A stretch of DNA of 53,608 bases, taken from the NCBI GenBank assembly GCA_022799175.1, contig JAAWNY010000016.1, forward strand, positions 1 to 53,608. The letters run 5' to 3'. The notes below the pieces were generated by a model. The model was not told the DNA's origin. It saw only the letters and a program-made list of their open reading frames with translations, and ran no database searches. Positions 1 to 53,608 of this stretch are shown here, in pieces; position 1 is the first letter of the stretch, and each line of letters starts with the position of its first letter. Made by a program: the position numbers and the translations under genes. Source of the DNA: Lachnospiraceae bacterium (GTDB lineage: Bacteria > Bacillota > Clostridia > Lachnospirales > Lachnospiraceae).

Positions 1-1
1 C

Positions 2-55
2 GGATTTTCCACCGGTCTAATTGTCGTGGGAAAAATTCATATTAAAAATTTATAA
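2..55 (+). CDS. C-terminal end of an unidentified upstream gene (partial)
   Basis: Reading from base 2, an open frame of 17 codons ends at a TAA at 53-55 (peptide tail GFSTGLIVVGKIHIKNL). The stop lies directly against a terminator hairpin that starts at 54, which is the arrangement expected for the end of a real gene. Too little is present to identify the product. The only support is frame plus terminator, so the call is weak. Confidence 0.3.
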   Translation, partial: GFSTGLIVVGKIHIKNL

Positions 56-96
56 AAAACCTGCCAAAAAGTCTTGACTTTTGTTAGCAGGTTTTT
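54..96 (+). terminator. Rho-independent terminator abutting the truncated ABC gene
   Basis: Arms AAAAACCTGC (about 55-64) and GCAGGTTTTT (87-96) pair perfectly. An inner stem AAAAGTC/GACTTTT lies inside the loop. The A-run on the left and T-run on the right would let it work in both directions. The T-run ends one base before the ATG of the next reading frame, so there is no room for a promoter or ribosome-binding site for that frame. Confidence 0.75.
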
Positions 97-1764
97 ATGA
101 CCATTGCGAGTAATTCTTTGGCTCTTATCGGACCGCTTCTTTCCGGATATGCGGTGGATGCCCTAGAGCCAGGAATGGGGAAGGTGGACTTTGAGCAGGT
201 GTTTTTCTATGCCGGATGGATGGTGGCATTCTATGTACTGTCAGCATTGATGTCTTATGGGCTCACCGTGTTAATGGTGACAGTCAGTCGAAAGGTGATC
301 CGGAAAATGCGGGAGGATGTGTTTGAACGGTTGCTATCTTTGCCTGTGGGATATTTTGACTGTCATCAGACCGGAGATGTGCTGAGTCGGATTACGTATG
401 ACATCGATGTAGTCAATGAGTCGCTGTCTAGCGATTTAATCCAAATGCTGACTACAACGATTACCGTGGGCGGGGCGTTAGCAATGATGGTTGTGATCTC
501 GCCATATCTCGTACTGGTATTTTGCTTTACTGTGCCGCTCTCTGCCGCGATTACTCGTTTTATCACTGGAAAAACCCGGCCTTTGTATCGTGCGCGCTCG
601 GCGTCTTTGGGACGTTTGAATGGATTCGTGGAGGAAAAGGTGAGTGGGCAGAAGACTATCAAGGCATATTGTGGTGAGGAGATAGCCATTGGAGAATTTG
701 CAAAAAAAGATCGAGAAGCGGTGGAGGCGTATTATAAGGCTGAGTATTATGGGAGCACAGTGGGGCCGATGGTCAATTTTATCAATAATTTATCGCTATC
801 CTTGATCAGTGTGTGTGGTGCTTTTTTGTATTTGGCCGGGAAGATGCGGGTAGGGCAGATATCTTCTTTTGTGTTGTACTCTCGCAAATTTTCTGGTCCG
901 ATCAACGAACTGGCGAATATTGTCAGTGATTTACAATCGGCGGTAGCAGCAGCAGAGCGGGTATTTACGCTGATGGATGAACTGCCAGAAGAAGAGAAAA
1001 GAAAGAATTCAGAAAGCTCGAGAAAAATTCAGGGAAGGGTAGAATTATCGCATGTAAATTTTGGTTATGAGCCGGGGAAAGTGATTTTGGAGGACTTTTC
1101 CCTGAAGGTTTCTCCAGGAGAGACGATTGCCATTGCAGGACCAACCGGGGCGGGTAAAACAACTTTTATCAATCTGTTGATGCGTTTTTATGATCCCTGG
1201 TCAGGGGTAATCCAGATAGATGGAAGAGATATCCGGGAAATATCTCGGACGAGCCTGCGAAACGCGTATGCCATGGTGCTGCAGGACACCTGGTTGTTTT
1301 CCGGCACGATCTACGAGAATCTAGCTTACGGAAGGGAGGGGATGGGAAGAGAAGAGGTGATTGCCGCGGCGAAGGCGGCTCGTATCCATACCTTTATTAC
1401 TCAGCTTCCCGATGGCTATGACACAGTGATTAAGGAGGATGGGGCAAACATTTCTCAAGGACAGAAACAGCTTCTGACCATTGCCCGCGCCATGCTGCAG
1501 GATTGCCGGATGGTGATCTTAGATGAAGCGACTTCCAATGTGGATACGCGGACGGAGGTGCAGATTCAGCAGGCCATGGGAAGATTGATGGAAGGGAAAA
1601 CCTGTTTTATCATCGCACACCGTCTGTCTACGATCCGCAATGCCGACCGGATTTTAGTGGTAGATCAGGGAAGAGTAGTCGAGCAGGGGAACCATCAGGA
1701 ATTGATGGAGAAAAAAGGGATTTATTATCAGATGTATGAGGCGCAAAAGGACGTAAGGGAATAG
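97..1764 (+). CDS. ABC transporter, ATP-binding/permease half-exporter, 5'-truncated
   Basis: This is a multidrug/lipid-type ABC half-transporter: a membrane domain (residues about 1-290) followed by a nucleotide-binding domain (about 315-555). Walker A GPTGAGKTT, Q-loop LQDTWLFSG, signature SQGQKQL, Walker B MVILDEAT and the H-loop AHRLST are all visible. Family members are usually about 580-620 residues. This frame opens with MTIASNSLALIGPLL, which aligns to the middle of the first transmembrane helix, so roughly 40-60 N-terminal residues are missing. An in-frame stop lies at 85-87 and no ribosome-binding site precedes the ATG because a terminator occupies 54-96. The gene therefore looks decapitated by a rearrangement and is probably not expressed as a working pump. 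Half-exporters of this kind often pair with an adjacent partner, which is not visible here. Confidence 0.85.
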   Translation: MTIASNSLALIGPLLSGYAVDALEPGMGKVDFEQVFFYAGWMVAFYVLSALMSYGLTVLMVTVSRKVIRKMREDVFERLLSLPVGYFDCHQTGDVLSRITYDIDVVNESLSSDLIQMLTTTITVGGALAMMVVISPYLVLVFCFTVPLSAAITRFITGKTRPLYRARSASLGRLNGFVEEKVSGQKTIKAYCGEEIAIGEFAKKDREAVEAYYKAEYYGSTVGPMVNFINNLSLSLISVCGAFLYLAGKMRVGQISSFVLYSRKFSGPINELANIVSDLQSAVAAAERVFTLMDELPEEEKRKNSESSRKIQGRVELSHVNFGYEPGKVILEDFSLKVSPGETIAIAGPTGAGKTTFINLLMRFYDPWSGVIQIDGRDIREISRTSLRNAYAMVLQDTWLFSGTIYENLAYGREGMGREEVIAAAKAARIHTFITQLPDGYDTVIKEDGANISQGQKQLLTIARAMLQDCRMVILDEATSNVDTRTEVQIQQAMGRLMEGKTCFIIAHRLSTIRNADRILVVDQGRVVEQGNHQELMEKKGIYYQMYEAQKDVRE

Positions 1765-1766
1765 TT

Positions 1767-2078
1767 CCAATGTCATTTAGTTAATTTTTTCAGAAGGTAC
1801 GCCATGGAAAAAGGAGCGGAAAGAGACCAGAAATGGCCTGTGGATTTTTCCGGTTTCGGGATCAAGAATTCCTAAAATCTCTGATTTTTGCGAAAAACGA
1901 AACGAAAATCCTCAAACTCGCTTCGCTCAGACAGTGTGGATTTTCGTTTCCACGCAAAATTCAGAGATTAAGGATTTCTAAATCCCTGCAAAGTCAAAAT
2001 CCGCAGGCCATTTCTGGTCTCTTTCCACTCCTTTTTCCATGGCTGAGTATTTTCAGAGTTAAACTTAATGACATTGGG
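1767..2078. repeat. Family 1 long palindromic repeat, copy 1
   Basis: This is a gene-free palindrome of about 310 bp. The left arm (from GCCATGGAAAAAGGAG near 1801) is nearly complementary to the right arm (ending CTCCTTTTTCCATGGC near 2044), and the match continues almost to the centre near 1925. The ends TGTCATTTAGTTAA (1771) and TTAAACTTAATGACA (2059-2073) form terminal inverted repeats, extended by CCAA/TTGG. Related copies lie at 3453-3755 and 41066-41332. The whole could form one very long hairpin. No transposase is encoded, so a MITE-like or REP-like non-autonomous element is the best description. It occupies most of the gap between the ABC gene and the EamA transporter. Confidence 0.85.
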
Positions 2079-2216
2079 TTGATACCCGACTGGTTTCTGC
2101 TTTACTGGGCTCAGTGAAATGTCCGGCGTACTGGCTTTGCGTGGATAGAATCGTCTGAATATTCACCAAGTTTTTGAGTTTCGCAAACGCCTATTTCTAT
2201 AGCTATCTTAAGCAGT

Positions 2217-2260
2217 CAGCCATTTCCATATCCTGTGTGCGGATGGCTCGCAGACACAGT
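2217..2260 (+). repeat. Family 2 hairpin repeat, copy D (degenerate, one arm lost)
   Basis: The sequence AGCCATTTCCATATCC followed by TGTGTGCGGATGG matches the left arm and core of the family 2 hairpins at 14609, 30717 and 35375, but the complementary outer arm is absent. It lies just past the stop codon of the minus-strand EamA gene, the same position relative to a stop as the other copies. The rest of 2079-2303 shows nothing recognisable. Confidence 0.55.
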
Positions 2261-2303
2261 CCATCCAATATGTAGACAGTGTGTTTGCGGACAGGCGGAT
2301 CAC

Positions 2304-3212
2304 TTATTTGGCATTCTCTTTTTTTCGTATCTTTTCTTTTAATTGCAAACCAATCAATCCTGTAATAAACATTACGGTTCCGCCAACGATATAGACGCTG
2401 ATTTTTTCGTGGAAGAATAGCACGCCCCACAGGATAGCAAAAATAGCCATAGTGCTTTGGATGACTGGAACCATATAAAAGGGAACAAGTAAAATGGCGC
2501 GGGCGTTGAGGTAGAATCCGATCCCTGTAATAAAGCCAAATATCAAAATTCCTGCGATACAACCGAGATCGGGCCGGACGCCTGCTAAGTCCCCGCCTGT
2601 CATGCCCGGAACTAGCGGAATAAAAGCAAGGATTGCGGATACAGCAAAGATAGACAAGTTACTGTCAATGATATCCATCTGGTCGGCGATCATCTTTTGG
2701 GACAATACATGGCAACCAGCGCAGAAGCCGGAGAGGATAAAGAGACCAGTCAGCAGAATATTTTCTTGGAAAAAGACTTCCAAAGGACGACCATTCCAGG
2801 AAATGCACAATACCCCTGCCATACATAACAAAATACAAAATAATTTTTTTGGCGGCAATTTTTCTTTGAATAAAAGGACACTAGACAGGGTCAGAAAAAC
2901 TGTCTGGGCGGGCTGGGTCACGATATTGCCATAAGAAGGGCCGTGGGAGAGTGCGTAGTTTTCGGTTAGATAGGCCACCCATTTGGCGGTAGCTCCAAAG
3001 AGAAGCCAACCGGTCAACAAACGTACCGCAGAAAAGAAGTCTTTCTGAAAGCGTTGCCGTTTGGCGACTTTAAGAAGCAGGAGAAAACAGACGCCAACGG
3101 CAAAGCGGAAAAAGGTAATGTAGGCTGGGCCAAAATGAGGGCTGATCAGTTTGACGCAGGTGCCTCCGAAACTGAACATCAGAGCAACGCATAAAAGATA
3201 TAAGTATCCCAT
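2304..3212 (-). CDS. EamA/DMT-family membrane transporter
   Basis: A 302-residue protein with about ten hydrophobic helices arranged as two EamA repeats (residues about 3-140 and 150-290), the standard layout and length of the drug/metabolite transporter superfamily. The N-terminus MGYLYLLCVALMFSFGGTCVK and the LLFKEKL and LFFHEKI segments at the ends of the repeats are typical. A GAGGAAA ribosome-binding site precedes the ATG. The C-terminus is basic (KEKIRKKENAK). Substrate cannot be told from sequence; members export amino acids, metabolites or drugs. It stands alone on the minus strand, divergent from the tetR efflux operon, with a shared upstream region of about 590 bp. Confidence 0.88.
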   Translation of the reverse strand: MGYLYLLCVALMFSFGGTCVKLISPHFGPAYITFFRFAVGVCFLLLLKVAKRQRFQKDFFSAVRLLTGWLLFGATAKWVAYLTENYALSHGPSYGNIVTQPAQTVFLTLSSVLLFKEKLPPKKLFCILLCMAGVLCISWNGRPLEVFFQENILLTGLFILSGFCAGCHVLSQKMIADQMDIIDSNLSIFAVSAILAFIPLVPGMTGGDLAGVRPDLGCIAGILIFGFITGIGFYLNARAILLVPFYMVPVIQSTMAIFAILWGVLFFHEKISVYIVGGTVMFITGLIGLQLKEKIRKKENAK

Positions 3213-3352
3213 GGAAAATTTCCTCGTTCATTGGTATTTTGCAGGATTGAATAACCTGCGTGGATAGTATAGCATATTTGAGAAATAAAGCAAAAGGACT
3301 TTTCTAAATTGTGCAGATTTTGTAAAAAATTATAAACTTTTTCTAACGTCTA

Positions 3353-3381
3353 TTGACAATGTGACAAGGTGTCATTATAAT
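3353..3381 (+). promoter_or_regulatory. Consensus sigma-A promoter of the tetR-efflux operon
   Basis: TTGACA at 3353-3358 and TATAAT at 3376-3381 are separated by exactly 17 bases, a perfect housekeeping promoter. The next gene downstream on this strand is tetR at 3805, but a family 1 palindrome is inserted between them, giving an unusually long leader of about 420 bases. Confidence 0.85.
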
Positions 3382-3419
3382 GAGTGACATATTGTCACTG
3401 AGAAAATGACATCTTGTCA
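3362..3419. promoter_or_regulatory. Three tandem TGACA-N3-TGTCA operators (probable TetR sites)
   Basis: Perfect palindromes TGACA-N3-TGTCA lie at 3362-3374, 3385-3397 and 3407-3419, with centres 23 and 22 bases apart, about two helical turns. The first sits between -35 and -10; the other two cover the start point and early leader. This is the pattern of an autorepressed TetR promoter. Assigning them to the adjacent TetR is inference from position. A degenerate fourth half-site follows near 3433. Confidence 0.75.
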
Positions 3420-3440
3420 TGTTCCGATGCAATGACAGAT

Positions 3441-3779
3441 GTCGGAAGCGGGTGGCATTAAGATAAGTAGTGACAAAAGGTACGCCAAAGAAGAGAGGAG
3501 AACAGCAACAGAAAATGATCTGTTCCTTTTTCCGGTTTCGAGATTAAGAATTCCTAAAACCCCTGACTTTTGCTAAAAGCGAAAAGAAAATATACAAACT
3601 CGCTCCGCTCAAACAATGTATATTTTTTTTCGACGCTAAATTCAGGGATTTAAGGACTTCTAAATCTCTGCAAAGTCAAAATTCACAGATCATTTTCTAT
3701 TGCTGTTCTCCCCTCTCCCTTGGCTGCTTTTCTCGTTTCCTTAATCTAAATGACATTGTGTCGGAAGCGGGTGGCATTA
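3441..3779. repeat. 20-bp direct repeats flanking the palindrome
   Basis: The identical 20-mer GTCGGAAGCGGGTGGCATTA is at 3441-3460 and 3760-3779, each preceded by a further AATGACA with a one-base length difference in between. This could be a long target duplication made on insertion, or the remnant of a tandem arrangement of element ends, because the last bases overlap the element's own TGGCATTA terminus. Confidence 0.7.
3453..3755. repeat. Family 1 long palindromic repeat, copy 2
   Basis: About 300 bp, no gene. Left end TGGCATTAAGATAAG (3453) and right end TTAATCTAAATGACA (3741-3755) are terminal inverted repeats. The arms around the centre near 3608 are complementary, for example ATGATCTG with CAGATCAT. 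The central part matches copies 1 and 3, whereas the outer arms differ from theirs yet stay paired within this copy. It separates the promoter/operator block at 3353-3419 from tetR. The 20-base sequence GTCGGAAGCGGGTGGCATTA occurs on both sides (3441-3460 and 3760-3779). Confidence 0.85.
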
Positions 3780-3804
3780 TTTAACAGGGGAGAGGAGGAT
3801 GGGT

Positions 3805-4440
3805 ATGCCTACAGAGCGGTTTAACCGGTTGCCAGAGGCCAAAAGGCAGGCGATACGAGAGGCAGCGCTGAAGGAATTCGCAAGGGTTCCTTTTGACAAG
3901 GCTTCGATTAATCAGATTATCCGGAATGCGGATATTTCCCGAGGAAGTTTTTATACTTACTTTGTGGATAAACAGGATGTGGTGGAGTTTCTGTTGAAGG
4001 ATACGTTTGAGAAGATGGAGGACATCTGCAAGAAAGAGTTGAACCATAACGGTGGTGACTATTTTGCCATGGTGGAGATGATGTTTGATTATTTTGTGGG
4101 TGAACTTCGCCAAAATCCGGATATGGTGACAGTCGCAAGGAATATATTTTTCAACAAGGAGAACAATGAATTGGTGGGAATGGGGCGGTGGCCGAGCCCG
4201 GATTGTGTAGCGATGCCGGACAGCCCGGCCAGATGGATGTATGAAAATATTGACCGAAGTCGTTTCCGGTTTGAAACCATGGAGGAAATTTTTCCTCTGG
4301 CAGTCCTAGCGATGTCTTCGCTGGCAACTTCGCTCAAACAGTATTATGAGTATCCGGAACAGTTAGAGAATATCCGGAAAATGTTTTGTAAATCCCTGGA
4401 TATCCTGAAATATGGGGTATATAAGAGAGAAGAACCATAA
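3805..4440 (+). CDS. TetR/AcrR-family transcriptional regulator of the efflux operon
   Basis: A 211-residue TetR-type repressor. The N-terminal helix-turn-helix spans residues about 12-55 (ALKEFA, INQIIRNADISRGSFYTYF, then DKQDVVEFLL), and the C-terminal two thirds form the helical ligand-binding and dimer domain. ATG at 3805 is preferred over ATG 3799 because AGGAGG (3793-3798) then has a 6-base spacing. It is the first gene of a unit with the membrane-fusion protein, RND pump and TolC-like genes, so it very likely senses a pump substrate and represses the promoter at 3353 through the TGACA-N3-TGTCA sites. Ligand unknown. Confidence 0.88.
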   Translation: MPTERFNRLPEAKRQAIREAALKEFARVPFDKASINQIIRNADISRGSFYTYFVDKQDVVEFLLKDTFEKMEDICKKELNHNGGDYFAMVEMMFDYFVGELRQNPDMVTVARNIFFNKENNELVGMGRWPSPDCVAMPDSPARWMYENIDRSRFRFETMEEIFPLAVLAMSSLATSLKQYYEYPEQLENIRKMFCKSLDILKYGVYKREEP

Positions 4441-4494
4441 CCAAAAAGAACATTTCATTTAGTCAGAAAAACAAAAAGGCAAGAGGAGACAGCA

Positions 4495-5634
4495 ATGAAT
4501 AAGGGAGTAATGATTGCAGGCGTTGTTGTGGTGGCGGTGGGTGCCGCTATTATTGTGCCGCGGGTGATGAAGCCGAAGGCGGTACTAGAAGAGGCGCCGG
4601 TACCGGTGGTTGAGGCGGAGCGATTAGAGCCGGGGGATATCGTGTTATACCGGAACTTGGTCGGTACGGTGGAGCCATCAGATGTGGTATATATTTATCC
4701 GAAGGCCGCTGGGGAGATTACGGATGTATTTGTGAAGGCTGGTGATGTGGTTGCCGAGGGACAGGCGATTTGTAAGATTGATACCAAGCAGGTGGATGCG
4801 GCGCGACTCAGTATGGAAGCGGCGAAGACAGCCATGGATAATGCCGAGAACAATTTCCGGAGGCAGCAGGCATTGTTTGCGGTGGGGGATATTGCTTCAG
4901 CTGCCTATGAACAGGCGGAGGTGCAGGCTAAGAGCGCCCGGATTCAGTACGAACAGGCCAAACTGAATTATGATTATCAGATGGAATTCAGCAATATTAC
5001 CGCGTCGATTGGCGGTACGGTGGAGCAATGCGATGTGGAGGTTCATGATAATGTGGCTCAGCAGTCGCTAATCTGTGTGATTTCCGGTGAAGGAAGCAAG
5101 GCAATCACCTTTTCCGTGACGGAGAAGGTGGTGGATCAGATGCAAGTGGGGGATCGGGTGACGATTGAGAAGAATGGTAAGGAATATCAGGGGAGTGTAA
5201 CGGAAATCAGCAGCATGATTGACGCGTCTAGCGGGCTTTTTAAGATCAAGGCATCCGTGGAGAACGGAGATGCTTTGCCCACCGGATCGGCGGTCAGCCT
5301 GTTTGTGGTATCTGACCGGGCAGATCAGGCCATGAGTATTCCTGTGGATGCTGTTTACTATACTGGAGGGGATGCTTATGTATACACCTATGATAACGGA
5401 ACTGTACATCACATTCCGGTGGAAGTGGGGATTTACGATTCCGAGAGAGCGGAGATTTTGTCTGGCATCCAGAGTGATGACCTGGTGATCACTACCTGGA
5501 GTTCGGAACTTGCAGAAGGAGCCAAGGTCCAGCTGTCGGGTGAGGTACAGACAGGAGGCGGGCAGGCAGAGCCAGCAGAAGAAGATAATGAGCAGGCAGG
5601 AAACATGCAGACAGAGAACGCACAGGCGGAGTAG
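4495..5634 (+). CDS. RND efflux periplasmic-adaptor-type protein (HlyD/membrane-fusion family)
   Basis: A 379-residue adaptor. Residues about 4-23 are a membrane anchor or signal (GVMIAGVVVVAVGAAIIVPR). A lipoyl-type domain (VEPSDVVYIYPKAAGEITDV, about 60-100), a coiled-coil hairpin (about 100-165, rich in QAKSARIQYEQAK) and beta-barrel domains follow. The tail is Gln/Glu-rich (GGGQAEPAEEDNEQAG). It would link the RND pump to the TolC-like proteins encoded downstream. ATG 4495 has GAGGAGA at a good distance. The stop lies 13 bases before the RND start codon, so they are co-transcribed. In a monoderm cell it would reach into the wall zone rather than a periplasm. Confidence 0.9.
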   Translation: MNKGVMIAGVVVVAVGAAIIVPRVMKPKAVLEEAPVPVVEAERLEPGDIVLYRNLVGTVEPSDVVYIYPKAAGEITDVFVKAGDVVAEGQAICKIDTKQVDAARLSMEAAKTAMDNAENNFRRQQALFAVGDIASAAYEQAEVQAKSARIQYEQAKLNYDYQMEFSNITASIGGTVEQCDVEVHDNVAQQSLICVISGEGSKAITFSVTEKVVDQMQVGDRVTIEKNGKEYQGSVTEISSMIDASSGLFKIKASVENGDALPTGSAVSLFVVSDRADQAMSIPVDAVYYTGGDAYVYTYDNGTVHHIPVEVGIYDSERAEILSGIQSDDLVITTWSSELAEGAKVQLSGEVQTGGGQAEPAEEDNEQAGNMQTENAQAE

Positions 5635-5647
5635 GAGGAAGGCAGCT

Positions 5648-8600
5648 ATGGGATTAACAAAATCAGTCCTCAAACGGCCGGTTACCACCGTGTTGGTGGT
5701 TCTGTGCCTGATTGTGTTTGGTTTACAGTCCGTGTTGTCGGCAAAGATGGAGCTTATGCCGACTATGGATATGCCGATGCTGATCATTGCCACCATCTAC
5801 CCGGGGGCAAGCCCGGAGGATGTCAATGATTTGGTGACGACAGAGATTGAAGATACTATTGGTTCTCTAAGTGGGGTAGACACGATTCAGTCTATGTCTA
5901 TGGAGAATATGTCTATGGTAATCATTCAATATGATTATGGCAAGGACATTGACGATGCTTACGATGATTTGAAGAAAAAGATGGATGTGCTGGAGGCAAA
6001 GCTTCCGGACGACTGTGAAGCACCCGTGGTGGTAGAGTTAAACCTAGACGATATGGCATCCGTATCTCTGTCAGTGAATCACAAGACGGAACCCAACCTT
6101 TACAATTATGTTGATAATAAGGTAGTTCCGGAGTTGGAAAAGATTACCACAGTGACGGATGTGGATGTCAGTGGCGGACAGGAGGAATATATCAAGATAG
6201 AACTGATTCCGGAGAAGTTGCAGCAATACCATCTGAATATGAGTTCCATTTCTCAAGCCATTGGCAGTGCGAACTTTACTTATCCGGCAGGGGATACGAT
6301 TGTAGGTGGGCAACAACTGTCTGTCAGCGCCGGAATCGAATATGACACTATGGAATTGCTAAAGAAGATTCCGATTTCTCTTGGTAATGGCAATGTGATT
6401 TATTTAGAGGATGTGGCAAATGTTCGGAATGCTCTAAAAGATGCCAGTGGCGTGGCACGCTATGATGGGCGAGACACCATTTCTATCGGTGTAAAGAAGC
6501 AGCAGAGTGCCACGGCGATGGAAGTATCGAAAGAGGTCAATAAGGTCATTAAAGCTTTGCAGGCCAAGGATGAAAACTTAGAGATTGTGGTGGTGAATGA
6601 TACCAGTGATTCGATTCAGTCCTCCTTCAAGAGTGTGATGCAGACTATGGTTATGGCAGTGTTGGTATCCATGGTGATTATTTTCCTGTTCTTTGGAGAA
6701 ATCCGGGCATCGCTGATTGTGGGTACATCCATTCCGATTTCGATCCTGGCGGCATTAATCTTGATGCAGGCCATGGGTTTTACCCTGAATGTCATCACGC
6801 TGAGCAGTTTGGTGCTGGGAGTGGGTATGATGGTGGATAACTCCATTGTGGTGTTGGAAAGCTGCTTCCGTTCCACCAAGGGCAAGGGGATTGTCGGATA
6901 TCGGGAGGCAGCGTTAGAGGGTAGTAACATTGTCTTGCAGTCGATTATTGGCGGTACCGCCACCACATGTGTAGTGTTTTTGCCGCTGGCACTTCTGGAG
7001 GGGATGACAGGACAGATGTTCAAGCCTCTGGGCTTTACAATTATTTTCTGTCTGGTGGCATCGCTAGTTAGTGCCATGACGATTGTGCCTCTGTGTTATT
7101 GTGTTTTTCGTCCACAAGAAAAGGACAGTTCACCGGTGGGGTGGCTGCTGGTAAAGATGCAAGACGGATACCGGGGCATGATGCGGGTGATTTTGCCGAA
7201 AAAGATTACTGTGGTGGTGCTCTCAGTCGTCATGCTGGGAATCTCTATCTGGATGGCAACCCAACTGCGGATGGAATTGATGGTAGCAGATGATACGGGT
7301 ACTATCAGTATCAACATTGATACCCGTCCAGGACTTAAGGTAGAAGAGACGGATAAAATCTTGCGGAAGGTGGAGGCGGTTATAGCGGAGGATCCCGATC
7401 TGGAGTCTTATATGTTGACTTCTGGCGGCAGCGGTATGAGTATGGGGGGAGGAGGAGCCAGTCTGACCGCTTATCTGCTGGATGAGAGGAAGCGGGAGAC
7501 CGATCAGGTTGTAAAAGAATGGAAACCCTTGCTGAACCAGATTGCAGGTGCTAATATAACGGTAACAGCATCTTCTTCGATGAGCATGATGTCTTCTGCC
7601 AATGGCGTGGAATATATCCTGCAGAGCACGCAGTATGATGAATTGAAAGAAGTATCAGACCAGATTGTCAATGAACTTTTGGGATACAGCGAGGTGACGA
7701 AAGTACATAGTACGCTGGAGAATGCGGCGCCAGTTGTCAGACTGGATATTGATGCAGTGAAAGCGAATGCAGAAAATATTACTCCCATGCAGATTGCGAG
7801 CAGCGTGAGCAATATGTTAGGAGGGGTGGAAGCCACGACTCTGGAGGTAAACGGTGATGACATCAGCGTCAAGGTGGAGTATCCGGAGGATGAATACGAT
7901 ACGATCGACAAGCTGAAGGGAATCGTACTGACCAATAATGCAGGCGCCTCCGTGGCGCTGACAGATGTGGCAGACATTGGCTTTAAGGATAGCCCAGCTA
8001 CAATTATTCGCTCAGACCGACAATATCAGGTGACGATCACTGGGGATTTACAGACGGATGATCCCCGGCTGATCGATGAAATGGAAGATCGGTTCTATGA
8101 CGAGGTGGTTGCAAAGCATATGAGCCCGACGCTTTCTCGTGCAGTCAATAGCATGGATGAGGCTATGGCGCGGGAGTTCGGCAATTTGTTTGGCGCGATC
8201 GGCACGGCAGTATTTTTGGTATTTGTGGTTATGGCGGCTCAGTTTGAGTCACCGAAATTTTCTATTATGGTTATGACAACCATTCCTTTTGCATTGATTG
8301 GATCTTTTGGGCTTTTGTATCTGACAGATGTGCCCATCAGTATGGCTTCCTTACTGGGATTTTTGATGCTGTCAGGAACGGTGGTAAATAATGGGATTCT
8401 TTATGTGGATACCGTAAACCAGTACCGGCAAGAGATGGATTTGCACACGGCGCTCATTGAAGCGGGTGCGACTCGTCTGCGGCCGATATTAATGACCACA
8501 CTAACTACGATTGTGGCGATGATCCCCATGGCGATGGCTTATGGCGATAGTGGAGAGAGTATGCAGGGACTGGCATTAGTGGATGTGGGTGGACTGATAG

Positions 8601-8689
8601 CGTCTACCGTTTTGGCGCTTTTGATGCTGCCGGGATACTATCTGCTGATGAGCGGGCGAAAAAGAAAGAAGGAGCCGAATTACGATTGA
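5648..8689 (+). CDS. RND-family efflux pump permease (AcrB-like)
   Basis: A 1013-residue pump with the duplicated RND layout: TM1, large loop, TM2-6, then TM7, second large loop, TM8-12. The start is ATG 5648 (MGLTKSVLKRPVTTVLVVL) with TAGGAGGA just upstream; an earlier in-frame ATG at 5510 lies inside the adaptor gene. In TM4 the motif reads VDNSIVVLE (D397, N398), and in TM10 VNNGIL (N914). In E. coli AcrB these positions hold the proton-relay Asp-Asp and Lys, so only the first Asp is kept. I recall this VDNS/VNN pairing from a sizeable RND subfamily, so coupling may differ from AcrB. It should export small hydrophobic compounds with the adaptor and TolC-like partners. Confidence 0.92.
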   Translation: MGLTKSVLKRPVTTVLVVLCLIVFGLQSVLSAKMELMPTMDMPMLIIATIYPGASPEDVNDLVTTEIEDTIGSLSGVDTIQSMSMENMSMVIIQYDYGKDIDDAYDDLKKKMDVLEAKLPDDCEAPVVVELNLDDMASVSLSVNHKTEPNLYNYVDNKVVPELEKITTVTDVDVSGGQEEYIKIELIPEKLQQYHLNMSSISQAIGSANFTYPAGDTIVGGQQLSVSAGIEYDTMELLKKIPISLGNGNVIYLEDVANVRNALKDASGVARYDGRDTISIGVKKQQSATAMEVSKEVNKVIKALQAKDENLEIVVVNDTSDSIQSSFKSVMQTMVMAVLVSMVIIFLFFGEIRASLIVGTSIPISILAALILMQAMGFTLNVITLSSLVLGVGMMVDNSIVVLESCFRSTKGKGIVGYREAALEGSNIVLQSIIGGTATTCVVFLPLALLEGMTGQMFKPLGFTIIFCLVASLVSAMTIVPLCYCVFRPQEKDSSPVGWLLVKMQDGYRGMMRVILPKKITVVVLSVVMLGISIWMATQLRMELMVADDTGTISINIDTRPGLKVEETDKILRKVEAVIAEDPDLESYMLTSGGSGMSMGGGGASLTAYLLDERKRETDQVVKEWKPLLNQIAGANITVTASSSMSMMSSANGVEYILQSTQYDELKEVSDQIVNELLGYSEVTKVHSTLENAAPVVRLDIDAVKANAENITPMQIASSVSNMLGGVEATTLEVNGDDISVKVEYPEDEYDTIDKLKGIVLTNNAGASVALTDVADIGFKDSPATIIRSDRQYQVTITGDLQTDDPRLIDEMEDRFYDEVVAKHMSPTLSRAVNSMDEAMAREFGNLFGAIGTAVFLVFVVMAAQFESPKFSIMVMTTIPFALIGSFGLLYLTDVPISMASLLGFLMLSGTVVNNGILYVDTVNQYRQEMDLHTALIEAGATRLRPILMTTLTTIVAMIPMAMAYGDSGESMQGLALVDVGGLIASTVLALLMLPGYYLLMSGRKRKKEPNYD

Positions 8690-8754
8690 GTTCGAGGGAT
8701 TGGAGAGAAGGAGAGCTATAGGGCCACAGTTGGTGTTTGGGTGAAGGGAAAGGA

Positions 8755-9936
8755 ATGGAAACGGGAATGAAAATCGGAAGATGTTTGATTGCATGTGGCG
8801 TGGCTTTGGTGACGGCGGGGACTGTGCCGTTGGAGGTTTATGCGTCGAGTCCGGAATTTGCCCGCTCGGAAAAAGAGTGGGCAAGACTGCAGGACGATGT
8901 GCTGGAGTACGATGAGATTGAAGCGTTGATTGCGGAGTATAATGCTACCGTGCAGACGAATCAGTTGGATTTGAATGAATTTAAGAAAAAATATGGCAAT
9001 ACGAAGGATGATATATCGGCTAAATATCGGGATATGGCGGAGGAGATTTATGCTAGTGTAGAGTATCCGGATGCGGACGATCCTACTTATGGTTATGTGG
9101 TGGCGTCTGTAGTGATGGCAGAGGTGCAGGCAAAGAACTTGATGCAGCAGGCAGATGACAATTTAGAAGACAGTGAGATTATTTACTTGAATTATAAGCA
9201 GGCGGAAAAGACATTGGTAACGGTGGCTCAGAGCAATATGGTGAGCTACGCCAGAAGTCAGCTTCAATTGAAGCAAGCGGAACTGGCGCTCAAGCAGGCG
9301 GAATTGGCGATGACAACAGCTAACATTCGTCGGGATAATGGTCTTGCCACTCAGGTTGATGTGTTAAATGCTCAGGAGGCGCTGATGACAGCTAACCGCA
9401 ATATCGAATCTGCCCGTTCGGGGGTTGAGAATGTACGGCAAAAACTTTTAGTGATGCTAGGGTGGAAATACGATGCCAAGCCAGAGATTCGTGCCGTTCC
9501 GAAAGCAGATATAAACCGGATTGCCGGAATGAATCCTCAGGTGGACAAGGAACAAGCGGTGGAAAACAGTTATACCCGAAAGGTGAATCAGAAAAAATTA
9601 AAAAATGCTACTGCAAATAATACGATAGAAAGTCTGGAGAAGACATTGGCCGACAATGAACAGAAGATAGGTTCGTCGCTGGTGACCAATTATCAGAATG
9701 TGTTGGCAGCAAAGCTGGCTTATGATCAGGCAGCGGCAGAGATGGATCTGGAAAACCGGAATTTGCGGTCGTTGGAGGTGAACTTTCAGCAAGGCAATGT
9801 CAGTCGTGCAGAGCTTGAAAATCAGCAATATGTGGTTCAGGATAAAGAGCTGGCATTACAGATTGCGGATCTGAATTTGTTTCAGTCAATGGAGACATAT
9901 GACTGGGCGGTCAATGGGTTGGCGGGTACTTCATAG
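8755..9936 (+). CDS. TolC-family protein, first of two tandem copies
   Basis: A 393-residue protein with a signal peptide (about residues 5-28, ending VYASSP) and long amphipathic helices typical of the TolC family: residues about 30-150 and 160-240 (QLKQAELALKQAELAM, ATQVDVLNAQEALM), repeated again near 300-390. ATG 8755 is chosen because GAAGGG sits 6 bases upstream; a TTG at 8737 has no site. It shares the N-terminal motif LEYDEIEALIAEYN with the next gene, so the two arose by duplication. E. coli TolC forms an outer-membrane channel, but nothing else here suggests an outer membrane. The protein may form a helical tunnel across the wall. That role is inference. Confidence 0.82.
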   Translation: METGMKIGRCLIACGVALVTAGTVPLEVYASSPEFARSEKEWARLQDDVLEYDEIEALIAEYNATVQTNQLDLNEFKKKYGNTKDDISAKYRDMAEEIYASVEYPDADDPTYGYVVASVVMAEVQAKNLMQQADDNLEDSEIIYLNYKQAEKTLVTVAQSNMVSYARSQLQLKQAELALKQAELAMTTANIRRDNGLATQVDVLNAQEALMTANRNIESARSGVENVRQKLLVMLGWKYDAKPEIRAVPKADINRIAGMNPQVDKEQAVENSYTRKVNQKKLKNATANNTIESLEKTLADNEQKIGSSLVTNYQNVLAAKLAYDQAAAEMDLENRNLRSLEVNFQQGNVSRAELENQQYVVQDKELALQIADLNLFQSMETYDWAVNGLAGTS

Positions 9937-10003
9937 GAAAAGGAAGCCCTCAATGCTTTTGGTATTTGTGTTATTATGAAATGGACAGGAAATGGAGGCA
10001 AAG

Positions 10004-11233
10004 ATGAAAATATTAGCACGGAATCGAGAGGAAAAGTCATCGAAAATGCCAGGGAAAATTCTGGCGCTGATTCTTTCCGCCACGATGTTTATAACTCCAA
10101 GATTTTCAGTATTTGCGGCGCCTACCGGTCCGGGGGCATCGCCGGAGACCGAGCGCTATGATGCGGCGACACTGGCGAGATTGCAGGACAACCGGATTGA
10201 GTATGATGAGATTCCGGATCTTGTGCATGAGTACAATCCTGATATTTCTAAAGCATGGAACACTTATAAGAACAGCAGGGAAGATTTTGCCAAAGTAGTG
10301 ACAGAAATGGAAAGTCAGCAGCAGGTGGTGAAAGATTTGGCAGATCAATACGTCTCTCTGGGGCAACTTACCGGAAGCCAACTTTTAGTTTCTACGGGTC
10401 GTCAGCTAGATAAAGGTTATAAAGGAATGATCCAGGGAATGCGGGACACTTACAATAAATGGGAGACTAACCGACAGAACACTAGCGCCATTCGCAGGGC
10501 AGAGCGGCAAGTGATTGCCGGCACTCAGAGCGCAATGATTGGCTACGAAACCATGCGACAGAATATTGCTACTCTGCAGACAATGGTACAGCTTTATGAG
10601 AAACAAGCGGATATGATGGGACGAATGATGTCTTTGGGTATGGCTACCGGAACGGATTTGGCCAGTGCCAACAGTAGCCTTTTGGCCGCCCGCTCCCAGT
10701 TGATGTCGCTGGAAAATCAACAGGAGAGCGTGAGAAGAACATTCTGTATGTTGCTGGGTTATGACCCAGAAACCCAGCCAGAGATCTGCCCGATTCCGGA
10801 GTTTGATATGTCTCGTCTGGAAGGGATGAATTTGGAGGAAGATACGAGAAAAGCGATTGGTAACAACTACACACTGATATCCCAGCGAACCTCTGCAAAG
10901 GGCAATACGAACGATCAGGTTGCGGCGCGCAGCCGGATGATTGAGGAAGGGGATCAGAAGCTGATCATCGAGATGCAGCGTCTGTATCAGGAGGTGCAGG
11001 ACAAACAGGCGGCTTATCAGGCAGCACAGACCGGGTTCGCGGCGGCGGAATTAAACCAGGAAGCTTCCGAAAGACAGTACCAGTTGGGGTTGCTGTCAGA
11101 AGCTCAGTATATAGGAGCGCAGCTTGCCTATTATCAGAAGAAAGCAGCGAAGGAATCAGCGAACTTAAATCTTTTGCAGGCAATGGAGAACTATGATTGG
11201 GGAGTATTGGGATTCGCAGTGGTGAGCGATTAA
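10004..11233 (+). CDS. TolC-family protein, second tandem copy
   Basis: A 409-residue paralogue of the preceding gene. It has a signal peptide ending near FSVFAAP (about residue 38), then the motif IEYDEIPDLVHEYNPDI and two long helical stretches (about 75-245 and 290-400) with the TolC-type segment GMATGTDLASANSSLLAARSQ. ATG 10004 follows GGAGG by 5 bases; an ATG at 9992 lies before that site and is less likely. It is 67 bases from the first copy and probably in the same transcript. Its 3' end overlaps the 3' end of the convergent spoIIR gene by 4 bases and no terminator is visible between them. Confidence 0.82.
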   Translation: MKILARNREEKSSKMPGKILALILSATMFITPRFSVFAAPTGPGASPETERYDAATLARLQDNRIEYDEIPDLVHEYNPDISKAWNTYKNSREDFAKVVTEMESQQQVVKDLADQYVSLGQLTGSQLLVSTGRQLDKGYKGMIQGMRDTYNKWETNRQNTSAIRRAERQVIAGTQSAMIGYETMRQNIATLQTMVQLYEKQADMMGRMMSLGMATGTDLASANSSLLAARSQLMSLENQQESVRRTFCMLLGYDPETQPEICPIPEFDMSRLEGMNLEEDTRKAIGNNYTLISQRTSAKGNTNDQVAARSRMIEEGDQKLIIEMQRLYQEVQDKQAAYQAAQTGFAAAELNQEASERQYQLGLLSEAQYIGAQLAYYQKKAAKESANLNLLQAMENYDWGVLGFAVVSD

Positions 11234-12021
11234 GGCCGGGAAGGTAAATTTTCATTTTGATATTTTTGTTCGACAGTCTCTACAGAGAGATTTTCTGTTG
11301 AGGTAAGCCAAGGAAACATAAAAAGCCGGATCTGGATATCAGGGCGACGATCTTGCAAGGCAAGAAAGTCTTTGGTTTCCAGTTCGGTTTCCAGTTTCTG
11401 ACAACTTTCTGCTGGTGCTGCCACACAAGCAGCATCCACAAAACAGAACTGTGGATAAAGTACACACCACCAGTTGTGTCCCTCCCCTTTTCCCAGTGTA
11501 ATCCGTGCGGCATCGTAGTAGCCGCAGGGGAAGACAAAGCGATCGTAGACGCGGGTAGGGAAGTAACAATTGGTCAACTGCAGACTGGCCTGATAATCAA
11601 ATCCCTGTTTTTGCAGATAGCGATTGGCCAGATCTTCGATTTCTTCTTTTTTTTCCAGCAGGCAGGCAATGGTATCTTCCTTATCTGCATAAATGGACAA
11701 ATGATCTTTCAAATAATCAAGAATTAAGCTTCTAATTTCCAGTTTCACCTGCTGATCTTCTGTGCTGTCGCTTTCTGCCAGGACATGAAACCGCAACACA
11801 GAAGGAGCCAACCTTTCTGCCAAAGCTTCTCGCTTCTCTTGAACCCATCCTTGTGAAAGTAGCAAAGCCAATAAAAAACAAGCCAATGAAATCACAAAGC
11901 ATCCCTGACCAGAAATATGTTCCGGAAACAGTGAATCATTATCTGTCAGAGTATGTTTCTGATGAGAAATGACAGCTAGAAAAGATTTACGGAATCGATG
12001 GATGCTATGGATAGATTTCAT
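11230..12021 (-). CDS. spoIIR: Stage II sporulation protein R
   Basis: A 263-residue protein with an N-terminal membrane segment (about residues 40-60, CFVISLACFLLALLLSQGW) followed by the conserved SpoIIR domain: LRFHVLAESDSTEDQQVKL, CYFPTRVYDRFVFPCGYYDA, then GKGEGHNWWCVLYPQFCFVD. In B. subtilis SpoIIR is made in the forespore and triggers SpoIIGA to process pro-sigma-E in the mother cell. Its presence marks the host as a sporeformer. Family members are about 220-260 residues, so this is full length with a somewhat long cytoplasmic N-terminus. AGGAGA precedes the ATG. A sigma-F promoter would be expected upstream but I could not place one convincingly. Confidence 0.92.
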   Translation of the reverse strand: MKSIHSIHRFRKSFLAVISHQKHTLTDNDSLFPEHISGQGCFVISLACFLLALLLSQGWVQEKREALAERLAPSVLRFHVLAESDSTEDQQVKLEIRSLILDYLKDHLSIYADKEDTIACLLEKKEEIEDLANRYLQKQGFDYQASLQLTNCYFPTRVYDRFVFPCGYYDAARITLGKGEGHNWWCVLYPQFCFVDAACVAAPAESCQKLETELETKDFLALQDRRPDIQIRLFMFPWLTSTENLSVETVEQKYQNENLPSRP

Positions 12022-12096
12022 GTTTTTGTTCTCCTAAATTTATGTTTTTTCCCAAAAATACAAATTTTCAGTTCCACTTTGAAGTATTGACAGATA

Positions 12097-12105
12097 TGGT
12101 ATAAT
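12097..12105 (+). promoter_or_regulatory. Extended -10 promoter element upstream of ddl
   Basis: TGGTATAAT at 12097-12105 is a perfect TATAAT with the extended -10 TGn. A TTGAAG near 12079 is a poor -35 at 15 bases. The conspicuous TTGACA at 12087 is only 7 bases from the -10 and cannot be its partner. Confidence 0.5.
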
Positions 12106-12204
12106 TAAACGTAATGATTGAGCAGTGTGGTAATTCATAGAGAAAAACCATTCCTCAATCACTCCCATAAAAACAACATAAACACTCCCAGGAGGATCTT
12201 TCAT

Positions 12205-13272
12205 ATGTCAAAAAAAACCATCGCAGTTCTGTTTGGCGGCCAGTCATCCGAACATATTGTCTCTTGCATGTCTGCTGTCAACGTGATTGATCAGATAGAC
12301 ACTTTACGCTACGATTTATTACTCATCGGTATCACCGAATCCGGACACTGGTTAAAAGCAGACTCTGTCGAGGAGATCCGTTCTGGCGCCTGGAGAGAAA
12401 GTCAGACGGAAGCGATTATCTCTCCTGACGCCACTCAAAAATGCGTGATCTTAACACAAAACGGAGAAAGCCGCAAGATACCCATCGATGTTGCATTGCC
12501 CATTCTTCATGGTCCTTGTGGAGAGGACGGCACCATTCAGGGTCTTTTTGAGATGGCTCATATCCCCTATGTGGGTTGTGGTGTTTTGGCCTCAGCCGTT
12601 TCTATGGATAAGCTGTATACCAAGATGATTGTCAGTACACTGGGAATCCGCCAGGCGGCCTATGTACCTGTCTTAGTATGGAAGTTGCGGAAAGATCCAG
12701 ATTCGGTCCTCCGTCAGATAGAACAAAGCTTCCCTTATCCCGTATTTGTCAAGCCAGCTAACGCCGGTTCTTCCCGAGGAATCACAAAAGCAGAGAACCG
12801 TCAGCAACTGATAGAAGGGCTTGCGGAGGCGGCCAACCATGACAGTAAGATCCTAGTGGAAGAAACCATCACAGGTCATGAGATCGAATGCGCAGTTTTA
12901 GGAGGGGGAGACAAACCAGTACTGTCTTCCGGAGTAGGAGAGATTTTGGCAGCTGCAGAATTCTATGATTTTGACGCCAAATATTTTAATGAGGAATCTC
13001 GTACTGTGATAGATCCGGACCTGCCAAAAGATGCGACTGAGAGAGTAAAGAAGGCCGCTGAGCAGATTTTCAATGCTGTAGATGGTTATGGCCTGGCTCG
13101 GGTGGATTTTTTTGTAAAAGAAGATGGAGAAATCATATTTAATGAGATCAATACAATGCCAGGTTTCACAGCCATCAGTATGTATCCTGTGTTGTGGGAA
13201 GCTAGAGGTCTGTCCAAACGCATTTTGATTGACAGGCTGATTACTCTAGCTTTTGAGCGGAAACTACGATAG
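12205..13272 (+). CDS. ddl: D-alanine--D-alanine ligase
   Basis: A 355-residue ATP-grasp enzyme that makes D-Ala-D-Ala for peptidoglycan. Visible motifs are the N-terminal VLFGGQSSEH, HGPCGEDGTIQG (about 105), PYVGCGVLASAVSMDK, the ATP-grasp core VKPANAGSSRGI, the omega-loop FYDFDAKYF and the metal site EINTMPGFT near the C-terminus. The Tyr in the DAKY loop is typical of D-Ala-D-Ala rather than D-Ala-D-Lac ligases, so no vancomycin resistance is implied. ATG 12205 follows AGGAGG; a TTG at 12118 lies too far upstream. The next gene, murI, supplies D-Glu for the same pathway. Confidence 0.95.
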   Translation: MSKKTIAVLFGGQSSEHIVSCMSAVNVIDQIDTLRYDLLLIGITESGHWLKADSVEEIRSGAWRESQTEAIISPDATQKCVILTQNGESRKIPIDVALPILHGPCGEDGTIQGLFEMAHIPYVGCGVLASAVSMDKLYTKMIVSTLGIRQAAYVPVLVWKLRKDPDSVLRQIEQSFPYPVFVKPANAGSSRGITKAENRQQLIEGLAEAANHDSKILVEETITGHEIECAVLGGGDKPVLSSGVGEILAAAEFYDFDAKYFNEESRTVIDPDLPKDATERVKKAAEQIFNAVDGYGLARVDFFVKEDGEIIFNEINTMPGFTAISMYPVLWEARGLSKRILIDRLITLAFERKLR

Positions 13273-13301
13273 AGAAATATAGAAAAAAGAGGACGAAGGT
13301 A

Positions 13302-14120
13302 ATGGACAGAAATGCACCGGTAGGAGTTTTTGACTCTGGAGTTGGCGGACTGACAGTGGCACGGGAAATCATGCGCCAGATTCCGGACGAGCGGATCATT
13401 TATTTTGGGGATACAGCCAGACTTCCGTACGGAAGTAAATCCAGAGATACCATCATCCGCTATTCCCGCCAGATTATCCGTTTTCTGCGGGTCATGGAAG
13501 TAAAGGCGATTGTGATTGCCTGCAATACTGCCAGCTCTTATGCACTGGAAACCGTCCAGGCAGAATCGGATATTCCGGTAATCGGAGTGATCAATGCCGG
13601 CGCTCGGACAGCAGTTCAGGCCACTCGTAACAGAAAAATCGGAGTGATTGGCACAGAGGGTACGATTGGTAGCGGTATTTATACAGAAGTGATGCGGCAA
13701 ATGCGCTCGGATATCGAAGTGTTTGCCAAACCTTGTCCGTTATTTGTGCCATTGGTAGAGGAAGGGCTGTTGCATGATTCAGTGACAGATGAAATAGCCT
13801 CCCGCTATCTGAATAGTCTGAAAGGAAAATATATCGATACTTTAGTGCTGGGATGTACACACTATCCTTTGTTGCGTTCTACCCTGCGGCGTTTGCTGGG
13901 AGAGGAGGTGACGCTGGTAAATCCGGCTTACGAGACGGCCGTGGAGCTGCGTGGATTATTGCAGAAACAGAATTTGGACCGTGAGCCAGATGCATCTCTG
14001 ACAGGGGAAAAGTATCAGTTCTTTGTCAGCGATCTGGCGGAGAAATTTACCAGCTTTGCTACGGCGATCCTACCGGGAGAGGTGAAGGAGACAAAAAAAA
14101 TTAATATTGAAGAATACTAA
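13302..14120 (+). CDS. murI: Glutamate racemase
   Basis: A 272-residue enzyme converting L-Glu to D-Glu for peptidoglycan. It begins PVGVFDSGVGGLTVAREI, with the first-half catalytic Cys in IACNTAS (about residue 73) and the second in LGCTHYPLL (about 184), the two-cysteine acid/base pair of the family. GDTARLPYGSKS is also conserved. It starts 29 bases after ddl with a GAGGACGAAGG site, so ddl and murI form a cell-wall precursor operon. The 3' end is lysine-rich (KETKKINIEEY). Confidence 0.95.
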   Translation: MDRNAPVGVFDSGVGGLTVAREIMRQIPDERIIYFGDTARLPYGSKSRDTIIRYSRQIIRFLRVMEVKAIVIACNTASSYALETVQAESDIPVIGVINAGARTAVQATRNRKIGVIGTEGTIGSGIYTEVMRQMRSDIEVFAKPCPLFVPLVEEGLLHDSVTDEIASRYLNSLKGKYIDTLVLGCTHYPLLRSTLRRLLGEEVTLVNPAYETAVELRGLLQKQNLDREPDASLTGEKYQFFVSDLAEKFTSFATAILPGEVKETKKINIEEY

Positions 14121-14153
14121 CTGGGAGTGATTTACAGCATAGGGGAAAAGAAT

Positions 14154-14594
14154 ATGACAAGAGATATATTGGTCCGCATCAGTGGCCTGCAGGCGCTGGA
14201 TGGAGAAAGTCATGATGTTGAAATGATTACGACAGGCGACTATTTTTTAAAGAACGGGAAACACTATGTGATTTATGACGAGATCATGGAGGGATTTGAG
14301 GGAAATGTTCATAATACCATCAAAATCACCCCGGAGATGATGGATATCCGTAAACAGGGCATTATTGGAACACATATGGTATTTGAACAGGGGAAAAGGA
14401 ATCAGACGCGATATGCGACTCCTTTAGGGGATATGGTGGTGGAACTTACCACTACCCGTATTCATCTGGACGAACAGGAAGATAGCTTGCGGGTACAAGT
14501 GGATTACTCGCTGGGACTCAACTATCAACATGTATCCGATTGCAGCATTGTCATAGATATTTGTTCCCGAAATAAGGCTCGGTTACAGCTTTGA
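14154..14594 (+). CDS. DUF1934 (YwiB-like) protein
   Basis: A 146-residue protein of the DUF1934 family, which has a small lipocalin-like beta-barrel fold. Recognisable segments are the opening strand ILVRISGLQ, GKHYVIYDEI, NTIKITPEMMDIRKQG and RYATPLGDMVVELTTTRI. Function unknown. ATG 14154 is preceded by AGGGGAAAAG; a GTG at 14127 is a less likely start. It follows murI closely and is probably co-transcribed. A family 2 hairpin 15 bases after the stop would terminate the unit. Confidence 0.85.
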   Translation: MTRDILVRISGLQALDGESHDVEMITTGDYFLKNGKHYVIYDEIMEGFEGNVHNTIKITPEMMDIRKQGIIGTHMVFEQGKRNQTRYATPLGDMVVELTTTRIHLDEQEDSLRVQVDYSLGLNYQHVSDCSIVIDICSRNKARLQL

Positions 14595-14608
14595 AAAGAA
14601 GGCATTGT

Positions 14609-14690
14609 AAAATAAATCCCAGCCATTTCTCTATTCTGTATTCGGACGGTTCCCGTACACAGGATAGAGAAATGGCTGGGATTTATTTTA
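14609..14690. repeat. Family 2 hairpin repeat, copy A (bidirectional terminator)
   Basis: Arms of 31 bases (AAAATAAATCCCAGCCATTT... and its complement ending GGGATTTATTTTA) pair with one mismatch. The apical part TTCGGACGGTTCCCGTAC forms a small inner hairpin (ACGG-TTC-CCGT). The repeat lies between the convergent DUF1934 gene and the minus-strand gene at 14713, and A/T runs on both sides fit termination in both directions. The core is shared with copies at 2217, 30717 and 35375, while the outer arms are not. Confidence 0.85.
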
Positions 14691-14712
14691 TGATACTTTT
14701 TTACCATTTTGA

Positions 14713-15207
14713 TTATTTTCTTTTTTTGCCTTTGCTGGCAGTGTCGTCTTTTTTCTCATCTTTTTCTTTTTTAAAACGACTGAAAAAGCCTTTTTTCTTT
14801 ATCGGTTGTACAACGGAACCACCACGGACACTTTTGATATCAGTTATGTAGATCCCACTGACAACAACTTTTGCTTCTGCCTTTACCGGTAACAGGGCAA
14901 ATACGCGTTCATCCGCCATCAAAGTCATGACTTTGGGACCAACTTTGGCTTTTACCACCGGCACCTTAGCCCACCGCATATATTTGGGAGTCTGCTCATA
15001 AATCATCTTGGGAAGACCGGCATCCCGAATCTTCATTTTCTTTTTATCGATGACCAACATAGATACGGTCTGTTTCGCGGCCTCCAGCATGGCCTGCTGC
15101 TCAACCTGACGCTTTTCCAATTTTCTTCCGAGAAAATACAGAACAGCCAGGACAATCACCGCTATTATTAGGATTACTGTCAATACATGTAGAATCGTTG
15201 TCGCCAT
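14713..15207 (-). CDS. Small membrane-anchored protein of unknown function
   Basis: A 164-residue protein with one N-terminal transmembrane helix (about residues 4-27, LHVLTVILIIAVIVLAVLYFL). A soluble domain follows, with KKMKIRDAGLPKMIYEQTPKY and VGPKVMTLMADERVFALLPVKAEAKVVVSGIYI, then a very basic tail (FFSRFKKEKDEKKDD...KGKKRK). GGAGG precedes the ATG. I do not recognise a named family. The layout suggests a membrane protein whose tail binds nucleic acid or acidic lipid, but that is speculation. It is divergent from rpoB with about 205 bp between them. Confidence 0.75.
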   Translation of the reverse strand: MATTILHVLTVILIIAVIVLAVLYFLGRKLEKRQVEQQAMLEAAKQTVSMLVIDKKKMKIRDAGLPKMIYEQTPKYMRWAKVPVVKAKVGPKVMTLMADERVFALLPVKAEAKVVVSGIYITDIKSVRGGSVVQPIKKKGFFSRFKKEKDEKKDDTASKGKKRK

Positions 15208-15299
15208 GGGGAAATACCTCCGCTATACTCGTTAAGTATCAGGTAAAAACCTGCCCAAACAGTATACCATTATTTTAAGAATTTTGCAAGAAGAAAAAC

Positions 15300-15328
15300 T
15301 TGACACCTTGACAACGTTATGCTATTAT
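15300..15328 (+). promoter_or_regulatory. rpoB promoter
   Basis: TTGACA at 15300-15305, a 17-base spacer, and TATTAT at 15323-15328 preceded by TGC (extended -10). A second TTGACA at 15308 is only 9 bases from the -10 and is not used with it. The leader to rpoB is about 78 bases and contains a small GGGC/GCCC stem near 15355-15370. Confidence 0.7.
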
Positions 15329-15412
15329 GGAATGTGCTCTATTGTGGAATCATGGGCTTTTTGCGCCCTGAAAGCGCCACAAAATCGATAAAAAAACAGG
15401 GGTGAAACGTCA

Positions 15413-18400
15413 ATGGAGAAAAGCAGAATGCGCCCGGTGTCGTCCGGGAAAAGCGTTAGAATGAGCTTCTCAAGACAGAAAGAAGTTCTTGAGATGCCGA
15501 ACCTGATTGAGATTCAGAAGGTCTCCTATCAGTGGTTTCTCGATGAGGGCCTGAAAGAAGTGTTTGAAGATATCTCTCCAATCTCTGATTTCGCCGGGCA
15601 TTTGAGTCTGGAGTTTATGGATTTTACTCTATGTCGGGACAAAGTAAAATACTCAATCGAGGAATGTAAAGAACGCGACGCCACCTATGCAGCACCGCTG
15701 GAGGTGAAGGTAAGGCTTTACAATAAGGATAAAGAAGAGATCAATGAACATGTGATCTTTATGGGTGACCTTCCGCTTATGACCGATACCGGTTCCTTCG
15801 TCATCAATGGAGCAGAGCGGGTTATCGTCAGCCAGCTGGTACGTTCCCCTGGTATTTACTATGGTATTGGCCATGATAAAGTGGGAAAGGAGCTCTATAC
15901 CTGTACCGTGATCCCGAACCGAGGAGCATGGCTGGAGTATGAGACCGATTCCAATGATATATTTTATGTTCGTGTTGATCGTACGCGTAAGGTGCCGGTG
16001 ACCGTACTGATCCGTGCACTGGGCTATGGTACGAATGCGGAGATTCTGGAGTTGTTTGGAGAAGAGCCAAAGCTTCTAGCCAGTCTGGGCAAAGACACCT
16101 CAGATAATTATCAGGACGGCTTGCTGGAATTGTATAAAAAGATCCGTCCCGGAGAGCCGTTGTCTGTGGACAGCGCCGAGAGCTTGCTCAACAGCATGTT
16201 TTTCGATCCGCGACGTTATGATTTGGCGAAGGTTGGCAGATATAAGTTTAATAAGAAACTAAATTTCAAGAACCGCCTAAAAGGACAGACGCTGGCAGAG
16301 GACGTGGTAGATACCGAAACCGGAGAAGTACTGGCTCAGGCGGGAGCCGTGCTCGAAAAAGAACAGGCAGAAGCGATTCAAAACGCAGGAATTCCCTTCG
16401 TCTATATTCAGGGACCGGAGCGCAACTATAAAGTGTTATCCAATATGATGGTGGATCTGGCAAGCTATGTGGATTTTGATCCGGAGGAAGCGGGAATTAC
16501 GGAATTAGTATATTACCCCGTTTTGAAAACTATTCTGGAAGAAGCTGGTGGTGATCCAGAGGCGCTTAAGGAGCTGGTACGGCGAAATGCGGGAGAATTG
16601 ATCCCCAAACATATTACGAAAGAGGATATCATTGCCTCTATCAATTATAATATGCATCTGGAAGGAGCGATTGGCACTGCTGATGACATCGATCATCTGG
16701 GCAACCGGCGAATTCGTGCAGTAGGAGAATTGCTGCAGAATCAGTATCGTATTGGCCTGTCCCGTATGGAACGAGTGGTACGGGAGCGGATGACTACTCA
16801 GGACATGGATGGGATTACCCCGCAGTCATTGATCAATATTAAGCCAGTGACAGCGGCAGTAAAGGAATTTTTCGGAAGTTCTCAGCTGTCTCAGTTTATG
16901 GATCAGAATAATCCATTAGCAGAGCTGACCCATAAGCGGCGGCTTTCTGCCTTGGGGCCTGGCGGACTTTCCAGAGAACGTGCGGGATTTGAGGTTCGAG
17001 ACGTGCATTATACGCATTATGGCCGGATGTGTCCGATCGAGACTCCAGAAGGTCCGAACATCGGTCTGATCAACTCTCTGGCAACGTATGCCCGGGTCAA
17101 CCCATACGGGTTTATTGAGGCCCCGTACCGGGTGGTAGATAAGACTGACCGGATGAATCCGGTGGTCACGGATGAGGTAGTATATCTGACCGCTGACGAG
17201 GAGGACAACTTCATCGTGGCACAGGCGAATGAGCCGCTGGATGAAGAAGGTCATTTTGTGCGAAATAATGTATCTGGGCGTTTTCGGGAGGAGACTTCTT
17301 CTTTCCAGAGAAGCACGATTGATTTGATGGACGTTTCCCCGAAAATGGTGTTTTCGGTGGCGACTTCTATGATTCCATTTTTGGAGAACGATGATGCGAA
17401 CCGTGCGCTGATGGGATCCAACATGCAGCGCCAGGCGGTACCGCTTTTAAAGACCGAGGCGCCAGTGGTTGGCACCGGGATTGAGGCGAAAGCAGCGGTG
17501 GACTCGGGCGTTTGCGTGCTGGCCAATCATGCCGGCGTTGTTGAGCGCTCCGCGAGCAATGAGATTATCATTCGCAGAGATGACAACGGGAACCGTGAAG
17601 TCTACCATCTAACCAAGTTTAAAAGAAGTAATCAGTCTAACTGTTATAACCAGAAACCGATCGTCTATAAAGGAGATCGGGTGGCGGCTGGCGATGTGAT
17701 TGCGGATGGCCCGTCCACGCAAAATGGTGAGATTGCCCTGGGAAAGAATCCCTTGATTGGATTTATGACCTGGGAGGGCTATAACTATGAAGACGCCGTT
17801 CTTTTGTCAGAACGGCTGGTACAGGAGGATGTCTATACTTCCGTGCATATTGAGGAGTATGAGGCAGAGGCCCGTGATACCAAGCTCGGACCGGAAGAGA
17901 TCACGCGCGACGTGCCGGGCGTCGGAGATGACGCGTTAAAGGATCTGGATGAAAGAGGTATTATTCGTATCGGCGCAGAAGTTCGTGCCGGAGATATTCT
18001 GGTAGGTAAGGTGACTCCGAAAGGCGAGACGGAGCTGACTGCAGAGGAGCGATTGCTGCGGGCCATTTTTGGTGAGAAAGCAAGAGAAGTCAGGGATACC
18101 TCTCTGAAAGTGCCGCATGGCGCTTATGGTATTATTGTGGATGCCAAAGTATTTACTAGAGAAAATGGCGATGAATTGTCTCCAGGTGTCAATGAGACCG
18201 TCCGTATCTATATTGCACAGAAACGTAAAATTTCTGTGGGGGATAAGATGGCGGGACGCCATGGGAACAAGGGTGTGGTTTCCCGGGTACTGCCGGTGGA
18301 GGATATGCCGTTTTTGCCGAATGGGCGTCCCTTGGACATTGTGCTGAATCCTTTGGGCGTGCCGTCCCGCATGAATATCGGACAGGTGCTTGAGATCCAT

Positions 18401-19282
18401 TTGAGTCTTGCTGCCAAGGCATTGGGATTTAATATCGCGACGCCGGTATTTGACGGAGCTGATGAGCTTGATATTATGGATACCCTGGATGTGGCGAATG
18501 ATTATGTAAATATATCTTGGGAAGAATTTACAGAGAAATATAAAGACACGCTGAAGCCAGAAGTGATCGATTATCTGGGCAGCCATCTGGAACACCGGGA
18601 GTTGTGGAAAGGCGTACAGATCAACCGGGATGGAAAGGTGCATCTGCGTGATGGCCGTACCGGAGAATATTTTGACAGTCCAGTTACGATTGGACACATG
18701 CATTATCTAAAACTTCATCATTTGGTGGATGATAAGATTCATGCTCGTTCTACCGGTCCTTATTCCCTGGTGACGCAGCAGCCGTTGGGAGGAAAAGCTC
18801 AGTTTGGTGGACAGCGTTTTGGTGAGATGGAGGTGTGGGCTCTCGAAGCTTATGGCGCTTCTTACACTTTGCAGGAGATTCTGACCGTCAAGTCCGATGA
18901 TGTGGTAGGACGTGTGAAGACCTATGAAGCAATTATTAAAGGTGAGAATATTCCGGAATCGGGAATTCCGGAGTCGTTCAAGGTATTGCTGAAGGAGCTG
19001 CAGTCTCTTTGCCTGGATGTACGGGTGCTACGGGATGATAATACGGAGGTGGAGATCGGTGAGAACATTGACTACAGCGATACCGACTTGCGTTCAATCA
19101 TTGAGGGAGATCGCGGTTTCCGCCAGGAGGAATCTTTCGAGAATTATGGTTATCAGCAGCAGGAGTTCTCTGACGGAGAGCTGGTGGATGTGGACGCCGC
19201 CGATGAGTTGGATGGCGATGACTCCGATTTTGATGACTATGAAGACGACTCCGATTTCGATGAGCCTTCGGACGAAGAATAG
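15413..19282 (+). CDS. rpoB: RNA polymerase beta subunit
   Basis: The 1289-residue catalytic beta subunit. The fork/rifampicin region (about residues 486-530) reads [19 protein letters not shown] then [20 protein letters not shown]. The residues most often changed in rifampicin resistance (Asp of FMDQNN, His of THKRR, Ser of RRLSALG) are all wild type. Also present are [24 protein letters not shown] and the C-terminal [20 protein letters not shown]. The protein ends in a long acidic tail ([12 protein letters not shown]..., about 40 residues). ATG 15413 follows AGGGGTGA. No ribosomal protein genes rplJ/rplL lie immediately upstream, unlike the usual arrangement. Confidence 0.99.
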
Positions 19283-19295
19283 GATTTTTGGCCCG

Positions 19296-19344
19296 CTGTC
19301 CTGTTAAAGAGTCTTTGAGCAGAAAGAGAGACTCAGCAGGACAG
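19296..19344 (+). other. Intercistronic hairpin between rpoB and rpoC
   Basis: CTGTCCTG (19296-19303) pairs with CAGGACAG (19337-19344), and an inner stem GAGTCTTT pairs imperfectly with AAAGAGAGACTC. No T-run follows, so it is unlikely to be a full terminator. A processing site, stability element or attenuator that tunes the beta/beta-prime ratio is possible. The rpoC ribosome-binding site lies shortly after it. Confidence 0.6.
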
Positions 19345-19372
19345 GGGAAATATATAGAGAGGAGTATCGTTC

Positions 19373-22300
19373 ATGCCAGAGACAAATGAAACTTATCAGC
19401 CGTTGACATTCGATGCGATTAAGATTGGTCTTGCTTCTCCAGAGAAGATTCTGGAGTGGTCCCATGGCGAAGTAAAAAAGCCGGAGACCATCAACTACCG
19501 GACTCTGAAGCCGGAGCGAGATGGTTTGTTCTGTGAGAGGATTTTTGGCCCCAGCAAGGACTGGGAGTGCCATTGCGGCAAGTATAAGAAGATCCGTTAC
19601 AAAGGCGTGATCTGTGATCGCTGCGGTGTAGAAGTGACAAAGTCCAGCGTTCGCAGAGAACGTATCGGTCACATTGACCTGGCGGCTCCCGTGTCCCACA
19701 TCTGGTATTTTAAGGGAATTCCCAGCCGGATGGGGTTGATTTTGGATATTTCTCCGCGAGTGTTGGAGAAAGTATTGTATTTTGCATCCTATATTGTTTT
19801 GGATAAAGGCCAGACCAGCCTGCAGTATAAACAGGTTCTCTCGGAGAAAGAATATCGGGAGGAGTTGGAGAAGTGGGGGTATGGCGCGTTCCGGGTAGGT
19901 ATGGGCGCTGAGGCGGTGCTTGAGCTTTTGCAGGCAATTGATCTGGAAAAAGATTCTGAGACGCTGCGCAAGGAATTGCGGGATTCCAGTGGCCAGAAAC
20001 GGGCACGCATTATCAAGCGTTTGGAGGTTGTGGAGGCATTCCGCAATTCCGGCAATAAGCCGGAGTGGATGATCATGACAGTGATTCCAGTGATTCCGCC
20101 GGATATCCGTCCAATGGTACAGCTGGATGGCGGCCGGTTTGCGACTTCGGATTTAAATGATTTATATCGGAGAATTATCAACCGTAATAATCGTTTAGCC
20201 AGACTTTTGGAGTTGGGAGCGCCAGATATCATTGTCCGTAACGAAAAACGCATGTTGCAGGAGGCGGTGGATGCGCTGATTGATAATGGCCGCCGGGGTC
20301 GTCCGGTGACAGGACCCGGCAACCGTGCATTGAAGTCCATTTCCGATATGCTGAAAGGAAAACAGGGACGTTTCCGTCAGAACCTTCTGGGTAAGCGTGT
20401 GGATTATTCCGGGCGTTCCGTTATTGTGGTAGGGCCAGAGTTAAAGATCTACCAGTGTGGTCTGCCTAAGGAGATGGCGATTGAGTTGTTTAAGCCCTTT
20501 GTGATGAAGGAGCTGGTGCAGAATGGTACAGCTCACAACATCAAAAGTGCGAAAAAGATGGTGGAGCGTTTGCAGTCGGAAGTATGGGACGTGTTGGAGG
20601 AAGTTATCAAAGAGCATCCAGTCATGCTAAACCGTGCGCCCACCCTGCATCGTCTGGGTATTCAGGCATTTGAACCGATTTTGGTGGAAGGTAAGGCAAT
20701 CAAGCTGCATCCTCTGGTATGTACAGCGTTTAATGCAGACTTTGACGGCGATCAAATGGCAGTTCATCTGCCGCTTTCCGTGGAGGCTCAGGCTGAGTGC
20801 CGCTTCTTGTTGCTATCGCCGAACAACCTTTTGAAACCTTCCGACGGCGGACTGGTGGCTGTTCCGTCTCAGGATATGGTGTTGGGTATCTATTACCTGA
20901 CGCAGGAGCGTCCGGGTAGCAAAGGCGAGGGCAAAGCATTTAAGAGTGTCAATGAGGCAATTCTGGCTTATGAGAATGGAGTTGTGACTTTGCATTCGCG
21001 GATTAAAGCCCGAATGGAGCAGACGATGGAGGATGGGACTGTCAGAAGTGGGATCGTGGAGTCCACGGTGGGCCGTTTTATTTTCAATGAGATTGTTCCT
21101 CAGGATTTGGGTTTTGTAGACCGGAGTCAGGAAGAGAATATGCTGAAGCTGGAAGTGGATTTCCATGTAGGAAAGAAACAACTGAAGCAGATCTTGGAAA
21201 AGGTGTTTAATGTGCATGGCGCCACGCAGGCGGCTATCACTCTAGATGATATTAAGGCAATTGGATATAAGTATTCAACTCGGGCGGCAATGACGGTATC
21301 CATTTCGGATATGACAGTGCCAGAGTCAAAGCCGAAACTGATCGCAGACGCTCAGGCAACGGTAGATAAGATTGCTAAGAACTATCGCCGTGGATTGATC
21401 ACAGAAGAAGAGCGTTATAAAGAAGTGATTGAGACTTGGAAAAATACAGATGACCAGCTTACGCATGATCTGCTCAGTGGTCTAGATAAGTATAACAATA
21501 TTTATATGATGGCAGATTCAGGAGCCCGTGGATCGGATAAGCAGATTAAACAGCTTGCCGGAATGCGTGGGTTGATGGCAGATACTACGGGCCATACCAT
21601 CGAACTTCCGATCAAGTCCAATTTCCGTGAGGGTCTGGATGTACTGGAGTATTTCATCTCTGCTCATGGCGCGAGAAAAGGACTTTCGGATACTGCGCTT
21701 CGGACAGCGGACTCGGGTTATCTGACTCGTCGTCTGGTGGATGTATCCCAGGATATGATTGTCCGTGAGGTGGATTGCTGCGAAGGCAAAGATATTCCAT
21801 TTATGGAGATCAAGGCATTTGCCGACGGTAAGGAGACAATCGAGAGTCTGCAGGAGAGAATTACCGGCCGTTATATTGCTGAGACCATCACGGATCCGGA
21901 TACCGGTGAGGTAGTCGTGAAGGCGAATCATATGTGTACGCCTAGACGAGCGGCTGATGTGATGCGCGTATTAGAAAAGCTCGGACGGGATTCCGTAAAG
22001 ATCCGGACAGTTCTGACTTGTAAATCTCATGTGGGAATTTGTGCGAAATGTTATGGGGCTAATATGGCTACCGGACAGCCGGTTCAGGTCGGTGAGGCAG
22101 TTGGTATTATTGCCGCTCAGTCGATTGGCGAACCGGGAACACAGCTGACCATGCGTACTTTCCATACAGGTGGAGTGGCCGGTGGTGATATTACCCAAGG
22201 TCTTCCTCGTGTCGAAGAGCTGTTTGAGGCCAGAAAGCCCAAGGGTCTGGCGATTATCTCGGAGTTCGGCGGTGTGGTAACCATCAAGGATACAAAGAAA

Positions 22301-23113
22301 AAACGGGAGATCGTGGTGACAGATACGGAGACTGGTAATTCCAAAACGTATCTGATTCCTTATGGTTCCCGGATGAAAGTTCAGGATGAGCAGGTGATCG
22401 AGGCCGGTGACGAGCTGACGGAAGGTAGTGTCAATCCTCATGACATCTTAAAGATTAAAGGTGTCCGTGCTGTGCAGGATTATATGATCCGTGAGGTGCA
22501 GCGGGTATATCGTCTTCAGGGCGTGGAGATCAATGATAAGCATGTAGAGATGATTGTTCATCAGATGTTAAAGAAGATCAAGATTGAGGAGAGCGGCGAC
22601 AGCGATGTACTGCCAGGAACTTCTATGGATGTTTTGGACTTTAATGAGATGAATGAGGCATTGATTGCTGATGGGAAGCTTCCCGCAGAGGGGAAACAGG
22701 TAATGTTGGGTATTACGAAAGCTTCGTTAGCTACCGATTCTTTCTTGTCAGCAGCTTCGTTCCAGGAGACAACCAAAGTTTTGACGGAGGCCGCGATCAA
22801 TGGCAAGGTAGATCATTTGATTGGATTGAAGGAGAATGTGTTGATAGGTAAGCTTATTCCGGCAGGTACAGGTATGAAGCGCTATCGTTCAGTGAAATTG
22901 GATACGGACTTTTCCATGGATGATGAAATCGTGTTGGGAGATGACGACGATGAGCTTATTCTGGCAGAGGACGAGATGATGGAAGAGGCTTCTGAGGTAT
23001 TTGGTATTGATGACAATGTGGAGCTGGAGGATGAAGATGAGCTCATAGATTTGCAAGAAACCGATGATATGAGTGGATCTGAGGATGATTTTCAAGAGCC
23101 TATAGAAGAATAA
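19373..23113 (+). CDS. rpoC: RNA polymerase beta-prime subunit
   Basis: The 1246-residue beta-prime subunit. It has the N-terminal zinc-binding motif [20 protein letters not shown] (about residues 63-85), the catalytic Mg site [12 protein letters not shown] (about 455), and the trigger-loop/bridge region with [13 protein letters not shown] and [20 protein letters not shown]. It ends in an acidic tail ([16 protein letters not shown]), like RpoB. The start has AGAGAGGAG upstream. It is co-transcribed with rpoB and followed by a clear terminator at 23136. Confidence 0.99.
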
Positions 23114-23135
23114 AATAACAGAGAAGAGAGAGCTT

Positions 23136-23170
23136 CCTGTGGCTGGATTGGCCACAGGGGGTTCTTTTTT
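23136..23170 (+). terminator. rpoBC terminator
   Basis: CCTGTGGC (23136-23143), a 7-base loop, GCCACAGG (23151-23158), then GGGTTCTTTTTT. It lies 22 bases after the rpoC stop. Confidence 0.9.
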
Positions 23171-23214
23171 ATATAATGAAAAATGGCAGAAAGATAGAAA
23201 ATTGTTAGTAAAAA

Positions 23215-23297
23215 AATATAAGCACAAAGTTTTTTTACAAAAGCAATAATAATGATTCATATAACTACAAAGATATCAAATATAAACACATTTACTA
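23215..23297 (+). promoter_or_regulatory. Three-site direct-repeat array, operon 1 (probable barrel-AraC binding sites)
   Basis: Sites ATATAAGCACAAAG (TAA at 23219), ATATAACTACAAAG (TAA at 23262) and ATATAAACACATTTACT (TAA at 23283) are direct repeats at offsets 0, +43 and +64. The same three offsets recur at 28090, 28133 and 28154 upstream of the second operon. Direct repeats about two helical turns apart, the last touching the -35, are the usual layout for an AraC-family activator. The rest of 23171-23459 is AT-rich and shows no gene. Confidence 0.75.
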
Positions 23298-23319
23298 TAA
23301 AAGGCAAAACGTTTAGAAT
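23291..23319 (+). promoter_or_regulatory. Promoter of the transporter-sulfotransferase operon
   Basis: TTTACT at 23291-23296, 17-base spacer, TAGAAT at 23314-23319. The -35 is poor and overlaps the third repeat, as expected for an activator-dependent promoter. An identical TTTACT-17-TAGAAT promoter lies at 28162-28190. Confidence 0.7.
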
Positions 23320-23459
23320 ATAAGAGTAAGATATTCAAAGAATATATTGGCCAATATATAAAAGAAAAGTAATAAGAATTATTTTTAACAGGAAAAATAA
23401 GAATATCATTCGGAAGTTTAAGGAGCAGGTATTGAAAATGGATTAGAAAGGGGAAAAGT

Positions 23460-24848
23460 GTGAAAGAAAAACGTTTGGATAATGGGAAAATGATCAAGTG
23501 GGTTATAGCAGTTGGAATACCATTGGTTTTATATGGGATGATTCCTCAATCGGAGTCAGTTTCTCCGGAAATGCGTAAATTTTTTGTATGTACTGCCTGG
23601 GCTATCTTGACTTGGGCATTTAATTTGCTTCCTGTTTACGTATCGGGACTTCTTTTGACTGTCTGGGCAATTTTGTGGAACGTAGCGCCTGCCAATGTGA
23701 TCTTGTCACCTTGGACTGGATCGGTAGTTTGGCTGTCTTTGGGTGGACTCACACTTTCGGTTATTTTTGAGAAAAGTGGTTTGATGCAAAGAATCGCATA
23801 TTTCTTTATTGTAAAGTCAGGGGGATCATATAAAGGGATTGTAAATGGGATTGTATTATCGGGAATTATCATAGCATTACTGGTACCGAATATGACGGGA
23901 AGAGTGGCGCTTTATTGTGCATTGTGTTATGGGATTTATACAGCGTTGAAAATACCCAAGAACAGCGCTACTGGTGCCGGAATCATGTTTGCCGGTTTTG
24001 CCGCAGCGATTGCACCAGCATGGATTTATTTATCAGCAAGTGAGAACCTACAGTTAATCAATTCTTATTTGAAGGATTCGGGAAAGAGCGTGACTTGGAT
24101 GCAATATTTTGTAAGTAACTTTCCAATCATGATTGCCTGGACAGTTTTGCTGCTTATCACGATAAAAATATTATATAAGCAAGATGTACAAATAGATGGA
24201 AAGGATTTTTTTGAGGAAAAATATCGTGCGCTGGGAAAAATGACACAAAAAGAAATAAAGTTTTTGGTTATTTTAATTTGTCTAGTATTGGCAATGGTGT
24301 TTTCCGATATTGATGCTGGGTGGCTGTTCACTTTGGCAGTGATTGCCTGCTTTTTCCCTGGAATTGAGGTGGCAAAAGAAGAAGATATCAAAAAGGTTAA
24401 TTTTCCCATGGTATTTTTTGTTGCGGCAACCATGTCGATCGGAAGTATGTCCAATGCCGTGGGAGTGGCCGGGCTGGTCAGTGAACTGGTGATGCCGTTG
24501 CTTCAGAATGTAGGAAATATGGGCTTGATTTTATTTGCCTGGGTAACGGGAGTAGCGGTAGACTTAATGATGACACCGCTAGCTGGCATGGCAGCTTTTA
24601 CCCCATTGTTTATAGAAATTGCAGGAAAATTGGGATTGAGCGTAGTCGGAACTACCTTTAGCTTTGTATGGGGAGTGGAACAGTTATTTTTCCCATATGA
24701 ATGGGCATTATTTTTGATTCTGTTCAGCTATGATGTGTTTGATATGAAAAAGGCAATTAAATTTTGCACTACACGTACCATTTTGAGCCTGATTTTTTTA
24801 ATTTTGATTATTTATCCTTACTGGTCGATAACTGGATTTTTAAAATAA
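23460..24848 (+). CDS. DASS/SLC13-type anion:cation symporter
   Basis: A 462-residue integral membrane protein with about 11-12 hydrophobic helices. The two-fold layout, with LVPNMTGRVALYCALCYGIY in the first half and the second-half pair NFPMVFFVAATMSIGSMSNA and VDLMMTPLAGMAAFTPLF, fits the divalent anion:sodium symporter (DASS) family, which carries dicarboxylates, citrate or sulfate. The start is GTG 23460 behind AAAGGGGA. It is followed after 18 bases by the arylsulfotransferase gene, so the two form an operon. The repeat array at 23215 suggests control by the barrel-AraC protein. The substrate is unknown; an organic anion is likely. Confidence 0.8.
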   Translation: MKEKRLDNGKMIKWVIAVGIPLVLYGMIPQSESVSPEMRKFFVCTAWAILTWAFNLLPVYVSGLLLTVWAILWNVAPANVILSPWTGSVVWLSLGGLTLSVIFEKSGLMQRIAYFFIVKSGGSYKGIVNGIVLSGIIIALLVPNMTGRVALYCALCYGIYTALKIPKNSATGAGIMFAGFAAAIAPAWIYLSASENLQLINSYLKDSGKSVTWMQYFVSNFPIMIAWTVLLLITIKILYKQDVQIDGKDFFEEKYRALGKMTQKEIKFLVILICLVLAMVFSDIDAGWLFTLAVIACFFPGIEVAKEEDIKKVNFPMVFFVAATMSIGSMSNAVGVAGLVSELVMPLLQNVGNMGLILFAWVTGVAVDLMMTPLAGMAAFTPLFIEIAGKLGLSVVGTTFSFVWGVEQLFFPYEWALFLILFSYDVFDMKKAIKFCTTRTILSLIFLILIIYPYWSITGFLK

Positions 24849-24866
24849 AAGGAGGGGTTGATAGCT

Positions 24867-26741
24867 ATGGCAGCTCAATATAAGAACAAAGAACACCTAA
24901 TTATCCAACAAAACAAAAGAGAGGCAGAGCTTCTGAAACAATTGGAAAAGGGCAATTATACGGCAGAAAATCCACTGGTCCAGTTAAATCCATATCTGAT
25001 TTCTCCTTTGACAGCATTGATTTTGTTTTACACAGATACGGCGCAGGAGATTCAGGTGACGGTGAAGGGAAAGAATCCACAGGGAGACATCCTTCATGTA
25101 TTTCCTCGTTCTCGGAAACATGTCCTACCTGTTTACGGATTATATCCCGATTATGAAAACATGGTAGAATTGCGTCTTTCAGGAGGAGAGATCACTACAG
25201 TTAAGATTCGGACAGAACCTCTTCCGAAAGAGGTTCCCTGTCCCACTTTGTGCAAGGGAAGCAAAGAACATATGGGAGATAATGTTATTTTCCTGACACA
25301 GACATCAAAAGCAGATGCGTTGGCATGTGATTATAATGGGGATGTTCGGTGGTATTTAACGATCAATGTATCTTTTGATCTGAAGCGGTTAAGGAATGGA
25401 CACCTGTTGACAGGAACGGATCGGCTGATTCGTCTACCCTATTATGTAAGTGGTGTCTATGAAATGGGAGTTCATGGGAAAATATATAAAGAATTTCGAC
25501 TTCCAGGAGGATACCACCACGATACATTTGAGATGGAAGATGGAAATATCCTGATGCTGTCCCAGGAGCCAGATGGACAAACCGTGGAGGACTGGTTGGT
25601 TTTGGTCGAGAGAAAAACGGGTAATATTTTAAAAACATGGGATTATAAAAAAATATTGCCTTATGAGTGTGAAACTACCTATTCCGGCTCGGGAAGTGCA
25701 CATGATTGGTTTCATAATAATGCGGTCTGGTATGACAAAAAAACAAATTCTATAACGCTTTCCGGAAGACATCAAGATGCGATTATTAATATTGATTATG
25801 ACAGCGGGGATTTAAACTGGATTATCGGAGATCCAGATGGGTGGCCGGAAAATTATGTGGAAAAGTATTTTTTTACTCCCGTAGGAGATGATTTTGAATG
25901 GTCTTATGAACAGCATGGTGTGGTAGTTTGTCCGGATGGGGACATTATGATGTTTGACAATGGACATTATCGTTCTAAGAAAAAGGAAAACTATATGCCG
26001 GCGTCTCAAAGTTATTCCAGGGGGGTAAAATATCAAATTGACCAAAAGAAGAGAACAATCCGTCAGATCTGGCAGTATGGAAAGGAGCGGGGCGCCGATT
26101 TCTTTTCCCCATATATCTGTAATGTAGAATATTATGGTGATGGGAGATATATGGTTCATTCCGGCGGGATTGCCTATAAAGATGGAAAGCCTCTGGAAGG
26201 ACTGGGAAGTATGGATGGGGGAGAGAATACGGTTTTAAATTCGATAACTTGCGAAATCGTAAACGATCAGGTGGTCTATGAGTTACAAGTGCCATCCAAT
26301 GCATTTCGTGCAGAGAAGATTCCTTTTTACTATGCAGGCGAAACTATGGAGACCGGAGAGGGGAAGCTGTTGGGGGAATTAAGCATAACACCGGAAGTGG
26401 ATACGGAGATTCCGGCGAAAGATACAAAGGAAATGGTGCCAGATCATTATGGGCTGTCTGTCACGGAAGAAGAAGACAGAATTTTAATCAATGCGACTTA
26501 CCAAAAAGGAGAGTTGGCAATGATTCTTCTTTGGGGTGAGAACAATGAAGTTCACAGATATTATGTCAATACATCTTCGAATAATAAAAACTTTGAGGCG
26601 ATGTGCGTGGGAACCTTCATCAAGGAAGATCCTCGCAATGTTGATGTTTTCATAAATAAAAATGGACTTCAGGGAGAATTTTTCATAAAACTGTTAACAG
26701 AAGACGTAATTTATGACACAGGAATACAAGTAGTATTTTAA
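24867..26741 (+). CDS. Arylsulfotransferase (ASST)-family protein, apparently cytoplasmic
   Basis: A 624-residue ASST-like protein: an N-terminal beta domain (about 40-125) and a beta-propeller (about 135-480). In E. coli ASST, a PAPS-independent enzyme moving sulfate between phenols, the key residues are His252, His356, Arg374 and His436. Candidate equivalents here are His218 (GGYHHDTF), His283 (HDWFHNN), Arg301 (SGRHQDA) and His350 (EQHGVV). The 18-residue gap between the second His and the Arg matches the E. coli enzyme. No signal peptide is visible (start MAAQYKNKEH), unlike the exported E. coli enzyme, so it should act on cytosolic compounds, perhaps those imported by the preceding transporter. 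ATG 24867 follows GGAGGGG; a TTG at 24858 overlaps that site's spacing and is unlikely. Confidence 0.82.
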   Translation: MAAQYKNKEHLIIQQNKREAELLKQLEKGNYTAENPLVQLNPYLISPLTALILFYTDTAQEIQVTVKGKNPQGDILHVFPRSRKHVLPVYGLYPDYENMVELRLSGGEITTVKIRTEPLPKEVPCPTLCKGSKEHMGDNVIFLTQTSKADALACDYNGDVRWYLTINVSFDLKRLRNGHLLTGTDRLIRLPYYVSGVYEMGVHGKIYKEFRLPGGYHHDTFEMEDGNILMLSQEPDGQTVEDWLVLVERKTGNILKTWDYKKILPYECETTYSGSGSAHDWFHNNAVWYDKKTNSITLSGRHQDAIINIDYDSGDLNWIIGDPDGWPENYVEKYFFTPVGDDFEWSYEQHGVVVCPDGDIMMFDNGHYRSKKKENYMPASQSYSRGVKYQIDQKKRTIRQIWQYGKERGADFFSPYICNVEYYGDGRYMVHSGGIAYKDGKPLEGLGSMDGGENTVLNSITCEIVNDQVVYELQVPSNAFRAEKIPFYYAGETMETGEGKLLGELSITPEVDTEIPAKDTKEMVPDHYGLSVTEEEDRILINATYQKGELAMILLWGENNEVHRYYVNTSSNNKNFEAMCVGTFIKEDPRNVDVFINKNGLQGEFFIKLLTEDVIYDTGIQVVF

Positions 26742-26756
26742 AGTAAAATAAGACAG

Positions 26757-26805
26757 AAAGCACATCTGCAGAGGCTGAAATCGGGTCGGCAAGGATGTGC
26801 TTTTT
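26757..26805 (+). terminator. Terminator of the transporter-sulfotransferase operon
   Basis: AAAGCACATC (26757-26766) pairs with GATGTGCTTT (26794-26803) and is followed by T's. It lies 16 bases after the ASST stop. Confidence 0.85.
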
Positions 26806-26903
26806 GAATATTAAAGTACTCTTTGGTACTTAATTTAATTCATCAAAATAAAATAGCGTTTTTATACAATAATACCAAGTGAATGAGTGAAAAGAGGTAC
26901 GGC

Positions 26904-28127
26904 ATGATTCAACGAGAAGAAATACTAAGACGTCTCAGAGCACAGGTAAATATTAATGGACATATCATTGGAGCGGCGGTTGGATCCGGAATGACAGCAA
27001 AATACACGGCTATGGGTGGCGCGGATTTTCTGATGGCTTTAAGTGCGGGAAAATATCGTGTCATGGGGAGAAGTTCTTATGCCTGCTATCTTTGCTACGC
27101 CAACAGCAATGAGATAGCGATGAAGTTAGGAAGGGAAGAACTTCTTCCGATGATTAAAGATGTTCCTGTCTTATTTGGTCTTTTTGCAGGGGATCCTTTT
27201 ATTAATTTATATGAATATTTGAAAGAAATCAAAGAATCGGGATTTTCCGGAATCGTTAATTTTCCCACCATTGCAATGATAGATGGAAAATTCGGGGAAG
27301 CATTGGCAGAGGAGGGAAATTCTTACGCGAGAGAAATTGAGGCGATCAAGCTGGCACATCATTTGGACTTATTTACGGTTGCTTTTGTGATAGATGAATA
27401 TCAGACAGAACAGATGATCAAAGCTGGTGCAGACATTATCTGTGCTCATTTGGGATTGACGAAAGGCGGATTTTTGGGTGCAAAAAAATATATCTCTATT
27501 GATGATGCGCGAAAGATAACGGATAGTATATTTCTTCGGTGTAATCAGCTGAGACCCGATGTGATCAAGACAATCTATTCCGGACCGGCAAATACCCCTA
27601 TTGATATGCAGTATATGTATCAAAATACAGCTTGCCAAGGATATATTGGAGGTTCTGCTTTTGACAGGATTCCTTCAGAACGGGCAATATTAAATACAAT
27701 CAAGGCATTTAAAAGTTACGGGGGATTCGACCAGAACGATCCGATGGCAAAGCTGGTCAATGGAAACTGGAATACCGGAGACTATGTAGAATTTGTAAAA
27801 CAATATGTGAAGGAACATTATATGAAGACGATACGTCTGGGAGATTTGGCAATTGTCGCGCATGTATCTTATTCTTATCTAAGTACAAGATTCAAAAAGG
27901 AGGTGGGCTGCAGCTTTACGGAGTATCTGGTGCGTTTTCGCATCAATATGGCAAGGGAGATTCTTTCTAAGGAAAGAATCTCCTGTAGAGAAGCTGCAGA
28001 ACGTGTGGGCTATACCGATTATGCGCAGTTTTCTAAAATGTTTAAAAAGTACAGCGGGCTTACCCCGAGTGATTTTATCTCAGATAATATAAACACATTG
28101 AAAAATAAAAAAGATACTCTTATTTGA
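26904..28127 (+). CDS. PEP-hydrolase-family TIM barrel fused to AraC DNA-binding domain (transcription factor)
   Basis: A 407-residue fusion. Residues about 1-275 are a TIM barrel of the PEP_hydrolase/TIM-br_sig_trns family (PF09370), clearly homologous to the free barrel at 29525: GSGMTAKYTAMGGADFL against [17 protein letters not shown], and GFSGIVNFPTIAMIDGKF against [18 protein letters not shown]. Residues about 300-395 are a two-helix-turn-helix AraC domain (VSYSYLSTRFKKEVGCSFTEY, then EAAERVGYTDYAQFSKMFKKY and GLTPSDF). In the barrel, CHGGP of the paralogue is IYSGP here, so it may have lost catalysis and become a ligand sensor (inference). ATG 26904 has AAAGAGGT 5 bases upstream; ATG 26883 has no good site. 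It sits between the two operons that share its presumed binding repeats. Confidence 0.9.
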   Translation: MIQREEILRRLRAQVNINGHIIGAAVGSGMTAKYTAMGGADFLMALSAGKYRVMGRSSYACYLCYANSNEIAMKLGREELLPMIKDVPVLFGLFAGDPFINLYEYLKEIKESGFSGIVNFPTIAMIDGKFGEALAEEGNSYAREIEAIKLAHHLDLFTVAFVIDEYQTEQMIKAGADIICAHLGLTKGGFLGAKKYISIDDARKITDSIFLRCNQLRPDVIKTIYSGPANTPIDMQYMYQNTACQGYIGGSAFDRIPSERAILNTIKAFKSYGGFDQNDPMAKLVNGNWNTGDYVEFVKQYVKEHYMKTIRLGDLAIVAHVSYSYLSTRFKKEVGCSFTEYLVRFRINMAREILSKERISCREAAERVGYTDYAQFSKMFKKYSGLTPSDFISDNINTLKNKKDTLI

Positions 28128-28167
28128 AAAAATAAACACAAATAGAGCCAATATAAACAAATTTACT
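28086..28167 (+). promoter_or_regulatory. Three-site direct-repeat array, operon 2 (probable barrel-AraC binding sites)
   Basis: Sites AATATAAACACATTG (TAA at 28090), AAATAAACACAAAT (28133) and AATATAAACAAATTTACT (28154) lie at offsets 0, +43 and +64, the same spacing as the array at 23215-23297. The first lies inside the last codons of the regulator gene. The shared core is ATAAACACA. The third touches the -35 of the promoter at 28162. Confidence 0.78.
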
Positions 28168-28190
28168 TTGCCTATAAAAAGCAGTAGAAT
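28162..28190 (+). promoter_or_regulatory. Promoter of the Tm-1-like/TIM-barrel operon
   Basis: TTTACT (28162-28167), 17 bases, TAGAAT (28185-28190): the same two hexamers and spacing as the promoter at 23291-23319. The predicted start point is near 28197, giving a leader of about 75 bases. Confidence 0.7.
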
Positions 28191-28225
28191 TTTGTCAGGA
28201 ACAAACAACAAGTTCTACTGCTTTT
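28177..28225 (+). terminator. Terminator of the regulator gene, overlapping the next promoter
   Basis: AAAAGCAGTAGAA (28177-28189) and TTCTACTGCTTTT (28213-28225) are perfectly complementary, ending in TTTT. The left arm contains the -10 hexamer of the downstream promoter, so the hairpin forms only in read-through RNA from the regulator gene and not in RNA started at about 28197. Confidence 0.7.
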
Positions 28226-28272
28226 CAACTGGCCAGGGAAAGAGGAAGGATCATCAAAGAAAGGAAAGAATA

Positions 28273-29502
28273 ATGAAGACAATTGCAATTGCGGGTACTT
28301 TTGATACCAAAGGAAAAGAGTACCTTTATGTAAAAAGTCTTGTGGAAGAGCTGGGAATACAAACGCTCATGATCCATACTGGAGTATTTCCGCCGGAATT
28401 TCCGGCTGATGTATCAAACGAGGAAGTGGCAAAAGCAGCAGGGTATGAGTTGCAAGAGCTTGTGGAGAAGAAAGACAGAGCATTAGCGACAGCGGTTTTG
28501 TCTAAAGGAATGCAGAGGTTAGTTCCGAAGTTGTATCGGGAAGGAAGGTTTGATGGGATTCTGTCATTTGGGGGATCCGGCGGAACCTCTATGGTTACAC
28601 CGGCTATGAGAGAACTTCCGATAGGAGTGCCGAAGTTGATGGTTTCCACCATGGCTTCGGGAAATGTGGAGCAATATGTGGGGATCAGCGATATCATTAT
28701 GATGCCATCCATTGTTGATGTGGCGGGATTAAATAAAATATCAAAAACAATTTTTCGAAATGCCGTATTGGCCATGGCAGGAATGGTTGAGATGAAAGAT
28801 AAATTAAAGAAAGATACACAAGAGCAAAAGCCGTTAGTGGCAGCTACCATGTTTGGTGTGACTACGCCATGTGTCAATTATGCCCAAAATTATTTGGAGC
28901 GACAGGGATATGAAGTTCTTGTTTTTCATGCGACAGGAACGGGTGGAAAGACAATGGAAGCTTTGACAGAGGCAGGCTTTTTCCAAGGGGTTTTGGACTT
29001 GACGACAACAGAGTGGTGCGATGAGCTTATTGGCGGAGTACTTGCGGCAGGCCCCCATCGCTGTGAGGCAGCAGGGAAAAAACGGATTCCGCAGGTAGTG
29101 TCTGTAGGAGCCATGGATATGGTGAATTTTGGCCCTATGGATACCGTACCAAAAAAATTCTCTGACAGGAATTTGTACCAGCATAATCCGACAGTCACTC
29201 TGATGAGAACCACTGTTGACGAAAATATCGAAATAGGCAGCAAGCTGGCAGAAAAATTGAATATGGCAGTGGATAAAACGATATTGATGTTGCCTCTTGG
29301 TGGAGTATCCGGCATCGATATGCCGGGGCAGCCTTTTTATGGGAAGGAAGAGGATGAAGCTCTGTTTGAGATATTGCGCAAAAAAGTAAACAAGGAAACT
29401 GTAGAAATTCTGGAAATGACTCAAAACATCAATGACCCGGTTTTTGGTGAAACCGCAGCAAAAAAGTTGATTGAGCTGATGGAAGCAAAACGTGAATCAT
29501 AA
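28273..29502 (+). CDS. Tm-1-like ATP-binding protein (UPF0261)
   Basis: A 409-residue UPF0261 protein, the family that forms the N-terminal half of the tomato antiviral protein Tm-1. It opens [20 protein letters not shown] and has the glycine-rich segment [20 protein letters not shown] (about residues 94-113), [33 protein letters not shown] and a C-terminal [18 protein letters not shown]. Family length is about 400, so it is complete. ATG 28273 follows AAGGAAAG. In Tm-1 this domain is fused to a TIM barrel of the type encoded by the very next gene, so the two probably act as one complex. The biochemical reaction is not established. Confidence 0.9.
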
Positions 29503-29524
29503 AATTATTATGGAGGAAATGAAT

Positions 29525-30355
29525 ATGAACCGGATGACAAGAAGTGAAATCATGGATATGTTTAAAAAGGAAGTTGCAGAAGGAAAAATCCTTGTTGGTG
29601 TGGGGGCAGGAACGGGAATTACAGCAAAGTGCAGCGAAAAAGGCGGTGCAGACATGCTGATTATTTATAATTCAGGACGTTTTCGAATGGCAGGAAGAGG
29701 TTCTCTGTCTGGCCTTCTGGCATACGGCGATGCCAATAAAATTGTTCAGGAAATGGGAGCAGAAGTACTTCCGATTGTAAAGCATACGCCTGTATTGGCC
29801 GGAGTATGTGGTACCGATCCATTTCGGGTGATGGACCTGTTTCTGAAACAATTGAAGGAGCAAGGGTTTAATGGAGTGCAGAATTTCCCGACGGTAGGCT
29901 TGATTGACGGAAAGTTTCGGATAAATTTAGAGGAAACAGAGATGGGATACGGTTTGGAGGTGGAGATGATTCGGGAAGCTCATAAACTGGACATGCTGAC
30001 TTGTCCCTATGTGTTTGATGAAGCACAGGCAAAGGCAATGGCAGAAGCCGGTGCGGATATTTTGGTTGCCCATATGGGACTTACGACAAAAGGATCGATC
30101 GGAGCAGAAACAGCCTTGACTTTGGATGATTGTTGTGTGAAGATTCGTGCGATTATCAAAGCAGGACGCGAGGTAAATCCGGATATTATGGTAATTTGTC
30201 ATGGAGGACCCATAGCCGATCCAGAGGATGCTGCCTACGTCATTCGAAATGTTCCAGAAATCGATGGCTTTTTCGGAGCTTCCTCTATTGAACGTCTGGC
30301 TTCAGAAAGAGGAATGACTGCACAGACAAAAGCTTTTAAAACAATTCAGAAATAA
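29525..30355 (+). CDS. PEP-hydrolase-family TIM-barrel protein
   Basis: A 276-residue single-domain TIM barrel of PF09370, matching the C-terminal half of tomato Tm-1. Motifs are [56 protein letters not shown] and [15 protein letters not shown], and a C-terminal [17 protein letters not shown] 29525 lies 8 bases after GGAGG; in-frame ATGs at 29492 and 29519 are less well placed. The gene begins 22 bases after the UPF0261 stop. It is about 40% identical by eye to the barrel of the AraC fusion at 26904, so regulator and enzyme probably bind the same or a related ligand. Confidence 0.9.
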
Positions 30356-30362
30356 ATGTTAT

Positions 30363-30401
30363 GGGCAGACCGCCGGGATTCAGGCAAAGGGTCTGCCCTT
30401 T
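30363..30401 (+). terminator. Terminator of the Tm-1-like operon
   Basis: GGGCAGACC (30363-30371) pairs with GGTCTGCCC (30390-30398) followed by TTTG. It lies 7 bases after the stop of the barrel gene. Confidence 0.85.
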
Positions 30402-30453
30402 GTAGATTTCAGAATGTCTTTTAGATAGAGACAAAAGTTTAGGATTTCATAAA

Positions 30454-30468
30454 TGAAAACGAATATCA
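30454..30468. promoter_or_regulatory. Candidate Fur box
   Basis: TGAAAACGAATATCA agrees with the 7-1-7 Fur consensus TGATAATNATTATCA at 11 of its 14 defined positions by eye. It lies just upstream of the -35 of the promoter for a FeoB-associated peptide, a context where iron control is expected. An inner TTTCATAAATGAAA palindrome overlaps its left side. Confidence 0.45.
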
Positions 30469-30474
30469 AAATCA

Positions 30475-30503
30475 TTGACAAACAAAGAGAGAACGATTAT
30501 AAT
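30475..30503 (+). promoter_or_regulatory. Consensus promoter of the FeoB-associated peptide gene
   Basis: TTGACA (30475-30480), 17 bases, TATAAT (30498-30503). Perfect consensus, 45 bases before the ATG at 30548. Confidence 0.85.
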
Positions 30504-30547
30504 GAATGCGTAAACCGGGAATAAGACTCACAGGAGAGGTGCGATAA

Positions 30548-30715
30548 ATGGTAGATTTAATAATACTTGTTGCAATAGCAGGAGCTTTGGTGATGACTGT
30601 CAGGAAGAAGGTAATGGATATAAGAGCTGGGAAAAGCGGCTGTGGCTGTTCCGGCTGTGCAGGCTGTTCTGGTTGTGGGACAGAAAAGAAAGGGGATAGC
30701 GCCCATCAGGGATAA
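30548..30715 (+). CDS. FeoB-associated Cys-rich membrane protein
   Basis: A 55-residue peptide: one N-terminal transmembrane helix (residues about 2-18, VDLIILVAIAGALVMTV), a basic stretch (RKKVMDIRAGK) and a cysteine cluster CGCSGCAGCSGC (residues 32-43). This is the layout of the PF12669 family usually encoded beside feoB. AGGAGAGG precedes the ATG and a consensus promoter with a Fur-like box lies upstream. No feoA or feoB is present in the window, so this is an orphan copy. The cysteines could bind iron or another metal. A family 2 hairpin begins 2 bases after the stop. Confidence 0.88.
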   Translation: MVDLIILVAIAGALVMTVRKKVMDIRAGKSGCGCSGCAGCSGCGTEKKGDSAHQG

Positions 30716-30716
30716 G

Positions 30717-30822
30717 AAAAAGGCATATCACAAAATAAGCCCTCCATCGTTTTCCTATTCTAGACCCGTCGGAGCACAGAGTATGGAAATGATGGATGGC
30801 TTATTTTGTGATATGCCTTTTT
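30717..30822. repeat. Family 2 hairpin repeat, copy B (terminator)
   Basis: Arms AAAAAGGCATATCACAAAAT... (30717-30741) and the exact complement ending GATATGCCTTTTT (30798-30822) enclose an inner imperfect stem CCATCGTTTTCC/GGAAATGATGG and a core related to copies A, C and D. It starts right after the stop of the Cys-rich peptide and ends in TTTTT, so it terminates that transcript. Between here and 31034 only the next promoter is visible. Confidence 0.8.
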
Positions 30823-30933
30823 GGCATTAGTAGAGGTGAAATTTTCAAGATCGTCGGATTTTGATGCAATTATTTTACAGATTTGGTTTATAATAAATTA
30901 TAAGATGTGAATCATTGTTTGAATGTGGTTTTG

Positions 30934-30971
30934 AATTCCTGTTGACATCAGGAATTTTTATGCGATACAAT
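30934..30971 (+). promoter_or_regulatory. Promoter with operator-like palindrome for the deacetylase gene
   Basis: TTGACA (30942-30947), 18 bases, TACAAT (30966-30971). The palindrome AATTCCTG-N7-CAGGAATT (30934-30956) is centred on the -35, where a bound repressor would block polymerase. The regulator is not identifiable. Confidence 0.6.
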
Positions 30972-31033
30972 GAGGAGGATGAATTTTTATAGTAATGAAT
31001 AGAGAAAGAGTAGAGAATGGTGGAGAGGGAAAC

Positions 31034-32377
31034 ATGACGGAAGACAGAGAACCAGTCGGGTATCACAAAAAGCAGGAAAAAAGAAAGGCAAGGGAGCAGC
31101 GAAGGGCAAGACTGCTACAGGGAATGCTGTGTCTTTGCATGGTAGTGGTATGCGTGGGAACCGCAGTGCTAGCGGTAGATGCTTTGAGCGACAGGAAAGG
31201 AAATAAAAAAGCTGGTGATGGGATGCGTAGAAGCAGAGCGGTCACAGTGGGTGCGCTATTAGAAGAGGATATACGTCAGACAGCGGAGGTAAAGCGCCCT
31301 TATGTAGAGGTACCGGAGATGGGGGCATTGTTTGGGATTCATGTACAAGGAAAAGGCTGGAGCAATTATTTTGCAGATAACGCATACGGGATGGCTCCAG
31401 CTGGCGGCTATATTACTGCTGTTCGGGCTACATTACATAATCAACCACAGGGAATGACAGGAACCATTGAATATCAGGTGAATTTAAGTGGAAGTGGTTG
31501 GCTGGATTGGCAAACCGATGCCGGGGAAGCGGGAAACTCTTTGGGGGAAATGCCACTGGAGGCTGTTTCCATGCGTTTGACAGGGGAACTGGCACAATAT
31601 TATGATGTGATTTACAGTGTTCTGCAAAATGGGCAGTGGACGGACTGGATGAGAAACGGGGAGGAGGCAGGAAAAGCCGGGGTAGGATTGCGGGTGGATG
31701 GAATTCGTGTTTCTGTGGCAAGAAAACAGGAGGATGGTACTTCTTTTGCCGGAGAGATCGATCCATCAAAACCAATGGTTGCCTTGACCTACGATGACGG
31801 GCCGTCGAAAAATTCGACCCCTCGGATTCTGGATACCCTAAAAGCGAATGGCGGACGTGCTACATTTTTTATGGTTGGCAATCGGGCTGAGAAGAATGGA
31901 GCGGTAATTCGTCAGATGGTAGAGCAGGGATGTGAGGTGGCAAACCATACATACGATCATACATTGATGACCAAAGTAGACCCGGCAGAATTGGAACGGC
32001 AGCTGATGATGACCAATCAGGTGGTTTCCAATGCTGGAGGAGTCACACCGGTGCTGATGCGGCCTTGTGGCGGTGCCACGAATGATGCGGGAATGGGAGT
32101 TGCCGGAGCGATCTCCATGCCGGCGATTTTATGGTCCATTGATACGCTAGACTGGAAGACCAGAGATGTGCAGGCAACGATTTCTGCAGTATTGGATCAT
32201 GTACAAGATGGAGATATTATTTTGATGCATGATTTATATGAGACTGCGGCAGATGCCAGTGATGTAATTATTCCAGAACTGACGGCTCGGGGATATCAGT
32301 TGGTGACTGTCAGTGAGTTGTCTTCATACAGAGGCGGCATGATACCAGGAAAGTCCTATTATAAGTTTCGTCCATGA
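31034..32377 (+). CDS. ChW-repeat polysaccharide deacetylase
   Basis: A 447-residue protein. A basic cytoplasmic start and a membrane anchor (about residues 28-50, LCLCMVVVCVGTAVLAVDAL) are followed by two or three clostridial hydrophobic W (ChW) units (about 95-235; G.GWSNYFADN, SGWLDWQTDAGEAG, GQWTDWMRNGEEAG). A NodB deacetylase domain follows (about 245-440) with the metal/catalytic motifs TYDDGPS, HTYDH, RPCGG, WSIDTLDW and LMHDL. It should deacetylate cell-wall or surface glycans. ATG 31034 follows GGAGAGGG; ATG 30995 is possible, but its extra residues translate the ribosome-binding site. It is the only gene in the window with ChW repeats. Confidence 0.9.
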   Translation: MTEDREPVGYHKKQEKRKAREQRRARLLQGMLCLCMVVVCVGTAVLAVDALSDRKGNKKAGDGMRRSRAVTVGALLEEDIRQTAEVKRPYVEVPEMGALFGIHVQGKGWSNYFADNAYGMAPAGGYITAVRATLHNQPQGMTGTIEYQVNLSGSGWLDWQTDAGEAGNSLGEMPLEAVSMRLTGELAQYYDVIYSVLQNGQWTDWMRNGEEAGKAGVGLRVDGIRVSVARKQEDGTSFAGEIDPSKPMVALTYDDGPSKNSTPRILDTLKANGGRATFFMVGNRAEKNGAVIRQMVEQGCEVANHTYDHTLMTKVDPAELERQLMMTNQVVSNAGGVTPVLMRPCGGATNDAGMGVAGAISMPAILWSIDTLDWKTRDVQATISAVLDHVQDGDIILMHDLYETAADASDVIIPELTARGYQLVTVSELSSYRGGMIPGKSYYKFRP

Positions 32378-32445
32378 GAGCATATTTTTTTCGGTTCCCT
32401 CATACTTTGGAAGTAGCCGGTTAGGCAATGAGTGGAGGGGTAGGC

Positions 32446-33426
32446 TTGAATGACAATTATCTGGATGTAATGCAACAATATGAAGGAGAGGCTCTGGAGA
32501 TTCGCCGGGGACGAGGCGCCTGGATCTGCGAATGCTCGAGTGGGATGAAACTTCTGAAGGAATATCGAGGGAGCGTAAAGCGCCTGGAGTTTGAAGAGAC
32601 GATTCTAAAAGAGCTGAAGCTCCAGGGGATCCGCTCGGTAGATCAATATGTGCGGAATTTAGCGGGAGAGTTGATTACAACTGCGGAGGATGGAACGAAA
32701 TACATCCTGAAAGACTGGTTTGCAAACAAAGAGTGCAATCTAAAGGACAGTCGGGAAATTTTGGCAGCAGTTTCCTGGATAGCCCGCCTTCACCGGGCAT
32801 TTCGAAATGTCGTCTGGCGGGAGGAGTGGGATCTGGCCTCTATGATATCCCCGGGATTAAGCGAGGAAATGCGGCGCCATACTAGAGAAATGAAGAGAGT
32901 GCGAACTTTTGTCAGCAATAAACGGAAAAAAAGTGAATTTGAATTATGTGTTATGCAGCATTTTGCAGAATTTTATGAACAGGCTATGGAAGCACAAAAG
33001 GGTCTGGAAGTTCTGGAAGAAGCATCCGAACCGGCCCGCCTTTTCTTGTGTCATGGTGATTTGAATCAGCATCATTTGTTGATGGGGAGCGGAGATGTGG
33101 CTGTGATTGAGTTTAATCAGATGCACCGGGGAAATCAGATGGCAGATTTATACCATTTTATGCGGAAGGTGATGGAAAAGCATGGCTGGGATGAACGGCT
33201 GGGGCAGGCCATGACGGATGCCTATAACCGGGTGCTTCCGATGGATGGTCAGGATCGGGAATGTTTGTACTATCTCTTTTTGTATCCGGAGAAGTATTGG
33301 AAACAGCTAAATTATTATTATAATGCCAATAAAGCTTGGACGCCGGCAAAAAATGTGGAGAAGCTACGCAATCTGAAGGAACAGCAGGAAGCAAGAGTGC
33401 GTTTTTTGGAACGGCTCAAAGGATAG
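32446..33426 (+). CDS. CotS-family spore-coat protein (kinase fold)
   Basis: A 326-residue protein with an aminoglycoside-phosphotransferase/CotS kinase fold. It has an N-lobe with a lysine in GMKLLKEYRGS, the catalytic loop LCHGDLNQHHLLM (about residue 203) and a C-terminal PEKYWKQLNYYYNANKAW that is typical of CotS-like proteins. The metal-binding segment, usually IDFD, reads IEFN, so the second Asp is replaced. TTG 32446 is chosen because GGAGGGG lies 5 bases upstream; ATG 32428 contains that site within the coding region. It follows the deacetylase closely and may be read from the same promoter. With SpoIIR it supports a spore-forming host. Confidence 0.8.
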   Translation: MNDNYLDVMQQYEGEALEIRRGRGAWICECSSGMKLLKEYRGSVKRLEFEETILKELKLQGIRSVDQYVRNLAGELITTAEDGTKYILKDWFANKECNLKDSREILAAVSWIARLHRAFRNVVWREEWDLASMISPGLSEEMRRHTREMKRVRTFVSNKRKKSEFELCVMQHFAEFYEQAMEAQKGLEVLEEASEPARLFLCHGDLNQHHLLMGSGDVAVIEFNQMHRGNQMADLYHFMRKVMEKHGWDERLGQAMTDAYNRVLPMDGQDRECLYYLFLYPEKYWKQLNYYYNANKAWTPAKNVEKLRNLKEQQEARVRFLERLKG

Positions 33427-33474
33427 TGATTGTCAACGGCATGAGAAATAAGACGATTTTGTATGAGAAACCTT

Positions 33475-33503
33475 TTGACGCAAGAATCATCTTATTATAT
33501 AAT
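33475..33503 (+). promoter_or_regulatory. Promoter of the phosphoglucomutase gene
   Basis: TTGACG (33475-33480), 17 bases, TATAAT (33498-33503). The start codon at 33593 is 90 bases downstream. Confidence 0.75.
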
Positions 33504-33592
33504 AGAGATAATTGAGGGCAACATAAGTGCTTTCATTAGTAAATCTGCCAGGGGGAGTCTGGCGGGAAGTATACAGGAGGGAGTATTTAGTT

Positions 33593-35329
33593 ATGAAGGA
33601 TTACATGAAGATCTATCAGGAGTGGCTGTCGAATCCCTATTTTGACGAAGAGACCAAAGCGGAGCTGCGGGCAATTGCAGGTGATGAGAACGAGATTAAG
33701 GAAAGATTTTATATGGATTTGGAGTTTGGTACGGCAGGTCTCAGGGGAATCATCGGGGCGGGTATCAACCGGATGAATATCTATGTGGTTCGCCGGGCGA
33801 CGCAGGGTCTTGCCAATTACATCATTAAGCAAGGCGGGGCTTTAAAAGGGGTTGCGATTGCTTATGATTCCCGTCGGATGTCACCAGAATTTGCTGATGA
33901 GGCAGCACGGACGCTGGCAGCAAATGGGATCAAAGCATACAAATTTGAGTCTTTGCGTCCAACACCCGAGTTGTCTTTTGCCGTGCGGGAGCTGGGATGT
34001 ATTGCTGGTATTAATGTGACGGCCAGTCATAATCCGCCAGAGTACAATGGTTATAAAGTATATTGGGAAGATGGCGCTCAGTTCACGCCGCCTCATGATA
34101 AAGGGGTGACAGAAGAAGTGCTAGCAATCGAGGATCTGTCTACGGTAAAGACGATGAGCGCTTCTGATGCGAAATCGGCCGGTTTGTATGATGTAATCGG
34201 TGCGGAGATTGATAATAAATATATTGCCAACGTCAAGGCTCAGGTAGTGAATCAGGATGCCATCAACCAGATGCAGGATGATATCAAGATTATCTACACG
34301 CCTCTTCATGGTACGGGTAATATTCCGGTGCGCAGGGTGTTGAAAGAAATAGGGTTTACGCATGTTCACGTAGTTCCGGAACAGGAGTTGCCGGATGGCG
34401 AGTTCCCCACTGTCAGTTATCCGAATCCAGAAGCAGCAGAGGCATTTGCCCTGGGACTGAAGATGGCAAAGGAAATTGATGCCGATTTGGTGTTGGCTAC
34501 GGATCCCGATGCCGATCGTTTGGGTGTGTATGTAAAGGACAGTAAATCCGGAGAGTATATTTCTTTGACAGGGAATATGTCTGGTTCTCTGCTGTGCGAG
34601 TATGTGTTGAGCCAAAAGGAAGCGCAAAAAGCGATTCCGGCAGATGGTGAAGTGGTGAAGTCTATTGTTAGTACGAACCTAATTGATGCAGTGGCGGCTT
34701 CTTATCATTGTAAGCTGGTAGAGTGCCTGACAGGCTTTAAATGGATCGGACAGCAGATTCTGAAAGAGGAGAATACCGGTGTCGGACATTATATGTTTGG
34801 CATGGAGGAGAGTTATGGTTGTTTGATTGGCACTTATGCAAGGGACAAGGATGCCGTATCAGCCAGTGTGGCGCTTTGCGAGGCGGCTGCTTATTATAAG
34901 ACGAAAAATATGACATTGTGGGATGCCATGGTGGCGATGTATGAGAAATATGGTTATTATAAGGATGCCGTGAAATCGATCGGATTGTCCGGTATTGAGG
35001 GTCTGGCAAAGATTCAGTCTATTATGGAGACGTTCCGGAATGATACCCCTGTCGGTTTTGGCGATTATAAGGTGCTTTCGGCCCGTGACTATAAACTGGA
35101 CACGATCAAGGATATGACTACCGGAACCGTGACGCCTACCGGATTGCCTGCCTCCAATGTTCTTTATTATGATATGAATGACAATGCCTGGTTGTGTATT
35201 CGGCCATCCGGAACAGAGCCGAAGATCAAGTTCTATTATGGAGTAAAGGGAGTTTCTCTAGAAGATGCGGATGCAAAATCGGCCGCTTTGGGTGAGGCGC
35301 TGATGGAGGTTGTGAATAAACTTCTGTAA
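33593..35329 (+). CDS. pgcA: Phosphoglucomutase/phosphomannomutase
   Basis: A 578-residue alpha-D-phosphohexomutase interconverting sugar 1- and 6-phosphates. It has FGTAGLRGIIGAGINRMN near the N-terminus, the catalytic phosphoserine loop TASHNPPEYNGYKVYWEDGAQ (about 138-158), the metal loop ATDPDADRLG (about 302), GMEESYGCLIG for sugar recognition and the phosphate-binding RPSGTEPKIKFY near the C-terminus. ATG 33593 follows AGGAGGGAG, so earlier ATGs are not used. The gene is monocistronic, with a promoter at 33475 and a family 2 hairpin downstream. It feeds glycogen and cell-envelope precursors. Confidence 0.95.
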   Translation: MKDYMKIYQEWLSNPYFDEETKAELRAIAGDENEIKERFYMDLEFGTAGLRGIIGAGINRMNIYVVRRATQGLANYIIKQGGALKGVAIAYDSRRMSPEFADEAARTLAANGIKAYKFESLRPTPELSFAVRELGCIAGINVTASHNPPEYNGYKVYWEDGAQFTPPHDKGVTEEVLAIEDLSTVKTMSASDAKSAGLYDVIGAEIDNKYIANVKAQVVNQDAINQMQDDIKIIYTPLHGTGNIPVRRVLKEIGFTHVHVVPEQELPDGEFPTVSYPNPEAAEAFALGLKMAKEIDADLVLATDPDADRLGVYVKDSKSGEYISLTGNMSGSLLCEYVLSQKEAQKAIPADGEVVKSIVSTNLIDAVAASYHCKLVECLTGFKWIGQQILKEENTGVGHYMFGMEESYGCLIGTYARDKDAVSASVALCEAAAYYKTKNMTLWDAMVAMYEKYGYYKDAVKSIGLSGIEGLAKIQSIMETFRNDTPVGFGDYKVLSARDYKLDTIKDMTTGTVTPTGLPASNVLYYDMNDNAWLCIRPSGTEPKIKFYYGVKGVSLEDADAKSAALGEALMEVVNKLL

Positions 35330-35374
35330 AAGGCGATTGGTGCAGCGTAAAGGTTGCGCGGAATCGTATGTGAA

Positions 35375-35485
35375 AATAAAAAGAGCATTGCAAAAGTTCA
35401 TCAGCCATTTTTACATTCTGTGTGCAGGAACCATCCGAACACAGGATATGAAAATGGCTGATGATTTTTTGCAATACTTTCTTTT
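35375..35485. repeat. Family 2 hairpin repeat, copy C (bidirectional terminator)
   Basis: Left arm GCATTGCAAAAGTTCATCAG... and right arm ending CTGATGATTTTTTGCAATAC are complementary with a few mismatches. In the reverse complement the core reads TATCCTGTGTTCGGATGG, nearly that of copy A. It lies between the convergent phosphoglucomutase and thioesterase genes. Confidence 0.8.
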
Positions 35486-35505
35486 GTTTTCTCTGTGGAA
35501 AGCAG

Positions 35506-35886
35506 TTATTCCTGAGAGGGAGGAACGACGATTCCATGAGGCGCACTTTTTCCGTTTTCGTCCGTGTTGACAAACACCACTTGGCAGGTGGCATAAAGGA
35601 TATCGGGACTCAGCATATCGCGGGCTTCTATGGCAAAGGTTAGACTGGTATTGCCGGCTTTTATCAGCTCATATTGAAAACTAAGAATGGTTCCCAGCTC
35701 GGTAGGAGCAAGAAAGCGAAAGTCCTGAACGGCACACATTACCACATGGTCCCGACGACCTAGAGTTTTGGCAACTCCGAAAAAGGCAGCCTCTGTCATC
35801 CAGTCAGTCAATACACCGGAGTATAGGGAGCCGTGATGGTTCATTTGTTCCATTCTTACATAGCGATGGGTAATTGTCTTCATCAT
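35506..35886 (-). CDS. Acyl-CoA thioesterase (hotdog fold)
   Basis: A 126-residue single-hotdog protein. The segment MNHHGSLYSGVLTDWMTEAAF holds the conserved Asn and Gly of the active-site helix and the Thr-Asp pair typical of YciA/BFIT-like thioesterases, followed by the central strands VVMCAVQDFRFLAPTELGTIL. It hydrolyses acyl-CoA; chain preference is not evident. AAGGAGA precedes a double ATG, of which the first is taken. It is transcribed toward the phosphoglucomutase gene. Confidence 0.82.
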   Translation of the reverse strand: MMKTITHRYVRMEQMNHHGSLYSGVLTDWMTEAAFFGVAKTLGRRDHVVMCAVQDFRFLAPTELGTILSFQYELIKAGNTSLTFAIEARDMLSPDILYATCQVVFVNTDENGKSAPHGIVVPPSQE

Positions 35887-36011
35887 GATAGATTCTCCTT
35901 TTTGTTTATGTATTTGGGATTGTATTGTGCGTTAAGGCTATTATACAACGAATGAAATTATCATACAAGCAGGATTGGAACAGGAATATAATAATCCATC
36001 AGTTTCCCCGC

Positions 36012-36040
36012 TTGCATGAGTATGTAAAGTATGCTACAAT
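36012..36040 (+). promoter_or_regulatory. Promoter of threonine synthase
   Basis: TTGCAT (36012-36017), 17 bases, TACAAT (36035-36040) preceded by TGC. I see no T-box or riboswitch in the 80-base leader. Confidence 0.6.
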
Positions 36041-36119
36041 TTACGGGATGAAAAAGAGCCACAGGAATGAAGCAGACGGAAAATAAGTATTTTATTACGA
36101 CTATGACAGAGAGGATCGG

Positions 36120-37616
36120 ATGAGTATGGCGAATTTATCTTATCAGAGTACCAGGGGCGGGGAGTGTGGATTGACGGCTTCTCAGGCGATTTTGAATGGA
36201 TTGGCGGAGGATGGAGGGCTGTATATGCCATCGTTCATTCCAAAGCTGGAGATCTCGATGGACAAACTGGCAGAGATGAGTTATCAGGAGACTGCTTATG
36301 AAGTGATGCGGCTGTTTTTGACGGATTATACAGAGGAAGAACTGAAACACTGCATTAATTCCGCTTATGACAGTAAGTTTGATACGGAAGAGATTGCACC
36401 GTTGCGCGAAGCAGACGGGGCATATTATCTGGAACTGTTTCATGGCAGCACGATCGCATTTAAAGATATGGCATTGTCGATTTTGCCCTATTTGATGACC
36501 ACAGCGGCTAAGAAAAATCATGTGAAGAATGAGATTGTGATTTTGACTGCCACTTCTGGAGACACAGGGAAAGCGGCGATGGCAGGTTTTGCGGATGTAC
36601 CGGGAACGCGGATCCTTGTGTTTTATCCTAAGGGGGGTGTCAGCCGGGTACAAGAGCTGCAGATGGTGACCCAGAAGGGAGACAACACAGCAGTGATAGC
36701 AATTCAGGGTAACTTTGATGATGCCCAGACCGGAGTAAAGAAAATTTTTGGCAATTCAGAATTTGGTAAACGGCTGGCAGAGAAGGGATATCAGCTGTCT
36801 TCAGCTAATTCTATTAATATCGGGAGGCTGGTACCTCAAGTGGTATACTATGTATACGCTTATGCCAAGCTGGTTCAGAAAGGAACGATTAAAAACGGTG
36901 AGGAAATCAACATCACGGTGCCCACAGGCAACTTTGGAAATATTCTGGCGGCTTATTTGGCAAAACAGATGGGTTTGCCGGTGAAGACGCTGATTTGTGC
37001 TTCCAATGAGAATAAAGTATTATATGACTTTTTCCAGACAGGTACTTATGATAAGAGGCGGGAATTTATACTGACTAGTTCTCCCTCTATGGATATTTTA
37101 ATTTCCAGCAATCTGGAAAGGCTGATTTATGTAAGCGCTGGTTGCGACGCAGAGGTGAACCGGGGGTTGATGGAAGAACTGGGGAAGACGGGAGCTTATT
37201 CAATAACCGAAGCGATGCGGACAAAGATGGCAGACTTTGTGGGAGGTTATGCCACAGAATCGGAAAACGGAGCGGAGATCAAAAGGTTGTTTGATGCCAC
37301 AGGCTATATGATCGATACGCATACGGGAGTGGCCTCCACCGTTTATCGGAAGTATGTTGCTGAGACCGGGGATTTAACTCCGACAGTGATTGCATCCACC
37401 GCAAGCCCGTATAAATTTTCTCATAGTGTTATGGAAGCCGTGTATGGAGACCAGGGAGATAAAGATGAATTCACTATCATTGATGATTTGTGCAAAGTAA
37501 CCGGTGTGGCAGTGCCTCAGGCAGTAGAGGAAATCCGGAATGCAGAGATCCGGCATAAGAGAGTGTGTGATGCCGAAACGATGGAGAGTACGGTAGCAGA
37601 GATTTTGGGACTGTGA
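36120..37616 (+). CDS. thrC: Threonine synthase
   Basis: A 498-residue PLP enzyme converting O-phosphohomoserine to threonine. It has the long-form N-terminus (STRGGECGLTASQAILNGLAEDGGLYMPSF), the PLP-binding lysine in LFHGSTIAFKDMALSILP (about residue 113), TATSGDTGKAAMAGF, the phosphate-binding VPTGNFGNILAAYLA and the C-terminal ASTASPYKFSHSVMEA. Length fits the class of yeast/E. coli type enzymes (about 430-510). ATG 36120 follows AGAGAGGA; ATG 36126 is a near alternative. The gene appears monocistronic. Confidence 0.95.
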   Translation: MSMANLSYQSTRGGECGLTASQAILNGLAEDGGLYMPSFIPKLEISMDKLAEMSYQETAYEVMRLFLTDYTEEELKHCINSAYDSKFDTEEIAPLREADGAYYLELFHGSTIAFKDMALSILPYLMTTAAKKNHVKNEIVILTATSGDTGKAAMAGFADVPGTRILVFYPKGGVSRVQELQMVTQKGDNTAVIAIQGNFDDAQTGVKKIFGNSEFGKRLAEKGYQLSSANSINIGRLVPQVVYYVYAYAKLVQKGTIKNGEEINITVPTGNFGNILAAYLAKQMGLPVKTLICASNENKVLYDFFQTGTYDKRREFILTSSPSMDILISSNLERLIYVSAGCDAEVNRGLMEELGKTGAYSITEAMRTKMADFVGGYATESENGAEIKRLFDATGYMIDTHTGVASTVYRKYVAETGDLTPTVIASTASPYKFSHSVMEAVYGDQGDKDEFTIIDDLCKVTGVAVPQAVEEIRNAEIRHKRVCDAETMESTVAEILGL

Positions 37617-37760
37617 CTCTGTAGAAGAATCGATAAAAAGATTGTGAAAAGTAACACTATCCAAACAGCAAAAAGTGCGTTATAATAAGACAAGCTGCAG
37701 CTTTCGTCTTTGGATGAGAGTTGCTAGGGAGAGCATAAATAACGAAACGGAGGGTATGAA

Positions 37761-38624
37761 ATGTTAGTATCTGCAACAGAAATGCTGAAAAAAGCAAAAG
37801 CGGGACATTATGCGGTAGGTCAGTTTAATATCAACAATCTGGAGTGGACCAAGTCCATTTTAGCTACTGCACAGGAGTTGAATTCCCCGGTGATTTTGGG
37901 TGTGTCCGAGGGTGCCGGCAAGTATATGACAGGTTATAAAACGGTAGCAGCTATGGTGGAGGCGATGATTGAGGAGATGAATATCACTGTCCCGGTGGCT
38001 TTGCACCTGGATCATGGCAGCTATGAGGGATGCTATAAGTGCATCAAGGCAGGATTTTCTTCTATTATGTTTGATGGTTCCCATTATCCGATTGAAGAGA
38101 ATGTAGAGAAGACGAAAGAATTGGTAAAGGTTGCTCATGCGATGGGACTTTCTATCGAGGCTGAGGTTGGTTCCATCGGTGGTGAGGAAGACGGCGTTGT
38201 CGGCATGGGTGAGTGTGCGGATCCCAATGAGTGCAAGGCGATTGCTGATTTGGGAATTGATTTCCTGGCAGCAGGTATCGGTAATATTCATGGCAAATAT
38301 CCGGACAACTGGCAGGGGCTGAGTTTTGACACCTTGGCAGCGATTCAGGAAAAGACGGGGGAGATGCCTCTGGTGTTGCATGGAGGTACCGGTATTCCGG
38401 CAGATATGATCAAAAAGGCGATTGATCTGGGAGTGGCGAAGATCAATGTGAATACTGAGTGCCAGCTGTCCTTTGCAGCGGCTACTCGTGAGTACATCGA
38501 GGCTGGTAAGGATCAGCAGGGCAAGGGTTTTGACCCAAGAAAACTGTTAGCTCCTGGTGCTGCTGCTATCAAAGAGACCGTGAAAGAGAAGATGGAGCTC
38601 TTTGGATCTGTTGGTAAGGCTTAA
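37761..38624 (+). CDS. fba: Class II fructose-bisphosphate aldolase
   Basis: A 287-residue zinc aldolase splitting fructose-1,6-bisphosphate in glycolysis. The zinc ligands lie in HLDHGS (about residue 82), GNIHGKYP (about 179) and VLHGGTG (about 207). Other family motifs are GQFNINNLEW, SVMFDGSHYP-like SSIMFDGSHYP, EAEVGSIGGEEDG and KINVNTECQ. An excellent AACGGAGGG site precedes the ATG, and TATAAT at 37681 gives a -10. The very abundant glycolytic role fits the strong signals. A 20-bp terminator stem follows. A tagatose- or ketose-bisphosphate aldolase is possible but less likely. Confidence 0.92.
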   Translation: MLVSATEMLKKAKAGHYAVGQFNINNLEWTKSILATAQELNSPVILGVSEGAGKYMTGYKTVAAMVEAMIEEMNITVPVALHLDHGSYEGCYKCIKAGFSSIMFDGSHYPIEENVEKTKELVKVAHAMGLSIEAEVGSIGGEEDGVVGMGECADPNECKAIADLGIDFLAAGIGNIHGKYPDNWQGLSFDTLAAIQEKTGEMPLVLHGGTGIPADMIKKAIDLGVAKINVNTECQLSFAAATREYIEAGKDQQGKGFDPRKLLAPGAAAIKETVKEKMELFGSVGKA

Positions 38625-38641
38625 GAGACTGATTAAGATAT

Positions 38642-38684
38642 AAAATATGGGGGATTCTTTTTCTAAAAGAATCCCCCATATTTT
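38642..38684 (+). terminator. Terminator after the aldolase gene
   Basis: AAAATATGGGGGATTCTTTT and its exact complement AAAAGAATCCCCCATATTTT form a perfect 20-bp stem with a 3-base loop. A-run and T-run make it bidirectional. Confidence 0.92.
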
Positions 38685-38786
38685 ATGGCATAAAGTGAAT
38701 ATCATCTGCCGAAATGACGTTTTTTTTGCTACAATGGCAGGAAAATCCAGCAAACAGACTAAAATGAAGAAAAAGTAAAAAAGTGC

Positions 38787-38868
38787 TTGCATTTTTGTAA
38801 TGGATGGTTTATTTTAATAGAGAACAAAGGTGTTCTTCCTTTTATGGCAAGGAAGGGCGCCTTTTCTG
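38787..38868 (+). promoter_or_regulatory. Possible promoter and leader attenuator of glutamine synthetase
   Basis: TTGCAT (38787) with an AT-rich -10 near 38810 would start RNA close to 38820. The leader can form AAAGGTG..CTTCCTT paired with AAGGAAG..CGCCTTTT, a terminator-like stem. It can alternatively form a small 5' hairpin AGAAC-AAAGGT-GTTCT that uses part of the same arm. The hexaloop has A at 1 and G at 4, as in ANTAR-protein targets, but the second ANTAR hairpin is not clear. The remaining bases of 38685-38928 show no gene. Confidence 0.4.
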
Positions 38869-38928
38869 CTTTTGCGGACGGGCATGCCTCGCAAACAGTT
38901 GTATTCCAGGGAGAGGAAGGGATTATTT

Positions 38929-41046
38929 ATGAGTGAGATCGTAAAAATTACAGAAATATTTGGTAAAAATGTGTTTAATGAGGTAGTGATGAAGGAACGT
39001 TTACCAAAAAGTGTTTTTAAAAAGATGAAGAAAACGATCGAGGATGGGGCAGAGCTGGATCCATCGATTGCGGATGTAGTGGCGCATGCCATGAAAGAAT
39101 GGGCGATAGAGCGGGGAGCTACCCATTATACCCACTGGTTTCAACCATTGACCGGGGTGACGGCGGAAAAGCACGATTCCTTTATTTCAACTCCGGATGC
39201 AGAAGGGCGGGTGATTATGGAGTTTTCTGGCAAAGAGCTGATCAAGGGAGAACCGGATGCGTCTTCCTTTCCTTCTGGTGGTTTGCGGGCGACCTTTGAA
39301 GCCCGGGGCTATACAGCCTGGGACTGCACTTCTCCGGCGTTTCTGCGGGAAGATGCGATTGGGGTGACTCTTTGTATTCCCACAGCATTCTGTTCCTACA
39401 AAGGAGAGGCGTTGGATCAGAAAACGCCACTTTTGCGTTCTATGCAAGCGATTGATGCACAGGCATTACGGATTATGCGTCTGTTTGGTAACACCACGGC
39501 GAAACGGGTATGTCCATCGGTGGGACCGGAGCAGGAGTACTTTTTAGTGGATCGGGCGAAATATTTACAGAGAAAGGATCTGATTTATGCGGGGAGAACC
39601 TTATTTGGCGCTATGCCGCCGAAAGGACAGGAACTGGAAGATCACTATTTTGGAGCGATTCGAGAGCGAATAGGTTCTTATATGAAAGAAGTGAACGAGG
39701 AGCTGTGGAAACTGGGAGTGACGGCAAAGACTCAGCATAATGAAGTTGCTCCGGCGCAGCATGAGCTAGCTCCGATTTACGATCAAGTAAATCTGGCAGT
39801 GGACCACAATCAAATGGTGATGGAGACTTTGAAAAAGGTAGCCGGGCGTCATGGTCTGACCTGTTTACTCCATGAGAAGCCTTTTGCAGGGGTGAACGGT
39901 TCTGGTAAGCATAATAACTGGTCTTTGACTTCTGATGATGGAGTGAATCTGCTGAGTCCGGGAGAAACGCCTCATGAAAATATTCAGTTTTTGCTAGTTT
40001 TGGGATGTGTTTTGAAAGCGGTGGATATTTATGCAGATTTGCTGCGGGAATCGGCAGCAGATGTGGGAAATGATCACCGCTTAGGAGCCAATGAAGCGCC
40101 GCCGGCTATTATTTCCGTATTTTTGGGAGAGCAGTTGGAGGATGTAATCGATCAGCTTTGCAGCACTGGAGAGGCGACACATTCTAAGAAGGGCGGTACC
40201 CTGAGAACAGGGGTGGCTACTTTGCCGGATTTGGATAAAGATGCCACAGACCGGAACCGCACTTCGCCTTTTGCCTTTACGGGCAATAAATTTGAGTTTC
40301 GTATGGTGGGCTCTGCAGATTCTATTGCACCACCGAATGTGGTTTTGAATACGATTGTGGCAGAGGCATTTAAAGAAGCAGCGGATGAACTGGAAAAGGC
40401 AGAGGATTTTGATACGGCAGTCCATAATTTGATTAAAAAGTTGCTGAGGGACCATAAACGAATCATTTTCAACGGGAATGGCTATTCGGACGCCTGGGTT
40501 GAGGAGGCGGAGAAACGAGGACTTCCTAATATTCGTTCTATGGTAGAAGCGATTCCGGCGTTGACTACAGAAAAAGCAGTAAGGTTGTATGAGGAATTTG
40601 GAGTATTTACCCGGGCGGAGTTGGAGTCTCGCGCGGAGGTCGAGTATGAAGCGTATTCCAAAGTGATTAATATCGAGGCCCGAACCATGATAGATATGGC
40701 GAGTAAACAGATCATTCCGGCGGCGATCAAATATACCACAGAGCTGGCCCATTCTTTGAATGCAGTAAAGGCAGCATGTCCGGAGGCAGACAGCAGTGTG
40801 CAGACAGAGCTGTTGACAGAAACTTCAGCATTGCTGTCCGATATGAAAGTGGCGCTGGCAGCACTGACCGACATTACGGAAAAATGTGGTAAAATGGAAG
40901 AAGGAAAAGCCAAAGCTCATGCATATCATGATGAAGTAGTACCAGCTATGGCAGAACTGCGGACGCCGGCAGATCGGTTGGAGATGATCGTGGATAAGGA
41001 GCTGTGGCCGTTCCCAAGCTATGGAGATTTGATTTTCGAGGTGTAG
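38929..41046 (+). CDS. glnN: Glutamine synthetase type III
   Basis: A 705-residue GSIII, the large clostridial/bacteroidal form (about 700 residues). It starts [20 protein letters not shown] with AGGAAGGGA upstream; an earlier in-frame start at 38830 lies in the leader. Signature segments are [22 protein letters not shown], the Glu-rich metal site [30 protein letters not shown], the ATP-binding [12 protein letters not shown] and [15 protein letters not shown]. It ligates ammonia to glutamate. It is monocistronic, with a possible attenuator in the leader. No other nitrogen-control gene lies nearby. Confidence 0.95.
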
Positions 41047-41065
41047 AGATCGCTGCCTCCAACAT

Positions 41066-41332
41066 CATGCCATTTAAATAAAAAACAAGAAAAGCAGCCA
41101 AGGAAAAGAGGAGAAAAGCAACCAGAAATCGTCTGCGATATTTTGACTTTGTAGAGATTTAGAAGTCCTTAAATCCCTGAATTGAGCGTTGAAACGAAAA
41201 TATACATTGTTTGAACGAAGTGAGTTTGTATATTTTCGTTTCCTTATCTTAATGACATTGGACGATTTCCGGTTGTTTTTTTCCTCTTTTCCTTGGCGTA
41301 CCTTTTGTCACTGCTTATCTAAATGATATTAG
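41066..41332. repeat. Family 1 long palindromic repeat, copy 3 (inverted, internally deleted)
   Basis: The reverse complement of the central part matches copy 2 (for example TCTAAATCTC... and GACTTTGTAGAG). Ends TGCCATTTAAATA (41069) and TATCTAAATGATA (about 41317-41329) are the terminal repeats. Outer arms CAAGGAAAAGAGG and CCTCTTTTCCTTG pair. One arm lacks about 70 bases and instead carries TTATCTTAATGACATTGG, which resembles an element end. It fills most of the 41047-41450 gap; the rest is the lacI promoter. Confidence 0.8.
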
Positions 41333-41379
41333 TTACCTCTCTCCTCTTATGTTTATTGCGAAATGTTTCTTCCTTAATA

Positions 41380-41420
41380 TTGACATATTTAAGTGATTTA
41401 AATATAATATAAGTTACTTA
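41380..41420 (+). promoter_or_regulatory. lacI promoter with two overlapping operators
   Basis: TTGACA (41380-41385), 17 bases, TATAAT (41403-41408). ATTTAA-N5-TTAAAT (41387-41403) fills the spacer and TAAGT-T-ACTTA (41410-41420) covers the start point. Related palindromes lie at 42653 and 42680 ahead of the sugar transporter operon. This points to autorepression by the LacI protein. Confidence 0.75.
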
Positions 41421-41450
41421 AATAATATTAAAAATAGATGGGGAGTTAAG

Positions 41451-42470
41451 ATGAAAAAGTCGGTACGCTTATCGGATATTGCGGAAAAACTGCAGGTGAG
41501 TACGGTGACGGTGTCCAATGCTCTGTCAGGGCAGAAGGGAGTCAGTGAAGAGCTGCGGAACAGGATAAAGCAGGTGGCAGCAGAGATGGGATACCAGACA
41601 CGGGGAACGGGCGGGACCAATGGCAAGAAAATCCTTAATGTGGGAGTGATTATTGGAGAAAAGTATCTGGGCCCTTATCCTTCTTATTATTGGAAAGTCT
41701 ATCAGGAACTGTCATTGATTGCCGGTCTCCATAGTTGCGTGATTCTTTTTGAAGTGTTGCGCCACGAGCGGGAGGCGGCGATGGAATTGCCATTATTTGC
41801 GATGGAGCAACAGATTCAGGGATTGATTGTGATCGGGGAGATTGGCCGGGAATATATGGAGTTTTTAGATCATCAGACAGATATTCCTGTTGTGATGGTG
41901 GATTTTATGATGCAGGGTTTGCACTGCCCTTCGGTGATGGCGGACAACTATTATGGAATGTACAAAATGGTGAATTATCTGATTCAGCAGGGACACAAAG
42001 AGATTGCCTATGTGGGGACGTTGATGGCAAGCAATAGCATTACAGATCGGTATTTTGGATATCGGAAAGCTTTGCTGGAGAATGGATTGGAAATGAATCC
42101 GGACTGGGTGATCGAGGACCGTACCATGGAAGGACAGATTGGTAATATTCGTTTGCCCGAGCGGATGCCGACAGCATTTGCCTGTAATTGCGATTTGACA
42201 GCCAGTGAGTTGGTGAATCTCCTAAAGAGTCGGGGATACCGGATTCCTGAGGACATTTCTATTGTGGGATTTGATAATTATCTTTTTGAAGGATTATGTG
42301 ATATTACGATTACCAGCTATGAGGTGGATATTAAGGAGATGGTAAGGTGCGCCATTAAGATTGTGGCGGCATTAGCAGAGCATGGAAATGCTCCGGTAGA
42401 TATGAGGCTGGTATCGGGAACTGTGGTGGTAAAAGAGAGTGTTCGCAATCTCAATGGATGTTGGGATTGA
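41451..42470 (+). CDS. LacI-family transcriptional regulator of the mannan locus
   Basis: A 339-residue LacI/GalR repressor: N-terminal HTH (residues about 4-26, VRLSDIAEKLQVSTVTVSNAL; hinge to about 58) and a periplasmic-binding-type sugar domain (about 65-335) with IPVVMVDFMMQG, HKEIAYVGTLMA and SIVGFDNYLFEGLCDITITSYEVD. ATG 41451 follows GGGGAG. Position, operators at its own promoter and operators before the transporter genes all indicate that it controls the mannan-oligosaccharide operon, with a sugar as inducer. A terminator follows at 42543. Confidence 0.9.
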   Translation: MKKSVRLSDIAEKLQVSTVTVSNALSGQKGVSEELRNRIKQVAAEMGYQTRGTGGTNGKKILNVGVIIGEKYLGPYPSYYWKVYQELSLIAGLHSCVILFEVLRHEREAAMELPLFAMEQQIQGLIVIGEIGREYMEFLDHQTDIPVVMVDFMMQGLHCPSVMADNYYGMYKMVNYLIQQGHKEIAYVGTLMASNSITDRYFGYRKALLENGLEMNPDWVIEDRTMEGQIGNIRLPERMPTAFACNCDLTASELVNLLKSRGYRIPEDISIVGFDNYLFEGLCDITITSYEVDIKEMVRCAIKIVAALAEHGNAPVDMRLVSGTVVVKESVRNLNGCWD

Positions 42471-42542
42471 TGGATGTTGGGATTTGAGAATGTTTGAGTT
42501 TGCGGAAAATCAGAATTAAAAGAAAACATTTATAGCGAAATG

Positions 42543-42576
42543 AGAAGTCTTTTGGGTTTAAGGACTTCTTTTTTTG
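42543..42576 (+). terminator. Terminator after lacI
   Basis: AGAAGTC (42543-42549), loop, GACTTCT (42563-42569), then seven T's. Confidence 0.85.
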
Positions 42577-42652
42577 TGCATTTTTTGAGAAGAATAATAG
42601 GAAAAACGATATTAAGATTGAGAAAAAGAGAAAACATAAAGAAAATTAAATA

Positions 42653-42696
42653 TATTTAAGTTAAATAAATGAAATTAAATTAAGTTAAATACTTAA
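42653..42696. promoter_or_regulatory. LacI-type operators upstream of the sugar ABC operon
   Basis: TATTTAA-G-TTAAATA (42653-42667) is a perfect palindrome. TTAAGT-TAAAT-ACTTAA (42680-42696) is a second. Both share the TTAAGT core with the sites at the lacI promoter. They lie about 95-130 bases upstream of the promoter at 42787, so looping to further AT-rich sites near the promoter is possible. Confidence 0.6.
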
Positions 42697-42786
42697 AATA
42701 AAGGGTAGATTATTGTGCATTATAGATATAATAAAGAATAAAAATAGTGTAATATTAACGAAAATAGGAAAAATCTCGTTTTTCTA

Positions 42787-42815
42787 TTGAAATTAAATTA
42801 AATCATGTTTATAAT
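42787..42815 (+). promoter_or_regulatory. Promoter of the sugar ABC-mannanase operon
   Basis: TTGAAA (42787-42792), 17 bases, TATAAT (42810-42815), 36 bases before the first ATG. The remaining part of 42471-42850 is extremely AT-rich and shows no gene. Confidence 0.7.
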
Positions 42816-42850
42816 TAAATTAAAATTAAATAAGAAGGACGGATAAAGTT

Positions 42851-44221
42851 ATGAAAATCAAGAAAATGGTGGCTTTAGGAACAGCGCTTACGGTAGCATT
42901 TTCCTTATCTGGATGCGGCAATTCGGATAAGAGCGAAGGGGTGGCGGCAGTGAATCTTCCCAGCATTGATTCGATCGAGATGGGGACAGATTATCAGGAT
43001 ATTACAGCTAATATTAAGGTTCTGACAAATCGGACGGATATTGTGGATACCATTTACAAGGGATATGCAGAGCAGTTCATGAAATTGTATCCCAATATTA
43101 CTGTGGAGTATGAGGCTGTCACAGACTATGAGGAATCCTTAAATTTGCGGTTACCTACGGGAGATTGGGGAGATATTTGTTACATTCCGACTTCGGTTGC
43201 TAAGAGTGAACTATCAGAATATTTTTCTCCTCTAGGAGATTTTTCTACTTTGAATGAGATTTATAATTTCTTGTCAGACAAGAATTATGGCGGAATGCAG
43301 TACGGAATTCCCAATGGCGGCACAGCAGGGGGGGTTATTTATAACAAACGAATCTGGAAAGAAGCAGGGATTGATAAACTACCAGCAACACCGGATGAGT
43401 TCTTGGAGTGTTTACAAAAAATCAAAGATAATACAGATGCGATTCCACTGTATACCAATTTTGCTGCCGGCTGGCCGATGGGAGCTTGGGATCAGTATAT
43501 CGGAATCACAGCTACCGGGGATCCCGATTTCATGTTAAACAACCTGGCTCACACCAAAGATCCTTTTGCAAAAAAAGAGGATATGTCTGGCCCTTATGCG
43601 GTGTATTATGTGCTTTATGAGTCTGTCAGCCGAAAGCTTGTAGAGGATGACCCGGCCAGCAGTGACTGGGAGGCTTCCAAGGGGATGATTAATAAGGGTG
43701 AGATTGCTACTATGGTATTGGGATCCTGGGCGGTAGAGCAGTGCAAAGGAGCCGGGGCAACGCCCGAGGATGTGGGGTATATGCCATTCCCCATCACGGT
43801 GGATGGCAAGCGTTATGCTTCTGGCGACGGAAACTATTCTTATGCTATCAATAACAAAGCCACCGAGGACAATCAGATTGCTGCTATGGTTTACTTGAAA
43901 TGGTTGTTGGAAGAATCATCAATATTTGTGGATGAAGGTACGATCCCGGCATTGAAGTCGGAACCGCTTCCGGATTCGTTGTCTGAATTTGACGGGGTGG
44001 AGATTCTCAGCAACAATCCGGCTATTGAGGGAGAAGAAACGCTTTTTGATGATGTGAACAACGAGAGTGAAGTTGGGATTAATAATAATGATTATCCCGA
44101 TTGTGAAATTTTAGAGAGCGCTCTTTATGGAACGAAAGATTTGGATACTTTGATGGAAGAATGGAATGCGAAGTGGTCCGCAGCTCAGGAGAGTTTGGGT
44201 GTGGATATTCTGAAATACTGA
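42851..44221 (+). CDS. Sugar ABC transporter substrate-binding lipoprotein
   Basis: A 456-residue family 1 extracellular solute-binding protein. The lipobox LSGC with Cys near residue 22 marks it for lipid anchoring. The mature part has KVLTNRTDIVDTIYKGYAEQF, YGIPNGGTAGGVIYNKRIWKEAGI and AAGWPMGAWDQYIGI, typical of oligosaccharide-binding proteins. It is first in an operon with two permeases, a GH26 enzyme and a repeat protein, so mannan oligosaccharides are the likely ligand. No ATPase gene is present; such operons usually share an MsmK-type ATPase encoded elsewhere. Confidence 0.92.
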   Translation: MKIKKMVALGTALTVAFSLSGCGNSDKSEGVAAVNLPSIDSIEMGTDYQDITANIKVLTNRTDIVDTIYKGYAEQFMKLYPNITVEYEAVTDYEESLNLRLPTGDWGDICYIPTSVAKSELSEYFSPLGDFSTLNEIYNFLSDKNYGGMQYGIPNGGTAGGVIYNKRIWKEAGIDKLPATPDEFLECLQKIKDNTDAIPLYTNFAAGWPMGAWDQYIGITATGDPDFMLNNLAHTKDPFAKKEDMSGPYAVYYVLYESVSRKLVEDDPASSDWEASKGMINKGEIATMVLGSWAVEQCKGAGATPEDVGYMPFPITVDGKRYASGDGNYSYAINNKATEDNQIAAMVYLKWLLEESSIFVDEGTIPALKSEPLPDSLSEFDGVEILSNNPAIEGEETLFDDVNNESEVGINNNDYPDCEILESALYGTKDLDTLMEEWNAKWSAAQESLGVDILKY

Positions 44222-44245
44222 TAAGATCAGGAAGGAGGACACAAC

Positions 44246-45253
44246 ATGGATAGAGGTGGAAGTGCTGTAGTGAGAAAAAAGACATTTGCCGAGAAAATAA
44301 AAAGCAGAGAGGTACAACAATTTTTGGTGATCGTGACTTTTTTGTTTGCTCCGCTGTTGCTACTGATTGTATTTACCTATCTGCCATTTATGAGAATGGT
44401 ACAGTTCAGCTTCTACAACATGAAATATATTGGACCGAAGAAATTTGTTGGTCTGGCAAACTATGTGGATGTGTTCCACCGGACGGAGATCTTTCGCGCC
44501 TTGTTGGTAAGCGTGTATTATATGGGAGGAGCGGTGGTTCAGTTAGCTTTAGCATTGTTCTTTGCCACTTTGATGGTATTCAAAGTGAAGGGAGAATCTG
44601 TGTTTAAGGCGGCATTATTTTTCCCTTATTTAATTTGTGGCATTGCGGTGGGATTTATTTTCAAGTTTTTCTATGCTCGTGGATTTGTACTTGATTCATT
44701 GTTGCAAATGTTTGGGATGAAGCTGGATAGTATTCCTTATTGGCTGCAAGATCAGAGTATCAATAACGTTGCTTTGGCGGCAACCTCCGTATGGCGGTAT
44801 ACAGGGCAAAATATGATTATGTTTTTGGGCGCTATGATGTCGGTAGATACGGATCTGTATGAGGCGGCGGCGCTGGATGGAGCAAACAACTGGCATCGGT
44901 TTCGCTATATTATCCTGCCAGGTATTAAGTCAATTATCGTGTTGAATCTGATTCTTTCGATTAGTGGTTCACTAAGCGCATTTGAACCGCCTTATGTAAT
45001 TACCAATGGTACGATGGGAACGGGTACTTATTTCGTAATCATGAATCGTTTGGCACATGAAAACCAGAAAGTAGGTCTGGCCTGCGCTATGGCAATCGTA
45101 TTATTGGTGATCATTATACTTTGTACCATTGCACAGAAATTGTTCTTTGCTTATGTATTTGATAATGGAACGGATGATGAGTCTAAGGCAGCGGTAAGAA
45201 AAAGGAAAAAAGCAGAGCAGAAAAGGAAGACACAGAAAGGAGCAAAGATATGA
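44246..45253 (+). CDS. Sugar ABC transporter permease (MalF type)
   Basis: A 335-residue inner-membrane permease with about six helices. The ABC-coupling EAA motif is seen in YEAAALDGANNWHRFRYIILPGI (about residues 208-230). An N-terminal extension of about 30 residues precedes the first helix. AGGAGGA precedes the ATG. The stop overlaps the start of the next permease by 4 bases (ATGA), so the two subunits are translationally coupled. The C-terminus is strongly basic (RKRKKAEQKRKTQKG). Confidence 0.93.
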   Translation: MDRGGSAVVRKKTFAEKIKSREVQQFLVIVTFLFAPLLLLIVFTYLPFMRMVQFSFYNMKYIGPKKFVGLANYVDVFHRTEIFRALLVSVYYMGGAVVQLALALFFATLMVFKVKGESVFKAALFFPYLICGIAVGFIFKFFYARGFVLDSLLQMFGMKLDSIPYWLQDQSINNVALAATSVWRYTGQNMIMFLGAMMSVDTDLYEAAALDGANNWHRFRYIILPGIKSIIVLNLILSISGSLSAFEPPYVITNGTMGTGTYFVIMNRLAHENQKVGLACAMAIVLLVIIILCTIAQKLFFAYVFDNGTDDESKAAVRKRKKAEQKRKTQKGAKI

Positions 45254-46095
45254 TAAAGAAAAAGAAAGGGCTTTCCCTGGTATTTACAATCTTGAAGTAT
45301 GTTTCTTTGGTGTTAGCGGCGTTATGTGCGTTGATTCCGGTCTGCGTGTGTGTATTGACGGCATTTAAGACGAATGAGGAGTATGCCTCTACTTCGGTTT
45401 TAGATTTGCCCCGATCATTTTTCAATTTTGATAATTTTGTCACTGCTTTTCAAAAAGCCAATATGTTGAGAGGGTTTCTGAACACGGGATTGGTTTTAAT
45501 TGTGGTGCTGACGGCTTCCATCTTTATGGGTTCCATGTTAGCGTATGTGTTAAACCGGTTTAAATTTCCGGGGCGGGCATTGGTGCAAAATTTGTTCATG
45601 TTTGCCGCGCTTTTGCCAGGTATTGCCATGCAGGTTACCATTTATCAAATTATGTACTCTCTGGGATTGGTGAATCATTTGTATGGATATATGATTGTGC
45701 TGATGGGTACAGATATCATTTCGATTTACATATTTTTACAGTTTTTTGAGAATTTACCAGTATCTTTGGATGAGTCGGCGATCATGGATGGATGCACATA
45801 TTTTGGGGTATTTTTCAAGATTTTATTTCCACTACTCAAGCCAGCGATCATGACCTCGTTATTGCTTAAGGGCGTGAGTGTTTATAATGAATATTATGCC
45901 TCTAATTTGTATCTGCAGACTCCGAAGCTTAAGACTATTTCTACCGCGCTTTATACATTTACAGGGCCCTATGGGAATCAGTACAATTATATCTGTGCCG
46001 GAGTATTAATTACGATTGCCCCGATTCTGCTTCTGTTTTTGGTGTTCCAGAAGAGAGTGTATGGAGGAATGGCGGCAGGGGCTGTCAAAGGATGA
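45250..46095 (+). CDS. Sugar ABC transporter permease (MalG type)
   Basis: A 281-residue permease with six helices and an EAA-type loop DESAIMDGCTYFGVFFKILFPLLKPA (about residues 175-198) that contacts the ATPase. It pairs with the preceding MalF-type subunit. Start and stop both overlap neighbours by 4 bases if the GH26 gene begins at 46092, which shows tight co-translation. Confidence 0.93.
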   Translation: MIKKKKGLSLVFTILKYVSLVLAALCALIPVCVCVLTAFKTNEEYASTSVLDLPRSFFNFDNFVTAFQKANMLRGFLNTGLVLIVVLTASIFMGSMLAYVLNRFKFPGRALVQNLFMFAALLPGIAMQVTIYQIMYSLGLVNHLYGYMIVLMGTDIISIYIFLQFFENLPVSLDESAIMDGCTYFGVFFKILFPLLKPAIMTSLLLKGVSVYNEYYASNLYLQTPKLKTISTALYTFTGPYGNQYNYICAGVLITIAPILLLFLVFQKRVYGGMAAGAVKG

Positions 46096-46121
46096 TAAAC
46101 AGGCATTGGAGGTGTGCAGGG

Positions 46122-49100
46122 GTGAGGAGAAAACGGAGAAAAACCAGGAGGCGGACAGCTTTGGTGGTTGCAATAGCGATAGCACTGACAGGGTCGCCAG
46201 TGTGCTCAGCGCCTGTTTTTGGGTCGCCAGAGGTGAAAGAAATAACGAGAGTTTGGGACTTTGAAGAGGGAACGCAGGGATGGGTGTATGATGACAGCTG
46301 GTCTGGAGACAGCTATAAAGGCGGCGGAAGCTGTGAGTATGATGAGGAAAAGGGAATGCTTCGACTGAACTTGGACTATTCTCTGAATACAGACAATAGC
46401 TATAGCCAGACCGGGATCTGTCTGACCGAAGAAGGAATGGATTATTCTTCCTATAAAGTGCTGAATTTTGACTTATATTACGACCCGGAAGCATTTACTA
46501 CAGGTCAGTTAATCATAAAGGCATTTTCAAACAATATTTTTGGGGATCAGAGTTGCAGGGTTATGGAGATGCCGGCGGAGGATGTGGATGGAAAAAAGCT
46601 GGTGAATCTGTCATTGAGTTGTGACGAAAAATATACCGGGAGAGAGAAGCCAGGAAAACTGATGATTCTGTTTGTTGGAGAGAATACAGATTATCATGGA
46701 TATGTCTGGTTGGACAATATTACATTGAGCAATGTGAAAAAAGAAAAATTTCTGAAGGAGACTACGGTTCCGGTGAAGACGGAGACGGTGATTTCCAGCA
46801 GTGAAGGAGCGCTGATGGTAAATGGAACCTCTTTTGCCTATGAAAAAGAGGTGAAGTTAGCAGATCCTCAGGCGGAGGCATCGGTGGTGGCGCTCTATCA
46901 ATATTTGAAGGCGGTGGGAGAAGCAGACGCCACTCTTTATGGACATATGGAAGATACCGTGTTGAAAGCGGGAGCGGCGGATCTGTCGGATTCGGATACC
47001 GAAGATGTAACGGGTTCTTTAGCCGCCGTTGTGGGTATGGACTGTGGTGGTTTGTTTGGTGGCTTTGCTAGCAAGTATAATGAGCGGCACCCGGGAACGG
47101 AGATTCCCGATACCAATGAAGGGAATATCAAAGCGGCAGCATTGTTCAGCAATGAAGCGATTGACCGGGGAGCTATCATTACCTTGTCCAGCCATATGCC
47201 GAATTTCTCTGGAACGGTAAAACGGGAGGGAAATTTTGCTCATAGCTATGACGGATTTGATTTTACGCCAGCAGATTCCTATGTATTGACTGGAAATTGT
47301 GCCAATCAGATTTTGCCAGGCGGAGCTTTTCATGAGGCATACCGTGCTCATCTGGATGTGATTGCTGATTATGCGAAGCAGGTGAAAGGGCCGGTTTTGT
47401 TTCGCCCACTTCATGAGAACACAGGAAGCTGGTTCTGGTGGGGCAAGGCGTTCTGTGACGCGGAGACTTACAAAAGTAATTATAAATATACGGTGGAGTA
47501 TTTAAGAGATGAAAAAAATGTCCACAATTTATTGTATTTATATGGACCGGGATCGGAGGCGGCTAATTTAGCCGAATACGAGGAGCGATATCCAGGAGAC
47601 GAGTATGTGGATTTGGTAGGATTTGACACTTATGATAATAACCCGGTGCCAGATGCAGAAGGATATACTTTCCAGCAGAGTTTTGAAAATACTTTAAAAC
47701 TGACAGATGCCTTTGCCAAAGAGCATGGAAAGCTGATGGCAGTGACAGAGACAGGAATGTCCTCGATGAAGACAGGAGGGATTCCGGAGACCGGAAACCG
47801 AAGGCCCGAGTGGTATACGGAGATTTTGGATATCATGGCGAAGCCGGAATATGACTGTTGTTATTTTATGTTGTGGTCCAATTATGCCAGGAGTGGCGGT
47901 TATTATTCTCCTTTTGTGGTTGAGAAAAGAGCAGAAGGTAAACTGTTTGGCCATGAATTGCTGGATTCTTTTGTTTCTATGTACAATGATAAAAGGAGTA
48001 TATTTGCCGAGGATCAGGTGAAAGTGATGAAAGATATTCTTGCTGGAAAGCTGATGAAGGCGGAAAGCCTGCCCTATGGTAAAGTGACAGGATATATCAC
48101 AGATCCGGTGGCTGGTGTGAGAATCTTGGAGGAACAGACGCTTTCGGCACGGCTGAATCAGGAGGCGACGGATGTGACGTTCCGGTTGGAGGGAAGTAAA
48201 GAGCCGGTTATCATTTCGGCAAAAATGAATGGAAAGCAGGCAGAGGCTGTACTGGATAGCGATACACTGGCAAAGTTAGGAGAAGTGGCGGACGGAAAGG
48301 TGGGACTCTACGTCGGTGACGAGAAGCTGCAGGAGATCCGGGTGCTCTACAACATCGCTCCTCGATCCGAGGATCCTTTGCTGATTGACGATTTTGAATC
48401 CTATGCGGGATTAATGAATCTCTTGCTGGACAGTTGGAGCAGCAATAAGGACAGCGGTTGTGAGCTGAACATCAGTCTTTCGGATGAGTGGAAGCATGAC
48501 GGAAAATATGCTTTGCGGTTTGATTATAGGGAGACCCGTAATGGCTGGGCAGGCTGTGAGTTTCCCAAGGAGGCGGACTGGTCGGATTGCGATGCATTAC
48601 AGCTGTGGGTGAAGCCAGATGGCAATAACCAGAAGACGGTGGTACAAATCAGCACAGCTAGCGGTGGATCTTACGAGGCGTATTTGCAAACTTACCCAGA
48701 ATATGCTTCGACGACAGATCCTATGCTGGTGACGTTGCCTTTTGGGGAGTTCCAGGATAAGAACGGCAAGGGGGCATTGTCGCCAGAGATGGCATCCGAT
48801 ATTTCCGGATTTGGACTGTGGGTCAATGCTATCGGGGATTCACCGGCTATTGATGAGAATGGCGAAGTCCAAGGAGTGCTGTATTATGATGATATCCGGG
48901 CAGTGGCCTCAGAAAAGACGGCGCCGGAGTTTGTGGTTACAAAACAGGCAAAAGAAGAGCCTGGCATGACAGATGACGGGGAAACGGACCATTCGGTTCC
49001 GGTAGAAGAAATGGCTATTTCTGCAGAATTGGAATCAGCAAAAAAGATTTCCTGGACCTTGTATGTTCTGCCGTTGCTCTCAGGACTGATTGCTCTTATA

Positions 49101-49145
49101 GCAGCGGGTTGCCTGGTAATGCTGGCGGTGAAAAGGCGGAGATAA
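46122..49145 (+). CDS. GH26 beta-mannanase, secreted and membrane-anchored
   Basis: A 1007-residue multidomain enzyme. It has a basic signal peptide (about residues 1-35, RRRTALVVAIAIALTGSPVCSA), a jelly-roll carbohydrate-binding module (about 40-205, VWDFEEGTQGWVYDD), a GH26 catalytic domain (about 235-640) and a beta domain plus a second CBM-like module (about 745-935, LLIDDFESYAGLMNLLLDSW). A C-terminal membrane helix with KRRR follows (about 980-1007). The GH26 acid/base is Glu432 (RPLHENTGSWFWW) and the nucleophile Glu543 (VTETG), 111 residues apart as in family members. It should hydrolyse beta-1,4-mannan outside the cell, feeding the ABC importer. GTG 46122 follows GGAGG; ATG 46092, overlapping the permease stop, is the alternative. 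No dockerin. Confidence 0.9.
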   Translation: MRRKRRKTRRRTALVVAIAIALTGSPVCSAPVFGSPEVKEITRVWDFEEGTQGWVYDDSWSGDSYKGGGSCEYDEEKGMLRLNLDYSLNTDNSYSQTGICLTEEGMDYSSYKVLNFDLYYDPEAFTTGQLIIKAFSNNIFGDQSCRVMEMPAEDVDGKKLVNLSLSCDEKYTGREKPGKLMILFVGENTDYHGYVWLDNITLSNVKKEKFLKETTVPVKTETVISSSEGALMVNGTSFAYEKEVKLADPQAEASVVALYQYLKAVGEADATLYGHMEDTVLKAGAADLSDSDTEDVTGSLAAVVGMDCGGLFGGFASKYNERHPGTEIPDTNEGNIKAAALFSNEAIDRGAIITLSSHMPNFSGTVKREGNFAHSYDGFDFTPADSYVLTGNCANQILPGGAFHEAYRAHLDVIADYAKQVKGPVLFRPLHENTGSWFWWGKAFCDAETYKSNYKYTVEYLRDEKNVHNLLYLYGPGSEAANLAEYEERYPGDEYVDLVGFDTYDNNPVPDAEGYTFQQSFENTLKLTDAFAKEHGKLMAVTETGMSSMKTGGIPETGNRRPEWYTEILDIMAKPEYDCCYFMLWSNYARSGGYYSPFVVEKRAEGKLFGHELLDSFVSMYNDKRSIFAEDQVKVMKDILAGKLMKAESLPYGKVTGYITDPVAGVRILEEQTLSARLNQEATDVTFRLEGSKEPVIISAKMNGKQAEAVLDSDTLAKLGEVADGKVGLYVGDEKLQEIRVLYNIAPRSEDPLLIDDFESYAGLMNLLLDSWSSNKDSGCELNISLSDEWKHDGKYALRFDYRETRNGWAGCEFPKEADWSDCDALQLWVKPDGNNQKTVVQISTASGGSYEAYLQTYPEYASTTDPMLVTLPFGEFQDKNGKGALSPEMASDISGFGLWVNAIGDSPAIDENGEVQGVLYYDDIRAVASEKTAPEFVVTKQAKEEPGMTDDGETDHSVPVEEMAISAELESAKKISWTLYVLPLLSGLIALIAAGCLVMLAVKRRR

Positions 49146-49180
49146 GGAAGGGATAATTGTATTAGGAGGAGGGAAGGAAT

Positions 49181-52100
49181 ATGAAGCATATTGCAGGACT
49201 TTGGGAAAATATGCTGGCAAAGAGAACGTTATCTATGGCGCTTTGCCTGGCTCTGGCAGTTACCTCCGGAGGTGTATGTATTGCATCTACAAATAATCTG
49301 GTCCAAGAAACCAGAATAGCCGGAGAAAATGGAAATGAGGGGCAGCCGGAGAGCACGGCGGAGACGATAGCACAGGAAGAAACCAAAACATCCGCAGAAG
49401 TTTCTTCAGGAACCGTAACAATGGAGGGCGAAATACTTGAGGAGGATATGAAGGCCGAGGAACCAGAGGATACTCGATGTCTCCATGAATTTACGGCCAC
49501 CTGGGTGGGGTACGAGTGTAAATTGACCGATTATGTGGATGGTTATGAACCCGGGGATGAGGTGAGAATTTCGGCTTCCTTTAATAAACCGGTTACCAGT
49601 CAGATCGGACTGTATATTGACGGAGTATGGAATTCTTTCCGGGGCGAGGGCAAAAAGAGAAATATTACTTTGGTACCAGACAGTGATTATCTGAACCTTC
49701 AGATTTCCGATTTGAAGGGTCAGACCAGTGTCAATCTGACAGAGATTTCCGTGGAGATTATTCGCAAAGGTGAGGCAGATACAGGGAATTATTTGCATAA
49801 ATTTACTGGTCTGTGGCAGGGATTTGAGACGAAATTTTCTGATTATAATCCGGATTATCAACCAGGAGATAAAATTCGGGTGACTGTGAATTACAGCAAA
49901 TATGTGGCCAGTCAGCTGGGGATGAATATCGGAGGGGAATGGAGCACTCTGACCGGGGAAGGCAAGGAGCTAGTCAAGGAGATGACGCCGGACAATGATT
50001 ATCTAAATATCCAGATCACGGATATGTGGGCCAATTATAAGATTGGAATCCTTTCTATCAGTGTGGATATTTTACAGAAGGGGCCGGGAGTATCGGGCTA
50101 TGGCGGCAAAGGAGGTCGGTTGGCACCTACTCAATATAAAGAACCTGGGGATTATCTGTTGTTTTCCGGGGATGCCAACGGAAAGTATGAAACCAATGAC
50201 GGATGGATTTTAGATTGTGCAGATACAGACTGGCTGACACTGACCTATTCATGTGCGCCAGAGCATGAAAACTGGGGTATTTTGGGCTGGGGCGCTACGG
50301 TAAACGGAGAATGGGTGGATGGTCCGGGATATAGTGCAGACAGCTCGGACTCTACAAAAGAGATCACTCAGAATTTTAGTTTGAAATATTTAAGACGGAT
50401 GATGAAGATTACTCCGGAGAGTGATGTGAGCTATCTGAATCTGGGATCGTACAGCGACGGACGAATTGAGGAACTGACATTGCATGTAGGCTCAGAGATT
50501 CCCCGGGAAGATTCTCTTTTTAAAGACGGGGCACCAAATCAGCCTTGGATCTGCACAGATATTGAGCGAATTCTGGATGCACCGGACGATATGTATCTCT
50601 GCGTTCAGTATAAATGCGCGGTATCCGACTATGAAGGGTGGACGGTTTTAAGCTGGGGTGCTTCTGTTGACGGGGAATGGAGAAACGGAAAAAGCTATAA
50701 GGTATCTTCCAGAGAAGCAACCAGAAACCATGTGTTCAGCATAAGAATGGATGCTTTTCGGAATATGCTGCATTTGAGCTGGGATGCAAAGGTAGATTCC
50801 ATTCAACTGGCAACATACAACGATGCGCAGATTTTGGATATCTGGTTCAGTAAAGATAAAGTGGAGGATCCGGGGGATTCCAAGAAGGATAGAGGAGCCA
50901 GAGAAGGGGGATATTCTTCGTCCAACAAAAAAACGTATGATGATGTGGCAAAGGAAGAAGGATTTGATTATCCCCAGAATGATCTTACTTTAGGTCCATG
51001 GGAATGGGGAGATATCGAGAATGGGGAGGAAATTTGCCAGAAATTGAAAACAGGTTCTTATCTGATTGTGGAATATGAAACAGAAGATGATGTAGAACCA
51101 TCTTTGCAATTTATCATGGTAGATGGAAAGCAACAGGGAGTAACGCCTACCTATTTAACCGAGAAACGAGAAGAAGAATCAGAGAGAGTAAGAGAAAACA
51201 AAACCAAACAGGCGATATTCTCTTATCAAGATATTCAAAACTTTTTACCGGATTACTTGATACCAGAAGAGATAGCGTATATTCAGATCAGTTCTGGCGA
51301 CGGTTCCATGGTGATCAAAACGATACGGGTAGTTACCAATAATACCAAGCTGGAGGAAGAGCCGATCGCAGTATTGACGAGTTCCTGGAGTGGATTCAGC
51401 ACTCAGCTGAGCAAATGGCATTCCGATTATGAGGTGGGGGATACGGTGACAGTTACCGCAGCTTTTGATAAAAAGCTGCCAGGAGCGATTGCTTTCAATT
51501 TGGGGGGCGCGTGGAACTGCGGAAGCTATATAGACTCCAAGATCATCAGTCGGACAGAGCTGCCAGATGATGATTATGTAGGAATTCAGTTGGGGCAGTT
51601 GCCGGAGATGAGCCGTTTTGCAAAAATCATGAATATCACGGTAGACATTGCCGGAAAGCCTAATTTCAATGATTATGTGATAGTGACAGGAAACCGCAAT
51701 GCAGGTATTTTAGCGTCTACGAAAAAAGAAGCGGCAACAGCTGTCCTGAGCAATGAAGAGATCAACCAGGGAGTGAAGGTAAACTTTGTGATAGAAAACG
51801 GGACGCTTTCGGAAAATGAGGCAGAACAGATCCGGGCATTGTTTGGCGAGCAGACGGAGGATATTCAGATAGCGAAGGTTTCTGATATTACTATATATAA
51901 GGTGAAAGAAGGAAAACAAACAAAAGTTACAGACACGGATGAGCCCATAAGCTTTAAGGTGCCAGTACCAGATGAATGGAAAAATAAGGGTTATGATTTT
52001 TCCGTGGTGAGAGAGCATGAAGGCGAGTTCACTTATCTAGAGGATTTGGATGGAAATCCAGACACTGTTACCTTTGCCAGCAGTCAATTTTCAAAGTTCG

Positions 52101-53608
52101 CTGTTGTCTGTGGAGAGGCAGGCGTGTTTGACGGTCTGAGTGGGGCAGTTAAGATATTCCGCAGCGAATGGAGCGGATGGGACACCAGCTTCTCGAAATA
52201 TAATGAGAAATTCAAGCCGGGTAAGGAGACGAAGGTAACATTGACCTTTGATAAAGAGGTTAAGGCATATGTGGATTATCATCGACCAGAGTGGACCAGG
52301 GTAGAGGGGGAGAATATAGGAAAGACCTTCACGACTACGATTATACCTGGAGATGACAATCTGGGTATTGGCATTGCCGATATAAATGGAAACGGCATTG
52401 TAAAACTGATGAGTCTGAGGGTGGAACAGGATGCGGGAATGGTGACAATGTTTACCGCAAAGGATCAAAAGTATATTACCACCTTCAGCGCTTATAATGA
52501 GAAATTTGTAAAAGATTATCCAGTTACCTTAAAGTTGACTTTCGATCAGGAAGTGGAAGCAGGAGTTAGTTACCATAAAACGGGAACGATGGAAGAAATT
52601 GTCGATTTTGGCAGCACCACAGATAAGATCCTGACAAAGGCATTTACGCCAGGGGACGATGAACTGAGAATATGGCTCAAGGATATGAATGGTAATTCCC
52701 ATATTAAGCTGATTGATATTGAGGTAATACAAACAAATGTTTCGGCAATTCATACGTTTTATCATACTTGGGGTCAGGAAGAGGATACTTACAGCGGGAA
52801 GATCTCGGATCTCTGTAAATTTGAGCAAGGAGACAAGGTAAGGATCACGGCTATCTTTGATAAATCTTCCTCAGTAAAGATGATGGTTACCGGCAGTGAC
52901 ATGATGTTGGAAGGAACCAGGGTAAGTTTCACGGCTACGCCAGGAACCGATTGGTTTGGCATTCAGGCCGGAGATGACAGCAAATTGCCTCTGGGATTGT
53001 TGGCCGTCACGGCAGAGGTGGTGGAAAAGGCTCCGCCAGTGGAAGGAATCCATAGATTTATGGCAGCCTGGAGCGGACTGGAGACAACGTTCAGTGAGTA
53101 TAAGAGTGACTTTGAGGCAGGAAAAGAGACAACGGTAACTTTGACCTTTGATCAGGAAGTAAAAGCACAGATCGGATATAACGGCGCAAATGGCTATATC
53201 AATGCGGAAGGGACAAAAGTTAGTCGGACACTGACCAAAACGCTTACCCCGGCGAATGATTATATGAATATTCAGATTATGGATATGAATGGGCATAAGG
53301 CCGTGACACTGATAACCGTAACGGTAGAACAGAAGGAAGGCGAGGAGCCCGTTGAGAGTCTGCATGAGTTCACAGAGGCGTGGTCCGGATTTGAGCCAAA
53401 ATTGAGCGACTATAATGCTGCTTTTGAGGCAGGAAAAGAGACGACAGTAACGTTGACCTTTGACAAGGAGGCAAATGCCCAGATGGCCTTCAAAACAGAA
53501 ACTTCTGGCTGGGATGCTCATACGGGAAAAGGAAAAGAAGTGACGGCAACCGTAGTGCCAAAGGAGGATTATATCAATATCCAGATCACGGATATGGCGG
53601 GAGAGAGC
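49181..53608 (+). CDS. Giant secreted protein with tandem beta-sandwich-like repeats (3'-partial)
   Basis: An open frame of 1476 codons that continues past the window end. AGGAGGAGGGAAGG precedes the ATG. A signal peptide (residues about 14-36, RTLSMALCLALAVTSGGVCIA) leads to a Glu/Thr-rich linker and eight copies of a repeat of about 90-100 residues, starting near residues 101, 205, 730, 989, 1088, 1190, 1290 and 1394. Their pattern is W-x-G-[FYW], (D/N)Y, (P/A)G.E, F(D/N)K and DYxNIQIxDM. Two related domains of a second type lie at about 323-440 and 444-561 (WGILGWGATVNGEW; WTVLSWGASVDGEW). Two unrecognised domains lie at about 603-721 and 828-975. I do not recognise the repeat family. The position after the mannanase suggests surface glycan binding. 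Confidence 0.8.
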   Translation, partial: MKHIAGLWENMLAKRTLSMALCLALAVTSGGVCIASTNNLVQETRIAGENGNEGQPESTAETIAQEETKTSAEVSSGTVTMEGEILEEDMKAEEPEDTRCLHEFTATWVGYECKLTDYVDGYEPGDEVRISASFNKPVTSQIGLYIDGVWNSFRGEGKKRNITLVPDSDYLNLQISDLKGQTSVNLTEISVEIIRKGEADTGNYLHKFTGLWQGFETKFSDYNPDYQPGDKIRVTVNYSKYVASQLGMNIGGEWSTLTGEGKELVKEMTPDNDYLNIQITDMWANYKIGILSISVDILQKGPGVSGYGGKGGRLAPTQYKEPGDYLLFSGDANGKYETNDGWILDCADTDWLTLTYSCAPEHENWGILGWGATVNGEWVDGPGYSADSSDSTKEITQNFSLKYLRRMMKITPESDVSYLNLGSYSDGRIEELTLHVGSEIPREDSLFKDGAPNQPWICTDIERILDAPDDMYLCVQYKCAVSDYEGWTVLSWGASVDGEWRNGKSYKVSSREATRNHVFSIRMDAFRNMLHLSWDAKVDSIQLATYNDAQILDIWFSKDKVEDPGDSKKDRGAREGGYSSSNKKTYDDVAKEEGFDYPQNDLTLGPWEWGDIENGEEICQKLKTGSYLIVEYETEDDVEPSLQFIMVDGKQQGVTPTYLTEKREEESERVRENKTKQAIFSYQDIQNFLPDYLIPEEIAYIQISSGDGSMVIKTIRVVTNNTKLEEEPIAVLTSSWSGFSTQLSKWHSDYEVGDTVTVTAAFDKKLPGAIAFNLGGAWNCGSYIDSKIISRTELPDDDYVGIQLGQLPEMSRFAKIMNITVDIAGKPNFNDYVIVTGNRNAGILASTKKEAATAVLSNEEINQGVKVNFVIENGTLSENEAEQIRALFGEQTEDIQIAKVSDITIYKVKEGKQTKVTDTDEPISFKVPVPDEWKNKGYDFSVVREHEGEFTYLEDLDGNPDTVTFASSQFSKFAVVCGEAGVFDGLSGAVKIFRSEWSGWDTSFSKYNEKFKPGKETKVTLTFDKEVKAYVDYHRPEWTRVEGENIGKTFTTTIIPGDDNLGIGIADINGNGIVKLMSLRVEQDAGMVTMFTAKDQKYITTFSAYNEKFVKDYPVTLKLTFDQEVEAGVSYHKTGTMEEIVDFGSTTDKILTKAFTPGDDELRIWLKDMNGNSHIKLIDIEVIQTNVSAIHTFYHTWGQEEDTYSGKISDLCKFEQGDKVRITAIFDKSSSVKMMVTGSDMMLEGTRVSFTATPGTDWFGIQAGDDSKLPLGLLAVTAEVVEKAPPVEGIHRFMAAWSGLETTFSEYKSDFEAGKETTVTLTFDQEVKAQIGYNGANGYINAEGTKVSRTLTKTLTPANDYMNIQIMDMNGHKAVTLITVTVEQKEGEEPVESLHEFTEAWSGFEPKLSDYNAAFEAGKETTVTLTFDKEANAQMAFKTETSGWDAHTGKGKEVTATVVPKEDYINIQITDMAGES

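Follow-up and report, generated by a model that had tools for sequence, protein, structure and literature searches.

The stretch analysed here (the window) comprises 53,608 nucleotides from a Lachnospiraceae bacterium (contig JAAWNY010000016.1). It encodes a DASS-type anion transporter and an arylsulfate sulfotransferase, then a regulator in which a TIM barrel is fused to an AraC-type domain, then a UPF0261 protein and a second TIM-barrel protein, here called PEPH (Table 1). In an alignment, His350 of the sulfotransferase falls at His436 of E. coli AssT. The sulfotransferase of Eubacterium A-44 reportedly increases in response to sulfate donors (PMC13426309). The C-terminal double helix-turn-helix (HTH) of the regulator matches Pfam HTH_18 (3.2e-18) and HTH_AraC (1.7e-15), which places it in the AraC/XylS family. 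The hairpin around the UPF0261 -10, the GGCC palindromes in both leaders and the altered-enzyme sensor, all described below, were absent from the original prediction made for this DNA.

Table 1 Genes, promoter elements and inverted repeats of the locus (window coordinates)
Feature	Position	Strand	Remarks
Transporter promoter, distal site A0	23218..23226	+	ATAAGCACA, read directly
Transporter promoter, middle site A	23261..23269	+	ATAACTACA, read directly
Transporter promoter, proximal site B	23282..23290	+	ATAAACACA, abuts -35
Transporter promoter, -35	23291..23296	+	TTTACT, read directly
Transporter promoter, -10	23314..23319	+	TAGAAT, 17 bases past -35; short stem only
Transporter leader palindrome	23342..23359	.	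18-bp, perfect, ATATATTGGCCAATATAT
DASS-type anion transporter	23460..24848	+	Na_sulph_symp; under NCBIfam dass cut-off
Arylsulfate sulfotransferase	24867..26741	+	Arylsulfotrans
Regulator	26883..28127	+	PEP_hydrolase-like TIM barrel (13-278) fused to AraC HTH (about 302-398); preceding 220 bases lack a ATAAACACA-type site at up to one mismatch
UPF0261 promoter, distal site A0	28089..28097	+	ATAAACACA; within 3' end of regulator gene
UPF0261 promoter, middle site A	28132..28140	+	ATAAACACA
UPF0261 promoter, proximal site B	28153..28161	+	ATAAACAAA, abuts -35
UPF0261 promoter, -35	28162..28167	+	TTTACT, read directly
Hairpin, 5' arm	28177..28192	+	Includes whole UPF0261 -10
UPF0261 promoter, -10	28185..28190	+	TAGAAT, 17 bases past -35
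Hairpin, 3' arm	28210..28225	+	Ends in TTTT; T-run too short for terminator filter
UPF0261 leader palindrome	28229..28236	.	CTGGCCAG, counterpart of 23342-23359
UPF0261 protein	28273..29502	+	Homologue of plant Tm-1 N-terminal part
PEPH	29492..30355	+	PEP_hydrolase-like TIM-barrel protein; paralogue of regulator's sensor

The transporter and UPF0261 genes are preceded by matching promoters. The TAA of the repeats lies at 23219, 23262 and 23283 in the former and at 28090, 28133 and 28154 in the latter, and the predicted arrangement (offsets of 0, +43 and +64, TTTACT, 17 bases, TAGAAT) is exact at both on direct reading. In a repeat search of positions 22900-28600, the first direct-repeat family paired 23261-23296 with 28132-28167 (36 nt, 81% identity). 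The composite ATAAACACA-N12-ATAAACACATTTACT, with up to three mismatches, matched twice in the organism's own genome (2.97 Mb scanned, 91% complete), at these two promoters, and not at all when read backwards, which bears out the claim that a chance origin is very unlikely. The backwards pattern gave four matches in total over 397 family genomes, the own genome included (about 0.01 per genome). Composite matches were present in six family genomes, those in G225, G164 and G447 (all with three mismatches) being at the rate of this control.

The relatives compared comprise 67 loci, nine of which (L089-L097) match the HTH alone; the other 58 are regulator loci, and 51 of these carry regulator, UPF0261 and PEPH genes in that order. 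Nine of the 58 (L032, L037, L044, L045, L053, L060, L075, L076 and L088) were dropped, the UPF0261 gene or its start being missing, displaced or joined, and L003 (genome G038) was added, giving 50 regulator-UPF0261 regions besides the window. Joint scoring omitted L129, near-identical to L128, and L133, in which the regulator lies on the other strand. Single-letter shuffles served as controls for the joint score and the leader palindromes, and dinucleotide-keeping shuffles for site pairs, hairpin stems and stems away from the regulator.

A 21-bp pair of ATAAACACA-type direct repeats abuts the -35 in these 50 intergenic regions, and the gap between -35 and -10 is 17 bp in nearly all of them. 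With at most two mismatches per site, 33 pairs 21 apart were found, compared with 0.68 (maximum 3) in shuffles and 0 on the reverse strand. Conservation of the repeats at orthologous loci, set beforehand as the test that could refute the prediction, was found: the joint score, which takes in two sites 21 bp apart, the -35 and the -10, exceeded 99% of shuffles in 49 of the 50 regions. The single miss, L003, had been cut off at 260 bases and reaches 25.9 at full length. Mean joint scores were lower when a spacing other than 21 was used (19.5-22.3 vs 24.8; next best 19 and 23). For random A+T-rich locus segments (n=2000), the 95% level stood at 19.4 and the 99% level at 25.7, the latter raised because some segments overlap a real site.

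The constant core of the promoter is the 21-bp repeat pair abutting the -35. Site A was found within two mismatches in 54 of 55 promoters and site B in only 29 of 55. The third, distal site, located at -41 to -43, is real but lineage-limited and occurs in 18 of 55 (16 of 53 minus the two window promoters). All three sites persist in the transporter promoter of the sister genome G013, where the distal one lies at -44 and not at -43. Counting against the pattern, L121/L037 has a poor promoter and L118 a degenerate site B. Paenibacillus and several Clostridium likewise have a degenerate site B, of the form ATAAAAGCG-TTTTCA; it is similar to a CcpA cre box, with one to two mismatches to the consensus TGNAANCGNWNNCA, and this overlap is a lead.

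These observations suggest that the fusion very probably switches on the two neighbouring operons by way of their matching promoters, which recur widely among relatives. Taken as a whole, with direct-repeat binding and a terminator laid over the promoter, we consider it highly likely that the UPF0261-PEPH operon has the fusion as its dedicated regulator, very probably one that activates, and that in this gut lineage the transporter-sulfotransferase operon is under the control of the fusion as well. Two regulator monomers would bind the direct repeats two helical turns (21 bp) apart; the proximal monomer, abutting the poor -35 (TTTACT), would aid RNA polymerase in the manner of XylS at Pm, and the distal site, four turns upstream, would add a further contact in about one third of the promoters examined. 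A 21-bp spacing belongs to the layout of AraC/XylS activators. A fusion that instead represses, blocking the polymerase from its place at the -35 until freed by ligand, would be compatible with site B abutting the -35, but this is unlikely, as AraC/XylS activators typically act from direct repeats in tandem of which the proximal copy lies at a poor -35, and the -35 hexamers stay poor (TTTACT and TTTTCA, 13 each among 50 distinct promoters).

The UPF0261 -10 lies within a hairpin, which in the window is a perfect 16-bp stem followed by only four T and is not called by the T-run filter. Terminator-like stems overlapping the -10 were found in 36 of 51 regions, window included (p<=0.01 each), and in 31 of the 36 they cover the entire hexamer. 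A T-run follows on the coding strand in 32 of the 36, the remaining four being the window, L047, L049 and L058. Counted from the first base of the -10, the 5' arm extends no further than +10 in any of the 36, short of the expected transcription start at about +12. Among the 15 regions lacking such a stem, six (L035, L036, L041, L042, L046 and L078) have another terminator-like hairpin between regulator and promoter; neither was found in L038, L064, L066, L068, L082, L083, L084 and L086. L131, L134 and L136 showed no stem either. The stem sequence changes while pairing, G-U included, is kept: across 29 distinct stems, varying columns were 88% Watson-Crick, compared with 63% (maximum 69%) when the 3' letters were redealt, a figure that leans towards pairing because the stems were selected for it. 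Covariation with the 3' arm extends to the third base of the -10.

When the regulator gene is the immediate upstream neighbour, its terminator would in most cases be superimposed on the target promoter, the -10 sharing bases with the 5' arm. Transcripts running on out of the regulator gene would contain the complete hairpin, and those begun at the target promoter would lack the 5' arm and escape termination. The inverted repeat could instead be a protein operator, since it covers the -10, a repressor position, is nearly symmetrical and has a short T-run in the window. That is improbable given the covariation and the T-runs just described; moreover, promoters not directly downstream of the regulator (window transporter, L118, L119 and L132) have only short stems, and the six loci in which the regulator has its own terminator-like hairpin have no -10 stem. 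Our confidence is evenly divided on the broader proposal of a terminator-promoter hybrid across Firmicutes, in which the regulator's intrinsic terminator doubles as the operon's core promoter, -10 and stem co-evolve, the operon is isolated from read-through, and expression rests entirely on the sensor, a disarmed version of the operon's own enzyme that was also passed on to sigma-54 activators. A literature search gave no relevant prior description of such an overlap, which may still have been reported.

The pattern of occurrence points to the fusion as the protein that acts at the repeats. All six further loci with the regulator upstream passed the joint score, so that 56 of 56 regulator-upstream promoters pass (L003 counted untrimmed), compared with 0 of 8 UPF0261 loci that lack an AraC fusion on their upstream side. 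Of the latter genomes, G699, G811, G654 and G670 encode the enzyme only and no AraC fusion, G543, G634 and G741 have a sigma-54 fusion in its place, and in G038 the AraC fusion is encoded at another locus. When the window and the 67 loci were scanned under a strict filter (1.6 Mb, both strands), 20 matches resulted, all on the coding strand; 19 lie at regulator-UPF0261 and the sole other one precedes a chemotaxis receptor gene adjoining a regulator. The window's own transporter promoter fails this strict filter. Binding by another protein, be it some other regulator of the AraC type or a factor that acts globally, with the adjoining fusion incidental, is very unlikely in view of these counts and of the two composites only in the own genome, even though the motif is A+T rich and the genome encodes further AraC-type proteins (the fusion has 17 matches in G000, a count that takes in PEPH and the fusion itself). 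Least credible of all is a recent duplication without present function, which the 36-nt similarity and the different position of the transporter operon in relatives might suggest: in G013 the transporter sites and palindrome are kept and the surrounding bases differ, although the G013 regulator has lost its HTH.

Each of 21 regulator-bearing genomes had at most one composite match: 14 had one, 13 of them at UPF0261 and one (G013) at the transporter promoter. Counting against the pattern, seven of the 21 had none at three mismatches. A larger regulon was rejected on these counts together with the lack of a third composite in the own genome. Autoregulation was likewise rejected: the 220 bases before the regulator contained no ATAAACACA-type site (at most one mismatch) and no 21-bp pair (at most two mismatches each) at any of the 12 loci examined.

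The proposed single regulon of four enzyme and transport genes gains support from six other genomes (L036/L120, L037/L121, L116, L117, L118 and L119), in which all four adjoin on one strand, the transporter and sulfotransferase genes coming directly after those for UPF0261 and PEPH. Co-transcription of all four is not certain, because these relatives have stretches that could fold into hairpins in the DNA separating PEPH from the transporter gene. Apart from the transporter-sulfotransferase neighbours in some Lachnospiraceae, no conserved neighbour naming a substrate was found beyond regulator-UPF0261-PEPH in many lineages, among the selected neighbours put to Pfam.

The regulator senses with an altered form of the TIM-barrel enzyme that the operon itself encodes. 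In this barrel, residues that are near-invariant in the PEP_hydrolase enzyme group (PF09370, of which "TIM-barrel signal transduction domain" is the older name) have been switched, H237Y, K200G and Y59L among others, and we file it as a sensor and not an enzyme because of these switches. The three named switches occur in 30 of 30 AraC fusions examined (of 58 regulators) and in 3 of 3 sigma-54 activators that carry the altered sensor and adjoin a UPF0261-PEPH operon; a quick tree of these sequences and 29 enzymes had long branches. K200G may partly be a one-residue shift, as the window regulator has Lys at 194, beside the aligned position. The inducing ligand would be a metabolite of the UPF0261-PEPH pathway, as the sensor keeps many conserved residues of PEPH and has others changed, including a near-invariant His.

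As in XylS/Pm and AraC/araBAD, an AraC-family HTH would here act at tandem direct-repeat sites, the proximal one at a poor -35. The AraC sensor is an arm-bearing N-terminal domain and not a PEP_hydrolase-type TIM barrel, and here, in most relatives examined, the -10 overlaps the terminator-like hairpin of the regulator gene. XylS binding sites are described in PMC5481539 as two 15-bp direct repeats. The sigma-54 fusions share the N-terminal PEP_hydrolase domain but have an AAA+ output and a -24/-12-like site before UPF0261 in place of the AraC output and -35/-10 promoter. One altered-enzyme sensor on two unrelated output domains is a clear case of an enzyme fold turned sensor, and a -10 that overlaps the stem of a probable terminator makes for a compact arrangement, the same bases serving both elements.

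Homology links the UPF0261 protein to plant Tm-1, a tomato virus-resistance gene product, in its N-terminal part (PDB 3wry, 3wrw). PMC5028733 describes the C-terminal part as a TIM-barrel signal transduction domain, and PEPH is placed in its family on that basis; AraC is nowhere mentioned in the paper. The two parts, fused in plants, are separate proteins found together in many bacteria. No function is assigned to UPF0261/PEPH among the literature matches listed, and PDB 9mpy is named only "UPF0261 domain-containing protein". The locus offers a handle on this gene pair: with a dedicated regulator and a precise binding code, the inducer should be findable by reporter and would point to the substrate, and the operon connects UPF0261 and PEPH with DASS-type transport and with an arylsulfotransferase.

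Palindromes of at least 10 bp occur in 11 of 54 leaders (2.7 in shuffles, maximum 7), and were rejected as a general feature, their sequences being lineage-specific; only the window's GGCC pair was retained for this reason. The 14-base core of the transporter leader palindrome has no other exact copy in the own genome and one at a single mismatch. This palindrome, which is unchanged in G013, is a possible second operator.

The two promoters before the transporter and UPF0261 genes of the window carry matching arrays of a distal, a middle and a proximal repeat (sites A0, A and B, the last abutting the -35), and the coordinates in the original prediction were all correct on direct reading. With the 9-mers anchored on ATAAACACA, sites start at the positions tabulated below, and the distance from TTTACT to TAGAAT is 17 bases in both promoters. 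A composite pattern of two sites plus the -35, searched at ≤3 mismatches, matched the 2.97-Mb genome twice, at these two promoters; read backwards it gave 0 matches in this genome and 4 in total over 397 family genomes (this one included).

Genes and promoter features of the locus
Feature	Position	Remark
rpoC	19373-23113	precedes the five genes; recognised from translation, without a family search
Sites A0, A, B, transporter promoter	23218, 23261, 23282	site starts
Palindrome, transporter leader	23342-23359	ATATATTGGCCAATATAT
DASS-type transporter gene	23460-24848	
Arylsulfate sulfotransferase gene	24867-26741	
Regulator gene	26883-28127	PEP_hydrolase-like TIM barrel + AraC helix-turn-helix domain
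Sites A0, A, B, UPF0261 promoter	28089, 28132, 28153	site starts
Stem, 5' arm	28177-28192	contains the UPF0261 -10
Stem, 3' arm	28210-28225	
Palindrome, UPF0261 leader	28229-28236	CTGGCCAG
UPF0261 protein gene	28273-29502	
PEPH (PEP_hydrolase-like protein) gene	29492-30355	

The upstream regions of orthologous loci, in which the repeats were expected to recur, show the 21-spaced pair to be conserved. Our sample comprised 67 loci from one protein-guided scan, 58 of which match the barrel too; the order regulator, UPF0261, PEPH is found in 51 of these 58 (counting L032, which has a join) and ranges over Lachnospiraceae, Paenibacillus, Clostridium, Anaerovibrio, Pectinatus, Erysipelotrichaceae, a Fusobacteriaceae bin and Lonepinella koalarum. 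In 50 intergenic regions between regulator and UPF0261, there were 33 site pairs exactly 21 apart (≤2 mismatches per site; shuffles: mean 0.68, maximum 3), and none on the reverse strand. The joint score of both sites, -35 and -10 exceeded 99% of shuffles in 49/50 regions; the sole miss (L003) reflects trimming, its promoter lying outside the 260 bases used (untrimmed score 25.9). Other spacings gave lower joint scores, with 19 and 23 raised too because the -35, the -10 and one site keep their places. Spacing between the hexamers was 17 in 48/50 distinct promoters, in a search that permitted 16-18 with a slight preference for 17. Site A lies within 2 mismatches in 54/55 promoters and site B in 29/55, the latter being the weak half of the pair, above all where it is cre-box-like. 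Such cre-like loci are L049-L052, L055, L058, L059, L065, L067, L069-L074, L077, L080 and L083-L085, where site B plus the -35 together (such as TAAAAGCGTTTTCA and TAACAACGTTTACA) differ by 1-2 mismatches from the CcpA cre consensus. This suggests that carbon catabolite repression may act on the same bases.

The three-site 0/+43/+64 pattern, originally proposed as the shared architecture, is real and looks functional, the 21-bp pair being its more constant part: 18/55 promoters (both window promoters counted) have a site with ≤1 mismatch 41-43 bases ahead of site A, against 0/55 for a control window (-70 to -66), and all three sites are retained in the sister genome G013. There, the transporter promoter has sites at -44, 0 and +21 and hexamers TTTATT and TAAAAT, and the surrounding DNA differs.

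A second search used UPF0261 as query against 391 class genomes and yielded 15 genomes besides our own. An AraC fusion lies directly upstream in six of these, with promoter scores of 21.6-25.6, above all shuffles (maximum 21.1); L133, with its fusion on the opposite strand, was left unscored. In contrast, eight UPF0261 loci without an upstream AraC fusion (seven class genomes, with only one kept from a near-identical pair, plus L123 of G038) scored 14.1-19.0, under the 99% line (20.1). Four of these genomes (G699, G811, G654 and G670) have the enzyme only, three (G543, G634 and G741) have a sigma-54 fusion, and G038 has an AraC fusion at another locus. Closest to positive, at 19.0, was L132, where one site adjoins TTTACT, although its genome, G811, yielded no fusion.

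For AraC, activator sites take the form of paired direct repeats at a poor -35. The same holds for XylS at Pm, as described in PMC5481539. Beyond what the sequences directly display (elements, spacing, conservation, co-occurrence, gene linkage and hairpin), the regulator very probably binds the sites and is likely to activate transcription from them. An AraC-type regulator with tandem sites is of a known kind; what sets this case apart is the sensor, the regulon and a -10 overlapping a terminator stem. An excerpt of PMC5028733 terms the UPF0261 domain uncharacterised and does not mention AraC, and literature searches on the domain names and the fusion returned no title about this regulon in the library searched.

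The UPF0261 -10 of the window lies inside the 5' arm of a perfect 16-bp stem. Requiring a 5' arm over ≥3 bases of the -10 and p≤0.01 when the 44 bases that follow the -10 are dinucleotide-shuffled, we found such a stem in 36/51 regulator-UPF0261 regions (window counted), covering the whole hexamer in 31; 32/36 pass a T-run filter (failing: the window, L047, L049, L058). Of the 15 others, another terminator-like hairpin separates regulator from promoter in six (L035, L036, L041, L042, L046, L078), eight have neither (L038, L064, L066, L068, L082, L083, L084, L086), and L052 has a stem at p=0.03. An additional six regions comprise L127 and L135 with the stem (p=0), L130 with one at p=0.025, and L131, L134 and L136 without it. 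Where the regulator gene is not immediately upstream of the promoter (window transporter, L118, L119, L132), stems are always short, the longest (10 bases, p=0.015) at the window transporter promoter. Across 29 distinct stems, all chosen for their pairing, the pairs are maintained through sequence change, position three of the -10 occurring in all four Watson-Crick pairs and in G-U. We read the stem as the regulator gene's intrinsic terminator laid on the target promoter; transcription can reasonably be expected to terminate there, so that the hairpin would halt read-through from the regulator gene. In 36/36 stems the 5' arm reaches no further than +10, counted from the -10 start, and by rule a transcript would start near +12; the operon's own transcript would be unable to form the hairpin. 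In Anaerovibrio (L041, L046), the 3' arm of the separate terminator takes in the distal regulator site, apparently one sequence with two roles.

In G013 (L032/L122:2089-3961), a deletion, either real or an assembly fault, joins regulator and UPF0261, removing the HTH, promoter and UPF0261 start; the transporter promoter is retained. The regulator frame is apparently interrupted in L069, L082, L083 and L088, and in L082 and L083 the stem at the -10 is absent as well. In Terrisporobacter (L066 and L068:7321-7839), UPF0261 has only its N-terminal domain (about 176 aa), with PEPH still next. Lonepinella koalarum (L043), a member of the Pasteurellaceae, has the whole module including promoter and hairpin, suggesting transfer from Firmicutes. 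Both window leaders contain a GGCC-centred palindrome, possibly a second operator; that of the transporter leader is identical in G013, and similar ones occur in L039, L040, L118 and L003.

That the four enzyme and transport genes form one regulon, as first proposed, gains support from gene linkage in six genomes and from the promoter copy in the window and G013, which argue for co-regulation. In the six genomes (L036/L120, L037/L121, L116, L117, L118, L119), same-strand transporter and sulfotransferase genes follow PEPH, with 89-271 bases between PEPH and the transporter match; in L118 and L119 one more gene intervenes between transporter and sulfotransferase, in L118 a pyridine-nucleotide oxidoreductase. 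At the threshold used, none of these loci showed a composite ahead of the transporter gene, and several of the gaps contain sequence able to fold into hairpins, so a single transcript for all four genes is likely there but not certain. In the window and G013 (there over two contigs), transporter and sulfotransferase genes lie on the other side of the regulator, and the transporter gene has its own promoter copy. By sequence, the sulfotransferase is related to E. coli AssT (3elq), its His350 aligning with AssT His436, for which a catalytic role is described in PMC13426309; UPF0261 is related to Tm-1 (3wry/3wrw). A distant UPF0261 (29%) and PEPH (34%) pair in L123:502-13415 neighbours two sulfotransferases, a DASS transporter, a RuBisCO-like protein, an amidohydrolase and a DeoR regulator, a gene set that offers a lead to the pathway. 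At L065:4407, a composite promoter copy precedes a chemotaxis receptor (MCPsignal) gene adjoining the regulator.

The barrels of regulator and PEPH share the PDB relative 2p10. Comparison of 58 regulators with 57 enzymes shows many barrel residues that both groups conserve and others that switch cleanly: in the subset compared, H237Y, K200G, Y59L and A263G occur in 30/30 AraC fusions and 3/3 sigma-54 fusions, the corresponding residues of the 30 enzyme rows (one of them a duplicate) being H (29), K (26), Y (28) and A (27). The sigma-54 fusions (PEP_hydrolase, Sigma54_activat; HTH_8 in 2/3) lie beside UPF0261-PEPH in L142-L144, and a -24/-12-like site precedes UPF0261 in 3/3; over both strands, the whole 4.2-kb loci gave 1, 4 and 2 matches. 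A quick tree separates sensors from enzymes with support 99, but one distant enzyme falls with the sensors, and the branches of the tree are long. Given the shared switches and the tree, a single origin of the sensor from the enzyme is probable, followed by its joining to two output types. We lean towards a ligand drawn from the pathway itself, as substrate or product. AraC-fused barrels (46-48% identical) also occur in L075 and L076, beside DeoC/LacD-type aldolases in place of UPF0261.
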